Positions 1 to 64,000 of a stretch of DNA of 64,000 nt are shown in pieces (the stretch's first letter is position 1; every line of letters starts with the position of its first letter). The notes beneath the pieces are model-generated. The model was not told the DNA's origin and searched no databases. It saw only the letters and a program-made list of their open reading frames with translations. The stretch is from Streptomyces albogriseolus (GTDB taxonomy: Bacteria; Actinomycetota; Actinomycetes; Streptomycetales; Streptomycetaceae): positions 337,567 through 401,566 of the forward strand of contig BMVA01000006.1 in NCBI GenBank assembly GCA_014650475.1, written 5' to 3'. Position numbers and translations under genes: made by a program.

Positions 1-393
1 GACGGCACACTCGCCTTCCCGCACAAGGCGAAGGCGGACTTCACCTACGGCTACAGCTCCTCGGAGATCTCCGAGGAGCTGTACAGCGACAACGTGAAGA
101 AGCTCTCCGACGGCACCAGCCGGATCTTCGATGCCATGACAGGCTGCCCGGCCTATCAGGTCGTCGCCGGTGGCACCCAGTTCGACGTGACCTCGCAGAA
201 GCTGCCCGCGCCCAGCGTCGGCGGTGATGAGCAGTGGAGCCTGCTTCTGACGTACATCGCCGGGGGCCGGAGCACCGTGGCCAAGCAGACCGCGATCCGC
301 GACGGCAGCCTGCTGCTGGTCCTCTCCGGCTCCCCGGCCCTCGTCGACCGCCACCTCGACAAGGCCCTCGCCAAGGCCACGGCAACGAGCTGA
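1..393 (+). CDS. C-terminal part of an unidentified protein, cut by the window edge
   Basis: The reading frame is open from base 1 to a TGA at 391-393, giving the last 130 residues. The product is soluble-looking, with an SSSEISEELYSD stretch and a hydrophobic strand near the end (LLLVLSGSPALV). The pattern is reminiscent of the C-terminal extracellular domains of actinobacterial lipoproteins, but I cannot name the family. It is the only plus-strand gene left of 2420 and is followed by a strong hairpin, so it probably belongs to the flanking DNA rather than to the element. Codon use is ordinary GC3-rich Streptomyces. Confidence 0.7.
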   Translation, partial: DGTLAFPHKAKADFTYGYSSSEISEELYSDNVKKLSDGTSRIFDAMTGCPAYQVVAGGTQFDVTSQKLPAPSVGGDEQWSLLLTYIAGGRSTVAKQTAIRDGSLLLVLSGSPALVDRHLDKALAKATATS

Positions 394-410
394 CCTGCGT
401 GCACGTCACG

Positions 411-445
411 CTGCTGCCTCCGACCGTCGCGGTCGGGGGCAGCAG
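411..445 (+). terminator. Hairpin terminator of the partial gene
   Basis: CTGCTGCC-TCCGACC pairs with GGTCGG-GGGCAGCAG around a 5-base loop, giving a stem of about 15 bp starting 18 bases after the stop codon. There is no clear T-tract, as is common in Streptomyces. Confidence 0.7.
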
Positions 446-495
446 TGCGTTATGGGCTAAGCACTAACGACCCGACCGGCCACTTCGCCCGGGAA

Positions 496-536
496 ACAAA
501 AAAGTCCGGCACCCCCAACTGGGAGGATGCCGGACT
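496..536 (-). terminator. Rho-independent terminator for the minus-strand genes
   Basis: On the minus strand AGTCCGGCA pairs with TGCCGGACT around a 16-base loop, and the stem is followed directly by TTTTTTGTTT. It lies 28 bases beyond the stop of the DUF317 gene at 565 and would end the leftward transcript. It faces the terminator at 411-445. Confidence 0.8.
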
Positions 537-564
537 GCGATCGTCGAGAGGGGTGCGCGGGACG

Positions 565-1386
565 TTAGATGGCCGGCGCGCGCAGGAGGCGCTCCTGGGT
601 GGCCTCGGGCAGGACCCGCCGCAGGACCGGTGCGGTCGAGCTGAGGGACGCGGCGAAGGCGGCGACGAGATCGTACGGGACGCTGGCGGCGAACGAGGCC
701 ACCCACAGAAGCGGGGCGCCGAGTACGGGCTCGGCCCACGCCTGCCATCCGGCCGGTCCCCTCTCGTCGTCCTCGGCTGACAGGGCCCGTAGGTCGCCGT
801 CCTGGATGAGGGGCGGCACCTCCCCCAGGCTGATGTGCGAGGTGAACGTCGGGTCCACCGCCGCCGCCTCGGGCTGGTCGATGTCGCGGAACCAGCCGTG
901 GGCGGCGACAGCGTCAAGGACCAGCTCGGTTCCGGCGAGCGCCGAGGCAGGCTGGTTGCTTGCGTCGAGCGCGACGAGGAAGTCGACCACCGCCTCGCCG
1001 GGGACGTCACGGGTGAAGTAGGCCGACCACTGGGCGAGCGGGCTGCTCGCCTCGGCTCGGGCGGAGATCTGCCAGGCGATCGGCAGCCCACCCAGGTGGA
1101 ACGGCTCGTCCGCCAGCCCCCACTGGGCCCAACGCAAGGCGTCGGGGCTGATGTGCAGGACGGTGCTGCGCAGGACCTGGCGGTCCTCCGGTTCCTCGTC
1201 CGGCTCGTGCCGTCCGCGGACGATCGTCAGGCTCGTCCAGCCCAGGCCGGCGAGCGCGTCGACGACGACGTCGTAGAGGCGTCCATCGTCACCGGCTAGG
1301 TGCCGGGGGCCGACCCAGAACGCGGGCTGGCCGCCGCGCGGGGCGGACGGGTCGGGCGGAAGGTCGGGGTACAGGGGCGCCTCCAA
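565..1386 (-). CDS. DUF317-type protein
   Basis: A 273-residue protein with two copies of the DUF317 pattern. An early FWVGPRHLAG motif is followed by an SPDALRWAQWG strand and a W-x-I-S/W-S-A-Y-F strand; the second half repeats the layout and ends in an amphipathic helix (LVAAFAASLSSTAPV). DUF317 proteins are almost confined to Streptomyces and relatives, are common on plasmids and integrative elements, and have no established function. The start is TTG, 15 bases after the stop of the upstream gene, with only a weak ribosome-binding site. It is the last gene of a three-gene minus-strand run that ends at the terminator at 496-536. Confidence 0.85.
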   Translation of the reverse strand: MEAPLYPDLPPDPSAPRGGQPAFWVGPRHLAGDDGRLYDVVVDALAGLGWTSLTIVRGRHEPDEEPEDRQVLRSTVLHISPDALRWAQWGLADEPFHLGGLPIAWQISARAEASSPLAQWSAYFTRDVPGEAVVDFLVALDASNQPASALAGTELVLDAVAAHGWFRDIDQPEAAAVDPTFTSHISLGEVPPLIQDGDLRALSAEDDERGPAGWQAWAEPVLGAPLLWVASFAASVPYDLVAAFAASLSSTAPVLRRVLPEATQERLLRAPAI

Positions 1387-1401
1387 GGGCTCGGTGCGTG
1401 T

Positions 1402-1692
1402 CTAGTTGCCGCCGGCACGGCGGCGAGGGCGGCGCGGGGGCGCCTGGACGGCGCCCTGCCACGTCAGGGCGATGGCGACCTCCGGCGGAAGGTGGCCGAG
1501 CTGTGCGTCCTCGTCCCGCCCTTCGGCGAGGTAGACAACGGTCCGGCCGGTCTCGTCGACTGACTGCAGGACCTGCGCCAAGCGGTGCGCCATCGGGAAG
1601 AACGGGTTCATGGCCTGGCGGACCGGAGCGCTCCGGTCGCAGCCGGACAACAGATCGATGAGATCGCCGACGGTCATCTCCGGGGACGTCAC
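1402..1692 (-). CDS. Small conserved-looking protein of unknown function
   Basis: A 96-residue protein starting at GTG, with AGGAGG seven bases upstream. The body (TVGDLIDLLSGCDRSAPVRQ, then a PMAHRLAQVLQS helix and a VYLAEGRDE strand) ends in a basic RRPRRRAGG tail. The opening resembles the short proteins found beside DUF317 genes in Streptomyces that begin by describing residues for a ligand or partner site, but no function is known to me. It lies 15 bases upstream of the DUF317 gene and is probably co-transcribed with it. Confidence 0.7.
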   Translation of the reverse strand: MTSPEMTVGDLIDLLSGCDRSAPVRQAMNPFFPMAHRLAQVLQSVDETGRTVVYLAEGRDEDAQLGHLPPEVAIALTWQGAVQAPPRRPRRRAGGN

Positions 1693-1797
1693 GGACAGCC
1701 TCCTGGGGTTCGAGGGAAACGGGGGCGGTGGAGCCGGGCCGGCCTACGGCACCGCCAGCGCTCATAGGACGGGCGCTATGTATCGGTGGCCGCGCTG

Positions 1798-2157
1798 TCA
1801 GAGGCGGCGTGAGGTCTGCAGCACCCTCGCCACGGTGGCGGCGACGATGTCGGCCGGCGTCTCGGTGTCGAACGACATGTGGTAGCCGCGGACCTGGGCA
1901 GTGCCGGTGACAGCAATCTTCCACCCCTCGCCGTCCGTGCCGGGTCGGCCGTGCGGAAACCAACCGAGGTAGAACCGGCCGTCCTTGGAGCTGACGTGCA
2001 CGTCCGCGCGATCATCAACGATCAGGTGGAAGTCCTCGGCCGAGAACTGGTCTATGACCAGAGTCGGCTGACCGGGGCCGAGCTGCCACTCCCGCAGTCG
2101 CAGGGCCTCGACAGTGGTGGAGAAACCGGGGCCCGCAGGGGCTACGGACACGAGCAA
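1798..2157 (-). CDS. Short DUF317-like protein
   Basis: A 119-residue protein that resembles one half of a DUF317 protein. Visible elements are DDRADVHVSSKDGRFYLGWF, W-K-I-A-V-T-G, and a final helix TPADIVAATVARVLQ that matches the V-x-A-F-x-x-L helix ending DUF317 repeats. TTG at 2157 and GTG at 2151 are both possible starts; GAGAGG lies 3 and 9 bases upstream respectively, which favours GTG. It is the first gene of the minus-strand group and faces the kinase gene at 2420 across 262 bases. Confidence 0.7.
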   Translation of the reverse strand: MLVSVAPAGPGFSTTVEALRLREWQLGPGQPTLVIDQFSAEDFHLIVDDRADVHVSSKDGRFYLGWFPHGRPGTDGEGWKIAVTGTAQVRGYHMSFDTETPADIVAATVARVLQTSRRL

Positions 2158-2419
2158 TCACCTCTCTGACCTGGGGTTTCTAGCAAGGTCGTCTACGTTG
2201 ACATGCTCTCGCGCACGTTGGCCAGTCTTTCCGAGATCTTTCCTGTCTGCCCCCGGCGAACTGCCGTCCATCGATAGCAAAGCCACCGGGCGGCGACGGT
2301 CTTCGGCACCACCAGTGCGATGCGGCCCGATGCTGGCAGATGGATAACATGGCCCGCGGGATTCGGTAGCGGCGAACCCAACGCTTGAAGGATTAGGACT
2401 GATCGACCCGGGGGAAAAG
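2158..2419. other. Divergent intergenic region
   Basis: This is the only space between the minus-strand DUF317 group and the plus-strand kinase gene, so promoters for both should lie here. It is less GC-rich than its surroundings. I see no promoter good enough to place; GGGGGAAAAG directly before 2420 is the ribosome-binding site of the kinase gene. Confidence 0.4.
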
Positions 2420-3386
2420 ATGGCAGTCAGGTTCGACCTGCATATCGCCCGCCAGACATTGGACGAGGCGTTTAGGCAAGCGATGGAAGCAACTTCGCTA
2501 CCAGAGGCGTGGCTGCACCTTTCGCGCTCACTGCGCCAGGAAGAAGCGCCACGCACTTACACCCCCGCGCTGGGTACCGCACTCCTCGCTCGAACACTCG
2601 ACGAGACCGTTGACCCTCGCTCTATCAAGCAGCAGACACACAATGCTCGATCCTATTCGGCTCGAACCCTATGCCACCGCGTACTTGTACCCGCTTCCGT
2701 GGAACTCGGTTTCGACCTGCACACCGCAGGAAGGGAACCTTTCAACAACCAGCCCTTTTTCCGCTGCGACCATTGGGACGAGATACCCCGACCTGAAGCG
2801 GAAAAGGGGACGCATTTCGACAGGGTCGATAAGGCGCTGAGACTTCTCGATCGGCAAGACTCGCAGGAATGCAAGTTGGCACTTATGGCCTTCCTGAAAG
2901 TCTGCTCCGAGCATTCAGAGTACGACAAGAAGCCGAAATTCACTGCCCGCCATATGGCTGGCGTGCGCAAAAATTACGCGTGCGATCCCATCCCTATAGA
3001 TGGCGGCCAAGCTCAGGTTTTCAGGGCGAGGGACAAGTCCACGGGATCCGTGGTAGCCCTGAAGAAGCTCCGCACACCGCTAGAGCGCCGCGTCGCCAGA
3101 ATGAGGCGGGAGATTGAAGTCGGACTATTCCTGAGCGGTCATCCTCATGCCATGCCCATTCTGGACCACGCGCCAGATCATAGCTGGTTCGTCATGCCGT
3201 ATGCGCAGGGAACGGCCCTGGACTACCGCGATGACCTACGGAACGACGACGCGCTGGCCCTTCTCCTGCAATCCGTATGTTCGGTCCTTGAGGTAGCACA
3301 CGAAAAAGGCTATGTGCACCGTGACATCAAACCGGCCAACATTCTTCTGCTGGACGGCCGGTGGGTGGTTGCTGACTGGGGCATTG

Positions 3387-3389
3387 TTA
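3387..3389. repeat. Target duplication TTA, left copy
   Basis: TTA flanks the insertion on both sides (3387-3389 and 4620-4622). The 3-bp TNA-type duplication is typical of several IS5-family subgroups, and removing one copy restores the kinase frame exactly. Confidence 0.85.
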
Positions 3390-3428
3390 GAGGTCATCTC
3401 ATTTGGCTACCTCGGTAGGCTGTGGGGC

Positions 3429-4237
3429 GTGGTGGGGATCGTTGAGCGGCTGGTGCCGGACGAATTGTGGGAGTTGTTCCAGCGGGTGGTGCCGGAGGCG
3501 CCTTCGCGGCCTCAGGGCGGTGGCCGCCGTCGGCATGGCGACCGTGAGGTGCTGGCCGCGATCGTGTTCGTGGCCACGTCGGGCTGCACGTGGCAGCAGT
3601 TGCCCGCTGCGTCGTTCGGTCCGTCGGGGGCGACGGCTCACCGCCGTTTTGCCGAGTGGACGAAGGCCAGGGTGTGGGCCAAGCTCCACCGCCTGGTCCT
3701 CGATGAGCTGGGCTGCCGCGGCGAGTTGGACTGGTCCCGCTGCGCGATCGACTCGGTAAACATGCGGGCCCTGAAAAGGGGGACCTGACGGGCCCGAATC
3801 CTGTCGACCGGGGCAAGTACGGATCGAAGATCCATTTGATCACTGAGCGGACGGGTCTGCCCCTGTCCGTCGGCATCTCGGGGGCGAACCTGCACGACAG
3901 CCAGGCATTGATCCCCTTGGTGAAGGGCATACCACCAGTCCGCTCCCGCCGCGGGCGGCGGCGACGCAGGCCGGACAAGCTCCACGCAGACAAGGGCTAC
4001 GACTACTCTCACCTGCGGCGATGGTTACGAGGGCGAGGCATCAAACACCGCATTGCCCGCAAAGGGATCGAGACCTCGCAGCGACTCGGCCGCCACCGCT
4101 GGACCATCGAGCGCACGATGTCCTGGCTCGCCGGCTGCCGCCGCCTTCATCGCCGTTATGAGCGCAAGGCCGAGCACTTTCTGGCCTTCACGAGCATCGC
4201 CTGCACCCTCATCTGTTATCGGCGGCTCGTCTGCTGA
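3429..4237 (+). CDS. IS5-family transposase made by a -1 frameshift
   Basis: The first frame (GTG at 3429 or 3432, to 3788) encodes the N-terminal region with VPDELWELF and TWQQLP motifs and the first catalytic Asp (AIDSVNMRAL). At CTGAAAAGGGGGACC (about 3771-3785) a -1 shift joins it to the second frame, giving GDLTGPNPVDRGKYGSK, which runs to 4237. The second frame holds HADKGYDY (second Asp) and TIERTMSWL (Glu), completing the DDE triad. The A4G5 run is a classic slippery site, so this is programmed frameshifting and not a mutation. The fused protein would have about 269 residues, normal for the family. Confidence 0.85.
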
Positions 4238-4544
4238 TATGGGTCTGCAGCAGTTTCATCGCCAGGTCGTGACCGTAGTGACTGGCCATGTCCATGGGGG
4301 TGTGGCCGTCTGGGGCTGCGAGCTCTGGATCAGCCCCGAAGGCCAGCAACACGGCCGTGGTGTGCACAGTCAACGGCTGTCCGCTCTGCAGGGACCCATC
4401 ACCCTCAACGTCGATCGCGTGTGTCAGCAGCGTCATATTGGCGCAGACCTCATCGGGATCGGAACCAGCTGCCAGCAACCGGGCCAGGGCCTCTGCATCC
4501 TCCTGCTCGACCGCTTGATGCGCGGGGGTCCAGTAGTCACTCAT
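4209..4544 (-). CDS. Ankyrin-repeat passenger protein inside the IS
   Basis: A 111-residue protein made of ankyrin-type repeats: TPAHQAVEQEDAEALARLLA-AGSDPD, then TLLTHAID....VLLAFGADPEL, then DGHTPMDMASHYGHDLAMKLLQ. It lies wholly within the IS, convergent with the transposase and overlapping its last 29 bases. An upstream ATG at 4571 would add nine residues. Ankyrin repeats bind proteins, so the product may act on host or transposase proteins, but nothing in the sequence says which. Passenger genes are known in some IS families; an ankyrin passenger in an IS5-type element is unusual in my experience. Confidence 0.65.
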   Translation of the reverse strand: MSDYWTPAHQAVEQEDAEALARLLAAGSDPDEVCANMTLLTHAIDVEGDGSLQSGQPLTVHTTAVLLAFGADPELAAPDGHTPMDMASHYGHDLAMKLLQTHISRRAADNR

Positions 4545-4619
4545 CACGGCATTCAATCGTCCCCACAGCACGCCTGCCAGCGACTATCTACATCATCAGT
4601 CGCCAATTGAGATGACCTC

Positions 4620-4622
4620 TTA
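4620..4622. repeat. Target duplication TTA, right copy
   Basis: Matches 3387-3389. The next base continues the kinase frame: the split arginine codon is A3389 plus GG at 4623-4624. Confidence 0.85.
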
Positions 4623-5092
4623 GGCGTCCCCGAGGGATGACGACCGACCCTCAGAGGACGAGGATGGGTGTAGCTTTGGGATCGGCTGGGTTTGCCGCCC
4701 CCGAACTGGAAGACGACGCTCACAGCGCAGGGCCGCAGGCCGACATATACAGCCTGGGCCAATTCGTCGGGTGGGCAATCACAGGAAAGCGCCCCCGCGC
4801 GAATATTCCCCTCCTACCGGAGAGCGGCGCATGGCGTGCGGTCGTAGAGACCGCCACGAGAGACGACCCCGCCATGCGGCCCGAGTCCGTCACCGAGTTC
4901 CTCGAAATGGTCACCCGCGAAACACAAGTTCCCATTAGGTCGACTTCTGGTTCTCATGTTCCAGCAGCCGAGTAATCCTGCGGGCTGCGACCACGCGTTT
5001 ACCCACTGAGCGGATGCCAGCCGTCGCGGCTGCCCGCGGATCGAGAGGGGCGCTGGGTTAGCAGGCAGCTCGCCTCACGCGCTGGCGGCTGG

Positions 5093-5824
5093 TCAGGAAG
5101 CGCCCGCCCGCCAGGAACCACCGAGTTCGGCAAGATGCCTGCGCAATGCGCCGCGCTGCTCCTCAAGATCCTGCGAGGCGGGAGACAGAAGATAGACATT
5201 GTCCCGGTAGGGACGGAAACCCAGGCTCTCCCACCCCTGGGCGATTTTGGCGTTCACGCGGTCCCACTCGGCTCTGGCCGTCAGCCGATGGCTGCTGAGA
5301 TCGGTGATGCCGGGCGAACAGGCTACGGCCCGGCAGCCGGCCATGAGCCGGGTGATCACCTCGCAGGCAAGCACGGCCGCCAGGCCGTGCCCGCGCCATG
5401 GCGGATCCAGCGTCACGCGATTCATGACGAGCAGCGCTGAGCCGACGTACTCCAACTGTTCGCTGACTTCGTCGGTGAAAGAACCCGTCTCGGGATCAAG
5501 GAGGACCTGCGCGGTCTCGTACAGTTCCTCCGACTCCTCCTCCATGGCCCAGTAGGCGTTGCGGCCCCGGTCGAGGTGCACCCGGTAGAACGTCATGGAG
5601 CCGACGACTACGTCCTCGACCGTGCACGAGGAGCAATCAGCAGTCGTACACCCGCTGGAGCTGACCGGCTCGTGATGTTCACCATGAGCGCGTCGGCGGC
5701 GCAGGACGGCCACGTTCCAGCACTCCAGCGTGTCAGCCTGGGGAGTGTCCCAGGGTCCGTCGTCGTAGGAGATGCGCAGGTGTAGCTCGGAGGGGTCGCC
5801 TGGCAGCGGGGAGGGCTCGGTCAC
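5093..5824 (-). CDS. GNAT-family acetyltransferase
   Basis: A 243-residue protein starting at GTG. The acetyl-CoA pyrophosphate-binding motif is clear in the middle: VTLDPPWRGHGLAAVL, with the R-G-H-G-L-A turn, followed by a helix and the C-terminal ESLGFRPYRDNVYLL segment typical of GNAT enzymes. Before the fold there is an unusual cysteine-bearing insertion (GCTTADCSSC). The substrate cannot be told from sequence. The gene converges with the broken kinase gene, 117 bases away, and stands alone. Confidence 0.8.
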   Translation of the reverse strand: MTEPSPLPGDPSELHLRISYDDGPWDTPQADTLECWNVAVLRRRRAHGEHHEPVSSSGCTTADCSSCTVEDVVVGSMTFYRVHLDRGRNAYWAMEEESEELYETAQVLLDPETGSFTDEVSEQLEYVGSALLVMNRVTLDPPWRGHGLAAVLACEVITRLMAGCRAVACSPGITDLSSHRLTARAEWDRVNAKIAQGWESLGFRPYRDNVYLLSPASQDLEEQRGALRRHLAELGGSWRAGAS

Positions 5825-5986
5825 GGCCGCAGCGTAACGAGGTGTCCGCGCGTTCGTGGATAACGGAGCCCCAGCTCAGAGATGGCGTGCCCACACCCAC
5901 GCCGAAGCGAGGAGTTCGTGCGCTGGGACCCGCGGTCCTTCGCCGAGCTGAAGGCCAGCTATTCCTCCCGATTCGTCCGCGGCAGC
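5825..5986. other. Gap with a possible gene remnant
   Basis: Between the GNAT start and the ligase stop, plus-strand translation around 5905-5985 gives a coding-like stretch (EEFVRWDPRSFAELKASYS) without a start or an end. It may be a scrap of a lost gene; I see nothing else. Confidence 0.25.
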
Positions 5987-6768
5987 TCACCGCACGCGCG
6001 TCACGGTGACCACGGCATGCCTCGTCGTCCCCGCCAGCACCTCGACGAGCAGTCCGGACTCCGCCGCCGTGAACGACTCGCCCCCAGCCGCCCGACCTCG
6101 CGCGGCCGGAGCAACGGCCACCAGCGCCGCCGCGACCTGCGCGGCCAGCTGCGCCCCGAGCCGCTGAGACAATGCAACACGGCCGTCAGGCAACCGCACC
6201 GCCAGCGCCCGCGGCCGACCCGCCGCCCCCGTGAACCCCACCACCTCCGCGTCGATCGTCTCCGCGTGTCTGACCTTCTTCCACGACGACGACCGACCCG
6301 CCCGGTACGGCGACCGCCCCGACTTCGCCACCACCCCCTCCGCACCGGAGCCGGTCAGCGTCTCGTACCAAACCCGGGCGACCTCCACGTCTTCCGTCGC
6401 CGACACTGCCTGAATTGGCGACCCCTCCGGCAGCCCGGCCACCATGTCCAGCATCAAGGCGCGCTGCTCCTCATACGGACGCCCCCTCACATCCCCGGTG
6501 GGCAACGACAAAACGTCCCACACGATGAGCAGCGCAGGTGCCGCGCCGCCAGCTCCCGCGACCGTGCAGGCGAGGAAGCCGCCCGAGCCTGAGCGGCCTC
6601 GAACGACACCCGCCCGCAACCACGACGACTGCCTCGCCGTCCAGGACGACACCAGGCGGCAGGGCCATCCCCGCCACGGCAAGATCCATCCAGGGCGTCG
6701 TCACGTCCCGACCCGACCGCGCTTGAAGTCGAACCGTCTCAGGCAGCCGCCACAAAACTGTCCGGTGA

Positions 6769-6773
6769 CCGTC
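6769..6773. repeat. 5-bp target duplication of the cassette (CCGTC)
   Basis: CCGTC occurs at both edges (6769-6773 and 8363-8367). Read on the minus strand this is GACGG of the ligase KLDGHR codons; taking one copy out rebuilds AAGCTCGACGGTCACCGG. Confidence 0.75.
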
Positions 6774-8362
6774 CTTCTCCAGACTTCGGCATGTCTCACG
6801 AGACAATCCGCGCTCCGTTGTAGAACCGGGCTGGCTGGTCGCTTGACCCTGCCCAGGACGCTGCGTCGACGCTGAGGCGTCAGGGGTTGCTGACCCTGAA
6901 GCGGCGGAACATGTCCGGTATGAACTGGCGCATGAGGTCCCGGGCGGCATCAAGGTGCTTCAATTCGTCATGGCCGAAGCGGAACACCTCGTACCCCCTG
7001 AGCTTGAGGTCGCGGTCGGCGGCAACCATCTCCGCGTACTTGGCGGTGTCCGGGATGCGGCCGCGGTCGCGGGTGTAGTGCTGCGATCCGTCGACCTCCA
7101 GCACGACGCGCTGTCCGTGAGGCAGCAGCAGGAGAAAGTCCATGCGGGAGCGCAGCAACGCCTCAGGGCCGCGCTCTTGGACGGTCTTATGGTCCCAGTG
7201 CAGCCACACTTCAGGGAGGAGAGCCGGCACCTCGACTGAGGGTTTGAGAATCTCGTGGTAGGCGATGTAGAGATTTCTCTGGCCATCCGAGTTCTTGGGC
7301 AGGCTCTTGAGGAGTCGTTGGTAAAGGTTTTTCCTGGCGTCGATCTCGCTGCTGAACTTGCGGGTGGTCTGCCACCAGGCATGCACATCACGCCAACGCA
7401 GCCCCTCGATGGGAATTTCCCAGTCGTAGACGAGGATGTCGTCCGGGTCCCCTCCGGCGATCTCGATGTCGTTGTCGACCGAGGACCGGAAACGGATGTC
7501 CGGTTTGGCGAGAGAGGCGAAAATTATGTTCTTCGGTCGCCGGTTGCCGTGCAGTCGCGTCGACACCATGGTGAACAGGGGATAGCCGCCGTCATCGCCG
7601 GTTAGTCTCAACTCGACCCCAGCAGGGCGGAGATAACCGTTGACCGTGCTGACGGTTGCTCGCTGTAGGTCCTCGTCAAGGAGGACGTCCGCCGATACCA
7701 GGCCCTCCAGGAAGCGGGCAAACCTGGCGTCTCCAGCCTCGAACACACCGAGGTTCTCGAAAAGGACTTCTGCTGACCAGTCCCCGGGGTTGCGGAAGAC
7801 GTGCCGCTCAATGCGGTCTCTCAGCGTCACCGGCCGCCTCCCATTCAGCAAGTCATCGATGGAGGGGCCCGGCTCCTCGGTGATCCAAAACCGGTCAAGT
7901 AGCCGGAGGAAAGGTGCGTGGTTCCGGGCGAGCTCCGACAGGTCGAGGGCTCGCGCCAGCTCACGGCGAGCCTTTTTGGGTATCTTTAAGGGAGCGTCCT
8001 CTTCCCACAGCAGGTCCTCCATTTGATAGCGGACCGACGCACTCACATAGAAGTAGCTCTGTTCCAATACGCGTCGCGTGACCTGCGGCAGCTCGGCATC
8101 TGCTACCTGACTGAAGCTCAGCTCAATCCGCTCGCGCTTGCTACCGGCGTCCTCAGGGACCGGTGGCATGCCCAGTTGTTCGAGGGCCGGGGTCAGCTCG
8201 CGGTGCGTCAGGCTGCCAAGTCCAGCGACGACCTCGCCGACCAGTGTGCGCAGCGCCGAACGATCCCTGATATCGACCATTGGCAGATGGTCGCAGAAGC
8301 CGAAGGAATCCGGCAGTGGCACCTGGGCATGGGCGATGAGACACATTGAGGTGTCTGGAGAA
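6774..8362 (-). mobile_element. 1589-bp transposon-like cassette with inverted repeats and a nuclease gene
   Basis: The ends are imperfect inverted repeats. The left end reads CTTCTCCAGACTTCGGCATG then TCTCA; the right end read inward is TTCTCCAGACACCTCAATGT then GTCTCA. Ten bases match exactly at the tip and the inner ATGTCTCA/TGTGTCTCA also matches. A 5-bp duplication flanks it. No transposase is inside; the only gene is the nuclease. This is the structure of a non-autonomous element moved by a transposase in trans, or of an element whose nuclease drives its own movement. Confidence 0.75.
6880..8280 (-). CDS. AbiJ-like / PD-(D/E)XK nuclease carried by the cassette
   Basis: About 466 residues from ATG at 8280. 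The N-terminal 100 residues (SALRTLVGEVVAGLGSLTHR, ALEQLGMPP, GSKRERIELSFSQVAD) resemble the AbiJ N-terminal domain found in phage-defence proteins. The last 110 residues are a restriction-endonuclease-like fold: RMDFLLLLPHGQRVVLEVDG followed by SQHY, then a helix with AADRDLKLRGYEVFRFGHDE, much like DUF559/Vsr-type nucleases (Asp, then E-x-D). The frame is also open backward into the ligase start at 8451, so a ligase-nuclease chimera is possible. No good ribosome-binding site precedes 8280, leaving the start uncertain. Probable role: abortive-infection or restriction-type nuclease. Confidence 0.7.
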   Translation of the reverse strand: MVDIRDRSALRTLVGEVVAGLGSLTHRELTPALEQLGMPPVPEDAGSKRERIELSFSQVADAELPQVTRRVLEQSYFYVSASVRYQMEDLLWEEDAPLKIPKKARRELARALDLSELARNHAPFLRLLDRFWITEEPGPSIDDLLNGRRPVTLRDRIERHVFRNPGDWSAEVLFENLGVFEAGDARFARFLEGLVSADVLLDEDLQRATVSTVNGYLRPAGVELRLTGDDGGYPLFTMVSTRLHGNRRPKNIIFASLAKPDIRFRSSVDNDIEIAGGDPDDILVYDWEIPIEGLRWRDVHAWWQTTRKFSSEIDARKNLYQRLLKSLPKNSDGQRNLYIAYHEILKPSVEVPALLPEVWLHWDHKTVQERGPEALLRSRMDFLLLLPHGQRVVLEVDGSQHYTRDRGRIPDTAKYAEMVAADRDLKLRGYEVFRFGHDELKHLDAARDLMRQFIPDMFRRFRVSNP

Positions 8363-8367
8363 CCGTC
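8363..8367. repeat. 5-bp target duplication of the cassette (CCGTC), second copy
   Basis: Partner of 6769-6773. Confidence 0.75.
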
Positions 8368-8493
8368 GAGCTTCACTTCATACCACCAGCGCGGCCCGGT
8401 CGGCAGTTGCGGCACCAGCTCGGCCAGGGCGACGTCGACAGGGAACTCCACCCCGCCACCCTCAAACGCCGCCCGGGCCGCCCGCGCGCCGGA

Positions 8494-8837
8494 CTACTCC
8501 AGCAGGCCCAGCCGCGTGTCCGGCCGACACTTCGGCATGCCGGAACCTGCTGACGTATCGCGTCGCGTGCCTGCTCCCGCGTCGCTGGCATCTGGCGCTT
8601 ACCCGGGCCCCAGCAGTCCCCCGTGTGCACCGCCACCAGGCTGCTCCGGTCAAGGCCCCGCTCGATCAGCCACTCCGGGGGTGGCGGTCGCCGCTCCTCG
8701 GCCTGCCGTCGCTCGGCCTCGCGACGCTCCTCGTCCGCGATCCACCGGTCTAGCTGCCGAAGGCTCGCCCGCGCCTGCTGCTCGACCACGCGGCGCGTGA
8801 ACTGCAGCAGTTCCAGACGGGATGGAATATCGCTCAC
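8494..8837 (-). pseudogene. DUF6233-type protein with one frameshift
   Basis: From GTG at 8837: SDIPSRLELLQFTRRVVEQQ, a coiled-coil ERREAERRQAEERR segment, PPEWLIERGLDRSSLVAVHTG and DCWGPGKRQMPATREQARD. This is the layout of DUF6233 proteins (function unknown, frequent in Streptomyces). The expected ending A-C-P-K-C-R-P-D-T-R-L-G-L-L-E then TAG at 8494 is present, but one base short: TGCCGAAG stands where TGCCCGAAG is needed (near 8535). Without that base the frame runs on to 8373. Either a true mutation or a homopolymer error. The ligase start lies 43 bases downstream, so the two were probably co-transcribed. Confidence 0.65.
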
Positions 8838-8843
8838 ACGTTC

Positions 8844-8866
8844 GATTATAGAGGGGCGGTTCACAA
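8844..8866 (-). promoter_or_regulatory. Possible promoter for a leaderless transcript
   Basis: On the minus strand a perfect TATAAT lies about seven bases before the GTG of the DUF6233 gene, at the distance expected when transcription starts at the start codon. No ribosome-binding site is present, which fits leaderless translation. The -35 region is weak. Confidence 0.35.
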
Positions 8867-8969
8867 ACACCGAGGCCCCCACATCCAAGGAGGACGCTGT
8901 TGGCGGTCGCGAACAGCGTGTCCAGCTGGGGCTGCGGGGGCTCCGTGTAGTGAAGAAGGGTAGGTGCGG

Positions 8970-9986
8970 TCAGCTCCTGGTGTTGTCTTCTGTGTGGCTG
9001 TCGGTGCGGCTGCGGCGTGCCCCGGCGAGGGCGCCTCCGCCTGCCGCGATCAGAACGGCCGCGCCGGCGATCAGCCACAGCGAGGCGTCAGCACCGGTGT
9101 GGGCGAGGGAGCCCGTCGGCGTCTTCGGTGTGGAGTCGCCGACCGGGGTGGCGGCGATGGCGGAGGTGTCGGTTTCCGGTGTGTCGCTGTCCGATGCGGA
9201 CGGCGTGGCCCTGTCCGTACCGCTGTTCGGCTTGCCTGGGCTGGAGGGGGCGGCGGTGGGCGTGTGCGTGGGCTTGCCCGAGGGTTCGGGCTTCGGGTTG
9301 GTGGTGGTCTTGGCGTTGGTGACGGTCACGGTCACCGGGTCGCCGGGACCAGCGGTGAACGTCTTGGTGGGCTTGTACAGGTCGTAGCCGGCAGGGGCTT
9401 TGATCTCCTTGACCCAAAACTGGGCCTTCCGGCTCGACATGGGCAGCTCTCCGGAGGCCGTGCCCTTGGCTCCCGTGGTCAGGGTGAGCAGCGTCGAGCT
9501 GCCGGTGCCGATGTTCACGGTCGCTCCGGGCAGGAGCTTGCCGGTCTTGTCGTCCTTGGCCTGCAGGAGGACCTTGGCGGCCTTGAAGGGATCGGTGATC
9601 GTCAGCCGTGTGGTCGCGCCCGGGGTGACGATGACGTCCTGGTCGGCGACGACCTCGTGGAGCGGGCTGCCGGAGTCTGTCTCCTTGAGCCGGTAGACGC
9701 CGGGCGCGAGGTCGGAGAAGGTCAGCTTTCCCTGTGCGTCGGTCTTCCCGTGTCCGGCTTCCTGGCCGGCGGAGTCGAGCAGCAGGAACACGGCGCCGGG
9801 CAGGACGTCTCCGGCCGTGTCCTTGGTGGTGATCTCGAGGCTGCCCGCGTCCGGGGCCGGAGTCTCGGCGGCGGAGGCTGAGGGGGTCGGTTCGGTGGGC
9901 TCGGCGCTCGCGGCCGGTGCCCAGGTGAGGGTGCCGGCCGCGGCGACAGCGATGGCGGCGGCGGATCGGACGAGACGTGCGTGCAC
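8970..9986 (-). CDS. SpaA-type surface protein with a sortase signal
   Basis: A 338-residue secreted protein. Residues 1-29 are a signal peptide (RLVRSAAAIAVAAAGTLTWA, cut at ASA). Two Cna-B/SpaA-like beta domains follow: SLEITTKDTAGDVLPGAVF with LAPGVYRLKET, and LLQAKDDKTGKLLPGATV with KEIKAPAGYDLY. A Pro/Thr/Ser-rich stalk leads to LAHTG, a hydrophobic segment and an RRSRTD tail, the sorting signal used by actinobacterial class E sortases (LAxTG). The product should be displayed on the cell wall. The start is GTG with AAGGAG 11 bases upstream. It sits at the end of the minus-strand run; a role in cell contact during mating is only a guess. Confidence 0.85.
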   Translation of the reverse strand: MHARLVRSAAAIAVAAAGTLTWAPAASAEPTEPTPSASAAETPAPDAGSLEITTKDTAGDVLPGAVFLLLDSAGQEAGHGKTDAQGKLTFSDLAPGVYRLKETDSGSPLHEVVADQDVIVTPGATTRLTITDPFKAAKVLLQAKDDKTGKLLPGATVNIGTGSSTLLTLTTGAKGTASGELPMSSRKAQFWVKEIKAPAGYDLYKPTKTFTAGPGDPVTVTVTNAKTTTNPKPEPSGKPTHTPTAAPSSPGKPNSGTDRATPSASDSDTPETDTSAIAATPVGDSTPKTPTGSLAHTGADASLWLIAGAAVLIAAGGGALAGARRSRTDSHTEDNTRS

Positions 9987-10019
9987 GAGGAAGAGGACTC
10001 CTTGATCGGTCGGGGGAGG

Positions 10020-10820
10020 TTAGCGGGCGCGGCCGGCGGGGTGGGGTGCGGACGGCAGAGCGGGCGGCAGATGGCTGGGCTGCTGCGGGGCTGCAGCCGG
10101 TGCGACGTAGAGGTGACGACGGGTGTGGAAGGGGATCTGCTTCACGGCCCGGTGCAGCGGTTCGGTGGAGATCAGCGAGGCGGTGAAAGCCGCGGCGAGG
10201 GTGGTGGGCGCGCCGGCAGAGAACTGGGCCTGCCAGTGCGGCTCGCTCGGGTATCCGCCCCAGGCCCGCCAGGCCGGACCGTCGGACCCAGTGGTGGCGT
10301 ACCGGTGGCGCACACCGCCAAGGCCCTCTGGTGACAGAAAGGTCTGCGCACCGTCCGTTTTGACGCTGTGGCTCCAGCCGTGGGTGAGGAGCGGCGTGTA
10401 CACCTCGTGCGGGGCCGTCGGATCCTCGACCAGGTGATTCTTCTCGCTGTGGCGGTCTTCGAGATACAGGTCGAGCAGTTCGGTGTGGACGTCGCGCAGG
10501 AGTTCGGCGGGGGTGGTGGCGTCGAAGGTGATCTCCCAGGCCCGCGGGCCGAAGGGGGCACGGTCCATGCCGATGGTCCACGTGTCTGCGCCTCGCTCCT
10601 CGGGCTTGGGAGCGAAGCGGGTCCACAGCCGGGCGCAGGTGCTGATGGCGAACACCATCCCTTCGAGTCCCTGGTGAAGGTGCCATCCGTCGTCGAAGGG
10701 GAAGGCCCAGATCGTCTCCAGGTCTGCCTGGCCGGGACCGGCGAGGTGACGCGGGAGAACTCTCACGGTCTGGGCAGGGTCGAGATTGTTGAAGGGGTCG
10801 CGTGGTGGATCGGGCAACAC
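10020..10820 (-). CDS. DUF317-type protein
   Basis: A 266-residue protein with the DUF317 features RVLPRHLAGPG near the N-terminus, a W-x-F-x-F-D-D-G-W-H-L strand pair, PRAWEITFDATTPAELLRDV and, in the second repeat, EPHWQAQFSAGAPTTLAAAF. The frame is open further upstream, but that part is an arginine-rich shadow of the preceding gene. I chose GTG at 10820 because AGGAG lies nine bases before it and the preceding gene ends at 10868. The C-terminal tail is proline-rich. Confidence 0.8.
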   Translation of the reverse strand: MLPDPPRDPFNNLDPAQTVRVLPRHLAGPGQADLETIWAFPFDDGWHLHQGLEGMVFAISTCARLWTRFAPKPEERGADTWTIGMDRAPFGPRAWEITFDATTPAELLRDVHTELLDLYLEDRHSEKNHLVEDPTAPHEVYTPLLTHGWSHSVKTDGAQTFLSPEGLGGVRHRYATTGSDGPAWRAWGGYPSEPHWQAQFSAGAPTTLAAAFTASLISTEPLHRAVKQIPFHTRRHLYVAPAAAPQQPSHLPPALPSAPHPAGRAR

Positions 10821-10867
10821 GAGGAGATGCTCCTGCTGAGTAGGTGGTGCGGGGATCGGGACGAGGC

Positions 10868-11410
10868 TCAGCGGGTGCGGGCCCCGGCGGGGGCGGTCGA
10901 CGGAGCTGGAGTGCTGCGCGGCGTGGGGCCGGCCGCACGCTTGGGCGCGGAGGCAGCCCAGGCGCCGGGGAACCATACGGCCGTGTACTGCTCGATGGCG
11001 TCGCGCAGCCCGGTGGTGACGGCTCCGTCCCACGGGGGGCGGCCGGGGCGGTGGTAGGTGCCGAAGGTGCCGTACTGCTTGGTGTTCGGAGGGGTGTTGG
11101 TGGCTTCGTCGCGGCGGTGGAAGGTTCCGTGGTCCACGAAGCTGAGTGCCACCGCGTCGATCTCCCCGCGTTCCGGGTGGACGACTGCGACACGCAGCCC
11201 GCCGTAGGTGTCCGCGTGGATGGTTCGGGTGAAGTCAATCCGCAAACGCAGCGGCGTGCCCGGCACGGGGGCGGCGTAGTAGGTGTTGCCCACGACGGCG
11301 TGCTCGTGGAAAGGAAGGCACAGCTCGGTGAAGAACTCGGGAGCCTGCAGGGACACGAGGGTCTCCGATCGGAGTTGAGTGGAGTCAGCGGCGTTGGCCG
11401 GGCAGGGCAT
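10868..11410 (-). CDS. Unknown protein between two DUF317 genes
   Basis: A 180-residue protein starting at ATG inside the end of the upstream DUF317 gene (26-base overlap). It has a beta-rich middle (RLRIDFTRTIHADTYGGLRV, AVALSFVDHGTFHRRDE) and a low-complexity Pro/Ala/Thr tail. I do not recognise the family. The overlap and order point to one operon with both DUF317 neighbours, so the three may work together. Confidence 0.65.
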   Translation of the reverse strand: MPCPANAADSTQLRSETLVSLQAPEFFTELCLPFHEHAVVGNTYYAAPVPGTPLRLRIDFTRTIHADTYGGLRVAVVHPERGEIDAVALSFVDHGTFHRRDEATNTPPNTKQYGTFGTYHRPGRPPWDGAVTTGLRDAIEQYTAVWFPGAWAASAPKRAAGPTPRSTPAPSTAPAGARTR

Positions 11411-12251
11411 GTCGGCTGGTGGTGCTCCAGCGCGGAACGCTGGCCGCGGGAAGCGCGGCCGGGCGGCGGGACGCTGCGGCCCGCCGGACGTCGAGCGGGG
11501 TGGGCGTCGGCGGAGAGGGCGGGTGGATCGGGGAAGTCTGGGCGTAGTCCTTGACGTAGCTGGAGGTGTCGTCCCGCCATCGAGGCAGGGGGGCGGGGTC
11601 GGCCACGGCCTCGGTCACAGCTCGCAGAAGGGCTGCGGGGGTGTCGGTGCTGGCCGTGGCGTACCAGTAGGGCCGGGCTGAGGAGGTACCGGCCCACAGG
11701 TGCCAGCGCGCGTCGCGGGTGTCCAGTTCGATCGCCGGGTCGAGGTCGCCGGTGGTGTATTCCAGCGTGGCGAGCCCGTCGGGTGCGGTGATGGCGAAGG
11801 TCCTCAGATGCGGTCGGTCGAAGCGCCAGCCTCGGTTGATGAGCGGGTCAACGACCTGGAACGGGTCACGGTCGGTGCTTCCGGCAAGCGGGCGGGCAAG
11901 GTAGCGGTCTGGGCCCTGCCGGTACGCCTCGGCGAGGGCGGTGGTGAAGGCGGTGACGAACTCCGTGGGCGCGCTGTCGTTGAAGCAGACGCCCCAGGCC
12001 GGTGGGCCGAAGGCGTCCTTGTAGGCGTTGATGCGCCACAGTCCGTCGTCGTCGCCTTCGGGGAGGTAGCCGAGGCGGGCCTTGCCGTCGGGGGCCGTGA
12101 GGTAGGCGTTGCCGAGGTGGTCGTGGTGCAGATCCCAGCCGAGGTCGCGCAGCGGGTCGAGGCCGGGGTCGCTGACCGCGGTGGAGCGGGCCAGGTGGCG
12201 TGGGGAGACGTAGACGTCGCCGTCGATGGTGTCGTGGTCGTCGTGGGGCAC
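11385..12251 (-). CDS. DUF317-type protein
   Basis: A 288-residue protein. Repeat 1: VYVSPRHLARS, YLTAPDGKARLGYLPEGDD, WRINAYKDAFGPPAWGVCF, and a TEFVTAFTTALAEAY helix. Repeat 2: PLINRGWRFDRPHLRTFAIT, APDGLATLEY, RWHLWAGTSSARPYWYATAS and TPAALLRAVTEAV. This is a clean two-repeat DUF317 protein. The tail is Pro/Arg-rich. It lies 27 bases after the HAD gene. Confidence 0.85.
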   Translation of the reverse strand: MPHDDHDTIDGDVYVSPRHLARSTAVSDPGLDPLRDLGWDLHHDHLGNAYLTAPDGKARLGYLPEGDDDGLWRINAYKDAFGPPAWGVCFNDSAPTEFVTAFTTALAEAYRQGPDRYLARPLAGSTDRDPFQVVDPLINRGWRFDRPHLRTFAITAPDGLATLEYTTGDLDPAIELDTRDARWHLWAGTSSARPYWYATASTDTPAALLRAVTEAVADPAPLPRWRDDTSSYVKDYAQTSPIHPPSPPTPTPLDVRRAAASRRPAALPAASVPRWSTTSRHALPGQRR

Positions 12252-12278
12252 TGAATCCTGGGGGGGGGAGGAAGCGGG

Positions 12279-12908
12279 TCAGTTCGGGGGCTGCAGGGCG
12301 GTTGCGAGGTCGGTGGGGTGGCCGGTGTAGTGCAGGGTGCGCAGGCCCAGGTGGCGGGCTGCGTGGCAGTTGTCGTCTCGGTCGTCCACGAAGAGGACGC
12401 GGTCGGGGTCGGCGGCGCCGGTGGCGTTCATCGCGTGCTGGTAGGCGGCCGGGTCGGGTTTGCAGACCTGGAGCCGGGCCGAGTAGAAGGCGTGGGTCAT
12501 CAGGCGGCGCCACGGGCGGCGGTCGAGGACATCGCTGAGGTGGCGGGGTGCGTTCGACAGCAAGACCAGCGGCAGCCCGGACTCGTAAGCCTGGTGGAGA
12601 ACATCGATGACGTGATCGTCGATGGACGTCCACATGTCGGTGTCGGCGTCGCGGAGTTCACGCAGCCTGCGGGCGCCGGGGTGGTGGTCGAGAACTTGGG
12701 CCCAGTACGCGAGGTCGCTGAGGTGGCCTGCGTCGTAGGCGGTGCGGGCGGTCCAGAAGGCGTGCTGGAAGGCGGGGAGGTCGTCCTCGGGCCACAGGGC
12801 GGTGCGGGCCAGGTGGAGCCACTGGTCGGTGGTGGGTTGCAGGCCGATGACGCCGTTGTAGTCGAGGATGACGGCGTCCAGGCCCGCGTGGGCAGTGGTG
12901 GGTGTCAA
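12279..12908 (-). CDS. HAD-superfamily hydrolase-like protein
   Basis: A 209-residue protein with the HAD layout: AVILDYNGVIG (motif I), LPLVLLSNAPRHL (motif II, Ser/Asn), a cap region before it, a Lys in LQVCKPDPAAYQHAM (motif III) and RVLFVDDRDDNCHAARHLGL (motif IV). Motif I reads D-Y-N-G, so the usual second Asp, the general acid of phosphatases, is Asn; the nucleophile is kept. Activity may therefore be altered or lost. It starts at TTG in a 4-base TTGA overlap with the MFS gene upstream, indicating translational coupling. Confidence 0.85.
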   Translation of the reverse strand: MTPTTAHAGLDAVILDYNGVIGLQPTTDQWLHLARTALWPEDDLPAFQHAFWTARTAYDAGHLSDLAYWAQVLDHHPGARRLRELRDADTDMWTSIDDHVIDVLHQAYESGLPLVLLSNAPRHLSDVLDRRPWRRLMTHAFYSARLQVCKPDPAAYQHAMNATGAADPDRVLFVDDRDDNCHAARHLGLRTLHYTGHPTDLATALQPPN

Positions 12909-14056
12909 GGGGTGGTGTTCTCCAGGGCGCGGTGGGCGAGGGCGGCGACGGCGGCTGCGAGGAGTGCGGGCAGCAGCAGGGCCGTGGGCAGGGTGGTGGC
13001 GCTGGCCAGGGCGCCGATGAGGGCCGGTCCGGCGAGGAGGCCGAGGTAGCCGGTGGCTGTGACCGTGGCCACGGCCTGGGCGCCTCCGGCGCCGGCCGCG
13101 GTGATGAGCGAGGGGACGGTGGTGGACAGGCCGAGTCCGAAGACCGCCCAGCCCGTCAGCGCCAGTGGGGTGCTGTTCCCGATGACGCCGAGGGTGAGTC
13201 CGGCCGTGGCGAGAAGGGCTCCGGCCCGTACGACTGTCGGTGCGCCGAAGGCAGCGGTGAGCCGGTCTCCGGTCAGCCGTCCGGCCGCCATGGCCGCGCT
13301 GTACAGTGCGAACGCGGTGGCGCTCGCGGCCGTCGGGGCGCCCAGGGTGTGCAGGTGCACGGCGGCCCAGTCAGCGGCGGCGCCCTCGCCCAGCAGGCTC
13401 GCTGCGGCCAGCGCGGCCAGAAGCCAGAGCTTTCCCGGCGACGAAAGCAGGGGCAGCTTCCCGGCGCCGGCGCGCATTGCGGGGCGGTCTGCGCCGCTCA
13501 GGCTTCGGGTGACCGGCACCGCTGCGACAGCGGCCCCGGCCATGAGGGCGCCTGTTGCGGTGAAGAGTGTGCTGTGCGGGGCCTGGGCGGTGAGGGCGGC
13601 CAGGGCGGCGCCGGCGAGGGCGCCGAGGGAGTAGGCGGCGTGAAGACCAGACATGATGGGCCGGCCGAAGGCGTTCTGGCAGCGGACGGCCGCAGTGTTG
13701 GCGGCTACATCGAGGACGCCGTGCGCGAGACCGAACGCGAGAGCCGCCGCCAGCAACGCGGACAGGCTCTCGCCTTGCCCCACCAGGACGAGGCACCCGG
13801 CCAGGGCGATGGACCCACTGGTGAGCTGGGCTGGTAGCCGCACCGGGCGGGCGTAGCGGCCTCCGAGCTGCAGTCCAGCGACCATGCCGACGGCGGCGGC
13901 CAGCAGGACCAGGGCCAGCCCTGCGGTGCCGAGGTGGGCAGCCTGCTGCACGGCGGGCATCCGGGCGCCCCACACCGCCATGATGGCCCCCAGGCCGAGG
14001 AAATAGCCGGTCAGCAATGCCCGGCTATGCCGGTCAGCCGCAGACACCGCGCTCAC
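12905..14056 (-). CDS. MFS transporter
   Basis: A 383-residue membrane protein with about 12 hydrophobic segments. The first helices read GYFLGLGAIMAVWGARMPAV, and the loop 2-3 motif is LGGRYARP. It resembles the small actinobacterial MFS group with two six-helix halves, annotated as sugar or drug exporters. Starts at GTG in a GTGA overlap with the ATP-grasp gene upstream. Placement directly after a peptide-bond-forming enzyme suggests it exports that product or gives self-protection. Confidence 0.85.
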   Translation of the reverse strand: MSAVSAADRHSRALLTGYFLGLGAIMAVWGARMPAVQQAAHLGTAGLALVLLAAAVGMVAGLQLGGRYARPVRLPAQLTSGSIALAGCLVLVGQGESLSALLAAALAFGLAHGVLDVAANTAAVRCQNAFGRPIMSGLHAAYSLGALAGAALAALTAQAPHSTLFTATGALMAGAAVAAVPVTRSLSGADRPAMRAGAGKLPLLSSPGKLWLLAALAAASLLGEGAAADWAAVHLHTLGAPTAASATAFALYSAAMAAGRLTGDRLTAAFGAPTVVRAGALLATAGLTLGVIGNSTPLALTGWAVFGLGLSTTVPSLITAAGAGGAQAVATVTATGYLGLLAGPALIGALASATTLPTALLLPALLAAAVAALAHRALENTTP

Positions 14057-15297
14057 GCCGCAGCGCTACGGGGGCCGGAGGTCCGGTCGAGGACCGCGGT
14101 GACGGCACAAGCAGCCTGGTCGGCGCGTGCACGCGCCTGCTGGCCGGTGGTGGCGGTGGTGATGAGGTAGCCGATCCGGCCGGTGTACAGGTTTCCTCCG
14201 TCGGCGGGGAGGAGGAGCTGGTCACCGGGGCGGCACTGGTAGTGCAGCCGGTCCAGCCACGTCGGGCGGGGCCCGTCGTAGGTGAGGTGGGTGAGGGTGC
14301 CGGAGGTGTCCGGATAGAGGAGCCGGATGGCGGCGGCCGAGGACCTGGTGGGCGTGAGGTCGGGGGTGCGGTCGCAGGCGATGTCGGCGGCGGCACGGAC
14401 CAGGTCGATGCCGGTGGCGAGACGCACGAGGTGGCCGATCATGTCTCCGGCCAGGCGAGCGTTGACCTCGATGAGGCGGGGCCTGCCGTCGACGAGGCGC
14501 ATCTCTATGTGGCTGACGCCGTCGGTGATGCCGAGGGCGTTGATCGCCGCCCGGGCGGCCGGCGCGACGGTCTCCCGGAGCGGGTCGTCGGCGTCCACAC
14601 TGTGGGCCAGCTGCTCGAAGTGCGGCGGAGGGCTGATGGTCTTGCGGTTGACCGCCACCACCGTGGTGGCGCTGCGGTAGGTGACACACTCCACGGAGAT
14701 CTCCGGCCCGTCGAGGAACTCCTCGACGAGGACGCTGGTGCTCTCGGTGCCCTGACCGGCCGTCCGTTCGGCCGCCCGGTAGGCGGCCGTGAGCTGGTCG
14801 CGGTCATCGACGCGGAGCACGCCGATGGCACCCGCGTGTGAGGCAGGCTTCAGCACCACGGGATAGCCGATCCGGTCGGCGGCGGCTTCGGCCTCCTGCC
14901 GGGTACGCACGCTCACCGAAGCGGCCGAGGGCACGCCGTGGCGGGCGAACAGCGACCGAGCGGTGGCCTTGTTGCGGCACCCCTGCATCACTTCGGGCGC
15001 GGTGGTGGACAAGCCGAGCTGGCGGGCGAGTCGGGCGGTCGGGACCACACTCCACTCGTCCCAGGTCATGACACCGGCGAGGTCGTGGCGTGCGGCCAGG
15101 GCCCGGCCCCCCGCCAACAGCGCGGCAGGATCGCTGAGGTCCACGACGGCGTGATCGGTGATGTGCGGCTTCTCCCACGAGGGTTCGGTACCGGTGAGCA
15201 GCACGACTCTGTAGGCGTCGGCGACCTGCTCAAGGCAGTAGCCGCGGTAGTTCTCATCTCCGGGAGCGACGACAAGTACAACAGGGCGAGCGGGCAA
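14053..15297 (-). CDS. ATP-grasp enzyme, L-amino-acid ligase-like
   Basis: A 414-residue protein from TTG at 15297, with GGAG at ribosome-binding distance; the longer open frame upstream is a shadow. Residues 1-95 form a Rossmann-like pre-domain (VVLVVAPGDENYRGYCLEQV). The ATP-grasp core follows: KATARSLFARHGVPSA, GYPVVLKPASHAGAIGV, SVLVEEFLDGPEISVE, and the Mg-binding IEMRLVDGRPRLIEVNARLAGD. A C-terminal region like that of BacD-type ligases ends it. Such enzymes join two amino acids or an amino acid and another acid with ATP. With two MFS genes nearby, a small peptide product is likely, but the substrates are unknown. Confidence 0.8.
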   Translation of the reverse strand: MPARPVVLVVAPGDENYRGYCLEQVADAYRVVLLTGTEPSWEKPHITDHAVVDLSDPAALLAGGRALAARHDLAGVMTWDEWSVVPTARLARQLGLSTTAPEVMQGCRNKATARSLFARHGVPSAASVSVRTRQEAEAAADRIGYPVVLKPASHAGAIGVLRVDDRDQLTAAYRAAERTAGQGTESTSVLVEEFLDGPEISVECVTYRSATTVVAVNRKTISPPPHFEQLAHSVDADDPLRETVAPAARAAINALGITDGVSHIEMRLVDGRPRLIEVNARLAGDMIGHLVRLATGIDLVRAAADIACDRTPDLTPTRSSAAAIRLLYPDTSGTLTHLTYDGPRPTWLDRLHYQCRPGDQLLLPADGGNLYTGRIGYLITTATTGQQARARADQAACAVTAVLDRTSGPRSAAA

Positions 15298-15347
15298 GAG
15301 GGAATTCTCCGTATCAAGGGACGGCAGGGCAGGGAAAAGGGGGTGTC

Positions 15348-15650
15348 TCAGGCGGCGCGGCGCCGGCGCAGCTCGAACGCGTGGGACCAGTGGGGGTGGT
15401 CGTCGATGAGGCGACGGGCGTAGAGAGCGGTGAAGTTGTTGTTCAGCCCGGCGACGCCGTACGGGAGTTGGCGTCGCAGGTCTTCGAAGAGGTCCTTGAG
15501 GCTGATCCGGGTGGCGCCGGCGGCCAGGCGGCGGGCGGCCATGCGTTCGAGGGATCGGTACACGTGCGGGTTGCGGGCGTCGAAGGCGTGGAACTGCTCG
15601 GTGATGGTGCGGCCGGTCGCTCGGTGCGACCCGAGGGCGGCGATGGTCAT
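15348..15650 (-). CDS. Small phage-type protein of unknown function
   Basis: A 100-residue protein starting at ATG with GAGGA just upstream. The pattern FHAFDARNPHVYRSLERMA, RISLKDLFEDLRRQ, and GLNNNFTALYARRLIDDHPH matches a small family seen in phages and mobile elements (F-H-x-x-N-P-H-V-Y ... N-N-x-x-x-x-Y-A-R); its function is not established. It lies between an MFS gene and the ATP-grasp gene in one run, an odd place for a phage-type protein. Confidence 0.7.
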   Translation of the reverse strand: MTIAALGSHRATGRTITEQFHAFDARNPHVYRSLERMAARRLAAGATRISLKDLFEDLRRQLPYGVAGLNNNFTALYARRLIDDHPHWSHAFELRRRRAA

Positions 15651-15679
15651 AGGGGTCCTCCACGGGCGGGACAGCCGGG

Positions 15680-16915
15680 TCAGGCGCGCAGGGCAGGGTC
15701 GGTGCGCAGGCGGGCGAAGGCGCAGAACAGGCCGAGGGTTTGCAGAGCGGCACAGGCGGTGATGACGTGGCCCAGCGCGTCGGGCGGGGTGAGCGCGGTG
15801 AGCACGCCGGCGAGGGGGAAGGGCAGCAGGAGGATGAGGATGGTGGCCGACAGGGTGCTGCCGAATGCCTCCGGGGGGATCAGGCGGGAGCGCAGGGTGC
15901 GCAGGACGACCGCCAAGCCGCCATCGGCTGCCATCAGGACCGCGACCATGACCAGGTAGGACAGGTAGTCGGGGGCCAGGGCGGCTGCGAGACAGGCGAG
16001 CGAAGCGATGACGGAGCAGGCGACTCCCACCGGCCACAGGCCCAGGCGGTCCAACGCGAACCGACAGACGGTGACGGCCACCAAAGTGGCCGCCGCTGCG
16101 GCGGACCACACCAGGCCGACGGCCGTGGTGGACTGCCCGAAGTGCTGGACGACGATCACCGGACCGGCTGCCTGGAGAAGGCCGATAGACAGGTTGGACA
16201 GGGTCAGCCCGGCCACCAACCAGCCGAGCGCGGGGAGCGCGCGGATGGTGCGCCACCCGGTGACGAGCCCGGCGCCGGGCCGCCCCTTCGGCGCGCGGGC
16301 CGGGGCCACGGGTGAGGGCGGTGTGCGCAGGGCGAGCAGCGCGGCAAGCAGCGAGAGCACGGTGACCACCGCGAGCATCGACGGCGGCCCGGCGAGCAGC
16401 AGCACGCCGGCGAGCGCCGGTCCGGCCAAGGTCGCCGTCTGGTCGATGCCGAGCAGGGCAGCCTGGACACGGTGAGCCCGAGGTCCCGCTCGGCGGCCGG
16501 CGGCGGCACCTGCAGTCTCGACGGCGATGTAGCTAAACTCAGTGAGCACACCGGTCGCCGCCGCCAGCACCATCACCGTCACGCTCGCCGCAGCACCGGA
16601 CGGGTAGAGGTACAGCAGGACAGCGCCGGCGGCGAGAGCCAGCGCCCGTCCCAGGGAGGCGAGGTGGAAGACCACCGAGGCGCCGCGTCGGTCGACGATC
16701 GACCCGGCCCACCCGAACGCTGCCAGGCGCGGGATCCACTCCAGGGCGAAGGCGGCCCCTGTCAGTACGGCGGATCCAGTCGTGGTCAGAACGAGCAACG
16801 GGATGCCGTAGGTGGACATCGCGAATGCCAACGCGTCCGCCGTGCGCGGCAGGTAAATGCTGCTCATCAGCCCGGCCGTGTGGCGTGCGTGCCGGGGTGT
16901 GACCGCTGCGCTCAC
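15680..16915 (-). CDS. MFS transporter, second copy
   Basis: A 411-residue protein starting at GTG in a GTGA overlap with the HTH gene upstream. It has about 12 hydrophobic segments: STYGIPLLVLTTTGSAVLTG, FGWAGSIVDRRGASVV (loop 2-3 motif G-x-x-x-D-R-x-G), and LPFPLAGVLTALTP late in the chain. It resembles the enterobactin-exporter/macrolide-efflux MFS branch (MFS_3-like). It is not closely similar to the MFS protein at 12905, so the block encodes two different exporters. Confidence 0.85.
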   Translation of the reverse strand: MSAAVTPRHARHTAGLMSSIYLPRTADALAFAMSTYGIPLLVLTTTGSAVLTGAAFALEWIPRLAAFGWAGSIVDRRGASVVFHLASLGRALALAAGAVLLYLYPSGAAASVTVMVLAAATGVLTEFSYIAVETAGAAAGRRAGPRAHRVQAALLGIDQTATLAGPALAGVLLLAGPPSMLAVVTVLSLLAALLALRTPPSPVAPARAPKGRPGAGLVTGWRTIRALPALGWLVAGLTLSNLSIGLLQAAGPVIVVQHFGQSTTAVGLVWSAAAAATLVAVTVCRFALDRLGLWPVGVACSVIASLACLAAALAPDYLSYLVMVAVLMAADGGLAVVLRTLRSRLIPPEAFGSTLSATILILLLPFPLAGVLTALTPPDALGHVITACAALQTLGLFCAFARLRTDPALRA

Positions 16916-17427
16916 GCGGCCCGCTCGGGCTCGGCCCTGGTCACCTGGGGGTTGCCGGCCAGCCACTGGATCAGGTGCGTGCGGACGCGCGCTAGGTCCG
17001 CCTCAGCCTCCGCGCTGATCGGGTGCGCGTCGGGCAGGGGTGCGGGGCGGTCGGCGTTCCCGGGGGTGAGTGAGGGTGCCAGCAGGCCGAGAACGTGCTG
17101 GATGCGGCTGCTGAACTCGCAGACGGCGGCGGGGGTCGAGTGACGCCGCGCCCACCGGGCTAGCGCGTCGTACAAGTCGGCCAGTTCCATCCCGGAGTCC
17201 GTGAGTTCCAGACCGGCGCCGGGCGCGACCCGGACGAGGCCGTGGGCACGGGCCGTGTCGGATGCACTGCGCAGTTGGTGCGCGGAAAGGTCGGGCAGGG
17301 TGCCGGCGAGCCGTCGCGGCGGTATGGCGCCGTTGTCGTCGATCTCGGTGACCAGACGGATCAAGGAGCGTGAGGCCAGCAGGTCGATGACCTGGCGCGC
17401 TTCGGCAGGGGGGAAGGAAGTGCTCAT
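16912..17427 (-). CDS. Winged-helix regulator, HxlR-like
   Basis: A 171-residue protein; ATG at 17427 has GGGAGG at the right distance and overlaps the upstream stop (ATGA). The centre resembles a winged helix: RSLIRLVTEIDDNGAIPPRR, then LPDLSAHQLRSASDTARAHG (recognition region), LVRVAPGAGLELTDSGMELA (wing). The ending LYDALARWARRHS resembles the dimerisation helix of HxlR proteins. Coupled to the MFS gene downstream, so it probably controls this block. Confidence 0.7.
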   Translation of the reverse strand: MSTSFPPAEARQVIDLLASRSLIRLVTEIDDNGAIPPRRLAGTLPDLSAHQLRSASDTARAHGLVRVAPGAGLELTDSGMELADLYDALARWARRHSTPAAVCEFSSRIQHVLGLLAPSLTPGNADRPAPLPDAHPISAEAEADLARVRTHLIQWLAGNPQVTRAEPERAA

Positions 17428-18266
17428 CGGCGCGGGCCTCCCGCCGGGATGGCTGCCGTCGGGCGGCTGGTGGCAGCGTGCGAGAAGAGGTCGCGGTGGT
17501 GCCACACCGGGGACGACCCAACCGCCCGAGCAGGTGGAAGCGCCACGGGCGCCAGCCGTGACGGGCTGCTGACCCACGGCCTCGGCGCGCTCTTGGCCTG
17601 CGGCTGCCCCCAGACGGGGTGGCTGGCTGCCTGGTCGAGGGGTTGCCCGGCGGACCAGGCGGACAGCGTGCCGAGGACGGGGCCCAGGGCGTCGCCGGCG
17701 GCGGACAGCCGGTAGGGCCGGCCGTTTCCCTCGGTATCGGCCAGACCGTCGGCAACGAGCTGGCGCAACGGCGGATAGATGTTGGTCCAGTCGCTGCTGG
17801 GCATCACGATCCGGGCCAGAACCCGGCCACTGACCTCCTTACGCGACTTGAGCACCCACAGGATGGCGGCTGCATGGCGCCGGGTGAGCAGGGTGAGGCT
17901 GTCTTCGATCTGCTCGATCGCGGCCAGCGGGCGCTCCGCCTTCTCCAGGTGCTCTTCGGCCCAGGTGACGATCATCGGCAGGATCGGCAGCAGGGCAGTG
18001 GCTCGCTCGGTGTGGCCGTAGGTGACGTGCCGTGCGGTGTGTTCGGTGCGCTCGACGAGACCGGCGCCGCACAACGACTTCAACTTGGGGTGGAGCTGGC
18101 CGTTCTGCAGCCAGGACACCTTGGCCGCCAACTCGCTGTAGCGCAGCGGCGGGCCGGAGAGGGCCAGCAGGATCCTCACGTTCCAGCGCGGGGTGATCAT
18201 GGCGAGGGCCTCGGTGACCCGGGCGATGTCGGCGTCGGCATCGGGGGGCAGAGCGGTGATGGCCAA
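17424..18266 (-). CDS. HxlR-family regulator with two winged-helix domains
   Basis: A 280-residue protein. Residues 15-110 are a typical HxlR domain: ITPRWNVRILLALSGPPLRY, SELAAKVSWLQNGQLHPKLK, LVERTEHTARHVTYGHTERA, LPILPMIVTWAEEHL. Residues 115-200 repeat the fold with less conservation (TLLTRRHAAAILWVLKSRKE, YPPLRQLVADGLADTEGNG). A low-complexity tail follows. Single-domain HxlR proteins are usual, so a tandem form of this length is uncommon. It is the first gene of the exporter/ATP-grasp block. Confidence 0.8.
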   Translation of the reverse strand: MAITALPPDADADIARVTEALAMITPRWNVRILLALSGPPLRYSELAAKVSWLQNGQLHPKLKSLCGAGLVERTEHTARHVTYGHTERATALLPILPMIVTWAEEHLEKAERPLAAIEQIEDSLTLLTRRHAAAILWVLKSRKEVSGRVLARIVMPSSDWTNIYPPLRQLVADGLADTEGNGRPYRLSAAGDALGPVLGTLSAWSAGQPLDQAASHPVWGQPQAKSAPRPWVSSPSRLAPVALPPARAVGSSPVWHHRDLFSHAATSRPTAAIPAGGPRR

Positions 18267-18313
18267 GGGAGGAACTCCTGGGTGAAAGAAGGGGGAATCG
18301 CCTGGGGGTCGGG

Positions 18314-18727
18314 TCAGCGGCTGTGCGCCGCGCTCTGCGCCATAAGGGGCGCGGCCGGAGCAGGCGGCGCGGGAGTCGGAGAGGCAGACGTCGGGGCCGG
18401 GACGCGGGCCAGGCTCTGCAGGACGGCTGCGACCGATGTGGCCTGGGCCTCGCGGACGGCGACGGCTTCGGCGAGCCGGCGGGTGCCGTCGAGGAGGTGG
18501 GACACCTCGTGCGGGCCGATCTGCCGCTCGGGGTGGACGAGCCGGGCCAGCTGGTCGCGGTGGAAGTCGATGCTGCGCTCGGCCAGGGCGAGGGCGCCGT
18601 GCATGCCGAGCAGGGCGGACAGCATGCCGGGTGGCTGTTCCTGTGCATGGGCTTCGAGGTCGGCGAGCGGTGCGCCGTACAGGTCCTCGATCCGGTCGGC
18701 TATGTCGGTGGACGTGAAGTGGGGCAA
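18314..18727 (-). CDS. Unknown alpha-helical protein
   Basis: A 137-residue protein predicted from TTG at 18727, ten bases after the upstream stop. The chain is mostly helical (DIADRIEDLYGAPLADLEAH, LLGMHGALALAERSIDFHRD, LLDGTRRLAEAVAVREAQAT) with a Pro/Ala-rich end. No family recognised. The size and helical content resemble the other unknown proteins of the element. Confidence 0.6.
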   Translation of the reverse strand: MPHFTSTDIADRIEDLYGAPLADLEAHAQEQPPGMLSALLGMHGALALAERSIDFHRDQLARLVHPERQIGPHEVSHLLDGTRRLAEAVAVREAQATSVAAVLQSLARVPAPTSASPTPAPPAPAAPLMAQSAAHSR

Positions 18728-18737
18728 TCGGGGGCTT

Positions 18738-19181
18738 TCACGGTCGGCGGGCCCGGGCCGCCCCGGCACGCTGGGGTGCCGGGGCGGCAGAGGGGGGCAG
18801 GGTGGCGGTGGCCTTGAGCTGTGCCGTGCGAGCGGGCCGGGTTTGCTTTGCAGGCGGGGGCATGGTGCGCAGCAGCTCGCCGAGGGCTGCGCGGTAGCCG
18901 TCGCGGGCCTCCAGTGCTGCTTCCAGCCACTGCGTGTCGAAGCGGAGCTTGTCCGCCGACAGTTCGCCCATGTCCCGCTCGGGGTCCATGTCGGCATGGA
19001 CGCGGTCGCGGACGCGGGCGACCTGCTCCTCGGTGAGCGCCAGGAACGAGCGCAGCTCCAGGGCACGGGCTAGCTCGGGTGAGGCATCGTGGCCGGCAGC
19101 AACCTCGTACAGCTCGGGTACCGGGTTCCCGAAGACCTTCTGCAGGTCGGTGTCCATGGTGCTGGCCATGTCCCGGCTCAT
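18738..19181 (-). CDS. Unknown protein
   Basis: A 147-residue protein; ATG at 19181 overlaps the upstream stop (ATGA), and GCGAGG lies upstream. It is helical (SPELARALELRSFLALTEEQ, VARVRDRVHADMDPERDMGE, WLEAALEARDGYRAALGELL) with an Ala/Pro/Arg-rich tail. Not recognised. It sits in the middle of a coupled three-gene set (19660 to 18314). Confidence 0.6.
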   Translation of the reverse strand: MSRDMASTMDTDLQKVFGNPVPELYEVAAGHDASPELARALELRSFLALTEEQVARVRDRVHADMDPERDMGELSADKLRFDTQWLEAALEARDGYRAALGELLRTMPPPAKQTRPARTAQLKATATLPPSAAPAPQRAGAARARRP

Positions 19182-19660
19182 CGGGCGGACCTCGCCGGCC
19201 GCCACGCCGACGCCGGTGCGAGTGTCCCTGCCGGCCGGTTGGGGGCGCTGGTCTGCACCGCCGGGCCGCTTCGGGGCCGGAGGCGGGCCAGGCGCTCTGC
19301 GGCGAGGTCCTTCTTTCCCGGGGCGTCCGGGTCGAGGAGCCACCGCACGACCATGGCCCGGCCGTCGCGGGTGGTGACGGCGGCGTTCACCCGATGGGCG
19401 AGGCCCATCGTAGGGTCGTCGACCTCGCTGGGCTGGGTCTCAAGGGCGGCGAGGAGGTCTTCCTCTGCGCGCTCCAGCACGGACTGGGCCTCGACGAGAA
19501 GGCCGTGCCACTTGACGACGTCGGTGGCGTTGGGGTTCGCGGTCGGAGCGGCGGCGACCGCGGCCTTCAACTGGTCCATGCCCATGTCGAAGCGGGCCTC
19601 GATCCGTTCGGTGAGTACGCCCACGACATCCGCAGACTCATCGGATATGCCGTCGGTCAA
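19178..19660 (-). CDS. Unknown protein
   Basis: A 160-residue protein, acidic and helical in the first 90 residues (ISDESADVVGVLTERIEARF, VVKWHGLLVEAQSVLERAEE), with a short strand region (HRVNAAVTTRDGRAMVVRWL) and a basic Pro/Ala tail. No family recognised. First gene of the coupled set; the gap of 100 bases upstream is enough for a promoter but none stands out. Confidence 0.6.
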   Translation of the reverse strand: MTDGISDESADVVGVLTERIEARFDMGMDQLKAAVAAAPTANPNATDVVKWHGLLVEAQSVLERAEEDLLAALETQPSEVDDPTMGLAHRVNAAVTTRDGRAMVVRWLLDPDAPGKKDLAAERLARLRPRSGPAVQTSAPNRPAGTLAPASAWRPARSAR

Positions 19661-19760
19661 AAGGGATCTCCTGTTCTGGATGGGCCGGTGCCTGCGGAAT
19701 GTGAGGGGCGGCTGTACTCGATGCCCCCGCCGCTGGGCGGGACGTGCTGGATCCGGTCAG

Positions 19761-20108
19761 TCAGTCCAGACACATGCGGACGTCGCGGTAGACGTAGGTG
19801 CCGGAGACCCAGCCCTTGACGCCGGTCGTCTTGTCCGTGATGTAGAGCCAGTTGCCGCTCTTCTTGGACACGCTGAACTTGTGGCTCTTGTAGAGCACAC
19901 CGAGCGCGGTGGACTTCGAGCTGGCCTTGGACCGGATGGTCACGGCCTTGGTGTGCACCGCGTACGGGAGCGGCGGCAGGTTGTGGCAGCTCGGGGTGGC
20001 GGTTGCTGCGGTGGGTACGGTCGCGGCGCTGGCGGGCGTGGCGGACAGCGCCGGCAGCGCGAGCGTGCCGAGCATCGCCGCGGATATGGCGATTCGGGTG
20101 GAGCGCAT
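19761..20108 (-). CDS. Small secreted SH3-like protein
   Basis: A 115-residue protein with a clear signal peptide (RIAISAAMLGTLALPALSAT, cut after ASA). The mature part is one bacterial SH3-type domain: VHTKAVTIRSKASSKSTALG, VLYKSHKFSVSKKSGNWLYI, and KGWVSGTYVYRDV, with single cysteines near both ends that could pair. Such domains often bind peptidoglycan or peptides. ATG with a GGAGG ribosome-binding site. The conserved hairpin element at 20184-20238 lies upstream and probably controls it. Confidence 0.8.
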   Translation of the reverse strand: MRSTRIAISAAMLGTLALPALSATPASAATVPTAATATPSCHNLPPLPYAVHTKAVTIRSKASSKSTALGVLYKSHKFSVSKKSGNWLYITDKTTGVKGWVSGTYVYRDVRMCLD

Positions 20109-20183
20109 GCGGAAGAAACCTCCGTGAAGGCACAGGGAATGCGGGGAAAGTGCCGCGGGAGTTGTCCCGGCGGCTGTATAAGA

Positions 20184-20238
20184 GTCCGGAGAATCGGCGG
20201 TTTGGCTAACCGGCGATCGTCGGCTATGTTGCGCCGGC
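20184..20238 (-). promoter_or_regulatory. Conserved regulatory element, copy A
   Basis: Read on the minus strand: GCAACATAGCCG, then a hairpin ATCGCCGGTT-AGCCA-AACCGCCGAT (one mismatch), then TCTCCGGACTCTTATAC. The same order of blocks occurs at 42973-43026 on the plus strand. In both cases it lies upstream of a gene in the same orientation. TTATAC just after the element may be a -10 box. I take it as a shared operator/promoter rather than a terminator because conservation extends well beyond the hairpin. Confidence 0.55.
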
Positions 20239-20255
20239 CGCGACTGGACCAGCGC

Positions 20256-20999
20256 TCAGCGAGAGCGGCCGGGCGGGTGTGGGGCAGGGGCCTTCGCTAC
20301 ACCTGCCGGGCGGCTGGGGGTGGCTGCCGGGCGGATCGGCGGGAGCGGCCCGGCCTTGCCGGTGAGGCGGTCGTCGCACCACTGCAGGGCCTCACCGGCC
20401 GTGTCGAAGCCGCCCTCCCGCAGGGTGTGCGTCCACGTCTCGGTATCGACCTCCTCGACCACCACGCGGAACGGGCTGGGGACTTGCTCGTCCTGTGCAC
20501 CCAGTACCACGACGATGACCATGTCGTCCGGGTCGTCGCTGGTGTAGGAGTAGCCCATGGCGTAGTGGTCGCCGTCGCCGACGAGGCGTCGCTCCAGTGC
20601 TCGCGTGGCCTCGTCCGCCGGTGGCGGGCCCAGTTCGGGGTGGAGGCCGATGGCGTCGGGCGGGCAGCCGCGGTGGATGAGCCAGGACTGCGCCATCGCA
20701 GACAGCGGCAGCTGAGCGTGCTCGAAGCTGAACATGCCTTTTTCGTGGTCCCGTTGCAGATGCACGGCGAGCACCTGGGGCATGCCGGGGCGTCCCCAGG
20801 TGGCGGTGCGGTCGAACAGCACGTAGTAGCTGTTCGGGCCGTCGTGGTGTTCGGCGAGGGGGACGAGCATGTCCTCGTGGACAGCGACCTTGCGATAGAA
20901 GTCGAGGTACCTCTCCTCGTCGGAGTCGAGGTCGTCCAGCTCGAAGTCGACGTGGGGGATGGCCTTCCGGGCCGGCGCCGGTTCGGTGGGGGACAACAA
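20256..20999 (-). CDS. Unknown protein of about 247 residues
   Basis: The gene starts at TTG (20999, or 20996), with GAAAGG three to six bases upstream, soon after the upstream stop at 21025. The protein has DFELDDLDSDEERYLDFYRK, SYYVLFDRTATWGRPGMPQV, LPLSAMAQSWLIHRGCPPDA, and a C-terminal half with VIVVVLGAQDEQVPSPFRVV and FDTAGEALQWCDDRLTG. The YYVLFDR/FRVVVEEVDT strands and final helix suggest two small alpha/beta halves. I do not recognise the family. Confidence 0.65.
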   Translation of the reverse strand: MLSPTEPAPARKAIPHVDFELDDLDSDEERYLDFYRKVAVHEDMLVPLAEHHDGPNSYYVLFDRTATWGRPGMPQVLAVHLQRDHEKGMFSFEHAQLPLSAMAQSWLIHRGCPPDAIGLHPELGPPPADEATRALERRLVGDGDHYAMGYSYTSDDPDDMVIVVVLGAQDEQVPSPFRVVVEEVDTETWTHTLREGGFDTAGEALQWCDDRLTGKAGPLPPIRPAATPSRPAGVAKAPAPHPPGRSR

Positions 21000-21024
21000 G
21001 AGCCTTTCGGTGGATCGGTGCAGT

Positions 21025-21723
21025 TCAGCGCCGCTTCGCTGGAGTGGACGGCGGGGCGCCGGGGCGAGCCGGGCTCGTCGGCGCATGCGTTGCAGGAGTC
21101 CGGCGGGCGTCCAGCAGTGCGGCTCGTCCGGCGTCGGTGAGGGAGACGGGCTGGCCGGCGTGCACAGGGTGGCTGGTGTCCCGGACGGTGAGGCCGGCAC
21201 GTTCCAGCTGCTGCATCTGGGGATAGGGGATGCGGGTGCCGGAGAAGGCGGTCACGGACAGTCGGCCTGTCAGCAGGTGTTCGTGGAGCTTGGCACCGCC
21301 GGCGATGGCGAGCAGTGCCGCCCGGTCGTCGGTCGAGAGTCGTCCTTCGTCGGGCGTCGATGCTGCGGCGGCGGCCTCGATGGGCTCCAGGGCGGCGAGC
21401 ACCTCTTGGGCGGCGGCGTCGCGCGCGTTGGCGGCTTCCTCCAGCTGGTCCACGGTGCGGTCGATGCGTACGAAGAGGGCACCGTCGACAGGGAACTCAC
21501 CGCTCGTGAGACGGTTGAGCAGCTTGAGGTAGAAGGTGACGCCGATCTGGGCGTTGGCCAGGGTGCGGTGCCGGTCGACCAGCTGGGTGTGTGGCTCGTC
21601 GAGGGCGCCGCGGTCGCGGTAGGTCCACAGGGTGTCGATGTCGTGGCCGGTGATCGCTTCGAGGCGGTGGTCGAGCTGCGTGACCGCACGCCGGGTGGGT
21701 GTCGGCGCGGGTTGAGGGGGCAT
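21025..21723 (-). CDS. Unknown protein with a winged-helix-like C-terminus
   Basis: A 232-residue protein. The first 120 residues are helical (LTNAQIGVTF-like, VDQLEEAANARDAAAQEVLA). The C-terminal part, LHEHLLTGRLSVTAFSGTRI, PYPQMQQLERAGLTVRD, and QPVSLTDAGRAALLDA, resembles a degenerate winged helix, and the same arrangement ends the protein at 54653, so the two share a domain. A basic Pro/Ala tail follows. No function known. Confidence 0.65.
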   Translation of the reverse strand: MPPQPAPTPTRRAVTQLDHRLEAITGHDIDTLWTYRDRGALDEPHTQLVDRHRTLANAQIGVTFYLKLLNRLTSGEFPVDGALFVRIDRTVDQLEEAANARDAAAQEVLAALEPIEAAAAASTPDEGRLSTDDRAALLAIAGGAKLHEHLLTGRLSVTAFSGTRIPYPQMQQLERAGLTVRDTSHPVHAGQPVSLTDAGRAALLDARRTPATHAPTSPARPGAPPSTPAKRR

Positions 21724-21741
21724 GGGCGGCGCTCCGTGCGT

Positions 21742-22227
21742 TCAGCGGGTGGGATGGTGCGCGGGGTTGGGTGCGGGACGGGGCAGGCCCGGCAGTGCGG
21801 CAGGCGGCGGACCGGGCCGGGGCTTGGGAGGACGGGTGGTCAGCTGCGGGGAACGCGAGCGGGCCGCGTGCGTCCGAGCGCTCAGCGGCCGGCGGGTCAT
21901 CCCCAGGCGGCGGCCGACCTCGTCGTAGACGTCGTTGCCCGCACGCGGCCGTACCGCGACGACGTGAATCTCCTTGGGGTGGGCGGATTCCGCGGGCGCC
22001 GGGCGGACGCCGTAGACGACGCGCCAGTCCTTGCGGCGGTCCACGAACAGCTTCCGGAATCCCTCCAGGTCGCTGTCGAGGCGCTGTCCGAAGCGCTGGG
22101 CGTTCACGACCTCCTGCAGGTAGGCGAGGGTGAGGTCGCGGATATCGCTGGGGGCCTGGAGGAGATCGGTCAGCGCGCGGGGGTCGAAGCTCAGTCCGAA
22201 GGCGGGCTGTCCCGCTCCCGCGGTCAT
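21742..22227 (-). CDS. RelE/ParE-like protein
   Basis: A 161-residue protein from ATG at 22227, overlapping the upstream stop (ATGA). The core resembles RelE/ParE toxins: LTLAYLQEVVNAQRFGQRLD, FRKLFVDRRKDWRVVYGVRP, IHVVAVRPRAGNDVYDEVGR. The strand order and the final V-Y-D-x-V-x-R-R-L are the family signature. A 50-residue Pro/Arg tail is extra. No antitoxin-like gene is obvious; the upstream DUF4913-type gene is much larger than usual antitoxins. Toxin activity is therefore uncertain. Confidence 0.6.
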   Translation of the reverse strand: MTAGAGQPAFGLSFDPRALTDLLQAPSDIRDLTLAYLQEVVNAQRFGQRLDSDLEGFRKLFVDRRKDWRVVYGVRPAPAESAHPKEIHVVAVRPRAGNDVYDEVGRRLGMTRRPLSARTHAARSRSPQLTTRPPKPRPGPPPAALPGLPRPAPNPAHHPTR

Positions 22228-22874
22228 GACGTCGGCTCGCCCGGCTCGGCAGTGCCGGTGCCATCCGCCGTGGCCGCCGTCTCGGTGCGCACGGACGGCG
22301 GCGGGCCGGGCAGGAGACGGTGCGCGGGCCGGTCGGGGGAGGTCATGCAGGCCGACAGCGGTCCGCCCGGCGCGCGGATCGCGGCGATGGCGTGGGTGAG
22401 GAAGTCGCGGTGCCACACGAACAGGCCGGAGAGCCCGGCTTCGGGGTCCTTGTGCTGCTGGTAGGCGAGCCACAGGGCGTGGAGCCAGGCCACGACGTCG
22501 TCGTGTTCCTGCCACTGCAGGCACCAAGGTGCCGCGGTGGTGACCTCCGCCCCGTAGACCGGGAGGAAGAAGTCGTCGACCCAGTCCGAGAGGGCGTCGA
22601 GTTCGTCTTCCCGTTCCTCCCCGTCGAGTTCCAGGATCGGGCGGGGCTCCGGCGGAGCGGCGGCCGGAGGCCCGCCGAGTCCCGGCATGCCGAACGCGGC
22701 GAACGGTGACCCGCTCGGCGCCGGCGCGGATGCGAGGTGGTCGAGCTGCTGAGCCTGTTGCGCCGACTGCTCCATGAGCCGCCGCACGCTCGCCTCGATT
22801 CCCTCCAACTGCGGATCCGGAATACGAACCGGCTCCAACTCCCCATCGTCAGACGGCCTTGCGGATTCAGACAT
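22224..22874 (-). CDS. DUF4913-type protein
   Basis: A 216-residue protein. A helical N-terminus (IEASVRRLMEQSAQQAQQLD) and a Pro/Ala linker precede a tryptophan-rich domain: LSDWVDDFFLPVYG, WCLQWQEHDDVVAWLHALWL, LSGLFVWHRDFLTHAIAAI. This W-C-x-x-W-x-x-H...W-L-x-x-L-W pattern is that of DUF4913, found on actinobacterial conjugative elements, where it is of unknown function. It overlaps the next gene by 4 bases. Confidence 0.7.
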   Translation of the reverse strand: MSESARPSDDGELEPVRIPDPQLEGIEASVRRLMEQSAQQAQQLDHLASAPAPSGSPFAAFGMPGLGGPPAAAPPEPRPILELDGEEREDELDALSDWVDDFFLPVYGAEVTTAAPWCLQWQEHDDVVAWLHALWLAYQQHKDPEAGLSGLFVWHRDFLTHAIAAIRAPGGPLSACMTSPDRPAHRLLPGPPPSVRTETAATADGTGTAEPGEPTS

Positions 22875-22961
22875 TGAAAGTTCAGCCTCCTACGAGACAC
22901 GGGTTGGGAGAAAGGCGACGGCGTCCTTGCACGGACCGGGCAGTGAAATTGCACGTCCGCT

Positions 22962-22979
22962 CCGGCGGTGCTCCGCCGG
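22962..22979. promoter_or_regulatory. Hairpin between methyltransferase and DUF4913-type genes
   Basis: CCGGCGG-TGCT-CCGCCGG forms a perfect 7-bp stem. It lies in the 152-base gap between the two genes and could attenuate leftward transcription or be part of an operator. No T-tract. Confidence 0.35.
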
Positions 22980-23026
22980 CGGCTCAGCAGGGAGCCGGTT
23001 GCCTTGGCGGCAGGAGAGGACGCGGC

Positions 23027-23782
23027 TCAGGTTGCGAGAACCACGTCGTCCTTGGTGAGGGTGGCGCGGATCGTCTCGGTGAGCCGGTCGGCCGCGATCG
23101 ACGCGTAGTGCTCGGTCTTCTCCACGCCGATGAAGTCCCGGCCTTCCAGCAGGGCGGCGACGCCCGTGGAGCCGGAGCCGGCGCAGAAGTCGAGGACCGT
23201 GCCGCCTTCGGGGCTGATCTTGACCAGCTCGCGCATCACCTCGACCGGCTTCTGCGTGATGTGCTGGCGCTTGGACCCCGAGGGCTGCGAAGCCGAGTAC
23301 ATACCCGGCAGGTAGACCGGGTTCCGGGAGCCGTCGATCGGCCCCTTGGACGCCCAGACGATGAATTCGCAGTTCTGGGTGAACCGGCCCTTCTGGGGCC
23401 TGGCCTGCGGCTTGTGCCAGGCCAGCACACCCCGCCACAGCCACCCGGCCGCCTGGATCGCGTCCGTCGTCGTGGGGAGCTGGCGCCAGTCGGTGAACAG
23501 CAGCGCGGTCCCGCCGGTCTTCGTCAGCCGGTGCGCTTCGGTCATGATCTGCGTCAGCCAGAATCCGTAGGAGCGCTGGTCCATGTTCTCGCCGGTGAAG
23601 TCGGCAAGGTCGTTCTTGGAATCGGCGGAGGTGTACTTCTGCTTCGCGGAGCGGGTGGTGCGCTCCTTCGCGGTCCGGCCGCCGCTGTTGTACGGCGGGT
23701 CGGTGATGACGGAGTCGACGCAGCCGTCCGGTAGGCCGGAGAGAACGGCCAGAGCGTCGCCCTGGTGCAGAGAAAAAGGCAA
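23027..23782 (-). CDS. DNA methyltransferase, beta-class (N4-cytosine or N6-adenine)
   Basis: A 251-residue enzyme. TTG at 23782 has AGGGG upstream and starts the conserved part; the open frame continues 17 codons further. Catalytic motif IV, TDPPYNSG, comes at residue 27 and the AdoMet-binding motif I, LDFCAGSGSTG, at about 200, the order of beta-class enzymes. GWLWRGVLAWHKPQ and QKPVEVMRELVKIS are further conserved blocks. Target site unknown. As the first gene behind the leftward promoter, it may act early after transfer to protect the element from restriction. Confidence 0.85.
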   Translation of the reverse strand: MPFSLHQGDALAVLSGLPDGCVDSVITDPPYNSGGRTAKERTTRSAKQKYTSADSKNDLADFTGENMDQRSYGFWLTQIMTEAHRLTKTGGTALLFTDWRQLPTTTDAIQAAGWLWRGVLAWHKPQARPQKGRFTQNCEFIVWASKGPIDGSRNPVYLPGMYSASQPSGSKRQHITQKPVEVMRELVKISPEGGTVLDFCAGSGSTGVAALLEGRDFIGVEKTEHYASIAADRLTETIRATLTKDDVVLAT

Positions 23783-23912
23783 AGAGAAACCCCTATTCGG
23801 GTGCGGAAATCGCGGAGGGAAACCCCGCCTCACACAGGAGTCCTCGCGGGCCGGAAGCGGGAATGCAGAAGCCCGTGGCCGCAGACCGAGGAGGGCGAGG
23901 GGGAGTCAAAAA

Positions 23913-23941
23913 ATTGTAGAGGCGAATCCGCCGACGACCAA
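23913..23941 (-). promoter_or_regulatory. Leftward sigma-70-type promoter
   Basis: On the minus strand TTGGTC (23941-23936) and TACAAT (23918-23913) are separated by exactly 17 bases. It would read the methyltransferase gene with a leader of about 125 bases. Confidence 0.65.
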
Positions 23942-23989
23942 GAAACCCTTACCGATGTACCGGTTTCCGGCACCTCACGCCGAGCTTTT

Positions 23990-24018
23990 TGGTCAACCGC
24001 CGATCCGCACCTACTGTT
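23990..24018 (+). promoter_or_regulatory. Rightward sigma-70-type promoter
   Basis: TTGGTC (23990-23995) and TACTGT (24013-24018) are separated by 17 bases. It would start the transcript of the secretion genes about 210 bases before their first start codon. Confidence 0.5.
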
Positions 24019-24236
24019 CTTGAACCGCCCGGCGCACACCGCCGCTGGCTACATCCTCGCCACACCTCGTGGAGATACCCCTGCCCCGGCACACCTAGCT
24101 CACAGCACGGCCGCGCGGAGCGAGCGGCAACTCCCCCGCACCGGCCCGCCTCCGATCGCCCACCCCGGCTGCCGCGCCCTTCCACCACGCCTCGCGCACG
24201 CGACACGCCGGACACCACATCCCGAAGGACTCGTTC

Positions 24237-24299
24237 ATGACGTCTGACCACCCATCCATGCCCGAACCCGCTGACCGGCGAGCGGTCCGCTCGGGTTGA
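24237..24299 (+). CDS. Possible 20-residue leader peptide
   Basis: ATG with AAGGAC upstream opens a 20-codon frame that ends in TGA overlapping the TTG start of the next gene (TTGA). The arrangement is that of a coupled leader. The peptide has no recognisable features. Confidence 0.35.
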   Translation: MTSDHPSMPEPADRRAVRSG

Positions 24300-25417
24300 A
24301 GGCACTCGCCGCCGGCATCGGCGTCGTCTTCCTCTCCCCGATCCTGCTCGCCGGCACCGGCATGATGCTCGCCTCCTCCGCCGAAGCCGTACAGAGCAGC
24401 AGCTCCTTCAGCAACTGCCTGACCGACATCGACAGCGACAAGGTCGCCGAGCAGGTCACCAAGATCCTCGACGGCGCGTCCGGCAAGGACGTTGACATTG
24501 AGGGCCTGGACCTGCCCGCCGAGCAGGTCCCCAACGCGGCGACGATCGTGGCCGCCGGCCTCTCGCTCGACGTCCCCAAGAAGGGACAGATCATCGCGCT
24601 CGCCACGGCGATGCAGGAGAGCCGGCTGCGCAACCTGGGCTACGGGGACCGCGACTCCCTCGGTCTCTTCCAGCAGCGTCCGTCCCAGGGGTGGGGCAGC
24701 GCCCAGCAGATCCGCGACCCAACCTACGCGAGCGAGCAGTTCTACAAGCACCTGCTCAAGGTGGACGGCTGGCAGCAGATGACCGTCACCCAGGCCGCGC
24801 AAGCCGTGCAGAAATCCGGCCTGCCGGACGCGTACGCGCAGTGGGAGAACCTGGCCACCGCGCTGCAGGCCGCCATCGTCAAGACCTTCCCCGGCGCCGG
24901 GGATGCCACGGATGACAAGGACGAGAAGCCGTCGACCAGTACGACCGGCTGCGCGCCGGGCCAGGACGGTTCCGGCTTCGGCCGCATCCCCGAAGGGAGC
25001 GTCCCCAAGGGCTACTCGATCCCCAAGGACGCCGACCCGAAGGCCCGTAAGGCCATCGAGTGGGCGATGCACCAGCTCGGCACGCTCTACCAGTGGGGCG
25101 GATCCTGCACCAACGCGCACGGCCCCGACCCCATGGGCCGCTGCGACTGCTCCAGCCTGATGCAGCAGGCGTACGCCCACGCTGGCATCACGCTCACCCG
25201 CACCACATACACGCAGGTCAACGAAGGCAAGGCTGTCTCGCCCGCTCACCTCAAGCCCGGCGACCTGATCTTCAGCCGCGGTACCGCCGCACGGCCTGAG
25301 CACGTCGGCATGTACATGGGCGAGGGCCTCGTGATCGAGGCGCCGCGCACCACCAAGCCGGTGCGGATCACCCCGATCAAGGACTGGGACATTTTCGCCG
25401 TCCGCCGCGTCCTCTGA
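24296..25417 (+). CDS. Secreted NlpC/P60 hydrolase with a transglycosylase-like domain
   Basis: A 373-residue protein starting at TTG. Residues 1-32 form a signal or anchor segment (GIGVVFLSPILLAGTGMMLA). Residues 75-195 resemble a lytic transglycosylase domain: IALATAMQESRLRNLGYGDR (Glu about 107), DSLGLFQQRPSQGWG. Residues 250-373 are NlpC/P60: AIEWAMHQLGTLYQWGGSC, CDCSSLMQQAYAHAG (nucleophile Cys about 285), LKPGDLIFSRG, PEHVGMYMGEGLVIEAP (His about 335). It should cut both glycan and peptide bonds of peptidoglycan, the VirB1-like role of opening the wall for the transfer channel. First main gene of the transfer run. Confidence 0.9.
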   Translation: MKALAAGIGVVFLSPILLAGTGMMLASSAEAVQSSSSFSNCLTDIDSDKVAEQVTKILDGASGKDVDIEGLDLPAEQVPNAATIVAAGLSLDVPKKGQIIALATAMQESRLRNLGYGDRDSLGLFQQRPSQGWGSAQQIRDPTYASEQFYKHLLKVDGWQQMTVTQAAQAVQKSGLPDAYAQWENLATALQAAIVKTFPGAGDATDDKDEKPSTSTTGCAPGQDGSGFGRIPEGSVPKGYSIPKDADPKARKAIEWAMHQLGTLYQWGGSCTNAHGPDPMGRCDCSSLMQQAYAHAGITLTRTTYTQVNEGKAVSPAHLKPGDLIFSRGTAARPEHVGMYMGEGLVIEAPRTTKPVRITPIKDWDIFAVRRVL

Positions 25418-25555
25418 CGCCGCCCCGCCCGGTGCCAGCCCGGGCAAGCCGGGCTGACGCGGCCACTTCCGTGCCCTTCGCTCACCTCTCCCTCCGCTTT
25501 CACCTTCCCGTTGGGCCTCGCCGGGCCCGCGTATGCAAGGAGCCTCGCACCACCT

Positions 25556-25870
25556 ATGTCCGTCCCTCTCTCAGACCGCGTCATCCAGCTCGCCTACGAC
25601 CCAGGAATCACGCCCAAAGGCGGCGGGCTGCCTGGCCTCGCCGTGCTGAAGAACGTGGTCAACAGCATCAACATGTTCGGGATCATCGCCGTCGTCGGCG
25701 CCCTCGCCGTCTCGCTAGGCGTATGGGCCTGGGGCCACCACACCGGTGGACACCAGGCCGAGGCCAACGGGAAGAAGGGCGCCGTCGTCGCCGCCGGCGC
25801 CGCCCTCGGTCTGGGTGCCGCGAACGGCATCGTGGCCTTCTTCTCCGGCCTGGGATCGCAGGTCCACTGA
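25556..25870 (+). CDS. DUF6112-type membrane protein (VirB2-position)
   Basis: A 104-residue protein; ATG at 25556 with AAGGAG further upstream than usual (13 bases). Two hydrophobic segments: SINMFGIIAVVGALAVSLGV and GAVVAAGAALGLGAANGIVA, separated by a short polar loop with HHTGGHQ. This is the pattern of DUF6112 proteins that accompany SCO6880 and VirB4-like genes in Streptomyces. The topology is like VirB2 pilins, but a pilin role is inference. Confidence 0.75.
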   Translation: MSVPLSDRVIQLAYDPGITPKGGGLPGLAVLKNVVNSINMFGIIAVVGALAVSLGVWAWGHHTGGHQAEANGKKGAVVAAGAALGLGAANGIVAFFSGLGSQVH

Positions 25871-26562
25871 TGCGGAAACGCTTCCCCTCCTCTTCGCTGT
25901 CCTCGTACGGCTCGGGCTGGTCGACGAACCAGCGCATCGCGATCGGCGCCACCGTTGTCGCCGTTCTACTTGCCCTCGCCGGGGTCGTTGCCCTGCTGAC
26001 CGGCGGTGGCAACAGCCAGCAGACTCCCGATGCCGCGCCACCGGCTCCCACGGGCGGCCCGTCCCACTCCGAGGCTGCTCCCAAGCCTTCCTCCGGGTCC
26101 GGGTCGGTGCCCAAGCCGCCGCAGATCGCCGAGCCGGTCGCCTACGCCAAGGCAGCGGCCCAGATGCTCTGGTCCTACGACACCCGCGACACCAGCCGCG
26201 ACCAGCAACTCGCCGGCATGCGCGCCTGGATGACCACCGAGACCAAGTACGCCGACTGGACCTCGGTCGCAGGCCAGGTCCCCGACGCCGTGCTGTGGTC
26301 ACGGATGGCCGACCAGGACCAGCACGCCACCGCCCACATCACCGAAGGCCACTACCCCGGCGCGTTCAAACAGGCGCTGGCCGAGGATCCGTCCGCGATC
26401 ACCGAAGCGTACATCTACGTCGTCACCGTCAACGGCAAGCAGACCCTCAGCTGGAAGAAGGGCGGCGGCGGAGCCGAGGAACGCGCCGTGACCCTGGCCG
26501 TCCAGTGCCGCCCGAACCACGACTGCACCCTGGCCGCCATCGCACCGAGCGTCACGCAGTGA
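25870..26562 (+). CDS. VirB8/TraC-like membrane protein
   Basis: A 230-residue protein, start ATG overlapping the upstream stop (TGATG). One N-terminal membrane helix (IAIGATVVAVLLALAGVVAL), a Ser/Pro linker, and a periplasm-side domain (AYAKAAAQMLWSYDTRDTSR, WMTTETKYADWTSVAGQVPD, EAYIYVVTVNGKQTLSW, TLAVQCRPNHDCTLAAIAPS). Single-helix plus NTF2-like domain is the VirB8/TcpC plan, and the gene position between VirB2- and VirB6-like genes agrees. Sequence similarity alone would not prove it. Confidence 0.65.
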   Translation: MRKRFPSSSLSSYGSGWSTNQRIAIGATVVAVLLALAGVVALLTGGGNSQQTPDAAPPAPTGGPSHSEAAPKPSSGSGSVPKPPQIAEPVAYAKAAAQMLWSYDTRDTSRDQQLAGMRAWMTTETKYADWTSVAGQVPDAVLWSRMADQDQHATAHITEGHYPGAFKQALAEDPSAITEAYIYVVTVNGKQTLSWKKGGGGAEERAVTLAVQCRPNHDCTLAAIAPSVTQ

Positions 26563-26598
26563 CCCGCGCCTGAGACACGAAAGGAGGAGTAACTCCTC

Positions 26599-27981
26599 GT
26601 GGGTTTCTGTGATTTCCCCCTGGCGGACAAACTGTGCGCCGTCGGCGACGCGGTGGACTTCGCCTCGGACCCGGGCAAAGCCATCGGTGACTGGATGGCG
26701 AAGTCCGCCGGTGAACTGGCAGCCGCCGCAGCCGACCTGGCCGCCGAAGCCGTCAACACCACCACCAAGGTCGATCTGAACGCCGGGTGGTTCCGCGACA
26801 ACTACAAAATGCTGTTGCCGCTGGGCCTGGTCCTGCTGGTCGCCACCTTCTGCGCGCAACTGGTCCGGGCCGCCATCAGACGCGACGGGCAAGCCCTTAC
26901 CCAAGCATTCACGGGCACCGCGTCCGGAGTCCTGTTCGCCTTCTGCGCCATCGCCCTGACCACAGTCGCCATCGAGGTCGTGGACGCCGTCAGCGACGGC
27001 CTGTTCAAAGCCGCACACCTGAACATCGAATCGGCCGTGCGCCGCGTGGTGAAGGTCAGCCAAATCGGGGCGCTGTCCGGTCTCGGCTGGCTCGTCCCGG
27101 TCGTCACCGGGCTCGGCGCCGCCATCGGCGCCTTCCTCTACTGGTGCGTGATGATGGTCCGCAAGGTCGGCATCCTCGTCATGGTCACCCTCGCGGTCTT
27201 CGCCTCCGCCGGCGGCGGCTGGGAAGTCGCCCGGCGCTGGCGCAAGGGCTGGATCGAAGCCACCGCCACCCTCGTCGTCTCCAAGCTCCTGATGACCGTC
27301 ATCTTCGTCCTCGGTATTGCCGCCATGGGCAAGACCGAAGCCAATGACGGCATCGCCGCGCTCGCCGACGTCATGTCCGGCATCGTGATCATGGTCCTGG
27401 TGCTGTTGTGCCCGTACGCCGTCTTCAAATTCGTGCACTGGGCGGCCGACGGCACCGACGGCGAGTCCATCCACCGTGCCGGTGGCGCCGGGGCCCAGAT
27501 CGCCAAGGCGCACGCCGAGAAGGCCGCCCGCAAGGCCGCCGCAGCCGCAGCCACCGCCGGAACCGGTGGCGCCGCAGCCGGAGCAGGTGGCGCCGCCGCC
27601 ATGGGGAGTGCCGCACCGCAAGGCCCCGACGGCGGCGGATTCCCCGGCGACGTCGCCACCGTCCCGACCGGCGGCGAAGGCAAGGACGGTTCGCAGGGCG
27701 GTGGTACGGGAGGCTCGCCCTGCGGCGATGCCGTCAAGTCCGGCCTGGAGAAAGCCGTCCAGCCCGCGCCGACCAGCGTGTCCGACGACACCAGCGGCCA
27801 GGTGGGAGGCACCCCAGGTTCTGGCGGATCCGGCGCGAATGCCGCGTCCGGCCAGGGCGGCGGATGGCAGACCACTCCGCCGACAACGACACCGCCTCCA
27901 CAGGGCGCACCCCCGTCCTCCGGCTCACAGGACGCCGCGTCGAGCGGGTCGGCACCGCCGCCGCCTCCGACCGGCCTCTGA
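26599..27981 (+). CDS. VirB6/TrbL-like polytopic membrane protein
   Basis: A 460-residue protein starting at GTG after GAAAGGAGGAG. Five to six membrane segments between residues 70 and 290: MLLPLGLVLLVATFCAQLVR, GVLFAFCAIALTTVAIEVVD, SGLGWLVPVVTGLGAAIGAF, KVGILVMVTLAVFASAGGG, LLMTVIFVLGIAAMG, IVIMVLVLLCPYAVFKFV. The last 160 residues are a low-complexity Gly/Ala/Pro/Ser tail. This matches the channel proteins of Gram-positive type IV secretion. The tail probably extends into the cytoplasm. Confidence 0.8.
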   Translation: MGFCDFPLADKLCAVGDAVDFASDPGKAIGDWMAKSAGELAAAAADLAAEAVNTTTKVDLNAGWFRDNYKMLLPLGLVLLVATFCAQLVRAAIRRDGQALTQAFTGTASGVLFAFCAIALTTVAIEVVDAVSDGLFKAAHLNIESAVRRVVKVSQIGALSGLGWLVPVVTGLGAAIGAFLYWCVMMVRKVGILVMVTLAVFASAGGGWEVARRWRKGWIEATATLVVSKLLMTVIFVLGIAAMGKTEANDGIAALADVMSGIVIMVLVLLCPYAVFKFVHWAADGTDGESIHRAGGAGAQIAKAHAEKAARKAAAAAATAGTGGAAAGAGGAAAMGSAAPQGPDGGGFPGDVATVPTGGEGKDGSQGGGTGGSPCGDAVKSGLEKAVQPAPTSVSDDTSGQVGGTPGSGGSGANAASGQGGGWQTTPPTTTPPPQGAPPSSGSQDAASSGSAPPPPPTGL

Positions 27982-28062
27982 CCCCTGCCCGACACCCGGG
28001 GGCGGAACGTGCACACCACCTCCCGCCCCCGGCCTCCACCCGCGCCTCCAGGACCCGCCCCC

Positions 28063-29535
28063 ATGACTGACCTCTCTGTTGCTCCGGTCACGGTGAAGTT
28101 CCCCCACCGGAGCCGCCGCGGCATCCTCCTCGGCCTTTCCCTGCCCCAACTCGTTCTCGTCTCCTGCACACTGGCCCTGCTGCTAATGACGGTGATCTCC
28201 ACCGGGCTACTCGGCGTCGTTGCCCTGGCACCGCTGTGGGCGGCATCCGGTGCACTGGTCGCGGTCCGCCGGCACGGCCGCTCCCTCATCGACTGGGCAC
28301 CGATCGTCACCCGGTACGCGCACCGCCGCCGCACCGGCCAGATCCTCTGGCTCGCCCGGCCCGTCACCCGACCAAGGCAGGACGGCGTCCTCCACCTTCC
28401 CGGCACCGCCGCCTCCCTGAAGGTGGTCACCCCCGGCGACTCCGCCAACCAGGCTGCGGCCGTCCACGACCCGCACCAGCAAACCCTGACCGCCATCGCC
28501 CGCGTCACCAGCCGCGCCTTCGCCCTCCTCGACCCCGCCACCCAGAACCACAACGTCACCAGCTGGGGACGCGCCCTCGCCGGCATCGCCCGCACTGGGC
28601 ACGTCGCCACCGTCCAGGTACTGGAGCGCACCGTGCCCGACAGCGGTGACACGCTCACCCGCCACTGGACCCAGAACGGGCAACCCCAAGCTCCCGTCGC
28701 TGGGCAGATCTACTCCGAACTGGCCGCCTCGGCCGGCCCGGCCGCCGCTCCGCACGAGACCTACCTCGCCATCTCCCTCGACCTCAAAGCCGCCCGGCGC
28801 CTGATCAACCAGGCCGGCGGAGGGCTGCCCGGGGCGTTCACCGTCTTGCAGCAGACCACCGCCTCCATCGCCCAGGCCGCCCGCAACGCCGGCCTGATGG
28901 TCACCGGATGGCTGAGCGCGCGGGAGATCGCCGCCGTCATCCGCACCGCCTACGACCCCAAGGCGCTCGCCGCGCTCCAGCAATGGTCCGAGACCGGCCG
29001 TGCCGAGGCCGACCCCGCAGCCGCCGGGCCCGTCGTGCAGTTCGAGGAGTACGACCGCCTCGCCAGCGACAGCGCGCGGCACGCGACGTACTGGGTGGAG
29101 AACTGGCCGAGGACCGAGATGGGGGCAGGGTTCCTGCACGGGATCATGTTCACGGCCGGTGTGCGCCGCAGCCTCTCCCTTATCTACGTGCCGCAGGGGC
29201 TCGAGTCGGCACTGCGGGACGTCCAGCGCAAGAAGGCCGCGATCATCGCCGACGCCAACGAGCGCGCCCGCCGCGGGCAGGTCGACTCCGAAGAGGATTC
29301 CGTCGAGTACGCCGACGTCAAGACCCGCGAACGCCAGCTCATCGCCGGGCACGCGGACGTGGCACTGACCGGCCTGGTCACCGTCACCGCCGAGACCGAC
29401 GCGCTCCTGGACGCCGCCTGCGCACAGATCGAGACCCACGCCGTCACCTCCGGCGTCGATCTCCGCAGGCTCAACTACCAGCAGTCGGACGCCTTCGCCC
29501 TCTCCGCGCTCCCGCTCGCCCGCACCGCCCTGTGA
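28063..29535 (+). CDS. SCO6880-family transfer protein
   Basis: A 490-residue protein from ATG at 28063 (a GTG at 28009 would add 18 residues of Pro/Arg-rich sequence). Two membrane segments near the start (LSLPQLVLVSCTLALLLMTV, GLLGVVALAPLWAASGALVA) are followed by a large soluble part with YLAISLDLKAARRLINQAGG and ARNAGLMVTGWLSAREIAAV. The family is named after a S. coelicolor protein and always lies before a VirB4-like ATPase; it corresponds to a PrgI-like membrane anchor fused to the VirB4 N-terminal region. It probably forms one functional ATPase with the next-but-two gene. Confidence 0.85.
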   Translation: MTDLSVAPVTVKFPHRSRRGILLGLSLPQLVLVSCTLALLLMTVISTGLLGVVALAPLWAASGALVAVRRHGRSLIDWAPIVTRYAHRRRTGQILWLARPVTRPRQDGVLHLPGTAASLKVVTPGDSANQAAAVHDPHQQTLTAIARVTSRAFALLDPATQNHNVTSWGRALAGIARTGHVATVQVLERTVPDSGDTLTRHWTQNGQPQAPVAGQIYSELAASAGPAAAPHETYLAISLDLKAARRLINQAGGGLPGAFTVLQQTTASIAQAARNAGLMVTGWLSAREIAAVIRTAYDPKALAALQQWSETGRAEADPAAAGPVVQFEEYDRLASDSARHATYWVENWPRTEMGAGFLHGIMFTAGVRRSLSLIYVPQGLESALRDVQRKKAAIIADANERARRGQVDSEEDSVEYADVKTRERQLIAGHADVALTGLVTVTAETDALLDAACAQIETHAVTSGVDLRRLNYQQSDAFALSALPLARTAL

Positions 29536-29543
29536 ACCAGAGC

Positions 29544-29630
29544 GTGCCCTGGCCCACTGCCCTCCGGATCACCCGCGACGGGACTCCCGTCGCCGCCCTG
29601 CCGACCGGCAGGAAGGATTACCACCTTTGA
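29544..29630 (+). CDS. Possible 28-residue peptide coupled to the next gene
   Basis: GTG at 29544 opens a frame ending TRDGTPVAALPTGRKDYHL, whose TGA overlaps the TTG of the next gene (TTGA). A related peptide (TAVAALPAGRKDHTL) is encoded at 32880-32970 in the duplicated segment, without its stop. The repeat of the peptide, not just of DNA, hints that it may be made. Confidence 0.35.
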   Translation: MPWPTALRITRDGTPVAALPTGRKDYHL

Positions 29631-29695
29631 CCTCTCCCCCGCGCCCCGACGACGCGCACCCCTACCTCCGCGCCGCGAGCGCCGGCATCCGCCAC
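29548..29695 (+). repeat. Direct repeat of about 150 bases, copy 1
   Basis: Shares about four fifths of its bases with 32887-33032, including CTCCGGATCACC, CGGCAGGAAGGAT and CCTCTCCCCC. It covers the coding end of the small peptide, the ribosome-binding site and the first 23 or so codons of the gene at 29627. Confidence 0.7.
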
Positions 29696-30088
29696 CACGC
29701 ACGAGCCCTGGCGCCGTCGGACGCAGACCCGCCCAGGCCCGTGGACCGTCCGCACATCGACGTACTGCACGCCCACCTCACCGCTCTGCTCCAGCTTCTG
29801 GACCTGCTCGCCGACCACACCCGGCCCCCTCACCCGGCCGCCGGACGCCACCTGGCCACCGCCCACACCAGGCTCTGGCAAGCCACCACCGAAGTCCACG
29901 CCGCCTTCCATCTGCTGCCCGACACGACCGAGGCCACCGCCAGGACGAGCGCCTGTCATCCGGAACGGCTCCCCGAGGGCCCGCCCGTGCTGACGATCTG
30001 CCAACGCCACCTCGCCGCCGGACACGTCGTCCGCCGCAAGACCACCCCCACCGACCTCCGCCCGCACACCACCGCCTGCGCGCGATGA
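29627..30088 (+). CDS. Unknown helical protein
   Basis: A 153-residue protein starting at TTG with AGGAAGGA nine bases upstream. The middle is helical (HIDVLHAHLTALLQLLDLLA, HLATAHTRLWQATTEVHAAF); the end holds a C-x22-C-x25-C spacing with HLAAGHVV, possibly metal-binding. Not recognised. It lies between the SCO6880-type and VirB4-like genes, so a role in transfer is possible. Its first codons are duplicated at 32968. Confidence 0.6.
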   Translation: MTSPPRPDDAHPYLRAASAGIRHHARALAPSDADPPRPVDRPHIDVLHAHLTALLQLLDLLADHTRPPHPAAGRHLATAHTRLWQATTEVHAAFHLLPDTTEATARTSACHPERLPEGPPVLTICQRHLAAGHVVRRKTTPTDLRPHTTACAR

Positions 30089-30116
30089 GCACCACCCGCA
30101 GAATCGAGGGCCCCCG

Positions 30117-31631
30117 ATGAGCCACCGGCCCGCCCGTCGCGCCCGCCGCGCGTCCGCCAGCCCGCTGTTCACCCCCCACGGCACCGACCGCGCCAGCCGC
30201 AAGGCCGCCCGCCGCCAGCTCGCCGAGGCCGCCGCCAAAGCCCGTGCCGAAGCCAGCGCCCACCAGAGCGAAAGCACCCGCCCCGAGCAGCAGATGCCCG
30301 TCCCGCTCTACCCACCGAGCGGACGCCCCGGTCCCGCCTCCGCCCGCGGGAACCGGCTGAAACTTCCGGCCCACCGCATGACCACCGCCGTCGCGGCCGG
30401 CGCCTATCCCTTCCTCGCCGAAGGCGGACTCGGCGCCGAGGGCATCTACATCGGCCGCGACGTCCACGCCGAGGCGTCATTCGTCTTCGACCCGTTCGCG
30501 CTGTACGGCAAGGTCGAGGGGTTCACCAACCCGAACCTGCTGCTCGCCGGCGTGATCGGCCAGGGCAAGAGCGCGCTGGCCAAGTCTTTCGCGCTGCGGT
30601 CGGTCGCCTTCGGATACCGCGTCTACGTCCCGTGCGACCCGAAGGGCGAGTGGACGCCGGTGGCCGAAGCCCTCGGCGGCCGGTCCGTCGCCCTCGGTCC
30701 CGGACTGCCCGGACGCCTGAACCCCCTGGACGCAGCCCCGCGCCCGGACAGCGTGGCCGAGGCCGACTGGGTCAGCGAAATCCGCAAGCGGCGCCTGCTC
30801 CTGCTCGGCTCCCTGGCCCGGACCGTACTCGGCCGGGACCTGATGCCCATGGAACACACCGCCCTGGACGTCGCCCTCGACGCCGTCGTCACCCGCGCCG
30901 CCGACACACACCGCACCCCGCTCCTCGGCAACATCGCCGCCACCCTCAACAACCCGACCGACCTCGACGAGGCCGCCGGGATGATGTCGGGCCAACTCGG
31001 CGACGCAGCCCGCGACCTGGCCCACGCCATGCGGCGCCTGGTCCACGGCGACCTGGCCGGCATGTTCGACGCCTCCTCCACCGTGAGCTTCGACCCCAAC
31101 GCGCCGATGCTCACCATCGACCTCTCCCGCCTCGGCGGATCCGGAGACGACACCGCCCTCGTCCTCGCCATGACCTGCGCGAGCGCCTGGATGGAATCCG
31201 CCCTCTCCGACCCCAACGGCGGCCGGCGCTGGATCGTGTACGACGAGGCATGGCGCCTGATGCGGCACGTCGGCCTGCTCCAGCGCATGCAAGCCCAATG
31301 GAAGCTCTCCCGCGGCCTCGGCATCGCCAACCTCATGGTGATCCACCGGCTGTCCGACCTGCTCACCGCTGGCGACGCCGGATCACAGGGCCGCGCCCTG
31401 GCCGAGGGCCTCCTGGCGGACTGCTCCACCCGGATCATCTACCGCCAGGAGACCGACCAGCTCCACGCCGCAGCCTCCCTGCTCGGCCTGACCTCCGTCG
31501 AGATGGACGCCATCGCCCACCTCAACCGAGGGCGCGGATTGTGGAAAGTCGCAGGTCGGAGCTTCATCGTGCAGCACCTCCTGCACAGCCACGAATTGGC
31601 GCTCTTCGATACCGACGCCCGTATGCACTGA
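30117..31631 (+). CDS. virB4: VirB4-like secretion ATPase
   Basis: A 504-residue protein. After a basic N-terminus it has EGIYIGRDVHAEASFVFDPF and LLLAGVIGQGKSALAKSFAL (Walker A about 146-154), VYVPCDPKGEWTPVAEALG, then APMLTIDLSRLGGSGDDTAL and RRWIVYDEAWRLMRHVG (Walker B about 370), and LMVIHRLSDLLTAGDAGSQG (sensor-like). This is the ATPase half of VirB4/TraC-type proteins; the N-terminal half of a usual VirB4 is supplied by the SCO6880-type protein. It powers assembly or transport in the transfer channel at the inner face of the membrane. Confidence 0.9.
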   Translation: MSHRPARRARRASASPLFTPHGTDRASRKAARRQLAEAAAKARAEASAHQSESTRPEQQMPVPLYPPSGRPGPASARGNRLKLPAHRMTTAVAAGAYPFLAEGGLGAEGIYIGRDVHAEASFVFDPFALYGKVEGFTNPNLLLAGVIGQGKSALAKSFALRSVAFGYRVYVPCDPKGEWTPVAEALGGRSVALGPGLPGRLNPLDAAPRPDSVAEADWVSEIRKRRLLLLGSLARTVLGRDLMPMEHTALDVALDAVVTRAADTHRTPLLGNIAATLNNPTDLDEAAGMMSGQLGDAARDLAHAMRRLVHGDLAGMFDASSTVSFDPNAPMLTIDLSRLGGSGDDTALVLAMTCASAWMESALSDPNGGRRWIVYDEAWRLMRHVGLLQRMQAQWKLSRGLGIANLMVIHRLSDLLTAGDAGSQGRALAEGLLADCSTRIIYRQETDQLHAAASLLGLTSVEMDAIAHLNRGRGLWKVAGRSFIVQHLLHSHELALFDTDARMH

Positions 31632-31645
31632 GGAGCAAAAGGCCC

Positions 31646-32218
31646 GTGAAGCCCGATTTCCAACGCGACCTGATACCGCGCGACGACGCGCTCCACCTTA
31701 TCGGCGCACTCAACGCCATGAAGGACAAACTGCACGACGCCGCCCAGCGGTGGGAGCTGCTCGACGAGAACGGGCACGTTCCGGCCGCGCCGTCCTACAC
31801 CGCGCTGCTCCAGCACGCCACCGATGCGCAGGACCTCTCACGCGAGGTCCTCCGCCTGGCCGACGCCTTCGCCCGGAGCCCTCACCACACCACCTGGACC
31901 GGCCGGACCGTCCTGAAGCAACTCGCCACGGCCGCGACCATCTCCAGCCACGCAGCCCCGCACTTCACCGAGACCGCAGAGGCCGCCCTGACCCTGCCCC
32001 GGACCACGAACCCCACCGACCGGCACTACCTCACGAATCGCATGGTCATCGACCACGCCTCAGCGCGAGCCTTTCTGCGGCGTGCCTCGGAATCCCTCCG
32101 CGACGCAGCCAAGGAACTCGACGACCACCTCGGCGTCCAGCGCTTCCTTGCGCCTCTGACCCGCCGGGAGGGACCGCCGGAACCACCGCCGTCCCGGCCT
32201 GGCGGTCTCCACCGCTGA
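31646..32218 (+). CDS. Unknown helical protein
   Basis: A 190-residue protein starting at GTG after AGGAGCAAAAGG. It is almost all helix: LHLIGALNAMKDKLHDAAQR, LLQHATDAQDLSREVLRLAD, FLRRASESLRDAAKELDDHL. The segment H-A-T-D-A-Q-D-L is echoed in the protein at 58523 (RITDAQDL), suggesting related folds. No function known. It follows the VirB4-like gene by 14 bases and is probably in the same operon. Confidence 0.65.
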   Translation: MKPDFQRDLIPRDDALHLIGALNAMKDKLHDAAQRWELLDENGHVPAAPSYTALLQHATDAQDLSREVLRLADAFARSPHHTTWTGRTVLKQLATAATISSHAAPHFTETAEAALTLPRTTNPTDRHYLTNRMVIDHASARAFLRRASESLRDAAKELDDHLGVQRFLAPLTRREGPPEPPPSRPGGLHR

Positions 32219-32316
32219 CCGCGCCAGAGCCGTGAACTGCTCGTGCAACAGATCGCCACCTCGGTGCAGTCCGCCCGTAACGACCTGCAGCCCGCACCAG
32301 CCCGAAGGACTCCTGC

Positions 32317-32859
32317 ATCATCCCCCGCGACCCAGACTTCGAGCTCTACGACAACGTCGGCCGCGACGCCGACCAGATCCAAGCCGCCCGGTACAACCTC
32401 GCCACCCGCGGCGACCTGAAGCGGTGGGCACAACGCGATGCACAGCCCTTCCGCGCCGCGTACCCCCTACCCGACCAGCCCTGGCCAGCGCCCGACCTCA
32501 CCCCGTACCTGGACGCCCTCGCCGCAGCCCAGACCCCGGCGGAGATCGACGCGGTCACCGACCACGTCCTGGACGCCGCCGAACCCGCACTGCGCGCCCT
32601 GAGCGACTACCTCGTCGCCGCCGCCCGCTGGAAGCAGGAAAACCGCGACGCGGCCAAGGGATCACCTTCGCACCTGCTGATGACAGCGGCCAGCCGGGCG
32701 CTGTCCGCCCTCGCTCTCGCCGACGAAGCCGGTCTGAACAGACTGCGCGCCGCCTATGACCCGGCCCCCGCCCCCACAGCGTCGGCCGACGCCTCGCGTG
32801 GAGCTACCGCGAGCTTGCCGCCCGCTCCCCCCTCCACCGGCCCCGGGCCTCGCCGTTAG
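32317..32859 (+). CDS. Unknown protein lacking a standard start codon
   Basis: The frame encodes PRDPDFELYDNVGRDADQI, YNLATRGDLKRWAQRDAQPF, YLDALAAAQTPAEIDAVTDH, and a helical C-terminus, ending at TAG 32857-32859. Codon bias confirms this frame over the Arg-rich alternatives. No ATG, GTG or TTG occurs in frame near the beginning; ATC at 32317 or 32320 lies seven to ten bases after GAAGGA. Either a near-cognate start is used, or the true start is further down and the protein is shorter. About 180 residues from ATC. Confidence 0.55.
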   Translation: MIPRDPDFELYDNVGRDADQIQAARYNLATRGDLKRWAQRDAQPFRAAYPLPDQPWPAPDLTPYLDALAAAQTPAEIDAVTDHVLDAAEPALRALSDYLVAAARWKQENRDAAKGSPSHLLMTAASRALSALALADEAGLNRLRAAYDPAPAPTASADASRGATASLPPAPPSTGPGPRR

Positions 32860-32886
32860 CTCTTCTCCATCGGCCGTGCCCGTGCG

Positions 32887-33032
32887 CGCCCTGACCCACT
32901 GCACTCCGGATCACCCCGACGCCACAGCCGTCGCCGCTCTGCCCGCCGGCAGGAAGGATCACACCCTTTGGCCTCTCCCCCACGCCCCGACGAGCCGCAC
33001 GCCTACCTCCGGGCCGCAAGCGGCGGCAGCCG
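32887..33032 (+). repeat. Direct repeat of about 150 bases, copy 2
   Basis: Partner of 29548-29695. The copy keeps the ribosome-binding site and the start of the gene at 29627, then breaks off. Confidence 0.7.
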
Positions 33033-33054
33033 CAGGAGGAGCCATGGCCGCTGA
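32968..33054 (+). pseudogene. Truncated copy of the start of the gene at 29627
   Basis: TTG followed by ASPPRPDEPHAYLRAASGGS, against TSPPRPDDAHPYLRAASAGI in the intact gene; the frame then ends at TGA 33052-33054, overlapping the start of the next gene. It may now serve only to bring ribosomes to 33044. Confidence 0.55.
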
Positions 33055-33610
33055 CGAAACGACCACTCCAGAACCCGGCCAGATACCGCTCGCGCCGCTG
33101 CCCGACCACCGCAACGTGCACACACCGTGGTGGCAGGAGCTGTGGCGTCGCCACGCACACGTCATCACGCCGCTTCGGGCACGCGGACTGCAGTGCGACA
33201 TCGAATTCGGCCTCAGCACCTACAACGTGCGCGTCTCGCTCCCCGACGACAGCTACCTGGTCATCAGCCCGCCGCACGACCCGCCCTCCGAGCGACCGCC
33301 CGGAGACCCGGAGGGCTGGATCGCCACTCGCGAGCACCCCGACGACCAGACGCTGTTCGAGGTCATCTACGACTCGGCGCCCTCCAACGATCCCGGTGCT
33401 CCCCAGCGGCCCGAAGCCCGCCACGGCGGCAGCGCCCAACCTCTGATCGAGGCGATCGACCACCGCCTCGCCCAGCTGGGGCTGCTACCGCACCCCGTCT
33501 TGCCCCACGAAAACTCACACGTTCCCCCAGCCCAGCCGTCACCCCTCCCGCCACGGGTCCTCCCGCCGGCATCGCCGAAAGCCGCCCCACCGGCCAGACG
33601 CACGCCCTGA
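33044..33610 (+). CDS. Unknown protein
   Basis: A 188-residue protein from ATG at 33044 with a strong AGGAGGAG. It contains TPWWQELWRRHAHVITPLRA, LQCDIEFGLSTYNVRVSLPD, DSYLVISPPHDPPSERPPGD, EGWIATREHPDDQTLFEVIY and a Pro-rich tail. The strand pattern (a short beta sheet with D-S-Y-L-V-I-S) is a little like half of a DUF317 repeat, but I would not assign it. The longer open frame upstream is the duplicated segment. Confidence 0.65.
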   Translation: MAADETTTPEPGQIPLAPLPDHRNVHTPWWQELWRRHAHVITPLRARGLQCDIEFGLSTYNVRVSLPDDSYLVISPPHDPPSERPPGDPEGWIATREHPDDQTLFEVIYDSAPSNDPGAPQRPEARHGGSAQPLIEAIDHRLAQLGLLPHPVLPHENSHVPPAQPSPLPPRVLPPASPKAAPPARRTP

Positions 33611-33620
33611 CCTCTTCCCC

Positions 33621-34697
33621 TTGCGAACCCTTGGAGCCTCCATCCGCACCGCCCGCCGTACTCTGCCGCTGATCATCGGCGCCGCCTGCCTCACCCTGGC
33701 CCTCACCGGCTGCTCCGACGAAGACGGCCCAGCCCAGGCCCGGCAGACGCCCAGCGCCAGCACCGCCCCGAAGCCCGCGCCCGCTCTCAGCACCGCCCAG
33801 GCCCGCGACGTCATCACCCGCTATTCCAAGATCAACAACGAGGCCAATGCGGACCGCGACCGGCGCCTCCTCCACACCGTCGAGGACGGGCCCCTGTACG
33901 CGATGTCCGTCTCGGACTACACCGAGACCGAAGGACTCCCCGCCAAGAACCGCGAGCCGTACGAGCGCTGGTCCTACGACCTCGCCAGCGCCAAGCTGTA
34001 CATCCCCCGCCTGGCCGACGGACAGGACCGCTGGTTCGCTGCCGCCCTCTCCAGCGAGAAGGGCAAGGCCCCCTCCCGCCTGGCCGTGTTCGCCGAACAG
34101 CCCCAGCACAAGCGCTGGGAGATGGTGTCCGTCGTCGACCTCGACAGCCAGAAGCTGCCCGACGTCGCCCTGGACCGCGAGGGATACGCGACGGCCGTCG
34201 CCGCCAACGACAACAAGCAGCTGGCCGCCGACGCCGACCTGCTGCGTACTGCCGTGCTGGACAACTTCACCACCGGAGGCACGAACACCGGAAGCAAGGT
34301 GTTCGCGCCGACCAAGGCCAGCAAGCGGCAAGTCAAGGTCCACAGCGATGCCGCAACACGCTTCGGCGACAAGGGAACCAGCGTCTTCGACGAAGCCGAC
34401 AACCGCTTCACGGACGCCTACGCCCTCAAGACGGAAGACGGCGGCGCGCTGGTCCTCTTCTCCCACACGCACACCCAGACCGACGCCGTCGCGCACTCCG
34501 GCCTGCAGATCAACCCCGGCAAGGAAGACCGGGCCTGGCTCCACGACGTGCCCCGCATGTCCATCCAGTACACGTTCGTGTGCAACGACGCCGCCACCAT
34601 CCCCGCGAAGGCCGAGCCCTCCCGCCTGATCGGCTACACCTGCGCCCGCACCGACGCCTCCGGCCCCCCGGTCCCCTCCTGGTCACACCGCGCGTAG
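33621..34697 (+). CDS. Lipoprotein of unknown function
   Basis: Up to 358 residues from TTG at 33621; an ATC at 33642 after GGAG would give a more typical lipoprotein leader. The signal ends in LTLALTGC-S, a clear lipobox. The mature part, about 320 residues, has VITRYSKINNEANADRDRRL, RWEMVSVVDLDSQKLPDVAL, VAANDNKQLAADADLLRTAV and GALVLFSHTHTQTDAV. It looks like a duplicated beta-rich domain. It should be tethered outside the membrane. Position among transfer genes suggests a part in the cell-surface side of transfer or in exclusion, which is inference. Confidence 0.75.
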   Translation: MRTLGASIRTARRTLPLIIGAACLTLALTGCSDEDGPAQARQTPSASTAPKPAPALSTAQARDVITRYSKINNEANADRDRRLLHTVEDGPLYAMSVSDYTETEGLPAKNREPYERWSYDLASAKLYIPRLADGQDRWFAAALSSEKGKAPSRLAVFAEQPQHKRWEMVSVVDLDSQKLPDVALDREGYATAVAANDNKQLAADADLLRTAVLDNFTTGGTNTGSKVFAPTKASKRQVKVHSDAATRFGDKGTSVFDEADNRFTDAYALKTEDGGALVLFSHTHTQTDAVAHSGLQINPGKEDRAWLHDVPRMSIQYTFVCNDAATIPAKAEPSRLIGYTCARTDASGPPVPSWSHRA

Positions 34698-34766
34698 CCG
34701 CACCCGCCCGCCACTTCGACGGCCACCGAGGACATCCCCCGCCCCCTGCTCGCTCCGGAGAACTCC

Positions 34767-35351
34767 CTGTCCACACACTCCTTCATCGCCCGCCCCACCG
34801 CCGGCACGGGGTACAGCGGCATCCACGTCCAGCTCGACGGCGTGCCCAGCAACCACCTCCCGCTCCTCCTGGCCGCCTACCAGTACAAGTTCGGACGCGA
34901 CGTCGAGGCCATGTGCCGGCACCTCATCGACGACATCGCCGTCGGCTGGGACGAACTCGGCACCGATCTCCTCGACGACGCCCCGCCCACGCTCGTGGCC
35001 GTGCTGACCGGCGGCGAACACTGGCCCAGCCGGACCCTCGATCACCTGATCACTCCGGACGGCTCGCCCCCGGTGCGCATGACGGTCACCGACACCACCG
35101 CCAGCGACCTGGGCATGCCGTGGGGCTACATCCTGCATCCGCAGGGCATCGAAGTGATCAGCATGGCTCACACAGGCGCGGGCCCCCTCGTGGCCTGGGA
35201 CACCGACCCCAGCACCCCCTTCAGCGACCACCCGGCGCACTGGCCCGCCATCACCACACGCCGGACGCCCACCACCTCGCGCACCGCGCGCCCACCGCGG
35301 CCCGCTGCCGGTGCAGCGCCGACCGGGCCCCACACGGCTGCCCGCCGCTGA
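34767..35351 (+). CDS. Unknown protein with an apparent CTG start
   Basis: The frame is open from CTG at 34767 (after CGGAGA) with STHSFIARPTAGTGYSGIHV, QLDGVPSNHLPLLLAAYQYK, FGRDVEAMCRHLIDDIAVGW, VRMTVTDTTASDLGMPWGYI, LHPQGIEVISMAHTGAGPLV. About 194 residues. GTG at 34842 would remove 25 conserved-looking residues, so I prefer CTG. Function unknown; the hydrophobic pattern suggests a soluble alpha/beta protein with a Pro/Ala/Arg tail. Confidence 0.55.
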   Translation: MSTHSFIARPTAGTGYSGIHVQLDGVPSNHLPLLLAAYQYKFGRDVEAMCRHLIDDIAVGWDELGTDLLDDAPPTLVAVLTGGEHWPSRTLDHLITPDGSPPVRMTVTDTTASDLGMPWGYILHPQGIEVISMAHTGAGPLVAWDTDPSTPFSDHPAHWPAITTRRTPTTSRTARPPRPAAGAAPTGPHTAARR

Positions 35352-35382
35352 CCCGCACCGCCCCTCATTGCCGGAGACTTCC

Positions 35383-36138
35383 CTGCCCGCTCCCCTGATT
35401 ACGGTCGTCATCGCCACCCGCCTGCGCGACGACCGCCTCGACTACCTGACCGCCATGCACGCCAGCCTCACCCGGCAGTCCGTGCCGTGGGAGGCCGTGA
35501 TCGCGCTCGACGGCACCACACCCGAACGCCTGCCGACCGCGCTCGCGCAGGACTCCCGCATCCGCACACTGACGCTGCCCCGGCCGGTCGGCGCCGCCTG
35601 CGCCAGGAACCTGGCCCTCACACACGTGCGCACCCCCTACGTCAACTGGGCCGACGATGACGACCAGTTCACCGATGACGCCATGACCGTACGGCTGAGC
35701 ACCCTGGAATCCACCGGGGTCGGCTGGTGCGCGGGCTGGAGCGAGGACCAGCACCCCGACGGCTCGACCCGTCTGTGGCGCTGCCCGACCCCGCCCGGCC
35801 GGCACGAGGCCGGCGACGTGTGGGCCTATTGGAAGACGCCGACGGACACGATCCCCATCGGGCCGACCACGATCCTCGCCCGCACCGACCTCGTGCGCGC
35901 CGCGCCGATGGGCGGCCTCGTCCAGGGCGAGGACTACTGCGCGGCCCTCGGCGTCACCACGCTCGCACCCGGAATCCTGCTGCCGGTCCCTGTGTACCGG
36001 TACCGCAAGCACCCCGGGCAGATGACGGCCCAGGTCGGGTACGACCAGCTGGAGGCGGCGGCCCGGCAGCACGCCTGGGCGTACGGGCGCAGCCTGCGCG
36101 CCGTCCTGCGCGGTGGCGAGGACCTGGTCCGTGGCTGA
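35383..36138 (+). CDS. Family 2 glycosyltransferase with an apparent CTG start
   Basis: About 251 residues from CTG at 35383, after GGAGA. GT-A features are clear: LITVVIATRLRDDRLDYLTA, SLTRQSVPWEAVIALDG, RPVGAACARNLALTHVRTPY (the G-x-x-x-A-R-N block of family 2), VNWADDDDQFTDDAM (D-x-D metal site), and EDYCAALGVTTLAPG (catalytic Glu-Asp region). It probably moves a sugar from a nucleotide-sugar to an unknown acceptor in the cytosol. No other sugar genes are near. Starting at a later ATG (35455) would delete the nucleotide-binding first strand. Confidence 0.75.
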   Translation: MPAPLITVVIATRLRDDRLDYLTAMHASLTRQSVPWEAVIALDGTTPERLPTALAQDSRIRTLTLPRPVGAACARNLALTHVRTPYVNWADDDDQFTDDAMTVRLSTLESTGVGWCAGWSEDQHPDGSTRLWRCPTPPGRHEAGDVWAYWKTPTDTIPIGPTTILARTDLVRAAPMGGLVQGEDYCAALGVTTLAPGILLPVPVYRYRKHPGQMTAQVGYDQLEAAARQHAWAYGRSLRAVLRGGEDLVRG

Positions 36139-37237
36139 GGCGCAGATCATCCTGTCGCACAACCGGGAGTCGGGGATCGTCGCCATCGCCTCGGGCGAGC
36201 AGTATCCGTGGGCGCACACCGCCCTCGCCGAGAGCGGCTTCCAGCGAGACGACGACGGCGTCTGGCACCTGCCCGCGGACGGCACCCAGACCACCGTGGT
36301 CGATCTGGTCACGTGCGCAAAGCGGCACCGCGCCAGCGTGCACACGAGCAGCCGGCGGTACATCGGCGACGCCGCCCGTGACCTCGCGCGCCTGCTGCCC
36401 GGCCAGTGGCACGCCTCGGTCGAGATCTATGCGCACCCGGCCTGGCAGGAAAACCTGGTCCCGTGGATCTGGGACAGCGGCGACCTCGGCCGCGCCGTCC
36501 AGAGCGAGCGGATCCCCTACGCCGCGGTCCTCACCGACGCGGCGCAGGGCACCACACTGTTGTTCGTCGAGCGGCCCGGCCATCATCTCGGCTACCTGGT
36601 GGGCGCCTTCTCGCCGGAAGGGCTCGAAGGAGGCTACGGTGATCCCCACGCTCCGCCCAGCATCGTCCTGCCGCCGTTTCCCGGGCGGGCTGCCCAGGCT
36701 CTCACCGACCGGTACCTTCCCGCCTACGAGCAGGCCGTCCATGCCCGCCAGACGGCGGCCATCGCCGGCGTGCTCGGGGACATCCGCTCCGAGCACGACA
36801 CCTGGCAGGCCATGAACGCCTCCGGCAGCTACAGCGACGCCACCCCGCTGAGCGCCGCCGCCCTCGGCGCCTCGACGGAGCTGTTCCTCGACCACGCCTG
36901 GCGCCATTTCCTGACCGTCGTCGACCACACCCCGACGCTGCTCGACCGGTGCCGGCCCGCGAACAGCCCGTGGCCCGACGACGCCTCAGCCCTCTCCTGT
37001 CTGGCCGACGCCGTGAGCGATGCCGAAGCCCTGCTCGACGAGATCGTCCACGGTGATGCCGTACCGGAGCAGGAGCGCCGAGCACGCGCGTGGCCGGCGA
37101 TCGAGACGTGGCTCACCGACGGCGACGCGTTCTTGCGCCAGGCCCGCCTGAGCGCACCCCACCGCCGCCCGGCCCTCCCCGTCACAGCCCCAGCCCGCCC
37201 CCTCGCTGCGGCCCGGCCGGCGTACCGCAGCCACTGA
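36131..37237 (+). CDS. Large unknown protein with the recurrent GF-YRLP module
   Basis: A 368-residue protein starting at GTG, overlapping the glycosyltransferase by 8 bases. Residues 15-75 carry the module seen in other proteins of this run: WAHTALAESGFQRDDDGVWH, LPADGTQ, and KRHRASVHTSSRRYIGD. A second part (WHASVEIYAHPAWQENLVPW, RPGHHLGYLVGAFSPEGLEG) and a helical C-terminus with a D-x-x-W-R-H-F-L block follow. No known family. It is one of the longest unknown proteins in the element. Confidence 0.7.
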   Translation: MAEAQIILSHNRESGIVAIASGEQYPWAHTALAESGFQRDDDGVWHLPADGTQTTVVDLVTCAKRHRASVHTSSRRYIGDAARDLARLLPGQWHASVEIYAHPAWQENLVPWIWDSGDLGRAVQSERIPYAAVLTDAAQGTTLLFVERPGHHLGYLVGAFSPEGLEGGYGDPHAPPSIVLPPFPGRAAQALTDRYLPAYEQAVHARQTAAIAGVLGDIRSEHDTWQAMNASGSYSDATPLSAAALGASTELFLDHAWRHFLTVVDHTPTLLDRCRPANSPWPDDASALSCLADAVSDAEALLDEIVHGDAVPEQERRARAWPAIETWLTDGDAFLRQARLSAPHRRPALPVTAPARPLAAARPAYRSH

Positions 37238-37274
37238 CCGTTTCACCCGACAACGTCTGGAGACTTCCGCCCCT

Positions 37275-37733
37275 TTGCAACCCGGCACCCACTTCTCCTT
37301 CGGCGACCACAAGGAACACGGCTTCGTCGCCTCCTTCACCTCCTTGATTCCCCAGCACCTCGCCCACTGGTTCCTGGAGCGGGAACAGTTCGAGCCCGTT
37401 CCCGGTGAACCCGGGCTGTACCGCCTCAGCGAGCCCGAGCGCGACGGAGTCCGCCGCACCCGCCAGGCCGTCCACGACCTGCGCCGCCACGGTTACACCG
37501 TGCAGGCCGACATCCGCCTCAACCCGGCCCTCTCCACCGGCCCGCCGCGCCCTGTCCGGCCCCACGGGCTCCAGGAGCGCCGCAGCAGGCTCGCCCAGGC
37601 CGCCGCCGGCCGAACGACGCAGCGCTCCACACCGCCCACCACCTCCCCGCCATCGGCCCGGCCGATCCCGCCGAAGCCCACCTACGCTCCCACCGTCCAC
37701 CTGACGGCCGCAGCCGGCGGGCGGTCCCGATGA
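37275..37733 (+). CDS. Small protein with the recurrent module
   Basis: A 152-residue protein starting at TTG, with GGAGA upstream. Residues 25-90: HLAHWFLEREQFEPVPGEPG, LYRLSEPERDGVRRTRQAVH, DLRRHGYTVQADIRLNP, matching the module pattern F-x(n)-Y-R-L ... A-x-x-L-x-x-x-G-Y-x-V-x-x-D. The remaining 60 residues are Pro/Thr/Ser-rich. Its end overlaps the next ATG by 4 bases (ATGA). Confidence 0.65.
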   Translation: MQPGTHFSFGDHKEHGFVASFTSLIPQHLAHWFLEREQFEPVPGEPGLYRLSEPERDGVRRTRQAVHDLRRHGYTVQADIRLNPALSTGPPRPVRPHGLQERRSRLAQAAAGRTTQRSTPPTTSPPSARPIPPKPTYAPTVHLTAAAGGRSR

Positions 37734-38926
37734 CACCCGCGAACAGCCCGGCCCCCGACAGTCCTTTGCCGACAGCGCCCGCACTGACCGGCAAGGCACG
37801 CGACTTCCGGCTACGGATGGCCGTCATCGACTGCGAGACCGATGCCGCCCTCGACATGACACGCGACCGCCACGGCCGCACCGTCCACGCAGACGCAGCC
37901 GCAGCCGCAGCCGCACGAGCCCACCGTGACAAGGCGGCGCTGGAGGCGTACACCACCCATCTCGCCCCGCACGCCGAGGCTCTCCTCGATGCCGCCCGAC
38001 TCGCGCTCGACGAGTTGCCGCCCGCCCGGCACCTGACCGGGTGGCGGGCCGTCCTGGACGGCCTGGAATCCTCCGCCGCCGAAATCCGCCGAGCCCTCGA
38101 CCGGCCCGCCGCGCCCGGCTCCCCCGCCGAACGTGCTCAGCACGCGGCCCTGTGGCCGCACCTCACCGCCTGGGCGGACCACAGCCCGATCGCCAGCGAC
38201 CTCGCCGACCAACGCGACGGCCAGCACCACAAGGCTCCGCTGACCGACGAGGAACAGCAGCTGTGGACCGACAGGGCCCGGGCCGCGCAGACGCGTGGCG
38301 CGCTGGAGCTGACCGAGTCGTGGTATGCCGCCGACGGACAGCCGATCACCCTCGCTTACCTGGTCGAGGACGACGACTCCACAGTGGTCGCGCTGCACGG
38401 CGACCCGGGCGTACCGGGCTGGCAGGTGATCGGGCATTTCGCCCACGAGTACGAGGCGGGCAAGGCCCTGCCCGCTCCGGTCCCGCCCGGCGTGCTGCGC
38501 TCGGACATCTCCCGTTTTAACCGCCCGGCACCGGCCCCGGAGCTGTCCCTGCAGGACCTCATCCGCGACGTCGTCGAAGGCCACAGTGCCGGTGACGCCT
38601 CGAACGCTCCCCTGGGAGCTGTCCAGCGGGGCTACGCCGCCGGCCCGATGGTCCGCCTGCAGGAACTTCTGGAGACGAGCAGCCAGTTCGCCACCGCCCT
38701 GGAGACCGTGCAGGGCCGCCAGATCGCCGCCCGCCTCTCAGCGCTGGGCCGGCAGATCGAGTTCCTCACCCGCGAAGTCGAAGAGGCAGCCGAAGACCTC
38801 GGTGCGACCGTCGCCGTCCTGCCCCCGCACCGCATCCCCGTGCTGCGCACCCGCCCGCGCCCGGCCGTGGACACCACACCGCCCGCGCCGCCGCCCCGCG
38901 CCAGCATGACCGCCCGCCACCGATAG
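37730..38926 (+). CDS. Unknown 398-residue protein
   Basis: Starts at ATG in an ATGA overlap. A helical N-terminal half (HADAAAAAAARAHRDKAALE, EALLDAARLALDELPPARHL) is followed by a beta region (LELTESWYAADGQPITLAYL, VVALHGDPGVPGWQVIGHFA) and a helical C-terminus (LQELLETSSQFATALETVQG, IEFLTREVEEAAEDLGATVA) that may be coiled coil. The tail is Pro-rich. No family recognised. Confidence 0.65.
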   Translation: MTPANSPAPDSPLPTAPALTGKARDFRLRMAVIDCETDAALDMTRDRHGRTVHADAAAAAAARAHRDKAALEAYTTHLAPHAEALLDAARLALDELPPARHLTGWRAVLDGLESSAAEIRRALDRPAAPGSPAERAQHAALWPHLTAWADHSPIASDLADQRDGQHHKAPLTDEEQQLWTDRARAAQTRGALELTESWYAADGQPITLAYLVEDDDSTVVALHGDPGVPGWQVIGHFAHEYEAGKALPAPVPPGVLRSDISRFNRPAPAPELSLQDLIRDVVEGHSAGDASNAPLGAVQRGYAAGPMVRLQELLETSSQFATALETVQGRQIAARLSALGRQIEFLTREVEEAAEDLGATVAVLPPHRIPVLRTRPRPAVDTTPPAPPPRASMTARHR

Positions 38927-38936
38927 GAGATCCACT

Positions 38937-39268
38937 TTGCCCGAGGCACCAGCAGAGCCGTTCATGCCGATCCGGCACGCCATCACCGGCGAGATCACCA
39001 CCACCGGCTACAACGCCGCCGCCCGGCGGATCCTGCTCCAGGACGGCTTCGAAGAAACGCCCGGCTGCGCCTGCCGAGCGACGGAACCCGGTACCGAGCT
39101 CACGAACGGGCCTGCTCGCCAGCCAGCCAGCTGCTCATCGCCAGCCATCCCGTGCCCCTGGACCGAGCCCTCGGCCGGCCGGTGAGCGCCGACGGTACGC
39201 CCCGGTTGGCCCGGTCGCCGATGTCGGCACAGCCCGTGATCCCCTCCGAGAGCGGCCGGCCTCTTTAG
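38937..39268 (+). pseudogene. Recurrent-module protein with a frameshift
   Basis: From TTG at 38937 (after AGGAGA): MPIRHAITGEITTTGYNAAA, RRILLQDGFEETP, then the frame needs one more base near 39060 (ACGCCCGG where ACGCCCCGG would do) to continue RLRLPSDGTRYRAHERACSP, ASQLLIASHPVPLDRALG, ending at TAG 39268. With the base restored the product has about 110 residues and fits the module. Without it, an 82-residue protein with an unrelated tail would be made. Confidence 0.6.
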
Positions 39269-39316
39269 CGCATCGCCCACCCCGCCCCCACCCACACCTG
39301 TTGAAGGGTTCTCGTT

Positions 39317-40519
39317 TTGACCACACCCGGGCCTACCAGATCAGCGCGCACCAAGGGCGGCGAACTACGGGCCAAGGTGGCCCGACTGCTGGCCGACCGG
39401 CCGGCGGACAAGCTCACCATAGGGGACATGGCCAGGCAGCTGGGCCACTCCCATGGCGCCGTCCGCAACGCCGCCCTCACCCTGGTGCGACGCGGCGAGG
39501 CCGACCAAAGCGGGACCGGGCAACCGCAGTTCCGCGCGAACGCGAAAACTGCCGCAGCCGCGCAGAGGGCTGTGATCAGCCCACCGGGCACCCACTCTCC
39601 CCGCGCCCAGGCGGCCACGACCCGTACGACCTACACCGCAGCAGCCGCGCCCAAGCAGACCGGCCCGATCCGCCGCGCGGGGGGCCAGCTCTACCACCCC
39701 CGGGAGCTGGCCGATCTGCCCGACGTCGAGGCGTTGAACCGCTTGCGCGACGCCGACGTGCCGGTACTGCTCTACGGCCCTCCGGGCACCGGCAAGACGA
39801 GTTTGGTCGAGGCGGCGTTCCCGGACCTGCTCACCGTCGCCGGTGACGGCGACACCACGGTCGGCGACTTGATCGGCGAGTACACACAGGACGACGCGGG
39901 AGCCTACGTCTTCCAGTACGGTCCGCTGGTCACCGCGATGACCGAGGGCCGCGCCCTGTTGATCGACGATGCCACCCTGATCTCACCGAAGGTCCTGGCG
40001 GCGCTGTATCCCGCGATGGACGGGCGCCGGCAGATCCAGGTCAAGGCCCACAAGGGCGAGACCATCAAGGCCGAGCCGGGCTTCTACGTGGTGGCGGGCC
40101 ACAATCCCGGCGTCCACGGGGCGGTGTTGACGGAGGCGCTCGCGAGCCGGTTCAGCGTGCAAATCCAGATTGGCACGGACTACGACCTCGCCCTGGCCTT
40201 GAGGATCGATGCCCGGGTGGTCCGGGTCGCCCGACACCTCGCCCAGCAGGTCGAACTCGGCGAGCTGGGCTGGGCCCCCCAACTGCGGGAACTGCTCAGC
40301 TACCAGAAGACCGAGGCCGTCCTCGGCACCAAAGCCGCGCTCGCGAACCTCGTCGGCATCGCTCCTGTGGAGGATCGCGACGCCGTCGCCGACGCCGTCA
40401 CGAAGGCTGTCGGCATCAAGAAGATCGCACCTCTCACCCTCGGCAAGCAGCTCCCCGCCTCAGCCGCCCGGCAGCCTCCGGGCAGCACCGGTTCCGCACA
40501 CCGGGGCCGCCCGCGATGA
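39317..40519 (+). CDS. MoxR-type AAA ATPase with an N-terminal helix-turn-helix
   Basis: A 400-residue protein starting at TTG. Residues 15-65 look like a winged helix (AKVARLLADRPADKLTIGDM, ARQLGHSHGAVRNAALTLVR). After a linker the AAA core follows: VPVLLYGPPGTGKTSLVEAA (Walker A about 153), GDLIGEYTQDDAGAYVFQYG, RALLIDDATLISPKVLAAL (Walker B, D-D in place of D-E), FYVVAGHNPGVHGAVLTEAL (sensor 1) and ALASRF (Arg finger). It is of the MoxR/CbbQ kind, chaperones that remodel partner proteins together with VWA proteins. The VWA gene overlaps by 4 bases, so the two act together. Confidence 0.85.
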   Translation: MTTPGPTRSARTKGGELRAKVARLLADRPADKLTIGDMARQLGHSHGAVRNAALTLVRRGEADQSGTGQPQFRANAKTAAAAQRAVISPPGTHSPRAQAATTRTTYTAAAAPKQTGPIRRAGGQLYHPRELADLPDVEALNRLRDADVPVLLYGPPGTGKTSLVEAAFPDLLTVAGDGDTTVGDLIGEYTQDDAGAYVFQYGPLVTAMTEGRALLIDDATLISPKVLAALYPAMDGRRQIQVKAHKGETIKAEPGFYVVAGHNPGVHGAVLTEALASRFSVQIQIGTDYDLALALRIDARVVRVARHLAQQVELGELGWAPQLRELLSYQKTEAVLGTKAALANLVGIAPVEDRDAVADAVTKAVGIKKIAPLTLGKQLPASAARQPPGSTGSAHRGRPR

Positions 40520-42306
40520 GTGCCCACCACCATATCCAGTCCACGCCGGAAGACGACGCCGACCTCGCGCGCTGGGACGACGACGGCGCCCCGCCCGCAC
40601 AACCCCGCTCCTCCCCGACCGCGTGGCTGCGCGTGGGAGCCGAACTCGGCGACCGGCTGGTCGCCCTCTCCGGCCGCCAGGACCTCCTCGTCACCTGCCG
40701 CCCCGGCACGCGCAGCGGCGCACCGGCCGCGTTCTTCCCCACGCTGGGCGAGGTCGAGTTCGACGCCCGCCTGTTCGCCCCCCTCCAGCCCCACGAGATC
40801 CATCCGCGGATCGTGGGCGACGAGGAGCGGTATCCCGCCGCCTGGGGCGTGTTCGTCCACGAGGCCGCGCACGCGGCCCACTCCGTCTGGACACAGCCTG
40901 CCGGAGCCAACCCCCGCGTCGTCGAGGCCGCGCTCCTGCTGGAGGAGAGCCGCGTCGAAGGCGCACACCTGATCACGCGGCCCACGGACCGCACGTACCT
41001 GCGCACCAGCGCCCGCACCCTGGTCATGCCCGACATCGCCCACCCCAGCATCCAGGGCATCGAGCAGGCCGCCGCCGCGGCAGCCCTGATCCTCGGCCGC
41101 CGGGACGTCGGCATCCTGGACGCCGGCGAGACCCGGGCCGTCTCCGATCTGTGCGAAAAGGTGCTGGGCGCAAACCTGCTGACCACCCTCACCCGCATCT
41201 GGACCGCAGCCCACCAGTGCGCCGACCACGACGCCACCACCATGCTCGCGCACGGTCAAGAATGGTGCGACGCTCTGGACGCCGCGGCCCCCGCCCTGCC
41301 CGTGCCGGAGGGCCTCTCCGATCTGCTGACCGGCGCCGTGGGGGTCGTCATGGACCACGCGGCAGCCACTGACGCGGCCGACCTCGCGGCACAGGACGCA
41401 GCGGCCAACGCCATGGCGTCGCGCTCCAAGGCGCAGGCTCAGGACCGCGCCCAGCGAGCCCGCCAGCGACGCAAAGCCGCCGCCACCGCCAAGTCGGTCT
41501 TCAACGCCCGTAGCACCACTGTCCACCCCGACGGCACACCGGCACCCTCCGGCAACCCCGTCACCGGCACCCGCAGGCCCACCGCCGCCGAGCAGAGTGC
41601 CGCCGCGCGCCTGAGCCGCGCCCTGCGTGCCGCCGCCTACCGCGAGCGGACCGAGGAACGGACCACCAGCCCCACCCCGCCCGGCCGCCTCAACATGCGC
41701 GCGGCCCTCGCCCGCGACGCTCAGCGCGCGACCGGGTCGGTCCCCACAGCGGAACCGTTCACCCACACCCGCCGCCGGAACTCCCCCACCCCACCACTGC
41801 GTGTGGGGATCGCCGTCGACGTCTCCGGCTCCATGCGCGCCGCTTGCAAGCCCGTCGCCTCCGCTGCCTGGATCGTGGCACGCGCAGCAGCCCTGACCGA
41901 CCCCGACTCCCGTACCGCCACCATCGCCTACGACAGGCACCTGACCGCACTGACCCGCCCCACCCACCGAGCACCAGAGCGCGTGACGACGTTCGATGCC
42001 ACCGGCGGCCACCACAACCTCGCCAACGCCATCGACGCACTCGACCACGGCCTCGAACTCAGCCGCCCCGGCGCCGGCCGCCTCCTCGTGATCGTCACCG
42101 ACGCCCACTACGGCAGCGACGAAACCGCTCAAGCCGTCACCCGCGTCAAGCAGCTCACGACCGCCGGCTGCGCCGTACTCCAGCTCACCCTCACCGCGGA
42201 ATCCCGCCACTTGCCGGGGACCACCTTGCTGCACCTGCCCCAGCCCTCCAGCGCTCCCGCCGCCATCGCCAAGGCGGCCACAGACGCCATCCGCAGGACC
42301 CGCTGA
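40516..42306 (+). CDS. VWA protein with a metallopeptidase-like domain, MoxR partner
   Basis: A 596-residue protein. The N-terminal half has a zinc-peptidase signature, VFVHEAAHAAHSVW (H-E-A-A-H about 114-118), with VVEAALLLEESRVEGAHL 30 residues later as a possible third ligand. The C-terminal 190 residues are a VWA domain: LRVGIAVDVSGSMRAACKPV (MIDAS D-x-S-x-S about 433), VTTFDATGGHHNLANAIDAL (the Thr/Asp part), RLLVIVTDAHYG. The plan resembles DUF2201-type VWA/metallopeptidase proteins that pair with MoxR ATPases. I infer an ATP-driven, metal-dependent remodelling or cleavage of some protein. Confidence 0.8.
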   Translation: MSAHHHIQSTPEDDADLARWDDDGAPPAQPRSSPTAWLRVGAELGDRLVALSGRQDLLVTCRPGTRSGAPAAFFPTLGEVEFDARLFAPLQPHEIHPRIVGDEERYPAAWGVFVHEAAHAAHSVWTQPAGANPRVVEAALLLEESRVEGAHLITRPTDRTYLRTSARTLVMPDIAHPSIQGIEQAAAAAALILGRRDVGILDAGETRAVSDLCEKVLGANLLTTLTRIWTAAHQCADHDATTMLAHGQEWCDALDAAAPALPVPEGLSDLLTGAVGVVMDHAAATDAADLAAQDAAANAMASRSKAQAQDRAQRARQRRKAAATAKSVFNARSTTVHPDGTPAPSGNPVTGTRRPTAAEQSAAARLSRALRAAAYRERTEERTTSPTPPGRLNMRAALARDAQRATGSVPTAEPFTHTRRRNSPTPPLRVGIAVDVSGSMRAACKPVASAAWIVARAAALTDPDSRTATIAYDRHLTALTRPTHRAPERVTTFDATGGHHNLANAIDALDHGLELSRPGAGRLLVIVTDAHYGSDETAQAVTRVKQLTTAGCAVLQLTLTAESRHLPGTTLLHLPQPSSAPAAIAKAATDAIRRTR

Positions 42307-42415
42307 GACGACGCAGAAGGCGAAAGCGTCCCCGAGACCACCGCCAAGCACTCCAGACCACCCCCGTCCGTCGCATGACTCGTGCAACCCCAACCGTCAA
42401 CGAAAGGCACTCGAT

Positions 42416-42970
42416 TTGAAGCCCCAGACCAGCAGCCCGACCTCGAACGTAACGCCCATCAAACGGAATTCCCCGGGGGTAAGTACGCACTGGACCGTGG
42501 AGCACGCCTGCTCCCACCGGGTAGATCAGGACCTGTCCAACCGCCCCGCCGACAAGCGGGCCGGCTTCGCCCGTTGGCTCGCGTCGAAGGACTGCACCGA
42601 CTGCTGGAAGGCGGCGCGCGACGCCGACTCCGCGTCCAAGGAGAAGTGGCTCGCGGAGAAGCGCGCCGAGGAGCAGGAGGCAGCCGCCACCTGGGCCAAG
42701 CAGTTCGACATGCCGCAGCTGGAGGGCCCGGCCAAGGCCCTGGACTGGGGTGAGCGCTCCCGCCATCAGCTGATGATGGCCGCGCACACCGCCCTGGTCG
42801 TCGAGGGCAGTTGGGACGAGGCGGACTGGGCGGAGCTGGAGGAGAAGGCCCGCTCCATAACCCGTGCCGGTTGGTGGATCGACCAGCGTGACGCCGAAGG
42901 CACTGACCTGCTCGAACTCCTCGACGCAGCCACCGAGGCGGACCGCGGGACGGAGAATCCGTTCCGCTGA
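42416..42970 (+). CDS. Unknown protein with an N-terminal Cys/His cluster
   Basis: A 184-residue protein starting at TTG with GAAAGG upstream. Residues 25-70 read THWTVEHACSHRVDQDLSNR, RAGFARWLASKDCTDCWKAA, giving H-x-C-x-H and C-x-x-C that could bind zinc. The rest is helical and acidic (WAKQFDMPQLEGPAKALDWG, WDEADWAELEEKARSITRAG). It lies downstream of the MoxR/VWA pair (109 bases) and just before regulatory element B. Family not known to me. Confidence 0.65.
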   Translation: MKPQTSSPTSNVTPIKRNSPGVSTHWTVEHACSHRVDQDLSNRPADKRAGFARWLASKDCTDCWKAARDADSASKEKWLAEKRAEEQEAAATWAKQFDMPQLEGPAKALDWGERSRHQLMMAAHTALVVEGSWDEADWAELEEKARSITRAGWWIDQRDAEGTDLLELLDAATEADRGTENPFR

Positions 42971-42972
42971 CG

Positions 42973-43026
42973 GCGGGGCAACATAGCCGGGAAACGCCGG
43001 TTAGCCAAACCGGCGTTCCTCCGGAC
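42973..43026 (+). promoter_or_regulatory. Conserved regulatory element, copy B
   Basis: GCGGGGCAACATAGCCGGG, then a perfect hairpin AACGCCGGTT-AGCCA-AACCGGCGTT (42993-43017), then CCTCCGGAC. All blocks match copy A (20184-20238) in the same order relative to the downstream gene. It starts three bases after a stop codon, so it may double as a terminator. The next gene starts at 43071. Confidence 0.6.
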
Positions 43027-43070
43027 TATTGATGCTCCCACCCCGCCAGCCATCGCGTGGAAGGAACCGC

Positions 43071-43508
43071 GTGCTCCCTCCGTCCTGGGACCATCAGCCC
43101 ACCCCCGTCACCGCCCGCACCCCCGACCCGCTCACTCCCACCCGAGATATCACTCACGCCCACTTTCAGGCCGGGGACACCGTCGTCGTCCTCAAGGGGG
43201 TGGCCGGCGGAGAACTGTGGGGAGACTCCATGCGCATCGTCGCCCCCTCCTGGCACACCCCCACCGACGAGGACGGATGGCGACTGCGTGACCCCACCGG
43301 GGGTGCCCAGTCCTACGTCACCGCTCACCCCCGCTACCTCGTGCACCTCTCGCGCCGCTGCCCGGACTGCCTGATCTACCTGCGGGCCATGGAAGACGCC
43401 CTCCTTACGCGGTTCGCCGGCCGCGACGAGCTGATCGACTGCTGCTGGTACACCACCACCGCCCTGGGCCAGCTCGTGCACACCGCAGACACCAGGGGCG
43501 GCCGGTGA
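43071..43508 (+). CDS. Small unknown protein
   Basis: A 145-residue protein from GTG at 43071 (GGAAGGAA upstream); earlier in-frame starts at 43029 and 43032 overlap the regulatory element. A small beta-rich domain (HAHFQAGDTVVVLKGVAGGE, GDSMRIVAPSWHTPTDEDGW, AQSYVTAHPRYLVHLSRRC) leads to C-x-x-C-like PDCLIYLR and a helix. Not recognised. Overlaps the next gene by 4 bases (GTGA). Confidence 0.65.
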   Translation: MLPPSWDHQPTPVTARTPDPLTPTRDITHAHFQAGDTVVVLKGVAGGELWGDSMRIVAPSWHTPTDEDGWRLRDPTGGAQSYVTAHPRYLVHLSRRCPDCLIYLRAMEDALLTRFAGRDELIDCCWYTTTALGQLVHTADTRGGR

Positions 43509-44293
43509 CTCCCCCAACGAACCGCCCGGACCGTGCCGCTGCGCTCCACAAGGCCAGGGCCCGAGCCACCGCAACTGCGGACGATCCGTCCTGGCCGCTG
43601 CACCTGGCCGAAGACCTCCACGGCATCCGGGCCGACTGGAAAACCTCAGCCGAGGTGTGCGCGGACGCCGTCTGGGCGGCACGGTCAGCCGGCCGCAGCG
43701 TCCTGGGCCTGCTGTCCCCGGAGGATGTCCTCGCAACGAACCGCGATCCGATCACCACCCGCACCTTGGCGCATCTGTACCTGAGCGCCCTGCGGTTCGA
43801 CTTCCGCTGCCCCACCCTCCAGCGCCTCGTCGAACAGCTCGCGCAGACCGCGCGTCAGCCGCTGGACTGCTACACCCGCGCCCTGTACGCCTTCGCGCTG
43901 CTTGGCCAGTCCCGCCCCGAGGGCCTGATGGTCATGGACGAAGTCCTCGCCATGGCCGAGGAGCACCCCAAGACCCTGCACGTCCTGCTGCACGGACTGT
44001 GGCTCGGCCAGGACCTGGACGAGGGTGCGGAGCGTCTCCTGGCCCTCAGCTTGCGGCCCGCCCTCGCCACCGGCACCGACCCGATCGTCCTCTTCCGCAC
44101 GGCGGGTGCCCTGCGCCGGCTGGGCCGGTACGACGAGGGGCTGAGCGCCATCGACAGGGCGATCGACTGTCTTCCGCCAGGAGACATCTCGGTCCACGCC
44201 GACCTGGTGCGCGAGCGCTCGCTGCTCTGTGCAGCCCGCGACCTTCATCAGCACCGGTCACCCACCCGCGCGTCGAGTGGGGTGCCGTCGTGA
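43505..44293 (+). CDS. TPR-like helical-repeat protein
   Basis: A 262-residue protein starting at GTG. Paired helices recur: TRTLAHLYLSALRFDFRCPT, QPLDCYTRALYAFALLGQSR, PEGLMVMDEVLAMAEEHPKT, DPIVLFRTAGALRRLGRYDE, GLSAIDRAIDCLPPGDISVH. The last two form a good TPR (G-R-Y-D-E-A-like, A-I-D-R-A-I). Such proteins bind other proteins. It is coupled to both neighbours and may hold the degenerate relaxase-like protein. Confidence 0.65.
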   Translation: MTPPTNRPDRAAALHKARARATATADDPSWPLHLAEDLHGIRADWKTSAEVCADAVWAARSAGRSVLGLLSPEDVLATNRDPITTRTLAHLYLSALRFDFRCPTLQRLVEQLAQTARQPLDCYTRALYAFALLGQSRPEGLMVMDEVLAMAEEHPKTLHVLLHGLWLGQDLDEGAERLLALSLRPALATGTDPIVLFRTAGALRRLGRYDEGLSAIDRAIDCLPPGDISVHADLVRERSLLCAARDLHQHRSPTRASSGVPS

Positions 44294-45138
44294 TCCCCCG
44301 CCTGCATGCAAGGGCCCACTCGCCGCGCGAGCCGCTGGCCAAGGCGCTCGGGCGGCCCCTTTCCCCGAACGAGGGCCTGACGGAGTACACCGTGGTCGCC
44401 CACTGGCCGGGCCTGGACTACTACACCCCGGACGACGAGCAGAGGACCTGGACGTCCGTTGAGTGGGCCGAGCACCTCGAAGATCCGTACCTGGAGCATC
44501 CGTTCGCTGCCAGCCCGGACGACGACCGGCACGCGATCCTCCATCTCGACGTCCGGCTCCATCCGGACGACCGGGAGCTGACAGGTCCCGAGTGGTCCGA
44601 AACCGCCCACCGGTTCGCGCGGGCCGCTGGTATCGAGGTACCTGGCGCCGCAGAGCACGGCTGGCGGTGGATCGCTGTCCAGGGCCAGCCCGGACGTCTG
44701 GATCTGATCGCCAACCTGATCCACCTCGACGGCACCTGGCGCACCCCTCCCGCCGACATCCTGCGACGGCTTGCGGACGAAGCGCGCCGCATCGAGCAGG
44801 ACCTGCACCTGATCCCCGTCCGCACCGGCACCACGCAGTGGTCCGCTGCCCGTACGGTCCCGACCGCATCGGCGCAGCTCGCTGGCGTCCTCACGCAGCT
44901 CGCCGACGAACAGGCCGGCCCGCTGGCCACGGTCCGCGGACTGGTCGAGCACACCGCTTACCGGATCGCCCGCCAACCGGGGGCTGCCGGCACGGACACG
45001 GCGCACCGTCTGGAGCTGATCGCCCGCCGCCTCCACGCGATTCAGCAGGACCTGGACGCCACTGCGGCCCATCTGGCCCAGCCCCGGGCCGCCGCCGCAC
45101 CGGCCGCGGCCCGGCGCACCACCCACCGATCTCCGTAG
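44290..45138 (+). CDS. Relaxase-like protein without the metal-binding histidines
   Basis: A 282-residue protein, GTG in a GTGA overlap. Residues 75-150 follow the core of Streptomyces relaxases: AILHLDVRLHPDDRELTGPE, WSETAHRFARAAGIEVPG, and GWRWIAVQGQPGRLDLIANL. Relaxases usually have R-W-V-A-V-R-H-x-x-D-H-x-H-I here; the H-x-x-x-H-x-H is replaced by Q-G-Q-P-G-R-L-D-L. So the fold may be kept but not DNA-cutting. The C-terminal part is helical (LAGVLTQLADEQAGPLATVR). It could bind DNA at oriT as an accessory protein, or be a relic. No intact relaxase is in the window. Confidence 0.5.
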   Translation: MIPRLHARAHSPREPLAKALGRPLSPNEGLTEYTVVAHWPGLDYYTPDDEQRTWTSVEWAEHLEDPYLEHPFAASPDDDRHAILHLDVRLHPDDRELTGPEWSETAHRFARAAGIEVPGAAEHGWRWIAVQGQPGRLDLIANLIHLDGTWRTPPADILRRLADEARRIEQDLHLIPVRTGTTQWSAARTVPTASAQLAGVLTQLADEQAGPLATVRGLVEHTAYRIARQPGAAGTDTAHRLELIARRLHAIQQDLDATAAHLAQPRAAAAPAAARRTTHRSP

Positions 45139-45151
45139 GAGAAACGTCTCT

Positions 45152-45855
45152 TTGCCCCGCACCACCGGCCGCTTCCTGGACATCCGCCGTGACCCGCACT
45201 CCGGCGAACTCCTCGCCCGCGGGGGCGACGCTGAGGCGCACAGCCTTCTCCAGCGCGCGGGATTCGTCGCGGTCGTCCGCCTCCACGAGAGCTACCACCG
45301 CGCCCCGTCGGCCTGACTGAGGACGAAGAGTCCCGTCTCGCCATCGATGCCGTAGGGCGCCTGCGGGCCGTCGGGTACCACGTCGACTGCGACGAGCCCT
45401 TCGACACCGAAGCCCGCCCCGCGGCCTATCCCACGCTCGGCGCCTCGGTCTCCCACCTCGCAGAACGCCTCCGCGAGGCCACCGACACCGCCGAGGCAGC
45501 CGACATCCTCACCGAACTCACCGCGCCCCACGACGGCATCCTCGCCGGGTTCGAGGAAACCCTCGGCGCCCTGGCGGAGTTCTTCGATGGGCTCGGCGAC
45601 GCGAGCGATCCGTACACCGCCGGGCGCCTGCGCTACCTCGCCGACGCATACGTCCGCGTCATCCGCTCCGACCTCGCGCACACCCGCGAACGGCTGGCCG
45701 ACCGGCACGCCCCTCACCCCGGACGCCGCGCCTGCACAGAGCAGGTTCCCGACCATGAGCCCGAACGCTCCGCGGTGTGCGCCTGCCCGCCCCCGCCGCG
45801 TGCCCTGCCGGCCCCGGCACCGCCACCCGTCGGTGCCACCCGCCTGCGCCGCTGA
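45152..45855 (+). pseudogene. Recurrent-module protein with a frameshift
   Basis: TTG at 45152 after AGGAGAAA begins TTGRFLDIRRDPHSGELLA, AHSLLQRAGFVAVVRLHESY, HRAP; one base is then missing near 45308 (GCCCC before GTCGG). In the next frame: GLTEDEESRLAIDAVGRLRA, VGYHVDCDEPFDTEARPAAY, HLAERLREATDTAEAADILT, and a helical region to the TGA at 45855. With the base restored the protein has about 234 residues and resembles the protein at 46636 along its length. Decay or assembly error. Confidence 0.65.
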
Positions 45856-45880
45856 GCCCCTTCAACTGCCCAAGGACACC

Positions 45881-46639
45881 ATGCACGACCACGACATATC
45901 CGAGCGCCTTGCCTCTTACGCCGACGTCCTCGCCGGCGAACTCCCCGACACCTGGACCAGCACCCACCTGACGGGCGACGCCAAGGACGACCTCGCCGAA
46001 CTCACCGACCGCATCTGGGACCTGGACCTGGTCGCCGCCTCCCTGGCCGAACATCCCCTGCAGCAGGCAGCCGTCCTCAGCCGCCCCGACGGCGCCCAGC
46101 TCGTCCTGATCGACCGGCACGACGAACGCGACGGCTTCCTCCTCGCCGCCGTCGCCCCGCACGCCCTGCCGGACGAGGCGTACCGCGGCGTCCCCGAGCC
46201 CAACGGCATCGCCCTGACCGACGACCCGTTCCTCGGTGCCGAGCAGGTCGCCGGCGATCTCCTCGTCCGCTACGACCGTGCGCTCGCCCAGGTCCGGTAC
46301 AACGCCCTGGACGGCATCCAGCCCTCCCAGCCGGACCGGGTCGTCCTGACCTGGCAGCCGGACGGCAGCGTCGCCACCGCCCCTGCCGACGACCGGGCCG
46401 GCACCATCCTCGCCGCCCACGGCTTCGTCCAGGACCCGCACAGCGGCATCTACCGCCTGGACGGCGACGACACCCAGGCACAGGCCCGCGCGCTGCGCGA
46501 GATCGGCCCGCAGCTCGACGCGCTCGGTATCGGCACCGCCCTCCAGCACCCCGCCGGACGCCACGCGCCCACCTCCGCCCCGGCATCCATGCCGCCGGCC
46601 CCCGCCGGCACCCGCACACCCACCGCCAGGACGCGATGA
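45881..46639 (+). CDS. Unknown protein with a C-terminal recurrent module
   Basis: A 252-residue protein, ATG after AAGGAC. Residues 1-140: DISERLASYADVLAGELPDT, LVAASLAEHPLQQAAVLSRP, LVLIDRHDERDGFLLAAVAP. Residues 165-235 are the module: RAGTILAAHGFVQDPHSGIY, RLDGDDTQAQARALREIGPQ, LDALGIGTAL. A Pro/Ala/Thr tail ends it. ATGA overlap with the next gene. Confidence 0.65.
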   Translation: MHDHDISERLASYADVLAGELPDTWTSTHLTGDAKDDLAELTDRIWDLDLVAASLAEHPLQQAAVLSRPDGAQLVLIDRHDERDGFLLAAVAPHALPDEAYRGVPEPNGIALTDDPFLGAEQVAGDLLVRYDRALAQVRYNALDGIQPSQPDRVVLTWQPDGSVATAPADDRAGTILAAHGFVQDPHSGIYRLDGDDTQAQARALREIGPQLDALGIGTALQHPAGRHAPTSAPASMPPAPAGTRTPTARTR

Positions 46640-47295
46640 ACCAGACGGAGCCCGACTTCTGGGTCCTGGAGTACGTCACCGTCACCAAGGACCCCCGCAC
46701 CGGTCTGGTCGTGGCCATCGGCGGCACCGAGCAAGCAGCAGACATCCTCCAGCGGACCGGCGGCTTCCTCACCTCTCCCGGACCCCGCGGTGACTACCAC
46801 CGTCTTCCACACGGCCTGCCCATCGAGCAGCAGCGCCTGAAGGCGACCACCGCCTCGCACGCCCTGCTCGCCGCCGGCCACAGCGTCCACCTCGACCCCG
46901 CCTTGAACATGCTGGCCGCCCCCGACGGCGACCGTGACGCAGCCCTGCGCTACCTCACCCAACTCGCCGAGCGGGCCTCGGCCGCCGAGACCAGCAGCGA
47001 GGTGGCCGAAGTCCTGACCGAGGTCGCGGCCCCCGTGCACGGGCTGCTGCCCCTGACCAGAGAAGTGATCGTCCGCGCCTGGATCGCCGCCAGTGATCTC
47101 CACGGCGCCGCGCCCGGCGAGGAACCCGAGCCCATCGCACGGCTCGGCAGCACCGCCAACTCCCTGAGCGAAGCCGCCCGCGTCATCCTGCACGCCCGCA
47201 ACCACGCCGCCCGCCCGGCGCAGCCGCCAGCGACCGCACCGGCCCCGACATCGGCAGCGGGCCGTGCACCGTCCCCGGTTTCCCGCCGCCGCTGA
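46636..47295 (+). CDS. Unknown protein with the recurrent module
   Basis: A 219-residue protein. Module at residues 33-95: QAADILQRTGGFLTSPGPRG, DYHRLPHGLPIEQQRLKATT, SHALLAAGHSVHLDPALN. It continues with two helices shared with the frameshifted protein at 45152 (RYLTQLAERASAAETSSEVA, EVLTEVAAPVHGLLPLTREV), so the two are paralogues. Function unknown. Confidence 0.7.
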   Translation: MNQTEPDFWVLEYVTVTKDPRTGLVVAIGGTEQAADILQRTGGFLTSPGPRGDYHRLPHGLPIEQQRLKATTASHALLAAGHSVHLDPALNMLAAPDGDRDAALRYLTQLAERASAAETSSEVAEVLTEVAAPVHGLLPLTREVIVRAWIAASDLHGAAPGEEPEPIARLGSTANSLSEAARVILHARNHAARPAQPPATAPAPTSAAGRAPSPVSRRR

Positions 47296-47312
47296 CCCCG
47301 GAGAAGAAACGT

Positions 47313-47720
47313 ATGGCCAATCTGGCCGACGAGTACGGCACAGACGTCGAGATCTACATCAAGGCCCTGACGACCACCATCCACGCCGACACCCCCACCG
47401 GCGCCCCCGCCGGCCTCCACGACCTGCTGGAACAGCTCGGCCTCGAACGCCACGAATACCCCACAGGCGAGCCGCTCTACGTCTGGCACACCGTGCCCGA
47501 TCACCTCGGTGCCGAGGAGCAGAAACACCTGGCGAACCGTGCCATCCCCGCCCTGCTCATGGCCGGATACACGGTCAACTGCGACCCCGAAGTCTTCGAC
47601 GAGGCCCTCTACCAGCAGGCCGTGCACCGCCTCCAGGCGCGCGCGGCCCGACCCGCCCCGCAGCAACCGGCGCCCGCCAGTCCCCCCTCGCACTCCGCAC
47701 CGGTCCGCCGCACCCCGTAA
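47313..47720 (+). CDS. Small recurrent-module protein
   Basis: A 135-residue protein, ATG after CGGAGAAG. The module fills the middle: LHDLLEQLGLERHEYPTGEP, LYVWHTVPDHLGAEEQKHLA, NRAIPALLMAGYTVNCDPEV, FDEALYQQAVHRLQA. A Pro/Ala tail follows. A strong terminator lies five bases after the stop. Confidence 0.65.
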   Translation: MANLADEYGTDVEIYIKALTTTIHADTPTGAPAGLHDLLEQLGLERHEYPTGEPLYVWHTVPDHLGAEEQKHLANRAIPALLMAGYTVNCDPEVFDEALYQQAVHRLQARAARPAPQQPAPASPPSHSAPVRRTP

Positions 47721-47724
47721 GCCC

Positions 47725-47755
47725 GGGCGGCCCCGGCACCACGCCGGGGCCGCCC
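47725..47755 (+). terminator. Strong hairpin terminator
   Basis: GGGCGGCCCCGGC-ACCAC-GCCGGGGCCGCCC forms a perfect 13-bp stem right after the gene ending at 47720, with no T-tract. It probably ends or weakens the transcript from upstream and splits the plus-strand run in two. Confidence 0.75.
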
Positions 47756-47784
47756 ACCCCCCGCCCGATTCCACGGAGAAACCC

Positions 47785-47970
47785 GTAGCAGAACGCACAC
47801 CCGCACCGATCAGCCATCGGCTCAAACCCCGGCACACAACCGCCCTGTTCCGCCGCTATCTACGCGCCTGCATCACGGCCGGCCCCGACCGCGCCTCCCC
47901 ACTGGCCGGCGCCCGCCCGGAAGCCGTCCCCAACGAGGCGCAACGCGTCGGGCAGCGCCACCACCACTGA
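47785..47970 (+). CDS. Possible small basic protein without a standard start
   Basis: A 61-residue frame: SHRLKPRHTTALFRRYLRAC, ITAGPDRASPLAGARPEAVP. GTA at 47785 lies at ribosome-binding distance from CGGAGAAA; no ATG, GTG or TTG is in frame. The coding look is modest, so it may be a remnant. Confidence 0.3.
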   Translation, partial: VAERTPAPISHRLKPRHTTALFRRYLRACITAGPDRASPLAGARPEAVPNEAQRVGQRHHH

Positions 47971-47992
47971 CCGTCCACACACCCGGAGGAGC

Positions 47993-48376
47993 ATGTCCCA
48001 CCCCGCCCCCTACCCGGTGAGACTGACCGACGAGATCACTCGCCAGCTCGGCCAGCTCTCCGACCACCTCTCTCAGCTTCCCCCGCCCCAGGCAGCGCAG
48101 GTCATCGCCCGTGTCCTCGACCCAGACAACGGAGTCCTCGGCGGCGTCACTCACCTCGTCATCACCGGCAGCCACTTCGCCAAGAGCGAGGCAGAACGAG
48201 GCGCCTTGCCAGCGGAGGTATGGCTCGCCTTGGGCCGTGCCGCCAACGAACTGCACGACATCAGCCTGGACCTGGACGAGCATCAGGACCTCCTCCAGCA
48301 CCTCGGTACTCGACCGGCCACCAGCGCGGCGAAGCCTCCGGCTCCTGCCCCGCTCGTCGTACGGCGGCGCCGGTGA
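47993..48376 (+). CDS. Small unknown helical protein
   Basis: A 127-residue protein, ATG after CGGAGGAG. YPVRLTDEITRQLGQLSDHL, AAQVIARVLDPDNGVLGGVT, HLVITGSHFAKSEAERGALP, LGRAANELHDISLDLDEHQD. A soluble helical protein with an Ala/Pro/Arg tail, coupled (GTGA) to the DUF317 gene that follows. The conserved coupling suggests a partner protein of that DUF317 protein. Confidence 0.65.
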   Translation: MSHPAPYPVRLTDEITRQLGQLSDHLSQLPPPQAAQVIARVLDPDNGVLGGVTHLVITGSHFAKSEAERGALPAEVWLALGRAANELHDISLDLDEHQDLLQHLGTRPATSAAKPPAPAPLVVRRRR

Positions 48377-49176
48377 AGAAGAAGCAGTGGCAGGGCTGGG
48401 GGCCGGGCGAGCAGGCCGAGCAGCACTACCTGGTCCAGCCCCGTGCCCTGGCCGGCGGCGGTGACGTCCGGCACGTCTCGGAGTTCCTGCGCGCCTCGGG
48501 CTGGCGGGAGAAGTCCAAGAAGGGCGGCCCGCTGCTCATGGAGAGCCCGGACCGCACCGTCCGCGTCGCCTACGACCCCTACATCCTGCCGGGCGGATGG
48601 ACCATCCACGGCCGGGCAGGCGGCGCGACCGGTGAATGGTCTGCGCACCTGGGCCGGCAGACTCCGGTGGAGATCGTCGCCGGTCTTACCGACGCCCTCA
48701 CCCGCCCCCGCTCCGCACACGCCCCCAACGTCTGGGCACCTCTGCAGGAGCAGAACTGGCACACGCGGTTCGAGGGCCAAGACTATTCGGCGAGCAGCCC
48801 CGACGGCACCGCGTGGATGCAGTACCGCCAGGGCGTCGATGGCTCGGCGATGTGGTGGACCGGAGCGCAGGACAAGCAGGGCAACGGCTGGACTGCCCAC
48901 TTCACGCCGAACACGCCGATGCACCTGGTCCAAGCCTTCTCCACCGAACTTGCCGGCCCGGACCCGGTGATGCGCCCACGCGGACGTGTCCCGCACAGCG
49001 CCCAGATCCGGACCTGGTCGGTCTCCGTCAAGCCCTCCCAGCTCAGCGCCTGGCAGCAGGCCCGGATTACAGCTGCCCGCGCCGCCACCTGGGCCCGCAA
49101 CAGCGCCCGAAGCGCCCGGCCCCGCACCACCGCCCGGCTCTACGCCCCGGCCGGCGGTGCCCGGACCCGCCGCTGA
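48373..49176 (+). CDS. DUF317-type protein
   Basis: A 267-residue protein starting at GTG in a GTGA overlap. Both repeats are clear: YLVQPRALAGGGDVRHVSEF, LMESPDRTVRVAYDPYILPG, WTIHGRAGGATGEWSAHLGR, TPVEIVAGLTDALTRP; then SASSPDGTAWMQYRQGVDGS, WWTGAQDKQGNGWTAHFTPN, TPMHLVQAFSTELAGPDPV. The N-terminus is lysine-rich. First of three DUF317 genes within 3.4 kb, each preceded by a small coupled helical protein. Confidence 0.85.
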   Translation: MKKKQWQGWGPGEQAEQHYLVQPRALAGGGDVRHVSEFLRASGWREKSKKGGPLLMESPDRTVRVAYDPYILPGGWTIHGRAGGATGEWSAHLGRQTPVEIVAGLTDALTRPRSAHAPNVWAPLQEQNWHTRFEGQDYSASSPDGTAWMQYRQGVDGSAMWWTGAQDKQGNGWTAHFTPNTPMHLVQAFSTELAGPDPVMRPRGRVPHSAQIRTWSVSVKPSQLSAWQQARITAARAATWARNSARSARPRTTARLYAPAGGARTRR

Positions 49177-49202
49177 TCTCCATCCCCATCTGAAGGAGCC
49201 CG

Positions 49203-49556
49203 ATGCCTGCCCCCACCCCGGAAACCCTGCGCGCCCTGACCGAAACGCTGTCGGACGTCACCGAGTACCTGCGCGAGAATCCCGACCCCGATGAAGCCCT
49301 CGCCCTCGTTGAGCCGCTCCTCGACGAGTACACGGGCCTGCCCGTCCAGCTCGCCGACACCCTGCGTGCCCTCGCCCGCACCATCCAGGAACACCAGGCC
49401 ATCCCACGCACCGCGCACGTCAACCGCCTGATCGCCGAGCTGCGCTCCGCCGCCTGGGAACAGACCGACCAGCACACCCTCCACTACGTCCTGGACGAAC
49501 TGCGCGCGCTGTACGACGACGCCGAGAGCGAGCAGGGGTGCAGCCGGTGCCGGTGA
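49203..49556 (+). CDS. Small unknown helical protein
   Basis: A 117-residue protein, ATG after AAGGAG. Entirely helical: LRALTETLSDVTEYLRENPD, PDEALALVEPLLDEYTGLPV, LADTLRALARTIQEHQAIPR, LHYVLDELRALYDDAESEQG, ending CSRCR. Coupled (GTGA) to the next DUF317 gene. Confidence 0.65.
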   Translation: MPAPTPETLRALTETLSDVTEYLRENPDPDEALALVEPLLDEYTGLPVQLADTLRALARTIQEHQAIPRTAHVNRLIAELRSAAWEQTDQHTLHYVLDELRALYDDAESEQGCSRCR

Positions 49557-50368
49557 GCGAGCGTCAGCTCGACGCCTTCGCCGACCAGCACGCCGGGCAG
49601 ATCCCCTTCGACACCAGCCCCCGCCACCTCGCCGGCCCGGGCGACGCCCGTCACGTCACCCACGGCCTGGCCGCGGCCGGATGGGCCACGGTCTCCGACC
49701 CGCTCAGCGCCGAGATCGTGATGGCCAGCCCCGATCACCGCTACCGCCTGCAGTTCGACCCGCAGACCGCCACCTCCGCCTGGTGGCGGCTGCGGGCCGC
49801 CCACGGCGACAACGAACACGGCTGGTACGCCGAGTTCGGTGAACTCGTGCCGGCCGAGGTCCTCGCCGGCCTCACCGACGCCCTCATCACACCGCCCTCA
49901 TCGCAACCGGACCCCTGGCAGCCCGTGACCAGCGCAGGCTGGCAGCACGACGATGCCAAGACAGCGCTCTCTCCGGACTCGCTGTGCCGCATCGAACACC
50001 GCCCCACGAGTGAGTTCCATGAACGGCCGTCCTGGCACATCGAGGTCAGGACAAGCAGCGACGAATCATTCCCGGGCCCGCGGATCTGGCACGCCTTCCT
50101 CGACGAGCACGTTCCCGATCGCCTCGTCGGTGCCTTCCTGGGCGCGCTGGCCGACCAGAGCCCGCTGCAGCGCGGCATGTTCGACCGCACCGCCCACTAC
50201 AGCGCCGTCAAAGAGCCGAGCCCACTGCGCCCGCAGCAGGTAGTCGACGCGCACACCGCCCGGGTGAAGACGCTCCGCGCACAGGCCCGCGCCGTGCGCC
50301 GTCAGCAGACCGCCCCCGCGACACCCCCGGCGCCCACGACCGCCGTCCAGCCGGCCGCCCGCCGCTGA
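49553..50368 (+). CDS. DUF317-type protein
   Basis: A 271-residue protein from GTG. Repeat 1: DTSPRHLAGPGDARHVTHGL, IVMASPDHRYRLQFDPQTAT, SAWWRLRAAHGDNEHGWYAE, VPAEVLAGLTDALITPP. Repeat 2: DPWQPVTSAGWQHDDAKTAL, WHIEVRTSSDESFPGPRIWH, VPDRLVGAFLGALADQSPLQ. The tail is Ala/Pro/Arg-rich. Confidence 0.85.
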   Translation: MSERQLDAFADQHAGQIPFDTSPRHLAGPGDARHVTHGLAAAGWATVSDPLSAEIVMASPDHRYRLQFDPQTATSAWWRLRAAHGDNEHGWYAEFGELVPAEVLAGLTDALITPPSSQPDPWQPVTSAGWQHDDAKTALSPDSLCRIEHRPTSEFHERPSWHIEVRTSSDESFPGPRIWHAFLDEHVPDRLVGAFLGALADQSPLQRGMFDRTAHYSAVKEPSPLRPQQVVDAHTARVKTLRAQARAVRRQQTAPATPPAPTTAVQPAARR

Positions 50369-50385
50369 CCTCAAAGGATGCTCTC

Positions 50386-50967
50386 ATCTCCCGCACCACG
50401 AACCACGGCCGCCGCACCTCGCTGCGGCGCCTCAACCGCTACCTGCGCCACAGTGAACGGATCCTGGCGTCCTGGGACGCTTTCACCGCGTTCAAAACGG
50501 ACTTGGACGGTTGGCCCTTCGACGAGGACGCCTACGGCCGCCGGGCCGCCGTCCGTGACGCGGACACCGCCGCAGCGTTCGACGGCATCCGTCCTGGCGC
50601 TCGCCAATTGCTGGCCACCGCCCGGCTCCAGCTCCAGCACCTGCCCGCACACCTCACGCGGGACAGCTGGCCCGGGCAGCTGACCATCCTGGAGGAGGCA
50701 CTGAGCCATCTCGACGCCTTGGACGCGCAGTGGCGCCAGACCCGGGCCCAGCTCCCCGAGGGCGCCGGTCCGGGCAGCGACGCGTACGTCGACGCGCTGG
50801 ACGAGCACCACGCAGAGTGCTGGCGCTATCTGGACGACTGGGCCTGCCACGGCCGCGTCATCCTCGACATCCAGGCCGCCGCACGCCGCGCACCGTCCCG
50901 GCCGAAGCGCTCGCAGCTTCCCGCCCTGACGTCCCGGCGCAGCGGACACGGCGCGAAAGGGCGGTGA
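50386..50967 (+). CDS. Unknown helical protein lacking a standard start codon
   Basis: The coding frame begins around ATC at 50386, seven bases after AAAGGA: SRTTNHGRRTSLRRLNRYLR, HSERILASWDAFTAFKTDLD, GWPFDEDAYGRRAAVRDADT, LLATARLQLQHLPAHLTRDS, ALSHLDALDAQWRQTRAQLP, ECWRYLDDWACHGRVILDIQ. About 193 residues. No ATG, GTG or TTG lies in frame before about 50500. Alternatively one base is missing after the ATG at 50378. GTGA/near overlap with the following DUF317 gene. Confidence 0.55.
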   Translation: MSRTTNHGRRTSLRRLNRYLRHSERILASWDAFTAFKTDLDGWPFDEDAYGRRAAVRDADTAAAFDGIRPGARQLLATARLQLQHLPAHLTRDSWPGQLTILEEALSHLDALDAQWRQTRAQLPEGAGPGSDAYVDALDEHHAECWRYLDDWACHGRVILDIQAAARRAPSRPKRSQLPALTSRRSGHGAKGR

Positions 50968-50969
50968 CC

Positions 50970-51746
50970 ATGCCCGAGGTCGCCGTCAACGTTGACATCG
51001 ACTACGTCGCCCCGCGCCACCTGGCTGGCGGCGGCGATCCAGCCTGGATCACCGTCCCCCTCCACCGAGCCTGCGGCTGGAGCTACGGTCACGACCCCCT
51101 GATGCCTCGCGTTCTGCTTTCCAGCCCCGACCAGAAGGCCCTCCTGCGGCTGGAGCCTGACCCCGACGGACGGTGGTGGACTCTGCAGCACGCCCCCGCG
51201 CCGGACCGGCCCGCCTGGTTCGCCAGCTTCGATGCCCGCACCCCCGTCGAGATGATCGCTGCGTTCACCGACGTGCTGACCGATCCCACTGCCGATCAAG
51301 GAGACAACTGGGATCCGCAGGAGCCGCTTCTGACAGCGGGCTGGTCTCCGGCCTACAGCCACCACCGGCTGGCCTCACCCGACGGCACCGTCCGCGTCGA
51401 GGCCGACGAGGCAACCGGGGCCTGGTGGGTCGACACCGCCCTCCGCGACTTCCGGACTCTGCTGTGGCAAGCCCACTTCAGCGAGCACACCCCACCGCAC
51501 CTGATCACCGCGTTCACCGCCGCGCTCACCGACCCCCGACCGGTGCCGCGCACCGCAGGCCCCTCCAGCCTCCCGACTCGCAACCCGGACCTCATCACCC
51601 TCTCGCACCGGGAAGTACCCGCCCAGCAGGTCGCCGGCGCCCTGGAAGAACGCGTCCGCTCCCTCGCCGCACGCCGATCCGGCCCGCCGGCGACGAGCAC
51701 GCATCCTCCGCAACGGCCGCAGACCGAGCGCCACCGCATGCGCTGA
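50970..51746 (+). CDS. DUF317-type protein
   Basis: A 258-residue protein; ATG at 50970 has GAAAGG nine bases upstream and is preferred to GTG at 50964. Repeat 1: YVAPRHLAGGGDPAWITVPL, LLSSPDQKALLRLEPDPDGR, WWTLQHAPAPDRPAWFASFD, TPVEMIAAFTDVLTDP. Repeat 2: PLLTAGWSPAYSHHRLASPD, WWVDTALRDFRTLLWQAHFS, TPPHLITAFTAALTDPRPV. It immediately precedes the coupling-protein gene. Confidence 0.85.
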   Translation: MPEVAVNVDIDYVAPRHLAGGGDPAWITVPLHRACGWSYGHDPLMPRVLLSSPDQKALLRLEPDPDGRWWTLQHAPAPDRPAWFASFDARTPVEMIAAFTDVLTDPTADQGDNWDPQEPLLTAGWSPAYSHHRLASPDGTVRVEADEATGAWWVDTALRDFRTLLWQAHFSEHTPPHLITAFTAALTDPRPVPRTAGPSSLPTRNPDLITLSHREVPAQQVAGALEERVRSLAARRSGPPATSTHPPQRPQTERHRMR

Positions 51747-51778
51747 TCCCTCCGTCCCCGCCTGGAAGCACCTAGCCC

Positions 51779-53569
51779 TTGCCCCCCTCCTCCTCCAGCA
51801 GCAACACCGACGGATACGACCTCGTCCTGCGCCTCCTGCTCGGCGTGCTCGCCGTCGTCGTCCCCCTGTCCCACCTGGCCTGGCTGTGCGGCAACCTCAC
51901 CGCCTCCCTCGCCGGAGGCAGCTGGGCCCCCTACCAGCCAACCAACGCCTTGCTCCACCCCGAGCAGGTCTGGCCCGAGGCCGGGGAGAACGCCCTGCTC
52001 ATCGGGGCACGCATCGTTCCCGTTCTGCTCCTCCTGGCTCTGGCGGTGACGGCGGTCGCCCTGTGGCTCCGGCACAAGAACCACGGCGGCGGCCGGAAGA
52101 AGATCACCGGCATGGCCAAGGCCAGGGACATCGAGCCCTTGATGGCCAAGGCGATCACCGACAAGGCCCGCTCGCTGCGCCCGAGTTTGAAGGACGCCAA
52201 GCACATCGAAGCCCGCGACACCGGCATCCTCCTGGGCAATCTGCAGAACACCCGGCACGAGGTGCGCATGGGCTACGAGGATGTGGCCGTCGCCATCATG
52301 GCGCCCCGCTCGGGCAAGACCACCTCGCTCGCCATCCCCTCCATGCTCGCCGCGCCCGGCCCCGTCCTGCTGACCTCGAACAAGGCCGCAGGCGACGCAT
52401 TCACCGCCACATACGAGGCCCGCTCCCGCGTCGGGCAGGTGTGGACCATGGACCCCCAGCAGATCGCGCACGCCGCACGCGAGATGTGGTGGAACCCCCT
52501 CGCCAGCGCGAAAACCCTGGACGGGGCGAACCGGCTCGCCGGCCACTTCCTCGCCGCCTCGGTGGACGCCTCCCAGCAGGGCGACTTCTGGTCCAAGGCC
52601 GGCAGCAACATCCTGTCCCAACTGCTGCTGGCCGCAGCGCTCGACGAGCGGCCCATCACCGACATCATGCAGTGGCTCGCCTTCCCCGCCGACCGCACCC
52701 CGCTCGACATCCTCCGCGACCACGACTTCGCCGCCGTCGCAGCACAGCTCAAGGGCACCGTCGAGGGACCCCCGGAGACGCGCGACGGCATCTACGAGAC
52801 TGCCCGCCAGTACGCCGCCGCACTGCTGAACAACGAGATCGCCGCCTGGGTCACCCCGCAGAAGGACGTTCCCGAGTTCCGCCCGTCGGAGTTCGTCACC
52901 TCCACCGACACGCTGTTCCTGCTGAGCAAGGACGGGGGAGGCGGGGCCTCGGCACTGATCGCCGCGTGCGCGGACTCCGTCATGCGCGCGGCCACCGCCC
53001 AGGCCGAACGGGCCGGCGGACGCCTGGACCCGCCCATGCTGGCGATCCTCGACGAGGCCGCCAACGTGTGCAAGATCAGCGACCTGCCGGACCTGTACTC
53101 CCACCTCGGCTCCCGCGGAATCATCCCGATCACCATCCTCCAGTCCTACCGCCAGGGCCAGAAGGTCTGGGGAGACGCGGGCATGGACGCCATGTGGTCC
53201 GCCTCGACCGTCAAGGTCATCGGCTCCGGCATCGACGACCCCGACTTCGCGGACAAGCTCAGCCGCTTGATCGGCGACCACGACGTCGAGACCACATCGA
53301 CGTCGCACTCGGAGTCCGGCAAGAGCACGTCGGTGTCGATGCGGCAGGAACGGATCCTGCCCGCCGACGCGATCCGAGCCCTGCCCAAGGGCACCGCCCT
53401 GTGCTTCGCCACCGGCATGCGCGCCGCCATGCTCGACCTGCGGCCCTGGTACCGAGAGCCAGGAGCCGGGGAACTGTCCGCGGCGTCCGCCCGCGCGTCG
53501 AAGGCGATCACGGCTCGCGCCGTCGCGAAGCACGCGCCGACACAGTCCGACTTCGGGACGGCCGCGTGA
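51779..53569 (+). CDS. VirD4/TraG-type coupling protein
   Basis: A 596-residue protein starting at TTG. Two membrane segments in the first 100 residues (LVLRLLLGVLAVVVPLSHLA, IGARIVPVLLLLALAVTAVA), then the motor: VAVAIMAPRSGKTTSLAIPS (Walker A about 174-181), GPVLLTSNKAAGDAFTATYE, QVWTMDPQQIAHAAREMWWN, PMLAILDEAANVCKISDLPD (Walker B about 420), GIIPITILQSYRQGQKVWGD. This is the TraG/VirD4 family, the ATPase that feeds relaxase-bound DNA into the channel at the inner membrane. It lies 20 kb from the VirB4-like gene, whereas the two are often closer. Confidence 0.9.
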   Translation: MPPSSSSSNTDGYDLVLRLLLGVLAVVVPLSHLAWLCGNLTASLAGGSWAPYQPTNALLHPEQVWPEAGENALLIGARIVPVLLLLALAVTAVALWLRHKNHGGGRKKITGMAKARDIEPLMAKAITDKARSLRPSLKDAKHIEARDTGILLGNLQNTRHEVRMGYEDVAVAIMAPRSGKTTSLAIPSMLAAPGPVLLTSNKAAGDAFTATYEARSRVGQVWTMDPQQIAHAAREMWWNPLASAKTLDGANRLAGHFLAASVDASQQGDFWSKAGSNILSQLLLAAALDERPITDIMQWLAFPADRTPLDILRDHDFAAVAAQLKGTVEGPPETRDGIYETARQYAAALLNNEIAAWVTPQKDVPEFRPSEFVTSTDTLFLLSKDGGGGASALIAACADSVMRAATAQAERAGGRLDPPMLAILDEAANVCKISDLPDLYSHLGSRGIIPITILQSYRQGQKVWGDAGMDAMWSASTVKVIGSGIDDPDFADKLSRLIGDHDVETTSTSHSESGKSTSVSMRQERILPADAIRALPKGTALCFATGMRAAMLDLRPWYREPGAGELSAASARASKAITARAVAKHAPTQSDFGTAA

Positions 53570-54024
53570 GCGACGCCCCGCTGCACCTGGTGCCGGTCCG
53601 CTCCCGTGAGGCGAAGGACTTCGTGCGCACCTGGCACCGTCACCACCCGCCGCCCGCAGGACAGATCTTCGCGGTCGGCGCCGCCGACGAGAGGGGCACG
53701 CTGCGCGCCGTGGCCATCGTCGGCAGGCCGGTGGCCCGTCACCTGGACGACGGCGCCACCCTCGAAGTCACCCGGACCGCCAGCGACGGCGCCCGCAACG
53801 CCAACTCACTGCTCTACGGGGCCGCGTGGCGGGCGGCGAAAGCCCTCGGCTACCGACGGCTGATCACCTACACGCAGGACGGCGAGAGCGGCGCATCCCT
53901 GCGCGGCGCCGGGTGGCGCGTGATCGCCAGCCGGCCGCCCCGCGCCGGATGGCACGCCCCGGCCCGCCCACGAGCCGACCACGGCAACGACCACGTCACC
54001 CGCCTGCTGTGGGAAGCCCTGTGA
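53566..54024 (+). CDS. XF1762-like protein
   Basis: A 152-residue protein, GTG in a GTGA overlap with the coupling protein. REAKDFVRTWHRHHPPPAGQ, IFAVGAADERGTLRAVAIVG, RPVARHLDDGATLEVTRTAS, DGARNANSLLYGAAWRAAKA, LGYRRLITYTQDGESGASLR. This is the N-acetyltransferase-like XF1762 family found on phages and conjugative elements; its function is not known. The full domain is present. Confidence 0.75.
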   Translation: MSDAPLHLVPVRSREAKDFVRTWHRHHPPPAGQIFAVGAADERGTLRAVAIVGRPVARHLDDGATLEVTRTASDGARNANSLLYGAAWRAAKALGYRRLITYTQDGESGASLRGAGWRVIASRPPRAGWHAPARPRADHGNDHVTRLLWEAL

Positions 54025-54656
54025 CCGAGCCCGTTCCTGCACAGCAACGGACCGACCATCTCACCTTGCCCCGTACCGCCCCGCGTCCTCCCGGAGTTGT
54101 CCTGCACACCGTCGACCTGACCGAACACACCCGCCTTCTCGGCGAGGTGGCCCCCGTCCTGAAGGAGCTGTCCGTGGAGGCGGCACGCATCCGGGAGGGC
54201 GAGATCGCCAAGCCCGTCCGAGAGATCGCACCCCTGAGCCTGCGGGTGCACGAGCTGGCGATGAAGTGCACGCGGCAGGTGCACGACCTGTCGGTCAGCC
54301 AGTACCCCGCAATGAAGGACGGGGCCGACAACCTGGCGCTCCTCGCCGGCGCCTGCTCCCAGATCTCACTGGCCGCCACCCTGTGCAACCTCGCCATCCA
54401 TCACCGCACCGAGATCCTGCTGTACGAGGACGCCGATCCCACCCCGGCGACCAGCCGTGATCAGCTTCGCCGTGCCGGTGTCGAGATGCAGCAAGCGGCC
54501 ACCACTTATCGCGCCGTAGCGCGACGGCTCTCCCGACGCCTCGCCTCATTCTCGGCGCGCGCTGAAGACCGGCAACTCATCGCCGAGGCCCAAAGGCCCA
54601 GCCCGCAGAAGGCGCCCTCCACACCGCCCGTGCTCGCTGCCCGGCGCCGCGTATGA
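54021..54656 (+). CDS. Unknown helical protein
   Basis: A 211-residue protein, GTG in a GTGA overlap. Long helices: LLGEVAPVLKELSVEAARIR, LRVHELAMKCTRQVHDLSVS, LALLAGACSQISLAATLCNL, EMQQAATTYRAVARRLSRRL. It belongs to the same loose group of helical-bundle proteins as 31646 and 58523. No function known. Confidence 0.65.
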   Translation: MTEPVPAQQRTDHLTLPRTAPRPPGVVLHTVDLTEHTRLLGEVAPVLKELSVEAARIREGEIAKPVREIAPLSLRVHELAMKCTRQVHDLSVSQYPAMKDGADNLALLAGACSQISLAATLCNLAIHHRTEILLYEDADPTPATSRDQLRRAGVEMQQAATTYRAVARRLSRRLASFSARAEDRQLIAEAQRPSPQKAPSTPPVLAARRRV

Positions 54657-55408
54657 CGACGCCGCCCGAGGGCTTCCTGTTCGACGTGGCCGCCCCGCCG
54701 ACGCCGGTTGAGCGCCTGCTGCTCGCAGACCAGTACGTGCAGCACAACGACATGCTCGACCGTCTCCTGCGGGCCCATCCGCCATCCGAGCCCAACGCCC
54801 ACGCCGCCTCCGCCCAGCGACTCGCTTCTGCGACCCGCACCGCCCTCAAAGCGGTCACCGACGTACGCCTCTTCCGCAGTCCCGACCTGTCGGACGCAGT
54901 GGTCCGCCTTGAGCAGCTCGCCTTCCTGAGCAGTGCCTCCGCAGACCAGCAGCTCCCGATGGCACGCAGTCTGACCGCCTTGGCACCCGAAGCCGCGATG
55001 GGCTGCGCCAACACCCTCGCCTACGAAATCCGACGCCGCGGGGGGACGGCAGCAGGCGACGGTCCGGAGCACACCCTGACCGCCGCTCACCACACCGCCC
55101 TGTGGGAGATCGCCTGCGGGAACGTGGTGGTCACCAGCTCCCTGGGACGGCAAAACGTCCACTACCGCGACGAGCGCGTGCTCCTGGGCACACTGCGGGC
55201 GTTGGAGGCAAAGGGGCTCGCGGAGCGCGTTCCGGAGTCCGCGCCTGCCGCCTATGTGGGCGGCCCGCTCCAGGACCGAGTCCGCCTCACTCCTGCCGGC
55301 ACCACCGCGCTGGCCACGGCCATCAGCAGCCCGCCCACTCGCAGGGTGCCCGGCACGACGCCCGCGCCCGCACCCACCGCTGCGAAGACGGCCGCCCGCA
55401 GCCGTTAA
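54653..55408 (+). CDS. Unknown protein with a winged-helix-like C-terminus
   Basis: A 251-residue protein, ATGA overlap. N-terminus: VERLLLADQYVQHNDMLDRL, which is echoed in the protein at 56357 (AEHLLLLAGYFTRHNDALTRL without its last residue). The centre is helical. The C-terminal 100 residues (ALWEIACGNVVVTSSLGRQN, VLLGTLRALEAKGLAERVPE, QDRVRLTPAGTTALATAI) resemble the end of the protein at 21025 and a winged helix. DNA binding is possible. Confidence 0.65.
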   Translation: MTTPPEGFLFDVAAPPTPVERLLLADQYVQHNDMLDRLLRAHPPSEPNAHAASAQRLASATRTALKAVTDVRLFRSPDLSDAVVRLEQLAFLSSASADQQLPMARSLTALAPEAAMGCANTLAYEIRRRGGTAAGDGPEHTLTAAHHTALWEIACGNVVVTSSLGRQNVHYRDERVLLGTLRALEAKGLAERVPESAPAAYVGGPLQDRVRLTPAGTTALATAISSPPTRRVPGTTPAPAPTAAKTAARSR

Positions 55409-55435
55409 CTGACCCATCGGAGCCCACAGCAGCCC

Positions 55436-55603
55436 ATGACCTCGCACTACCCTGCAGAACACCCGGATCCACCCCGCGCCCGGGTGGACGGATACGAGGC
55501 CCCGCCCGCACGCGTCCCAGACGTCTCCTGCACACCGGCACCGACGCGCTGCACCCGATCAGTCCTGGCCCACTGCCGCCTGCGGTACAAGGCCCGGCGG
55601 TGA
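55436..55603 (+). CDS. Small basic protein coupled to a DUF317 gene
   Basis: A 55-residue protein, ATG after CGGAG. It ends in a basic cysteine-containing stretch (CTPAPTRCTRSVLAHCRLRY) and overlaps the GTG of the DUF317 gene. The end is long enough and coupled enough to look real, but no family is known. Confidence 0.45.
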   Translation: MTSHYPAEHPDPPRARVDGYEAPPARVPDVSCTPAPTRCTRSVLAHCRLRYKARR

Positions 55604-56325
55604 GGCCCTTCGCGCCCCAGGACCGGGTCCTGGTCTCCCCGCGCTATCTGGCGGGAGCGGGCATCGACCGGCTCGCCGATGCGATCGGCCCGCTGGTCCA
55701 CCTCTTCGGCTGGCCGAGCGAGCACGATCGCGCAAGCGGACGCATCAGCGTCCACAGCCCCGACGGCAGCCTGTTCGTCAACTTCAACTCCCGGCATACC
55801 CACGGCCACTGGTGGTCCCTCGCGCACCACGAGCCGTACTGGGAAGCCCGCTTCACCCGGCAGACCCCGATCGAGGCCATCGCCGCCGTCACCCAGGCTC
55901 TGCCCCAGCTGCTCGGCGACGACCGGCACATCGACCGGATCCCGCTCACCACCACCCCCCTCGCGCAGATCGCCGAACTGAACCACTGGCACCGCGAGGA
56001 CGACACGTTCACCTCGCCCGACGGCCACTGCCACCTGCAGCACACTCCGGCGGAAGACACCCCGTGGCACTTCCGGCACCACGTGTACGACGGCTTCGAC
56101 ACCCACTGGGACGCCTCCTTCACCCAGGACACCCCCGAGCGGCTCGTCGCCCAGTTCTTCACCCACCTCGCGACGACCACCCCGGTCGAACGCACCTTCC
56201 GTGACGTCCCCTACCTCGTGCAGAACCTGGACGACGCGCTCATCACCCCCGTGCACCGAGCCGCCGTGAACCCACACGTCCACCACGCCGGCGCCCAGCT
56301 CAGCCGCGTCGTACACCGCCGCTGA
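55600..56325 (+). CDS. DUF317-type protein
   Basis: A 241-residue protein from GTG at 55600 (GTGA overlap). Repeat 1: VLVSPRYLAGAGIDRLADAI, ISVHSPDGSLFVNFNSRHTH, HWWSLAHHEPYWEARFTRQT, PIEAIAAVTQALPQLLGDD. Repeat 2: TSPDGHCHLQHTPAEDTPWH, HHVYDGFDTHWDASFTQDTP, ERLVAQFFTHLATTTPV. The frame is open far upstream but that part is shadow. Confidence 0.85.
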   Translation: MRPFAPQDRVLVSPRYLAGAGIDRLADAIGPLVHLFGWPSEHDRASGRISVHSPDGSLFVNFNSRHTHGHWWSLAHHEPYWEARFTRQTPIEAIAAVTQALPQLLGDDRHIDRIPLTTTPLAQIAELNHWHREDDTFTSPDGHCHLQHTPAEDTPWHFRHHVYDGFDTHWDASFTQDTPERLVAQFFTHLATTTPVERTFRDVPYLVQNLDDALITPVHRAAVNPHVHHAGAQLSRVVHRR

Positions 56326-56356
56326 CCCCGGCCTCACCGAAACCCGTCATCCCCAG

Positions 56357-57115
56357 ATGAACGAGCCGACTGGGCCGGCCGAGCACCTCCTGCTCCTCGC
56401 CGGCTACTTCACCCGGCACAACGACGCCCTGACTCGGCTGCACGTACCCGTCCGTTGCCGCGAGCGCACTGCCATTCCTCCCGGCCTGCACTTCCGAATC
56501 CCTTGGACCACCGTGTCACTCCTGGACATCCCCGACGTATTCATCGGGTCCACCGACGACGTCCACACCTTCGTCATCCTCAACCGCCCCATCCGCGACG
56601 CCGACCGGCTGCTCACCGACGCCGGCTTCCTCCCTCGTGAACACCACGGCCGCAGGCTCCACCTGCTGCCTCCAGGCATCGCGCAGGACGTACACGAGCG
56701 CGCCGGCGTGGCGATGTACGGGCTCTTGGCCCACACCCACGACCTCGTCGACCTTTCCTGGACCACCCGCTGGAGTCCCGATCAGCCGGCAGGCGGCCCA
56801 GACCTGCACTTCCAGGTCAGGGACGGCACGGTTGCCGTGACTGCCTCGACCACCGCCGCCCGGTTGCTGCTGGAGCAACACGGCTTCGTCCCCACAGCAG
56901 ACGGCGCGTCCTACCGCACTCGGGACGGGCTGGACGAGCGCGGACTGCTCGGCGCCGTCACCGCTGCCGAGGCACACGCGTACACCCACGGTCTCAGCGC
57001 GCGTGTCCACCTGGGCATTCCCACACCAGCCGACATCCCCGCCAGCACCCGCCGCCGCTCAGCTCCCGCCACCGGTCCACGAATCACACCATCGGCCCCT
57101 CGCCGCACCCGCTGA
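56357..57115 (+). CDS. Unknown protein with two recurrent modules
   Basis: A 252-residue protein from ATG at 56357. After an N-terminal helix shared with 54653, module 1 spans about residues 75-130 (RDADRLLTDAGFLPREHHGR, RLHLLPPGIAQDVHERAGVA, MYGLLAHTHDLVDLS) and module 2 about 160-225 (ARLLLEQHGFVPTADGASYR, TRDGLDERGLLGAVTAAEAH, AYTHGLSARVHLGIP). This tandem form is the best evidence that the module is an independent fold. Confidence 0.65.
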   Translation: MNEPTGPAEHLLLLAGYFTRHNDALTRLHVPVRCRERTAIPPGLHFRIPWTTVSLLDIPDVFIGSTDDVHTFVILNRPIRDADRLLTDAGFLPREHHGRRLHLLPPGIAQDVHERAGVAMYGLLAHTHDLVDLSWTTRWSPDQPAGGPDLHFQVRDGTVAVTASTTAARLLLEQHGFVPTADGASYRTRDGLDERGLLGAVTAAEAHAYTHGLSARVHLGIPTPADIPASTRRRSAPATGPRITPSAPRRTR

Positions 57116-57155
57116 CCACCCCAACGCATCCGGCACCGCCATCCGAGGAGCTTCC

Positions 57156-57695
57156 ACGTCCGACACCCCCACCGTGCATGATCTCGCCCGTGCCCTCGCC
57201 GACCAGCTCCACCCCGGTGCCGCTCCCCGGGACGTGACCGTCAACTTCGGCGCCCGCCGGCAAGCCCCCATCGAGTACCGCAGCCGCGGTCGGGGCGGAC
57301 CCGTGACGGTCTACGCCCAGGCACTGCACGCCGCCCTCTACGGCCTTCCCACGCCCGACGAGTCGCTGCCCACCGCCCTGGACGCGCTTCTGCAAGCCAC
57401 ACACACCGCGACCGCCCCGGAACAGAAAACCGCCGTGCTGCGGCAGGTCGCCGAGCAGCTGCGCAACGCCGCCGAGATCATCCAGCGCTACCAGTACCGA
57501 GCCCAGTGGGACCGGTTCCCCACCGATGTCGCCGAGCAGCTCGCTACTGCTCACGACCAGGCCCAGCAGATCGCCCAGGCCCTCGACCGCGTGGCCCCCG
57601 CCTTCAGCCACCAGCCCACCACGCCCCGTGCCCAGGCCGCCCACGGCAGTGCCACCACCCCCGTGGCCTCCCCGCTGGCACCACGCCACCGCTGA
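57156..57695 (+). CDS. Unknown protein, start unclear (ACG or GTG)
   Basis: About 179 residues if begun at ACG 57156, five bases after GAGGAG; GTG at 57174 has no ribosome-binding site but would lose only six residues. VHDLARALADQLHPGAAPRD, VTVNFGARRQAPIEYRSRGR, VTVYAQALHAALYGLPTPDE, VLRQVAEQLRNAAEIIQRYQ, LATAHDQAQQIAQALDRVAP. Alpha/beta at the front, helical at the back. Not recognised. Confidence 0.55.
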   Translation, partial: TSDTPTVHDLARALADQLHPGAAPRDVTVNFGARRQAPIEYRSRGRGGPVTVYAQALHAALYGLPTPDESLPTALDALLQATHTATAPEQKTAVLRQVAEQLRNAAEIIQRYQYRAQWDRFPTDVAEQLATAHDQAQQIAQALDRVAPAFSHQPTTPRAQAAHGSATTPVASPLAPRHR

Positions 57696-57732
57696 CCTGC
57701 CGCGACAGCCCGCCCTCCGAGAAAGGCATCTC

Positions 57733-58530
57733 CTGGCCGCCACCGACTCCCTCCACGCCCTCCTTGCCCAACCTCGGTGCGCGCTCGGCGTGTTCGTTCC
57801 CGCCGGACTGCATCCGGCCCGCGCCGAGCGCCGTCAGCTCGACCAGATCGCTCGGGCCGGCGCCGATCTGTTCGAGATCGGCCTCGCCCACCATGACGCC
57901 GGCCTCGACGGGCCCGTCATCCAAGCCGCCTACCGCCGCGCCCTGAGCCGCGGAAACGTCCTCGCCCGCGCCCTGCGCGCGGTCGAGCACGCCGCTGGCC
58001 TTCGGCCGACCGTCGTCATGACCTACTGGGATCCAGTCCACCGGCACGGCCCCGAACACCTGGCCCGACTGCTCGCTGACGCGGGCGCCGCCGGGGCGAT
58101 GGTCGTCGACCTGCCCGACGACCAGGCAGAGCGCTGGCAGGCCGCAGCGAAGGACGCGAACCTCTCCACCCCACGCCTCGTCCCGCGCCACCTCGCCGAC
58201 ACCGGTCTCGCCACCGTGGCCGCCGGTGCGTCGGGATGGCTCTACGCACCCGCCAGCACCGGCCCCACCGGCTACCGCGGCCCGCTCGACGTGCCTGCGC
58301 TCGCCGACTTCACGACACGCCTTCGTGCCGCGAGCCCCCTGCCCGTCGTGTCGGGCGTGGGGATCTCCACCCCGGCCCTCGCGGAACGCGTGGCGCCACT
58401 GGTGGACGCCGTCGTCATCGGCACCCCCGTCGTCCGCGCCCTGATGGCCTCCCCCGAGCAGGCCCCGGTGCTCACCACCGCGTTCGCCCACGCCCTGTAC
58501 CCGTACGCCACCACGGAGACCCGTGCCTGA
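57733..58530 (+). CDS. TrpA-like (tryptophan synthase alpha family) protein, CTG start
   Basis: About 265 residues from CTG at 57733, after GAAAGG. It follows the TrpA barrel closely: LGVFVPAGLHPARAERRQLD, GADLFEIGLAHHDAGLDGPV (the catalytic Glu and Asp of TrpA are kept), IQAAYRRALSRGNVLARALR, PTVVMTYWDPVHRHGPEHLA, GAMVVDLPDDQAERWQAAAK, GWLYAPASTGPTGYRGPL, LPVVSGVGISTPALAERVAP, DAVVIGTPVVRALM. TrpA splits indole-glycerol phosphate and works with TrpB; there is no trpB here, and the G-D-P of strand 1 is changed. It may act as a BX1-like indole lyase or on another substrate. Confidence 0.75.
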   Translation: MAATDSLHALLAQPRCALGVFVPAGLHPARAERRQLDQIARAGADLFEIGLAHHDAGLDGPVIQAAYRRALSRGNVLARALRAVEHAAGLRPTVVMTYWDPVHRHGPEHLARLLADAGAAGAMVVDLPDDQAERWQAAAKDANLSTPRLVPRHLADTGLATVAAGASGWLYAPASTGPTGYRGPLDVPALADFTTRLRAASPLPVVSGVGISTPALAERVAPLVDAVVIGTPVVRALMASPEQAPVLTTAFAHALYPYATTETRA

Positions 58531-58969
58531 CTCCACCAACCCGGTCCCGGTCCTGTCCCGCATCGCCTCCGACGCGTCCTGTCTGCACCAGGCCCTGCGT
58601 GCCCTGCCCGCCGAACGGGACGCATCCGCACTGGCCGCGCGCATCACTGACGCCCAGGACCTCGCCGGCATCGCTTTGCGGCTGTTTCTCACCCGCAGCC
58701 GCCAGACGTCGCGGCCCTCCCCTACGGACCTGCTGCTTCTTCACCGTGTCGCGCAGATCGCCAAGGCCGCCCAGGACGCCGCTGCCGAACTGACGGCTGC
58801 TCTTGCCCGCGCCGTGGAGAACCAGCGCCGCCAGGCCGCCGCCACATCACGGCGGGTCGTCCTGATCGGGCCGACACCGCAGCAGTTCATCGAGTCGGCC
58901 GCCGACCTCCTCGACCGCATCCCCGCCCTCTGCGACGCCCGCGAGTGGCCGGAATCCCCTTGCCAGTGA
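58523..58969 (+). CDS. Unknown helical protein
   Basis: A 148-residue protein, GTG after CGGAGA, overlapping the TrpA-like gene by 8 bases. SRIASDASCLHQALRALPAE, ALAARITDAQDLAGIALRLF, LLLHRVAQIAKAAQDAAAEL, QQFIESAADLLDRIPALCDA. Helical bundle similar in style to the protein at 31646. No function known. Confidence 0.65.
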   Translation: MPDSTNPVPVLSRIASDASCLHQALRALPAERDASALAARITDAQDLAGIALRLFLTRSRQTSRPSPTDLLLLHRVAQIAKAAQDAAAELTAALARAVENQRRQAAATSRRVVLIGPTPQQFIESAADLLDRIPALCDAREWPESPCQ

Positions 58970-59023
58970 CGCGACAGCCGCGATGCGAGCGCCCCCCCCT
59001 TTTTCCTACACCCAGGACAGACC

Positions 59024-59947
59024 ATTTCAGATCAGCCCCGATTCCGCGCACTCTCCCTCGGCGCGGGAGTTCAATCCAGCACGCTCCTTGCACTGTCAGC
59101 CGAGGGCATTCTCCCCAAGGTCGACTACGCGATTTTCGCCGACACCGGATGGGAACCCGCAGCGGTCTATGCACACCTTGACCGCCTGGAAGAAGAGATA
59201 GCCGCCCCCGCCAGGATACCCGTACTGCGCGTGTCGGTCGGAAATACCCGAGACGACGCCCTGAACCCGGATCACCGGTTCGCCTCCATGCCGCTCCACA
59301 TCCTCAATCAGGACGGGCGACCTGGGATGACCCGGCGGCAGTGCACCGGCGAATATAAGGTTAAGCCAATCAAGCAGAAGGTCCGCGAACTGCTCGGCTA
59401 CCCCTATCCGACACGCATCCCGAAGGGCGTTTTCGTCGAGCAGTGGGTAGGAATCTCCACGGATGAATTCCACCGCGCGAAGGACGCGGACGTCAAGTAC
59501 ATGCGTAACCGGCATCCCCTTCTGGACATGTCCTGGAGCAGGGCCGACTGCGCGCGCTACCTGACTTCCCTCGGTCTCGCCGATACCCCGAAGTCGAGTT
59601 GCCTGGGATGCCCGTTCCATGGAAATGCGCAGTGGCGGCATATCAGGGACACCTCTCCGTCCGAGTGGGCAGACGTCGTCGAATTCGACGCGGCCATCCG
59701 GCAGGGCAATGCCCGCGCCAACGCCACCGGCAACAGACTGCTCGGCGAGGCGTTCCTGCACCGCTTCCGCGTCCCGCTCAGCGAAGCCCCCATCGATCAC
59801 GTCACGGCTGCCGAGCGGGCCGCCCTGCGGATCAGCGCGGACGAGGCCGACGTCCTGGAGAACGGTGTCGAGGACGGCTGCTCGCCCTGGGCGTGCCGGG
59901 GCGACGCCGACGCGCTGACGCAGGACGACTTCGGGCTGGCCACGTGA
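59024..59947 (+). CDS. PAPS-reductase-like (PP-loop) protein with an apparent ATT start
   Basis: About 307 residues. The PP-loop lies right at the start: FRALSLGAGVQSSTLLALSA, so the protein must begin before it, yet no ATG, GTG or TTG exists in frame; ATT at 59024 is six bases after AGGACA. Further blocks: VDYAIFADTGWEPAAVYAHL, RRQCTGEYKVKPIKQKVREL, WVGISTDEFHRAKDADVKYM, NRHPLLDMSWSRADCARYLT, SCLGCPFHGNAQWRHI. These are the phage/plasmid-type PAPS-reductase relatives, which adenylate or sulfur-modify unknown targets; DndC is a distant relative. The next gene is a cytosine methyltransferase with a 4-base overlap, hinting at DNA modification. Confidence 0.75.
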   Translation: MSDQPRFRALSLGAGVQSSTLLALSAEGILPKVDYAIFADTGWEPAAVYAHLDRLEEEIAAPARIPVLRVSVGNTRDDALNPDHRFASMPLHILNQDGRPGMTRRQCTGEYKVKPIKQKVRELLGYPYPTRIPKGVFVEQWVGISTDEFHRAKDADVKYMRNRHPLLDMSWSRADCARYLTSLGLADTPKSSCLGCPFHGNAQWRHIRDTSPSEWADVVEFDAAIRQGNARANATGNRLLGEAFLHRFRVPLSEAPIDHVTAAERAALRISADEADVLENGVEDGCSPWACRGDADALTQDDFGLAT

Positions 59948-61215
59948 TACTCGACCTCTTCGCGGGGCCGGGCGGCTGGAGCAGGGCACTGCACGTCCTG
60001 GGCGTGCGCGACGTCGGCCTGGAATGGGACCCGTGGGCATGTAAGACCCGTGCTGCGGCGGGTCAGTTGACCATCCGGTGCGACGTGGCGAGGTATCCGG
60101 CCTGGCCGTTCCTCGGCCGCACCCGCGGTGTGATCGCTTCGCCGCCGTGTCAGGCGTGGAGCATGGCCGGCAAGCGCCTCGGTCTTCTCGACCAGCCGCT
60201 GGTGCACGCGGCGGTCGAAGACCTGGCCGCCGGGCGCGACACCCGCGAACGCCTCCTCACCGCCTGCCGCGACGAGCGCTCCCTGCTCGCCGCCGAGCCG
60301 ATGCGCTACCTGCACGCGCTGAACGCGGTCGGCGAGCCCGACTGGGTGGCCATGGAGGAAGTACCGGATGTGCTGCCCTTGTGGAAGCAGTACGCGGCCG
60401 TCCTGCGCGGGTGGGGGTTCTCCGTCTGGTACGGGATCCTCAACGCCGCCGACTTCGGCGTCCCGCAGACCAGGAAGCGGGCAATCCTCCTGGCCTCCCG
60501 CGTCCGCACGGCGCAGCCGCCCACGCCCACGCACGCCCAGCTCGCCGAGCCGGAATCGCTGTTCGGTCCGGGCCGTGCCCGCTGGGTCAGCATGGCCGAA
60601 GCCCTGGGATGGGGCGCGACCGACCGGCCCGTCCCCACCGTCTGTGCAGGAGGTGGGCCTGGCGGCGGCCCCGAGCCGTTCCCGTCGGGCTCTCGCAAGA
60701 CGCTGTCCGACGCGCGGGAGCGCGGCACCTGGATGCCGCGGCCGGACGGGGTGGTTCTGCAGTCCCGCCGGGAAGGCGCGGGGTGGGCGGCCCGGCACGG
60801 CACGCGCGAGAATCGTGCGGCCGACGCTCCGGCGCCCACGTTCACCGCCGAGGCGCACCGCTGGTCCTGGTCCCTGCGCAGCAACAACCAGGCCAACGCC
60901 ACCGTCCGGTCCATCCAGGAGCCGGCTGGCACGCTGTTCTTCGGGCACCGCGCCAACGAGTGCACCTGGGTCGCCGAACCCGTCACACCCTCGGCCACGG
61001 ACACCGATGCACCGGCCGTTCCCGAGCCGATCCGGATCACCGCCCGCGAGGCGGGCCTCCTGCAGACCTTTCCCGCCGACTACCCCTGGGCCGGCAACAA
61101 GGGCCAGCAGTTCTCCCAGATCGGCAACGCCGTTCCCCCGCTGCTCGCCGGCCACCTCCTCGCCCCGCACCTCCAGGTCGCCCTCGACCCCGACGACTTC
61201 ACCCTCGCCGCCTGA
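59944..61215 (+). CDS. C5-cytosine DNA methyltransferase
   Basis: A 423-residue protein, GTG in a GTGA overlap. Motif I ILDLFAGPGGWSRALH, motif IV ASPPCQAWSMAG with the catalytic Cys, motif VI VAMEEVPDVLP (E-E-V for E-N-V), motif VIII FGVPQTRKRAILLAS, then a variable target-recognition region, and motif X FSQIGNAVPPLLAGHLLAP. A complete Dcm-type enzyme; target unknown. No cognate nuclease gene is near, so it is solitary. It probably masks the element from host restriction or works with the PP-loop protein. Confidence 0.9.
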   Translation: MILDLFAGPGGWSRALHVLGVRDVGLEWDPWACKTRAAAGQLTIRCDVARYPAWPFLGRTRGVIASPPCQAWSMAGKRLGLLDQPLVHAAVEDLAAGRDTRERLLTACRDERSLLAAEPMRYLHALNAVGEPDWVAMEEVPDVLPLWKQYAAVLRGWGFSVWYGILNAADFGVPQTRKRAILLASRVRTAQPPTPTHAQLAEPESLFGPGRARWVSMAEALGWGATDRPVPTVCAGGGPGGGPEPFPSGSRKTLSDARERGTWMPRPDGVVLQSRREGAGWAARHGTRENRAADAPAPTFTAEAHRWSWSLRSNNQANATVRSIQEPAGTLFFGHRANECTWVAEPVTPSATDTDAPAVPEPIRITAREAGLLQTFPADYPWAGNKGQQFSQIGNAVPPLLAGHLLAPHLQVALDPDDFTLAA

Positions 61216-62333
61216 TGCCCCACACCCCCGAACCCGAAGAAGACGACCTCGACGCCATCGCACCTTCGCAGCCGGTGTTCCACGTCGAGCAGGCCCTCCT
61301 CGGCGCCCTCCTCCTTCATCCACACCGCCTCGGCGACGTGACCGGCATCGCCGCCGACTCGTTCTCCACCGCCGCGCACGCCGCCCTGTTCACCGCTATC
61401 AGCACCCTGCCTCCGCCCGACCCCGCCGAGCACGCGAAGAACACCAAATGGCTCGACCGAGTGCTCGCCACGGGGCGCGAACAGGCGCGCGGACTGACCG
61501 CCTCCTACCTGCACACCCTCGTCCAGGTCTGCCCCTGGCCCCGCCACGCACCGGCCTACGCCCGGATGGTCGAGGCCGAACACGCCCGCCGTCGCCTGCA
61601 GACGGCCGCCGAACGCCTCACCCAGACCGTCCACGACGCCACCTACCCGCACCCCGTCGAGACAGTGCTCGCCGAGGCCGACGCGCTCACCGCGGTCGTG
61701 GACGACATCGCGAGCCGCTTCCCGCCGCGCGCCGGAGTGCTGCCCCGCACCGCGGCACCGCCGCCGGCCATCACCACCGACAACACCGAGACGGTCGAGG
61801 AGGAGCAGCTGCTCCTAGCGACCGGCACCGCCCACCCCGCCGACATCGAGTCCGTCCGGTGGCTGCTCCCCGACGACCTCACCCGGCCCCTGCACGCCGG
61901 CCTGTGGCAGTGCCTGACCGCCCTGGCCCGCCGCCGCGAGCCCGTCGACCCCGTCACGGTCCTATGGGAGGCCCAACAGCGCGGCCTGCTCGACAACGCG
62001 AGTGAAGCCGAAGAGGTTCTCCGCCTGTTGGCCGAACCGGCCGGTTCCGTAGAGCACTGGGGCGAACGTGCCCTACAGCGCTCCCTCCTAGCCACCGCCG
62101 ATCACGCCGGCCGGCGCATCTCGGCGTACGCCGGAGACCCGGCGAACACCCCGTTCCAACTTGTGGTGGGCGCCCGCCGCTCCCTCGCCGACATCAGCGC
62201 CGTTCGCACCCGCTGGCAACACGCCACCGGAACTGTCCCGCCACCATGGCCGCGCCCGGCGCCTGCCACTCGCGCCGGCCCGCCGACCACGACGGCCGCT
62301 CACGCCGCCCGCGCCGCGCGAGCAACCCGATAG
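61215..62333 (+). CDS. Protein with two DnaB N-terminal domains and no helicase
   Basis: A 372-residue protein, ATG overlapping the upstream stop (TGATG). Domain 1, about residues 20-120: VFHVEQALLGALLLHPHRLG, FSTAAHAALFTAISTLPPPD, ARGLTASYLHTLVQVCPWPR. Domain 2, about 190-300: EEEQLLLATGTAHPADIESV, LLPDDLTRPLHAGLWQCLTA, EPVDPVTVLWEAQQRGLLDN. Both match the DnaB-N helical domain that binds primase and loader. The RecA-like motor is absent. Such a protein could recruit or block the host replicative helicase. Confidence 0.75.
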   Translation: MPHTPEPEEDDLDAIAPSQPVFHVEQALLGALLLHPHRLGDVTGIAADSFSTAAHAALFTAISTLPPPDPAEHAKNTKWLDRVLATGREQARGLTASYLHTLVQVCPWPRHAPAYARMVEAEHARRRLQTAAERLTQTVHDATYPHPVETVLAEADALTAVVDDIASRFPPRAGVLPRTAAPPPAITTDNTETVEEEQLLLATGTAHPADIESVRWLLPDDLTRPLHAGLWQCLTALARRREPVDPVTVLWEAQQRGLLDNASEAEEVLRLLAEPAGSVEHWGERALQRSLLATADHAGRRISAYAGDPANTPFQLVVGARRSLADISAVRTRWQHATGTVPPPWPRPAPATRAGPPTTTAAHAARAARATR

Positions 62334-62345
62334 CACCCCGCATAC

Positions 62346-62379
62346 GCCGGTGGCCGGGCCCGAAGGCCCCGTCACCGGC
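62346..62379 (+). terminator. Hairpin terminator
   Basis: GCCGGTG....CACCGGC encloses GGGCC-CGAA-GGCCC, a two-part stem 12 bases after the DnaB-N gene. CGAA-type tetraloop; no T-tract. Confidence 0.6.
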
Positions 62380-62399
62380 AGAAGAGACGACATCCCAAC

Positions 62400-63767
62400 G
62401 TGACTCCCTCCATCGACGCTCACGTCCGCCTCGACACCCACCCCACCCATCCCAGCGCCGTGACCGCTGTCCTGACCGGCAGCCAGGCCCGCATCGCTCT
62501 CACGGCTCTCGAGACAGCCGACTGGGCCGTCCTCGCCGACAACGTCCTGGTCTTGGCCCGCATCGACCACGAGGAGCCCTACTGGGCTGAGGACGCAGCC
62601 AAGCATCTGTCCGCCGGCGGCATCAGCGTCGAAATCACCCCTCGACTCCGGGAGGCCATGGACGAGGAATGGACCTGGGCGGACTATCCGATGCCGTGGT
62701 GCACCCGCAGCGAGATCCGCGAGGTCTCCAACCAGGCGCAGAAGATCCACGACGACATCCGCCACGGCCATCTCCTCATCCACGCACACGCCCGCGACGG
62801 CCACACCACCGTCGCGGTCGGCACGTACCTCGGCCGTGACGGCAAGTCGGTCTACCTCCACGGCGAGGACCACCTGCGCCAAGTCGCCGACACATTCGAC
62901 TCACCCGCTCAGGCCCTGCTCGCCTTCGAGAAGGTCCACGGCAGCGACATGCGCCCCGGTCCGGCACCCCTGACCGACGCCGAGCGCGCCGCCGTCGAGG
63001 CCCGCACCGCCTTGGACCTCGGCGCAGCGAAACCCGGGCCTCACCGCCCGGAGTCGGAGACCGTCCCTGTCTACCTGGCCGATGCAGGCGACCACGACGC
63101 CCTCCTCGACTCCTTCCTCGACAGGCACGGCGAGTTCGAGAAGTGGCGGACCTGGTCCAACGAGACAACCCACGCCATCCACGAGTCGCAGACCCTGCGC
63201 ATCGAGCGCGTCCACGAGACCCCGGCCCACGAGACCGCGTGGACCGTCGCCGCCTACGAGACGCCCGTCTCCGACCGCATGTGGGTCCTCACCGCGACCG
63301 GCGCCACCCCCGCCCCGGTGATAGCGGAACTTCTGAATCACCTCGCCGACGGCGACGGCTGGGACACGACCACCGGCGTCCCGGTGGACGAGAAGACGGT
63401 CACCGCGGCTACCCAGCCACTCTCCGACGCCGGATGGAAGCACACCGTGGACCGGCAATGGATCCGCTGGACATCCCCCGCCGGGAACGTGGGCGTCCAG
63501 TTCGACGCCTTCACAGCACAACACCCGAATCAGAACCTGGCCACCTGGACCGTCTGGGCCGGCCCCGGACCGGACCGGCCGACCTGGGCCATCACGGCGT
63601 CGCCACATACCCCGACTTCGCTGCTGGCGGATCTCTCAGAGAACCTCGCCCACGAAACCGGCACCCGCAGCCATCAGGCCACGGGTCGCGCACCAACAAA
63701 GGGACTCGCCGTCACATCGCCGACTGCTCTGGCGGTCACGAGCTTTGCAGCCAGCCATAGGCGCTGA
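62400..63767 (+). CDS. Long DUF317-type protein
   Basis: A 455-residue protein from GTG, AAGAGACGA upstream. The first 210 residues are different from the other DUF317 proteins (ARIALTALETADWAVLADNV, LRQVADTFDSPAQALLAFEK); a WRTWSNETTHAIHESQTLRI region follows, and the last 190 residues carry DUF317-like repeats: ETAWTVAAYETPVSDRMWVL, TPAPVIAELLNHLADGDGWD, IRWTSPAGNVGVQFDAFTAQ, ATWTVWAGPGPDRPTWAITA, TPTSLLADLSENLAHETG. Last gene of the run, behind its own hairpin, so it may have a separate promoter. Confidence 0.75.
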   Translation: MTPSIDAHVRLDTHPTHPSAVTAVLTGSQARIALTALETADWAVLADNVLVLARIDHEEPYWAEDAAKHLSAGGISVEITPRLREAMDEEWTWADYPMPWCTRSEIREVSNQAQKIHDDIRHGHLLIHAHARDGHTTVAVGTYLGRDGKSVYLHGEDHLRQVADTFDSPAQALLAFEKVHGSDMRPGPAPLTDAERAAVEARTALDLGAAKPGPHRPESETVPVYLADAGDHDALLDSFLDRHGEFEKWRTWSNETTHAIHESQTLRIERVHETPAHETAWTVAAYETPVSDRMWVLTATGATPAPVIAELLNHLADGDGWDTTTGVPVDEKTVTAATQPLSDAGWKHTVDRQWIRWTSPAGNVGVQFDAFTAQHPNQNLATWTVWAGPGPDRPTWAITASPHTPTSLLADLSENLAHETGTRSHQATGRAPTKGLAVTSPTALAVTSFAASHRR

Positions 63768-63934
63768 TCACGGATACGCCTGAAGAGACCACCCGACGAC
63801 CAAATCTCGCCAACAGACACCCAAGGCCAGCCGATGCTGTCGGCCGTCACTCCGCCCCATAAGCTCGCGGAACGGCTTGTGCGCCCGGTCCACGTGCCTC
63901 GGCTGCGGAGCTCCACCCGCACGTCGTCCGCCCA
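63768..63934. other. Short region without a recognisable gene
   Basis: About 170 bases after the last gene. I see no coding frame, promoter or hairpin I can support. Confidence 0.5.
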
Positions 63935-64000
63935 GTGAACCGCTCCGGGTCTGATGGAGGCTCGATTCCCTGAGAGGATCGAGTCATGGCACGTCCGTCC
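63935..64000 (+). mobile_element. Probable left end of an IS3-type element
   Basis: TGAACCGCTCCGGGTCTGAT then GGAGGCTC resembles the TGAACCGCCCCGG-type ends of IS3-family elements in actinobacteria as I remember them. It is followed 50 bases later by AGAGGATCGAGTC and an ATG, as expected for orfA. Cut by the window edge. Confidence 0.5.
63986..64000 (+). CDS. First codons of a gene, probably IS3 orfA
   Basis: ATG followed by codons for ARPS, with GAGAGGA upstream. IS3-family orfA proteins often begin M-A-R-P-S or similar. Only five codons are in the window. Confidence 0.4.

Follow-up and report, generated by a model that had tools for sequence, protein, structure and literature searches.

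Integron gene cassettes comprise one gene each and are mobilised in trans by a tyrosine recombinase, and mobile insertion cassettes and MITEs consist of the termini of an autonomous DDE transposon placed around unrelated cargo. Among elements that encode tyrosine recombinases themselves, GInts carry a four-gene operon (ginABCD) at one end together with cargo, insert site-specifically in conserved genes and are bordered by imperfect direct repeats, with a 6-nt staggered exchange, as set out in the main text of PMC5385486. Strand-biased circularizing integrative elements (SEs), which the accessible text of PMC10214605 describes from Gammaproteobacteria only, encode IntA-Tfp-IntB-Srap (an ordinary recombinase, a fold protein, a large recombinase and a small protein, in this order) and have C/C' ends around 6 bp; according to the same text, SEs and Tn554 keep the native 6 bp on the recombinase side and bring the donor's 6 bp to the other. 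Tn554 and its actinobacterial Tn554-like relatives are tyrosine-recombinase transposons with one main target, imperfect inverted ends, a 6-bp footprint and a TnpC-like small protein (PMC3414803, in the parts available to us).

The window analysed here, the whole 64,000-nt stretch from Streptomyces albogriseolus, contains a mobile cassette of 1588 bp (6775-8362; GC 0.62; contig C6 of an 8.07-Mb genome) within a gene predicted to be a spare ATP-dependent DNA ligase. The cassette tips form a perfect 10-bp inverted match (left, 6775, + strand, TTCTCCAGACTTCGGCATGTCTCACGAGACA; right, 8362, - strand, TTCTCCAGACACCTCAATGTGTCTCATCGCC), and an inner TGTCTCA is present in both ends at unequal spacing (7 nt left versus 9 nt right); the imperfect terminal inverted repeats that a preliminary description had placed at 6769-8367 are thus real, the cassette with both flanks covering 6769-8368. 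The distal (D) end (6775-6805, + strand) reads TTCTCCAGAC-N7-TGTCTCACGAGACA, where the inner part (6792-6805) is a near-palindrome with one mismatch to the family form TGTCTCATGAGACA, and is 93.5 % identical over 31 nt to the D end of a full-length element at locus L099. The recombinase-proximal (P) end (8337-8362, - strand) reads TTCTCCAGAC-N9-TGTCTCA. Inspection of ORFs and Pfam matches revealed no recombinase or transposase gene between the ends (6775-8362), and comparison with full-length elements revealed neither a ginABCD-type operon nor a remnant of one in this cassette.

Flank translations place the cut in the ligase after K-L-D, within the next G codon. The N-terminal remnant (8363-8451, - strand) ends ...WWYEVKLDG, while the C-terminal remnant (5987-6774, - strand) begins DGHRTVLW..., changes frame near 6600 and returned a PF01068 match over 5987-6682 (E=6.6e-10); three other ligase-domain genes score above the Pfam cutoff in the same genome. 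When the cassette and one flank copy are removed, ...WWYEVKLD-G joins HRTVLW... in frame, as read from the two flank frames, in agreement with the earlier statement that the codons K-L-D-G-H-R are rejoined. The flanks are an imperfect 6-bp repeat, CCGTCC (6769-6774) versus CCGTCG (8363-8368), with 5/6 bases identical; on the coding (minus) strand the proximal copy, inside the KLD-G codons, is CGACGG and the distal copy, differing at base 1, is GGACGG. The 5-bp CCGTC duplication proposed earlier is more fittingly seen as part of this imperfect flank, and the distal flank (6769-6774) may be read as a footprint carried over from a previous site.

The cargo is a predicted nuclease of 466 aa (6880-8280, - strand), assigned from Pfam and plasmid homologues as an AbiJ_NTD3 domain followed by a DUF559-like (PD-(D/E)XK-type) part. 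The N-terminal domain is well supported (PF18860: E=3.1e-33, 115 bits against a cutoff of 32.5), whereas the DUF559 match (E=0.012) lies below the Pfam cutoff; the AbiJ-like nuclease cargo and lack of a transposase reported previously are both borne out. The motifs R401-M-D-F and E417-V-D-G-x-Q-H-Y are invariant in 10/10 nuclease homologues, including D403, E417 and D419, the putative catalytic residues of a PD-(D/E)XK-type nuclease. A PDB sequence search returned two matches, neither credible (E about 0.4), and PADLOC returned a weak match (E=0.071). No stop interrupts the nuclease frame between the ligase start at 8451 and 6880 (523 aa), and the ligase start reads through the P end in frame into the nuclease; in locus L019, unlike in the window copy, the ligase frame stops just inside the element end. 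Since six plasmid homologues are annotated from an ATG that aligns with 8280, the real nuclease gene is probably 6880-8280.

Relatives of the nuclease were found on linear Streptomyces plasmids (57 records matched; seven loci examined), the six aligned homologues showing 61-81 % identity to the window nuclease. The best plasmid DNA match (82.8 %) spans 6861-8323, falling short of the cassette ends by 86 bp on one side and 39 bp on the other, and no cassette ends were found around the plasmid homologues in the seven loci examined, where the gene context differs from locus to locus. The nuclease gene was therefore most likely captured as cargo, as judged from these alignments. One plasmid homologue adjoins a gene annotated 'abortive infection family protein' and another lies near a SAVED-domain gene. 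A search with the nuclease returned some match in 18/100 genomes (own included); within these loci and their 1.5-kb flanks the tip, with one mismatch allowed, occurs only at the window locus and at L019. Loci L018 and L019 were matched via the ligase part of the query: L018 is an empty ligase, and L019 is a second insertion, in which an identical end interrupts the ligase at the codon used in the window and leads into different DNA. A second cassette with this nuclease was not found in the searches of genus genomes and plasmids. The window's genome also encodes a second, distant nuclease relative (G000:C29:20043-20708; 44 % over the C-terminal part).

Across the genus, the bipartite end TTCTCCAGAC-N6-11-TGTCTCA was found at 65 exact places in 41/392 genomes against 0 for the reversed control, which puts the cassette ends far from chance. 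A loose-spacer tip pattern run on the window's own genome was uninformative (42 matches with up to two mismatches versus 24 for the reversed control). Sixty of the 65 places lay in the stretches analysed, the other five being four mirror-image copies in genomes G293 and G347 and the window's right end; six inherited repeats of a single SpoIIE insertion, along with a mirror copy in G188, were removed, which reduced the 60 to 53 distinct ends, all of which were classed save one (L256). In G293 and G347 the ends come as mirror images, one near either end of the chromosome, which fits copies lying in the long terminal inverted repeats of a linear chromosome. D ends combine a short spacer, mostly 7 nt, with the palindrome TGTCTCATGAGACA, and P ends have a spacer of 8-10 nt.

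Using a codon-frame test that has orientation built in, we placed 43/52 ends (23/27 D and 20/25 P) in a ligase KxDG frame, reading DG or K-x-D. tblastn recognised a ligase for 23/53 ends only, the P-side remnants being 20-30 codons long, and the codon test was therefore used instead; all 23 tblastn matches place P on the N-terminal and D on the C-terminal part of the ligase. The target ligases are of several kinds (KFDG, KLDG, KWDG and KQEG-type flanks). Nine of the 52 ends lie outside the ligase frame (L083 twice, L084, L086, L089, L099, L104, L257 and L263); by eye, L084 is a degraded ligase. In the named collection, ends were matched in at least 118 stretches, many of them outside Actinomycetota and chance-like by look; among the matches listed, 22/33 D-type and 26/71 P-type ends are in frame in a ligase, and a few of the P ends with odd x codons may be chance matches. 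The named and genome sets overlap, and their counts are kept apart.

Pairing of P and D ends yielded 35 complete elements, the shortest measuring 545 bp and the longest 21.6 kb. The genome set and the window supplied 23 of them, and the other 12 came from the named-record matches listed, which overlap the genome set. These pairs are not independent, since L099 is counted twice (two P ends) and seven are closely similar copies of one SpoIIE insertion, and at least one pair was missed (L105/L234, with D at 3175, P at 4712 and GGACGG and GGTTGG as flanks). Ligase codons are present on both sides in 28/35 pairs and on at least one side in 31/35. The flanking 6 bp are identical in only 8/35, so a perfect target duplication of fixed length does not describe the family; the preliminary description had anticipated other copies with both ends in different flanks, as found here, and with 5-bp duplications, in place of which we found 6-bp flanks that mostly differ.

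The differences between the flanks are sided. In the genome set (n=20) the P-side x codons are TGG (7), TTC (6), CTC (4), GTC (1), CTG (1) and CGG (1), with TGC or TTG in 0/20, while base 1 on the D side is C in 12, G in 10 and T in 1. A search for homologues of the SpoIIE-bearing ligase gave matches in 136 genomes, and of 30 loci examined 8 were occupied. The empty ligase genes sought as a check were found: five (L337, L338, L342, L347 and L349) join both flanks with a 5-bp overlap (GACGG/GATGG), and the base before this overlap is G, as on the P side, not C, as on the D side. The P-side codons, D-side base 1 and five empty homologues agree at family level with the SE-type footprint rule, suggesting that the P-side 6 bp are the target's own, whereas the D-side 6 bp look as if brought from the previous site, as in SEs and Tn554. 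The window cassette (P CGACGG, D GGACGG) would then have come from a site with G before GACGG, for example a CTG leucine codon or a ligase of the KWDG or KQDG kind; for this copy, in a KLDG ligase, the codon test does not discriminate, as CTC and CTG both encode leucine.

Two full-length elements with the same ends, the largest of the family and located in genomes G214 and G394, carry a tyrosine-recombinase operon directly inside the P end, the operon starting about 120 bp from it. The G214 element (6.0 kb) lies outside a ligase and contains a complete operon with ORFs of 485, 633, up to 853 and 138 aa; the G394 element (21.6 kb) lies in a ligase, and its third operon gene is split by other DNA (about 12.9 kb of other genes at L096/L097). 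ORF1 matches Phage_integrase (E=1.2e-6), with XerC/D models below their cutoffs; ORF3 matches Phage_integrase below the cutoff only, and ORF2 returned no integrase match in Pfam. The R...HxxR...H...Y residues were recognised by eye in both ORF1 and ORF3; in ORF2 the set is degenerate. The autonomous operon is predicted to encode a tyrosine recombinase (ORF1), a recombinase-fold protein (ORF2), a large tyrosine recombinase (ORF3) and a small protein (ORF4).

Relatives of ORF1 at E<=1e-60 occur in 25/392 genomes, and a copy of at least 64 % identity in 4/392 (G394, G214, G167 and G406) with the best four candidates scored per genome. In G167 a P end lies just upstream of the ORF1 relative and the operon is internally reduced, while in G214 a second P end is found outside the helper element. 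At L099 (2606-9854), tandem P ends precede one D end, enclosing a DUF4037 segment and then the full operon element; the segment is 87.8 % identical over 1184 nt to L121, itself in a ligase, and the arrangement looks like a two-unit array. The window's genome contains no close ORF1 relative (best matches 29-31 % identity), so the window cassette is probably immobile there now. Distant recombinase clusters are present in this genome on contigs C23 (three operon genes matched) and C41 (two).

Pfam named ten kinds of cargo in the family, including SpoIIE phosphatase, methyltransferase, LysE, GPP34, DUF4037, FAD monooxygenase (not in a ligase), pentapeptide repeats, TetR regulator and glyoxalase alongside the AbiJ-type nuclease; most of them are not defence genes. 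The cargo of L155 and L135 matched no Pfam family, no convincing gene was found in L069 (the same element as L092), L077 or L081, and a transporter in L244 was named by eye. The cassettes lack a complete recombinase operon. Fragments of it are retained in three: L091 encodes ORF1 residues 1-125 followed by ORF4 residues 96-138 and aligns with the G394 island at 87 % identity over 502 nt, and L135 and L079 retain shorter pieces. These remnants indicate that at least some cassettes are deletion derivatives. Similar cassettes were also found in unrelated flanks, indicating that operon-less cassettes moved as units: the SpoIIE cassettes L098 and L113 are 89.6 % identical over 1675 nt with unlike flanks, and the glyoxalase cassettes L110 (ligase) and L228 (another site) are 94.9 % identical over 1227 nt, again with unlike flanks. 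Several genomes have inherited one SpoIIE insertion in place, and the LysE copies L087 and L119 have a common downstream flank.

Taken together, the common ends, target and orientation, the two operons, the three remnant-bearing cassettes, movement as units, empty sites and footprint asymmetry lead us to regard the window cassette, with a probability of about 0.86, as a helper-dependent, non-autonomous member of a tyrosine-recombinase island family that targets the ligase KxDG codons. The recombinases of a helper element would bind both inverted tips; in a circular form these tips would lie opposite one another with 6 bp between them (GTCTGGAGAA-6-TTCTCCAGAC). Strand exchange would release the circle, or copy it out, together with 6 bp from the donor site. 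Integration would then take place at the GACGG core in a ligase gene, always in the same orientation, so that the 6 bp next to the proximal end are those of the target and the 6 bp next to the distal end those of the donor. Cassettes would arise by deletion of the recombinase operon with the cargo kept. The circle and the action in trans, like the function of the nuclease, are what we infer, and the descent of the window cassette from a full-length element, given that it retains no operon remnant, rests on its ends of 31 and 26 nt.

Several observations weigh against this helper-dependent reading. The ORF1 copy (at least 64 % identity, best four candidates per genome) occurs in 4/392 genomes against 41 with exact ends; the one complete helper operon (G214) lies outside a ligase, the ligase-inserted one (G394) is broken and that of G167 is reduced; the window's genome lacks a close ORF1 relative; Pfam recognises no integrase in ORF2 and only a sub-cutoff one in ORF3; and, as noted above, 9/52 ends are outside the ligase frame. 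We know of no observed excision of these elements. In SEs, complementation in trans with intA or intB failed to restore recombination (PMC10214605, accessible text), which argues against easy action in trans, and in GInts complementation worked (PMC5385486, main text).

Compared with the described systems, the cassette family shows the site-specific insertion and imperfect direct repeats of GInts, whereas the ginABCD operon is missing from the window cassette, complete in G214 and split in its third gene in G394. The cassettes further differ from GInts in carrying mostly one gene, in their ligase KxDG target and in their clear inverted-repeat ends; the words 'ligase', 'Streptomyces' and 'inverted repeat' are absent from the main text of the GInt paper (PMC5385486). 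The operon order and the ends around 6 bp resemble those of SEs, a kinship judged by gene order and sizes with our ORF roles assigned partly by eye; the SE targets given in the accessible text of PMC10214605 differ from the ligase KxDG target, and 'internal deletion', 'MITE', 'Streptomyces' and 'ligase' do not appear in that text. Tn554-like elements share the enzyme class, the single main target, the imperfect inverted ends, the footprint and the small protein. However, they have two recombinases against the three-protein set found here, the full-length relatives encoding three long genes and a small one rather than tnpA-tnpB-tnpC only, and 'ligase' is absent from the accessible text of PMC3414803. 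As for integron cassettes, attC/attI sites and arrays contrast with the two inverted ends and dispersed gene target of the ligase cassettes.

The preliminary description had called the inverted repeats and the duplication typical of transposons, and inverted termini, a short repeated flank, the lack of a transposase and many copies of 0.5-3 kb would all suit a MIC- or MITE-like cassette of an unrecognised DDE transposon, moved in trans with a target duplication of 5-6 bp. We strongly disfavour this interpretation, as one target position and orientation account for 43/52 ends, the flanks are identical in 8/35 pairs only and their asymmetry is sided, and both full-length elements encode tyrosine recombinases; the sole transposase to come to notice within an element, in L121, is by eye an IS110-like ORF and looks like a secondary insertion. 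The family therefore departs from DDE-type MICs and MITEs in enzyme class, in being site-specific and oriented and in producing no true target duplication. Insertion in highly conserved codons, together with a nuclease cargo bearing the conserved R401-M-D-F and E417-V-D-G motifs, would suit a homing endonuclease that drives the insertion into the ligase. Yet cassettes whose cargo is unrelated, or in which no gene is evident, occupy the same site, and the seven plasmid homologue loci examined lack the ends; target specificity thus belongs to the element family and not to the nuclease, and we give the homing explanation next to no credence.

An unlikely, though more plausible, account is that the window cassette is a dead relic, an old recombinase insertion that lost its operon after insertion, never moved as a cassette and has since been inherited vertically. 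The host genome without a close helper, the lost frame of the target ligase, the SpoIIE insertion inherited in place and the shared downstream flank of the two LysE copies all fit such a history, whereas the SpoIIE (82-95 % identity, over the greater part or the whole of the cassette) and glyoxalase (94.9 %) cassettes in unrelated flanks speak against it for the family, not for the window copy. On a separate question, why the cassette is kept, selection for protection against phage by the AbiJ-type nuclease, a candidate function, is a tentative suggestion that we hold somewhat doubtful. The AbiJ N-terminal domain, the conserved nuclease motifs and the abortive-infection and SAVED-domain neighbours of two plasmid homologues are in its favour; against it, the PADLOC match is weak, no credible solved relative was found by sequence, most named cargo kinds in the family are non-defence and mobility would be left unexplained. 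The suggestion of a new kind of mobile defence unit accordingly holds for the mobile cassette with inverted repeats and not for a special defence unit, the nuclease being one of ten cargo kinds.

While the mechanics of GInts, SEs and Tn554 are known already, neither a ligase target nor operon-less single-gene cassettes of the GInt/SE type were found in the literature searched, which included few subscription papers and no preprints; operon-less single-gene passengers of such islands are now shown, and their target consists of codons that every host supplies. We lean slightly towards a wider view in which actinomycetes would have an integron-like economy without integrons, many single-gene cassettes being moved in trans by rare islands to a universal ligase site, with the footprint recording the previous ligase. 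In this view the related islands in ComEC and EF-G codons suggest that the codons of invariant catalytic motifs form a general class of target because every host has them. Strand bias in GInt movement has been called elusive (PMC10214605, accessible text), and this question becomes testable through the occupied and empty sites that nature provides and through a footprint derived from the donor. Reading between these ends in ligase genes also offers a new route to cargo genes, possibly including defence genes.

Other GInt/SE-like islands of the genus, with other end sequences and about 35-49 % ORF1 identity to the query, were found in further conserved genes. Flank translations show ComEC cut just after LTH in five loci (L289, L291, L293, L295 and L296; PF03772 for one) and an EF-G-like gene cut before DGHRINLIDTPGH in L292 (PF00009). 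We take the ComEC LTH to belong to the metallohydrolase motif and the EF-G site to be the G3 region, before the IDTPGH region; insertion in catalytic-motif codons may thus be a general habit of these islands. By eye, the islands at L288 and L290 have sigma-factor and HATPase N-box flanks. Elsewhere in the window, a fusion of an RE_SacI-like domain with a protein kinase (2420-3418) seems to be interrupted by an IS4/5-type element (3312-4237) whose transposase occupies two ORFs; a short kinase-like piece follows at 4637-4975.
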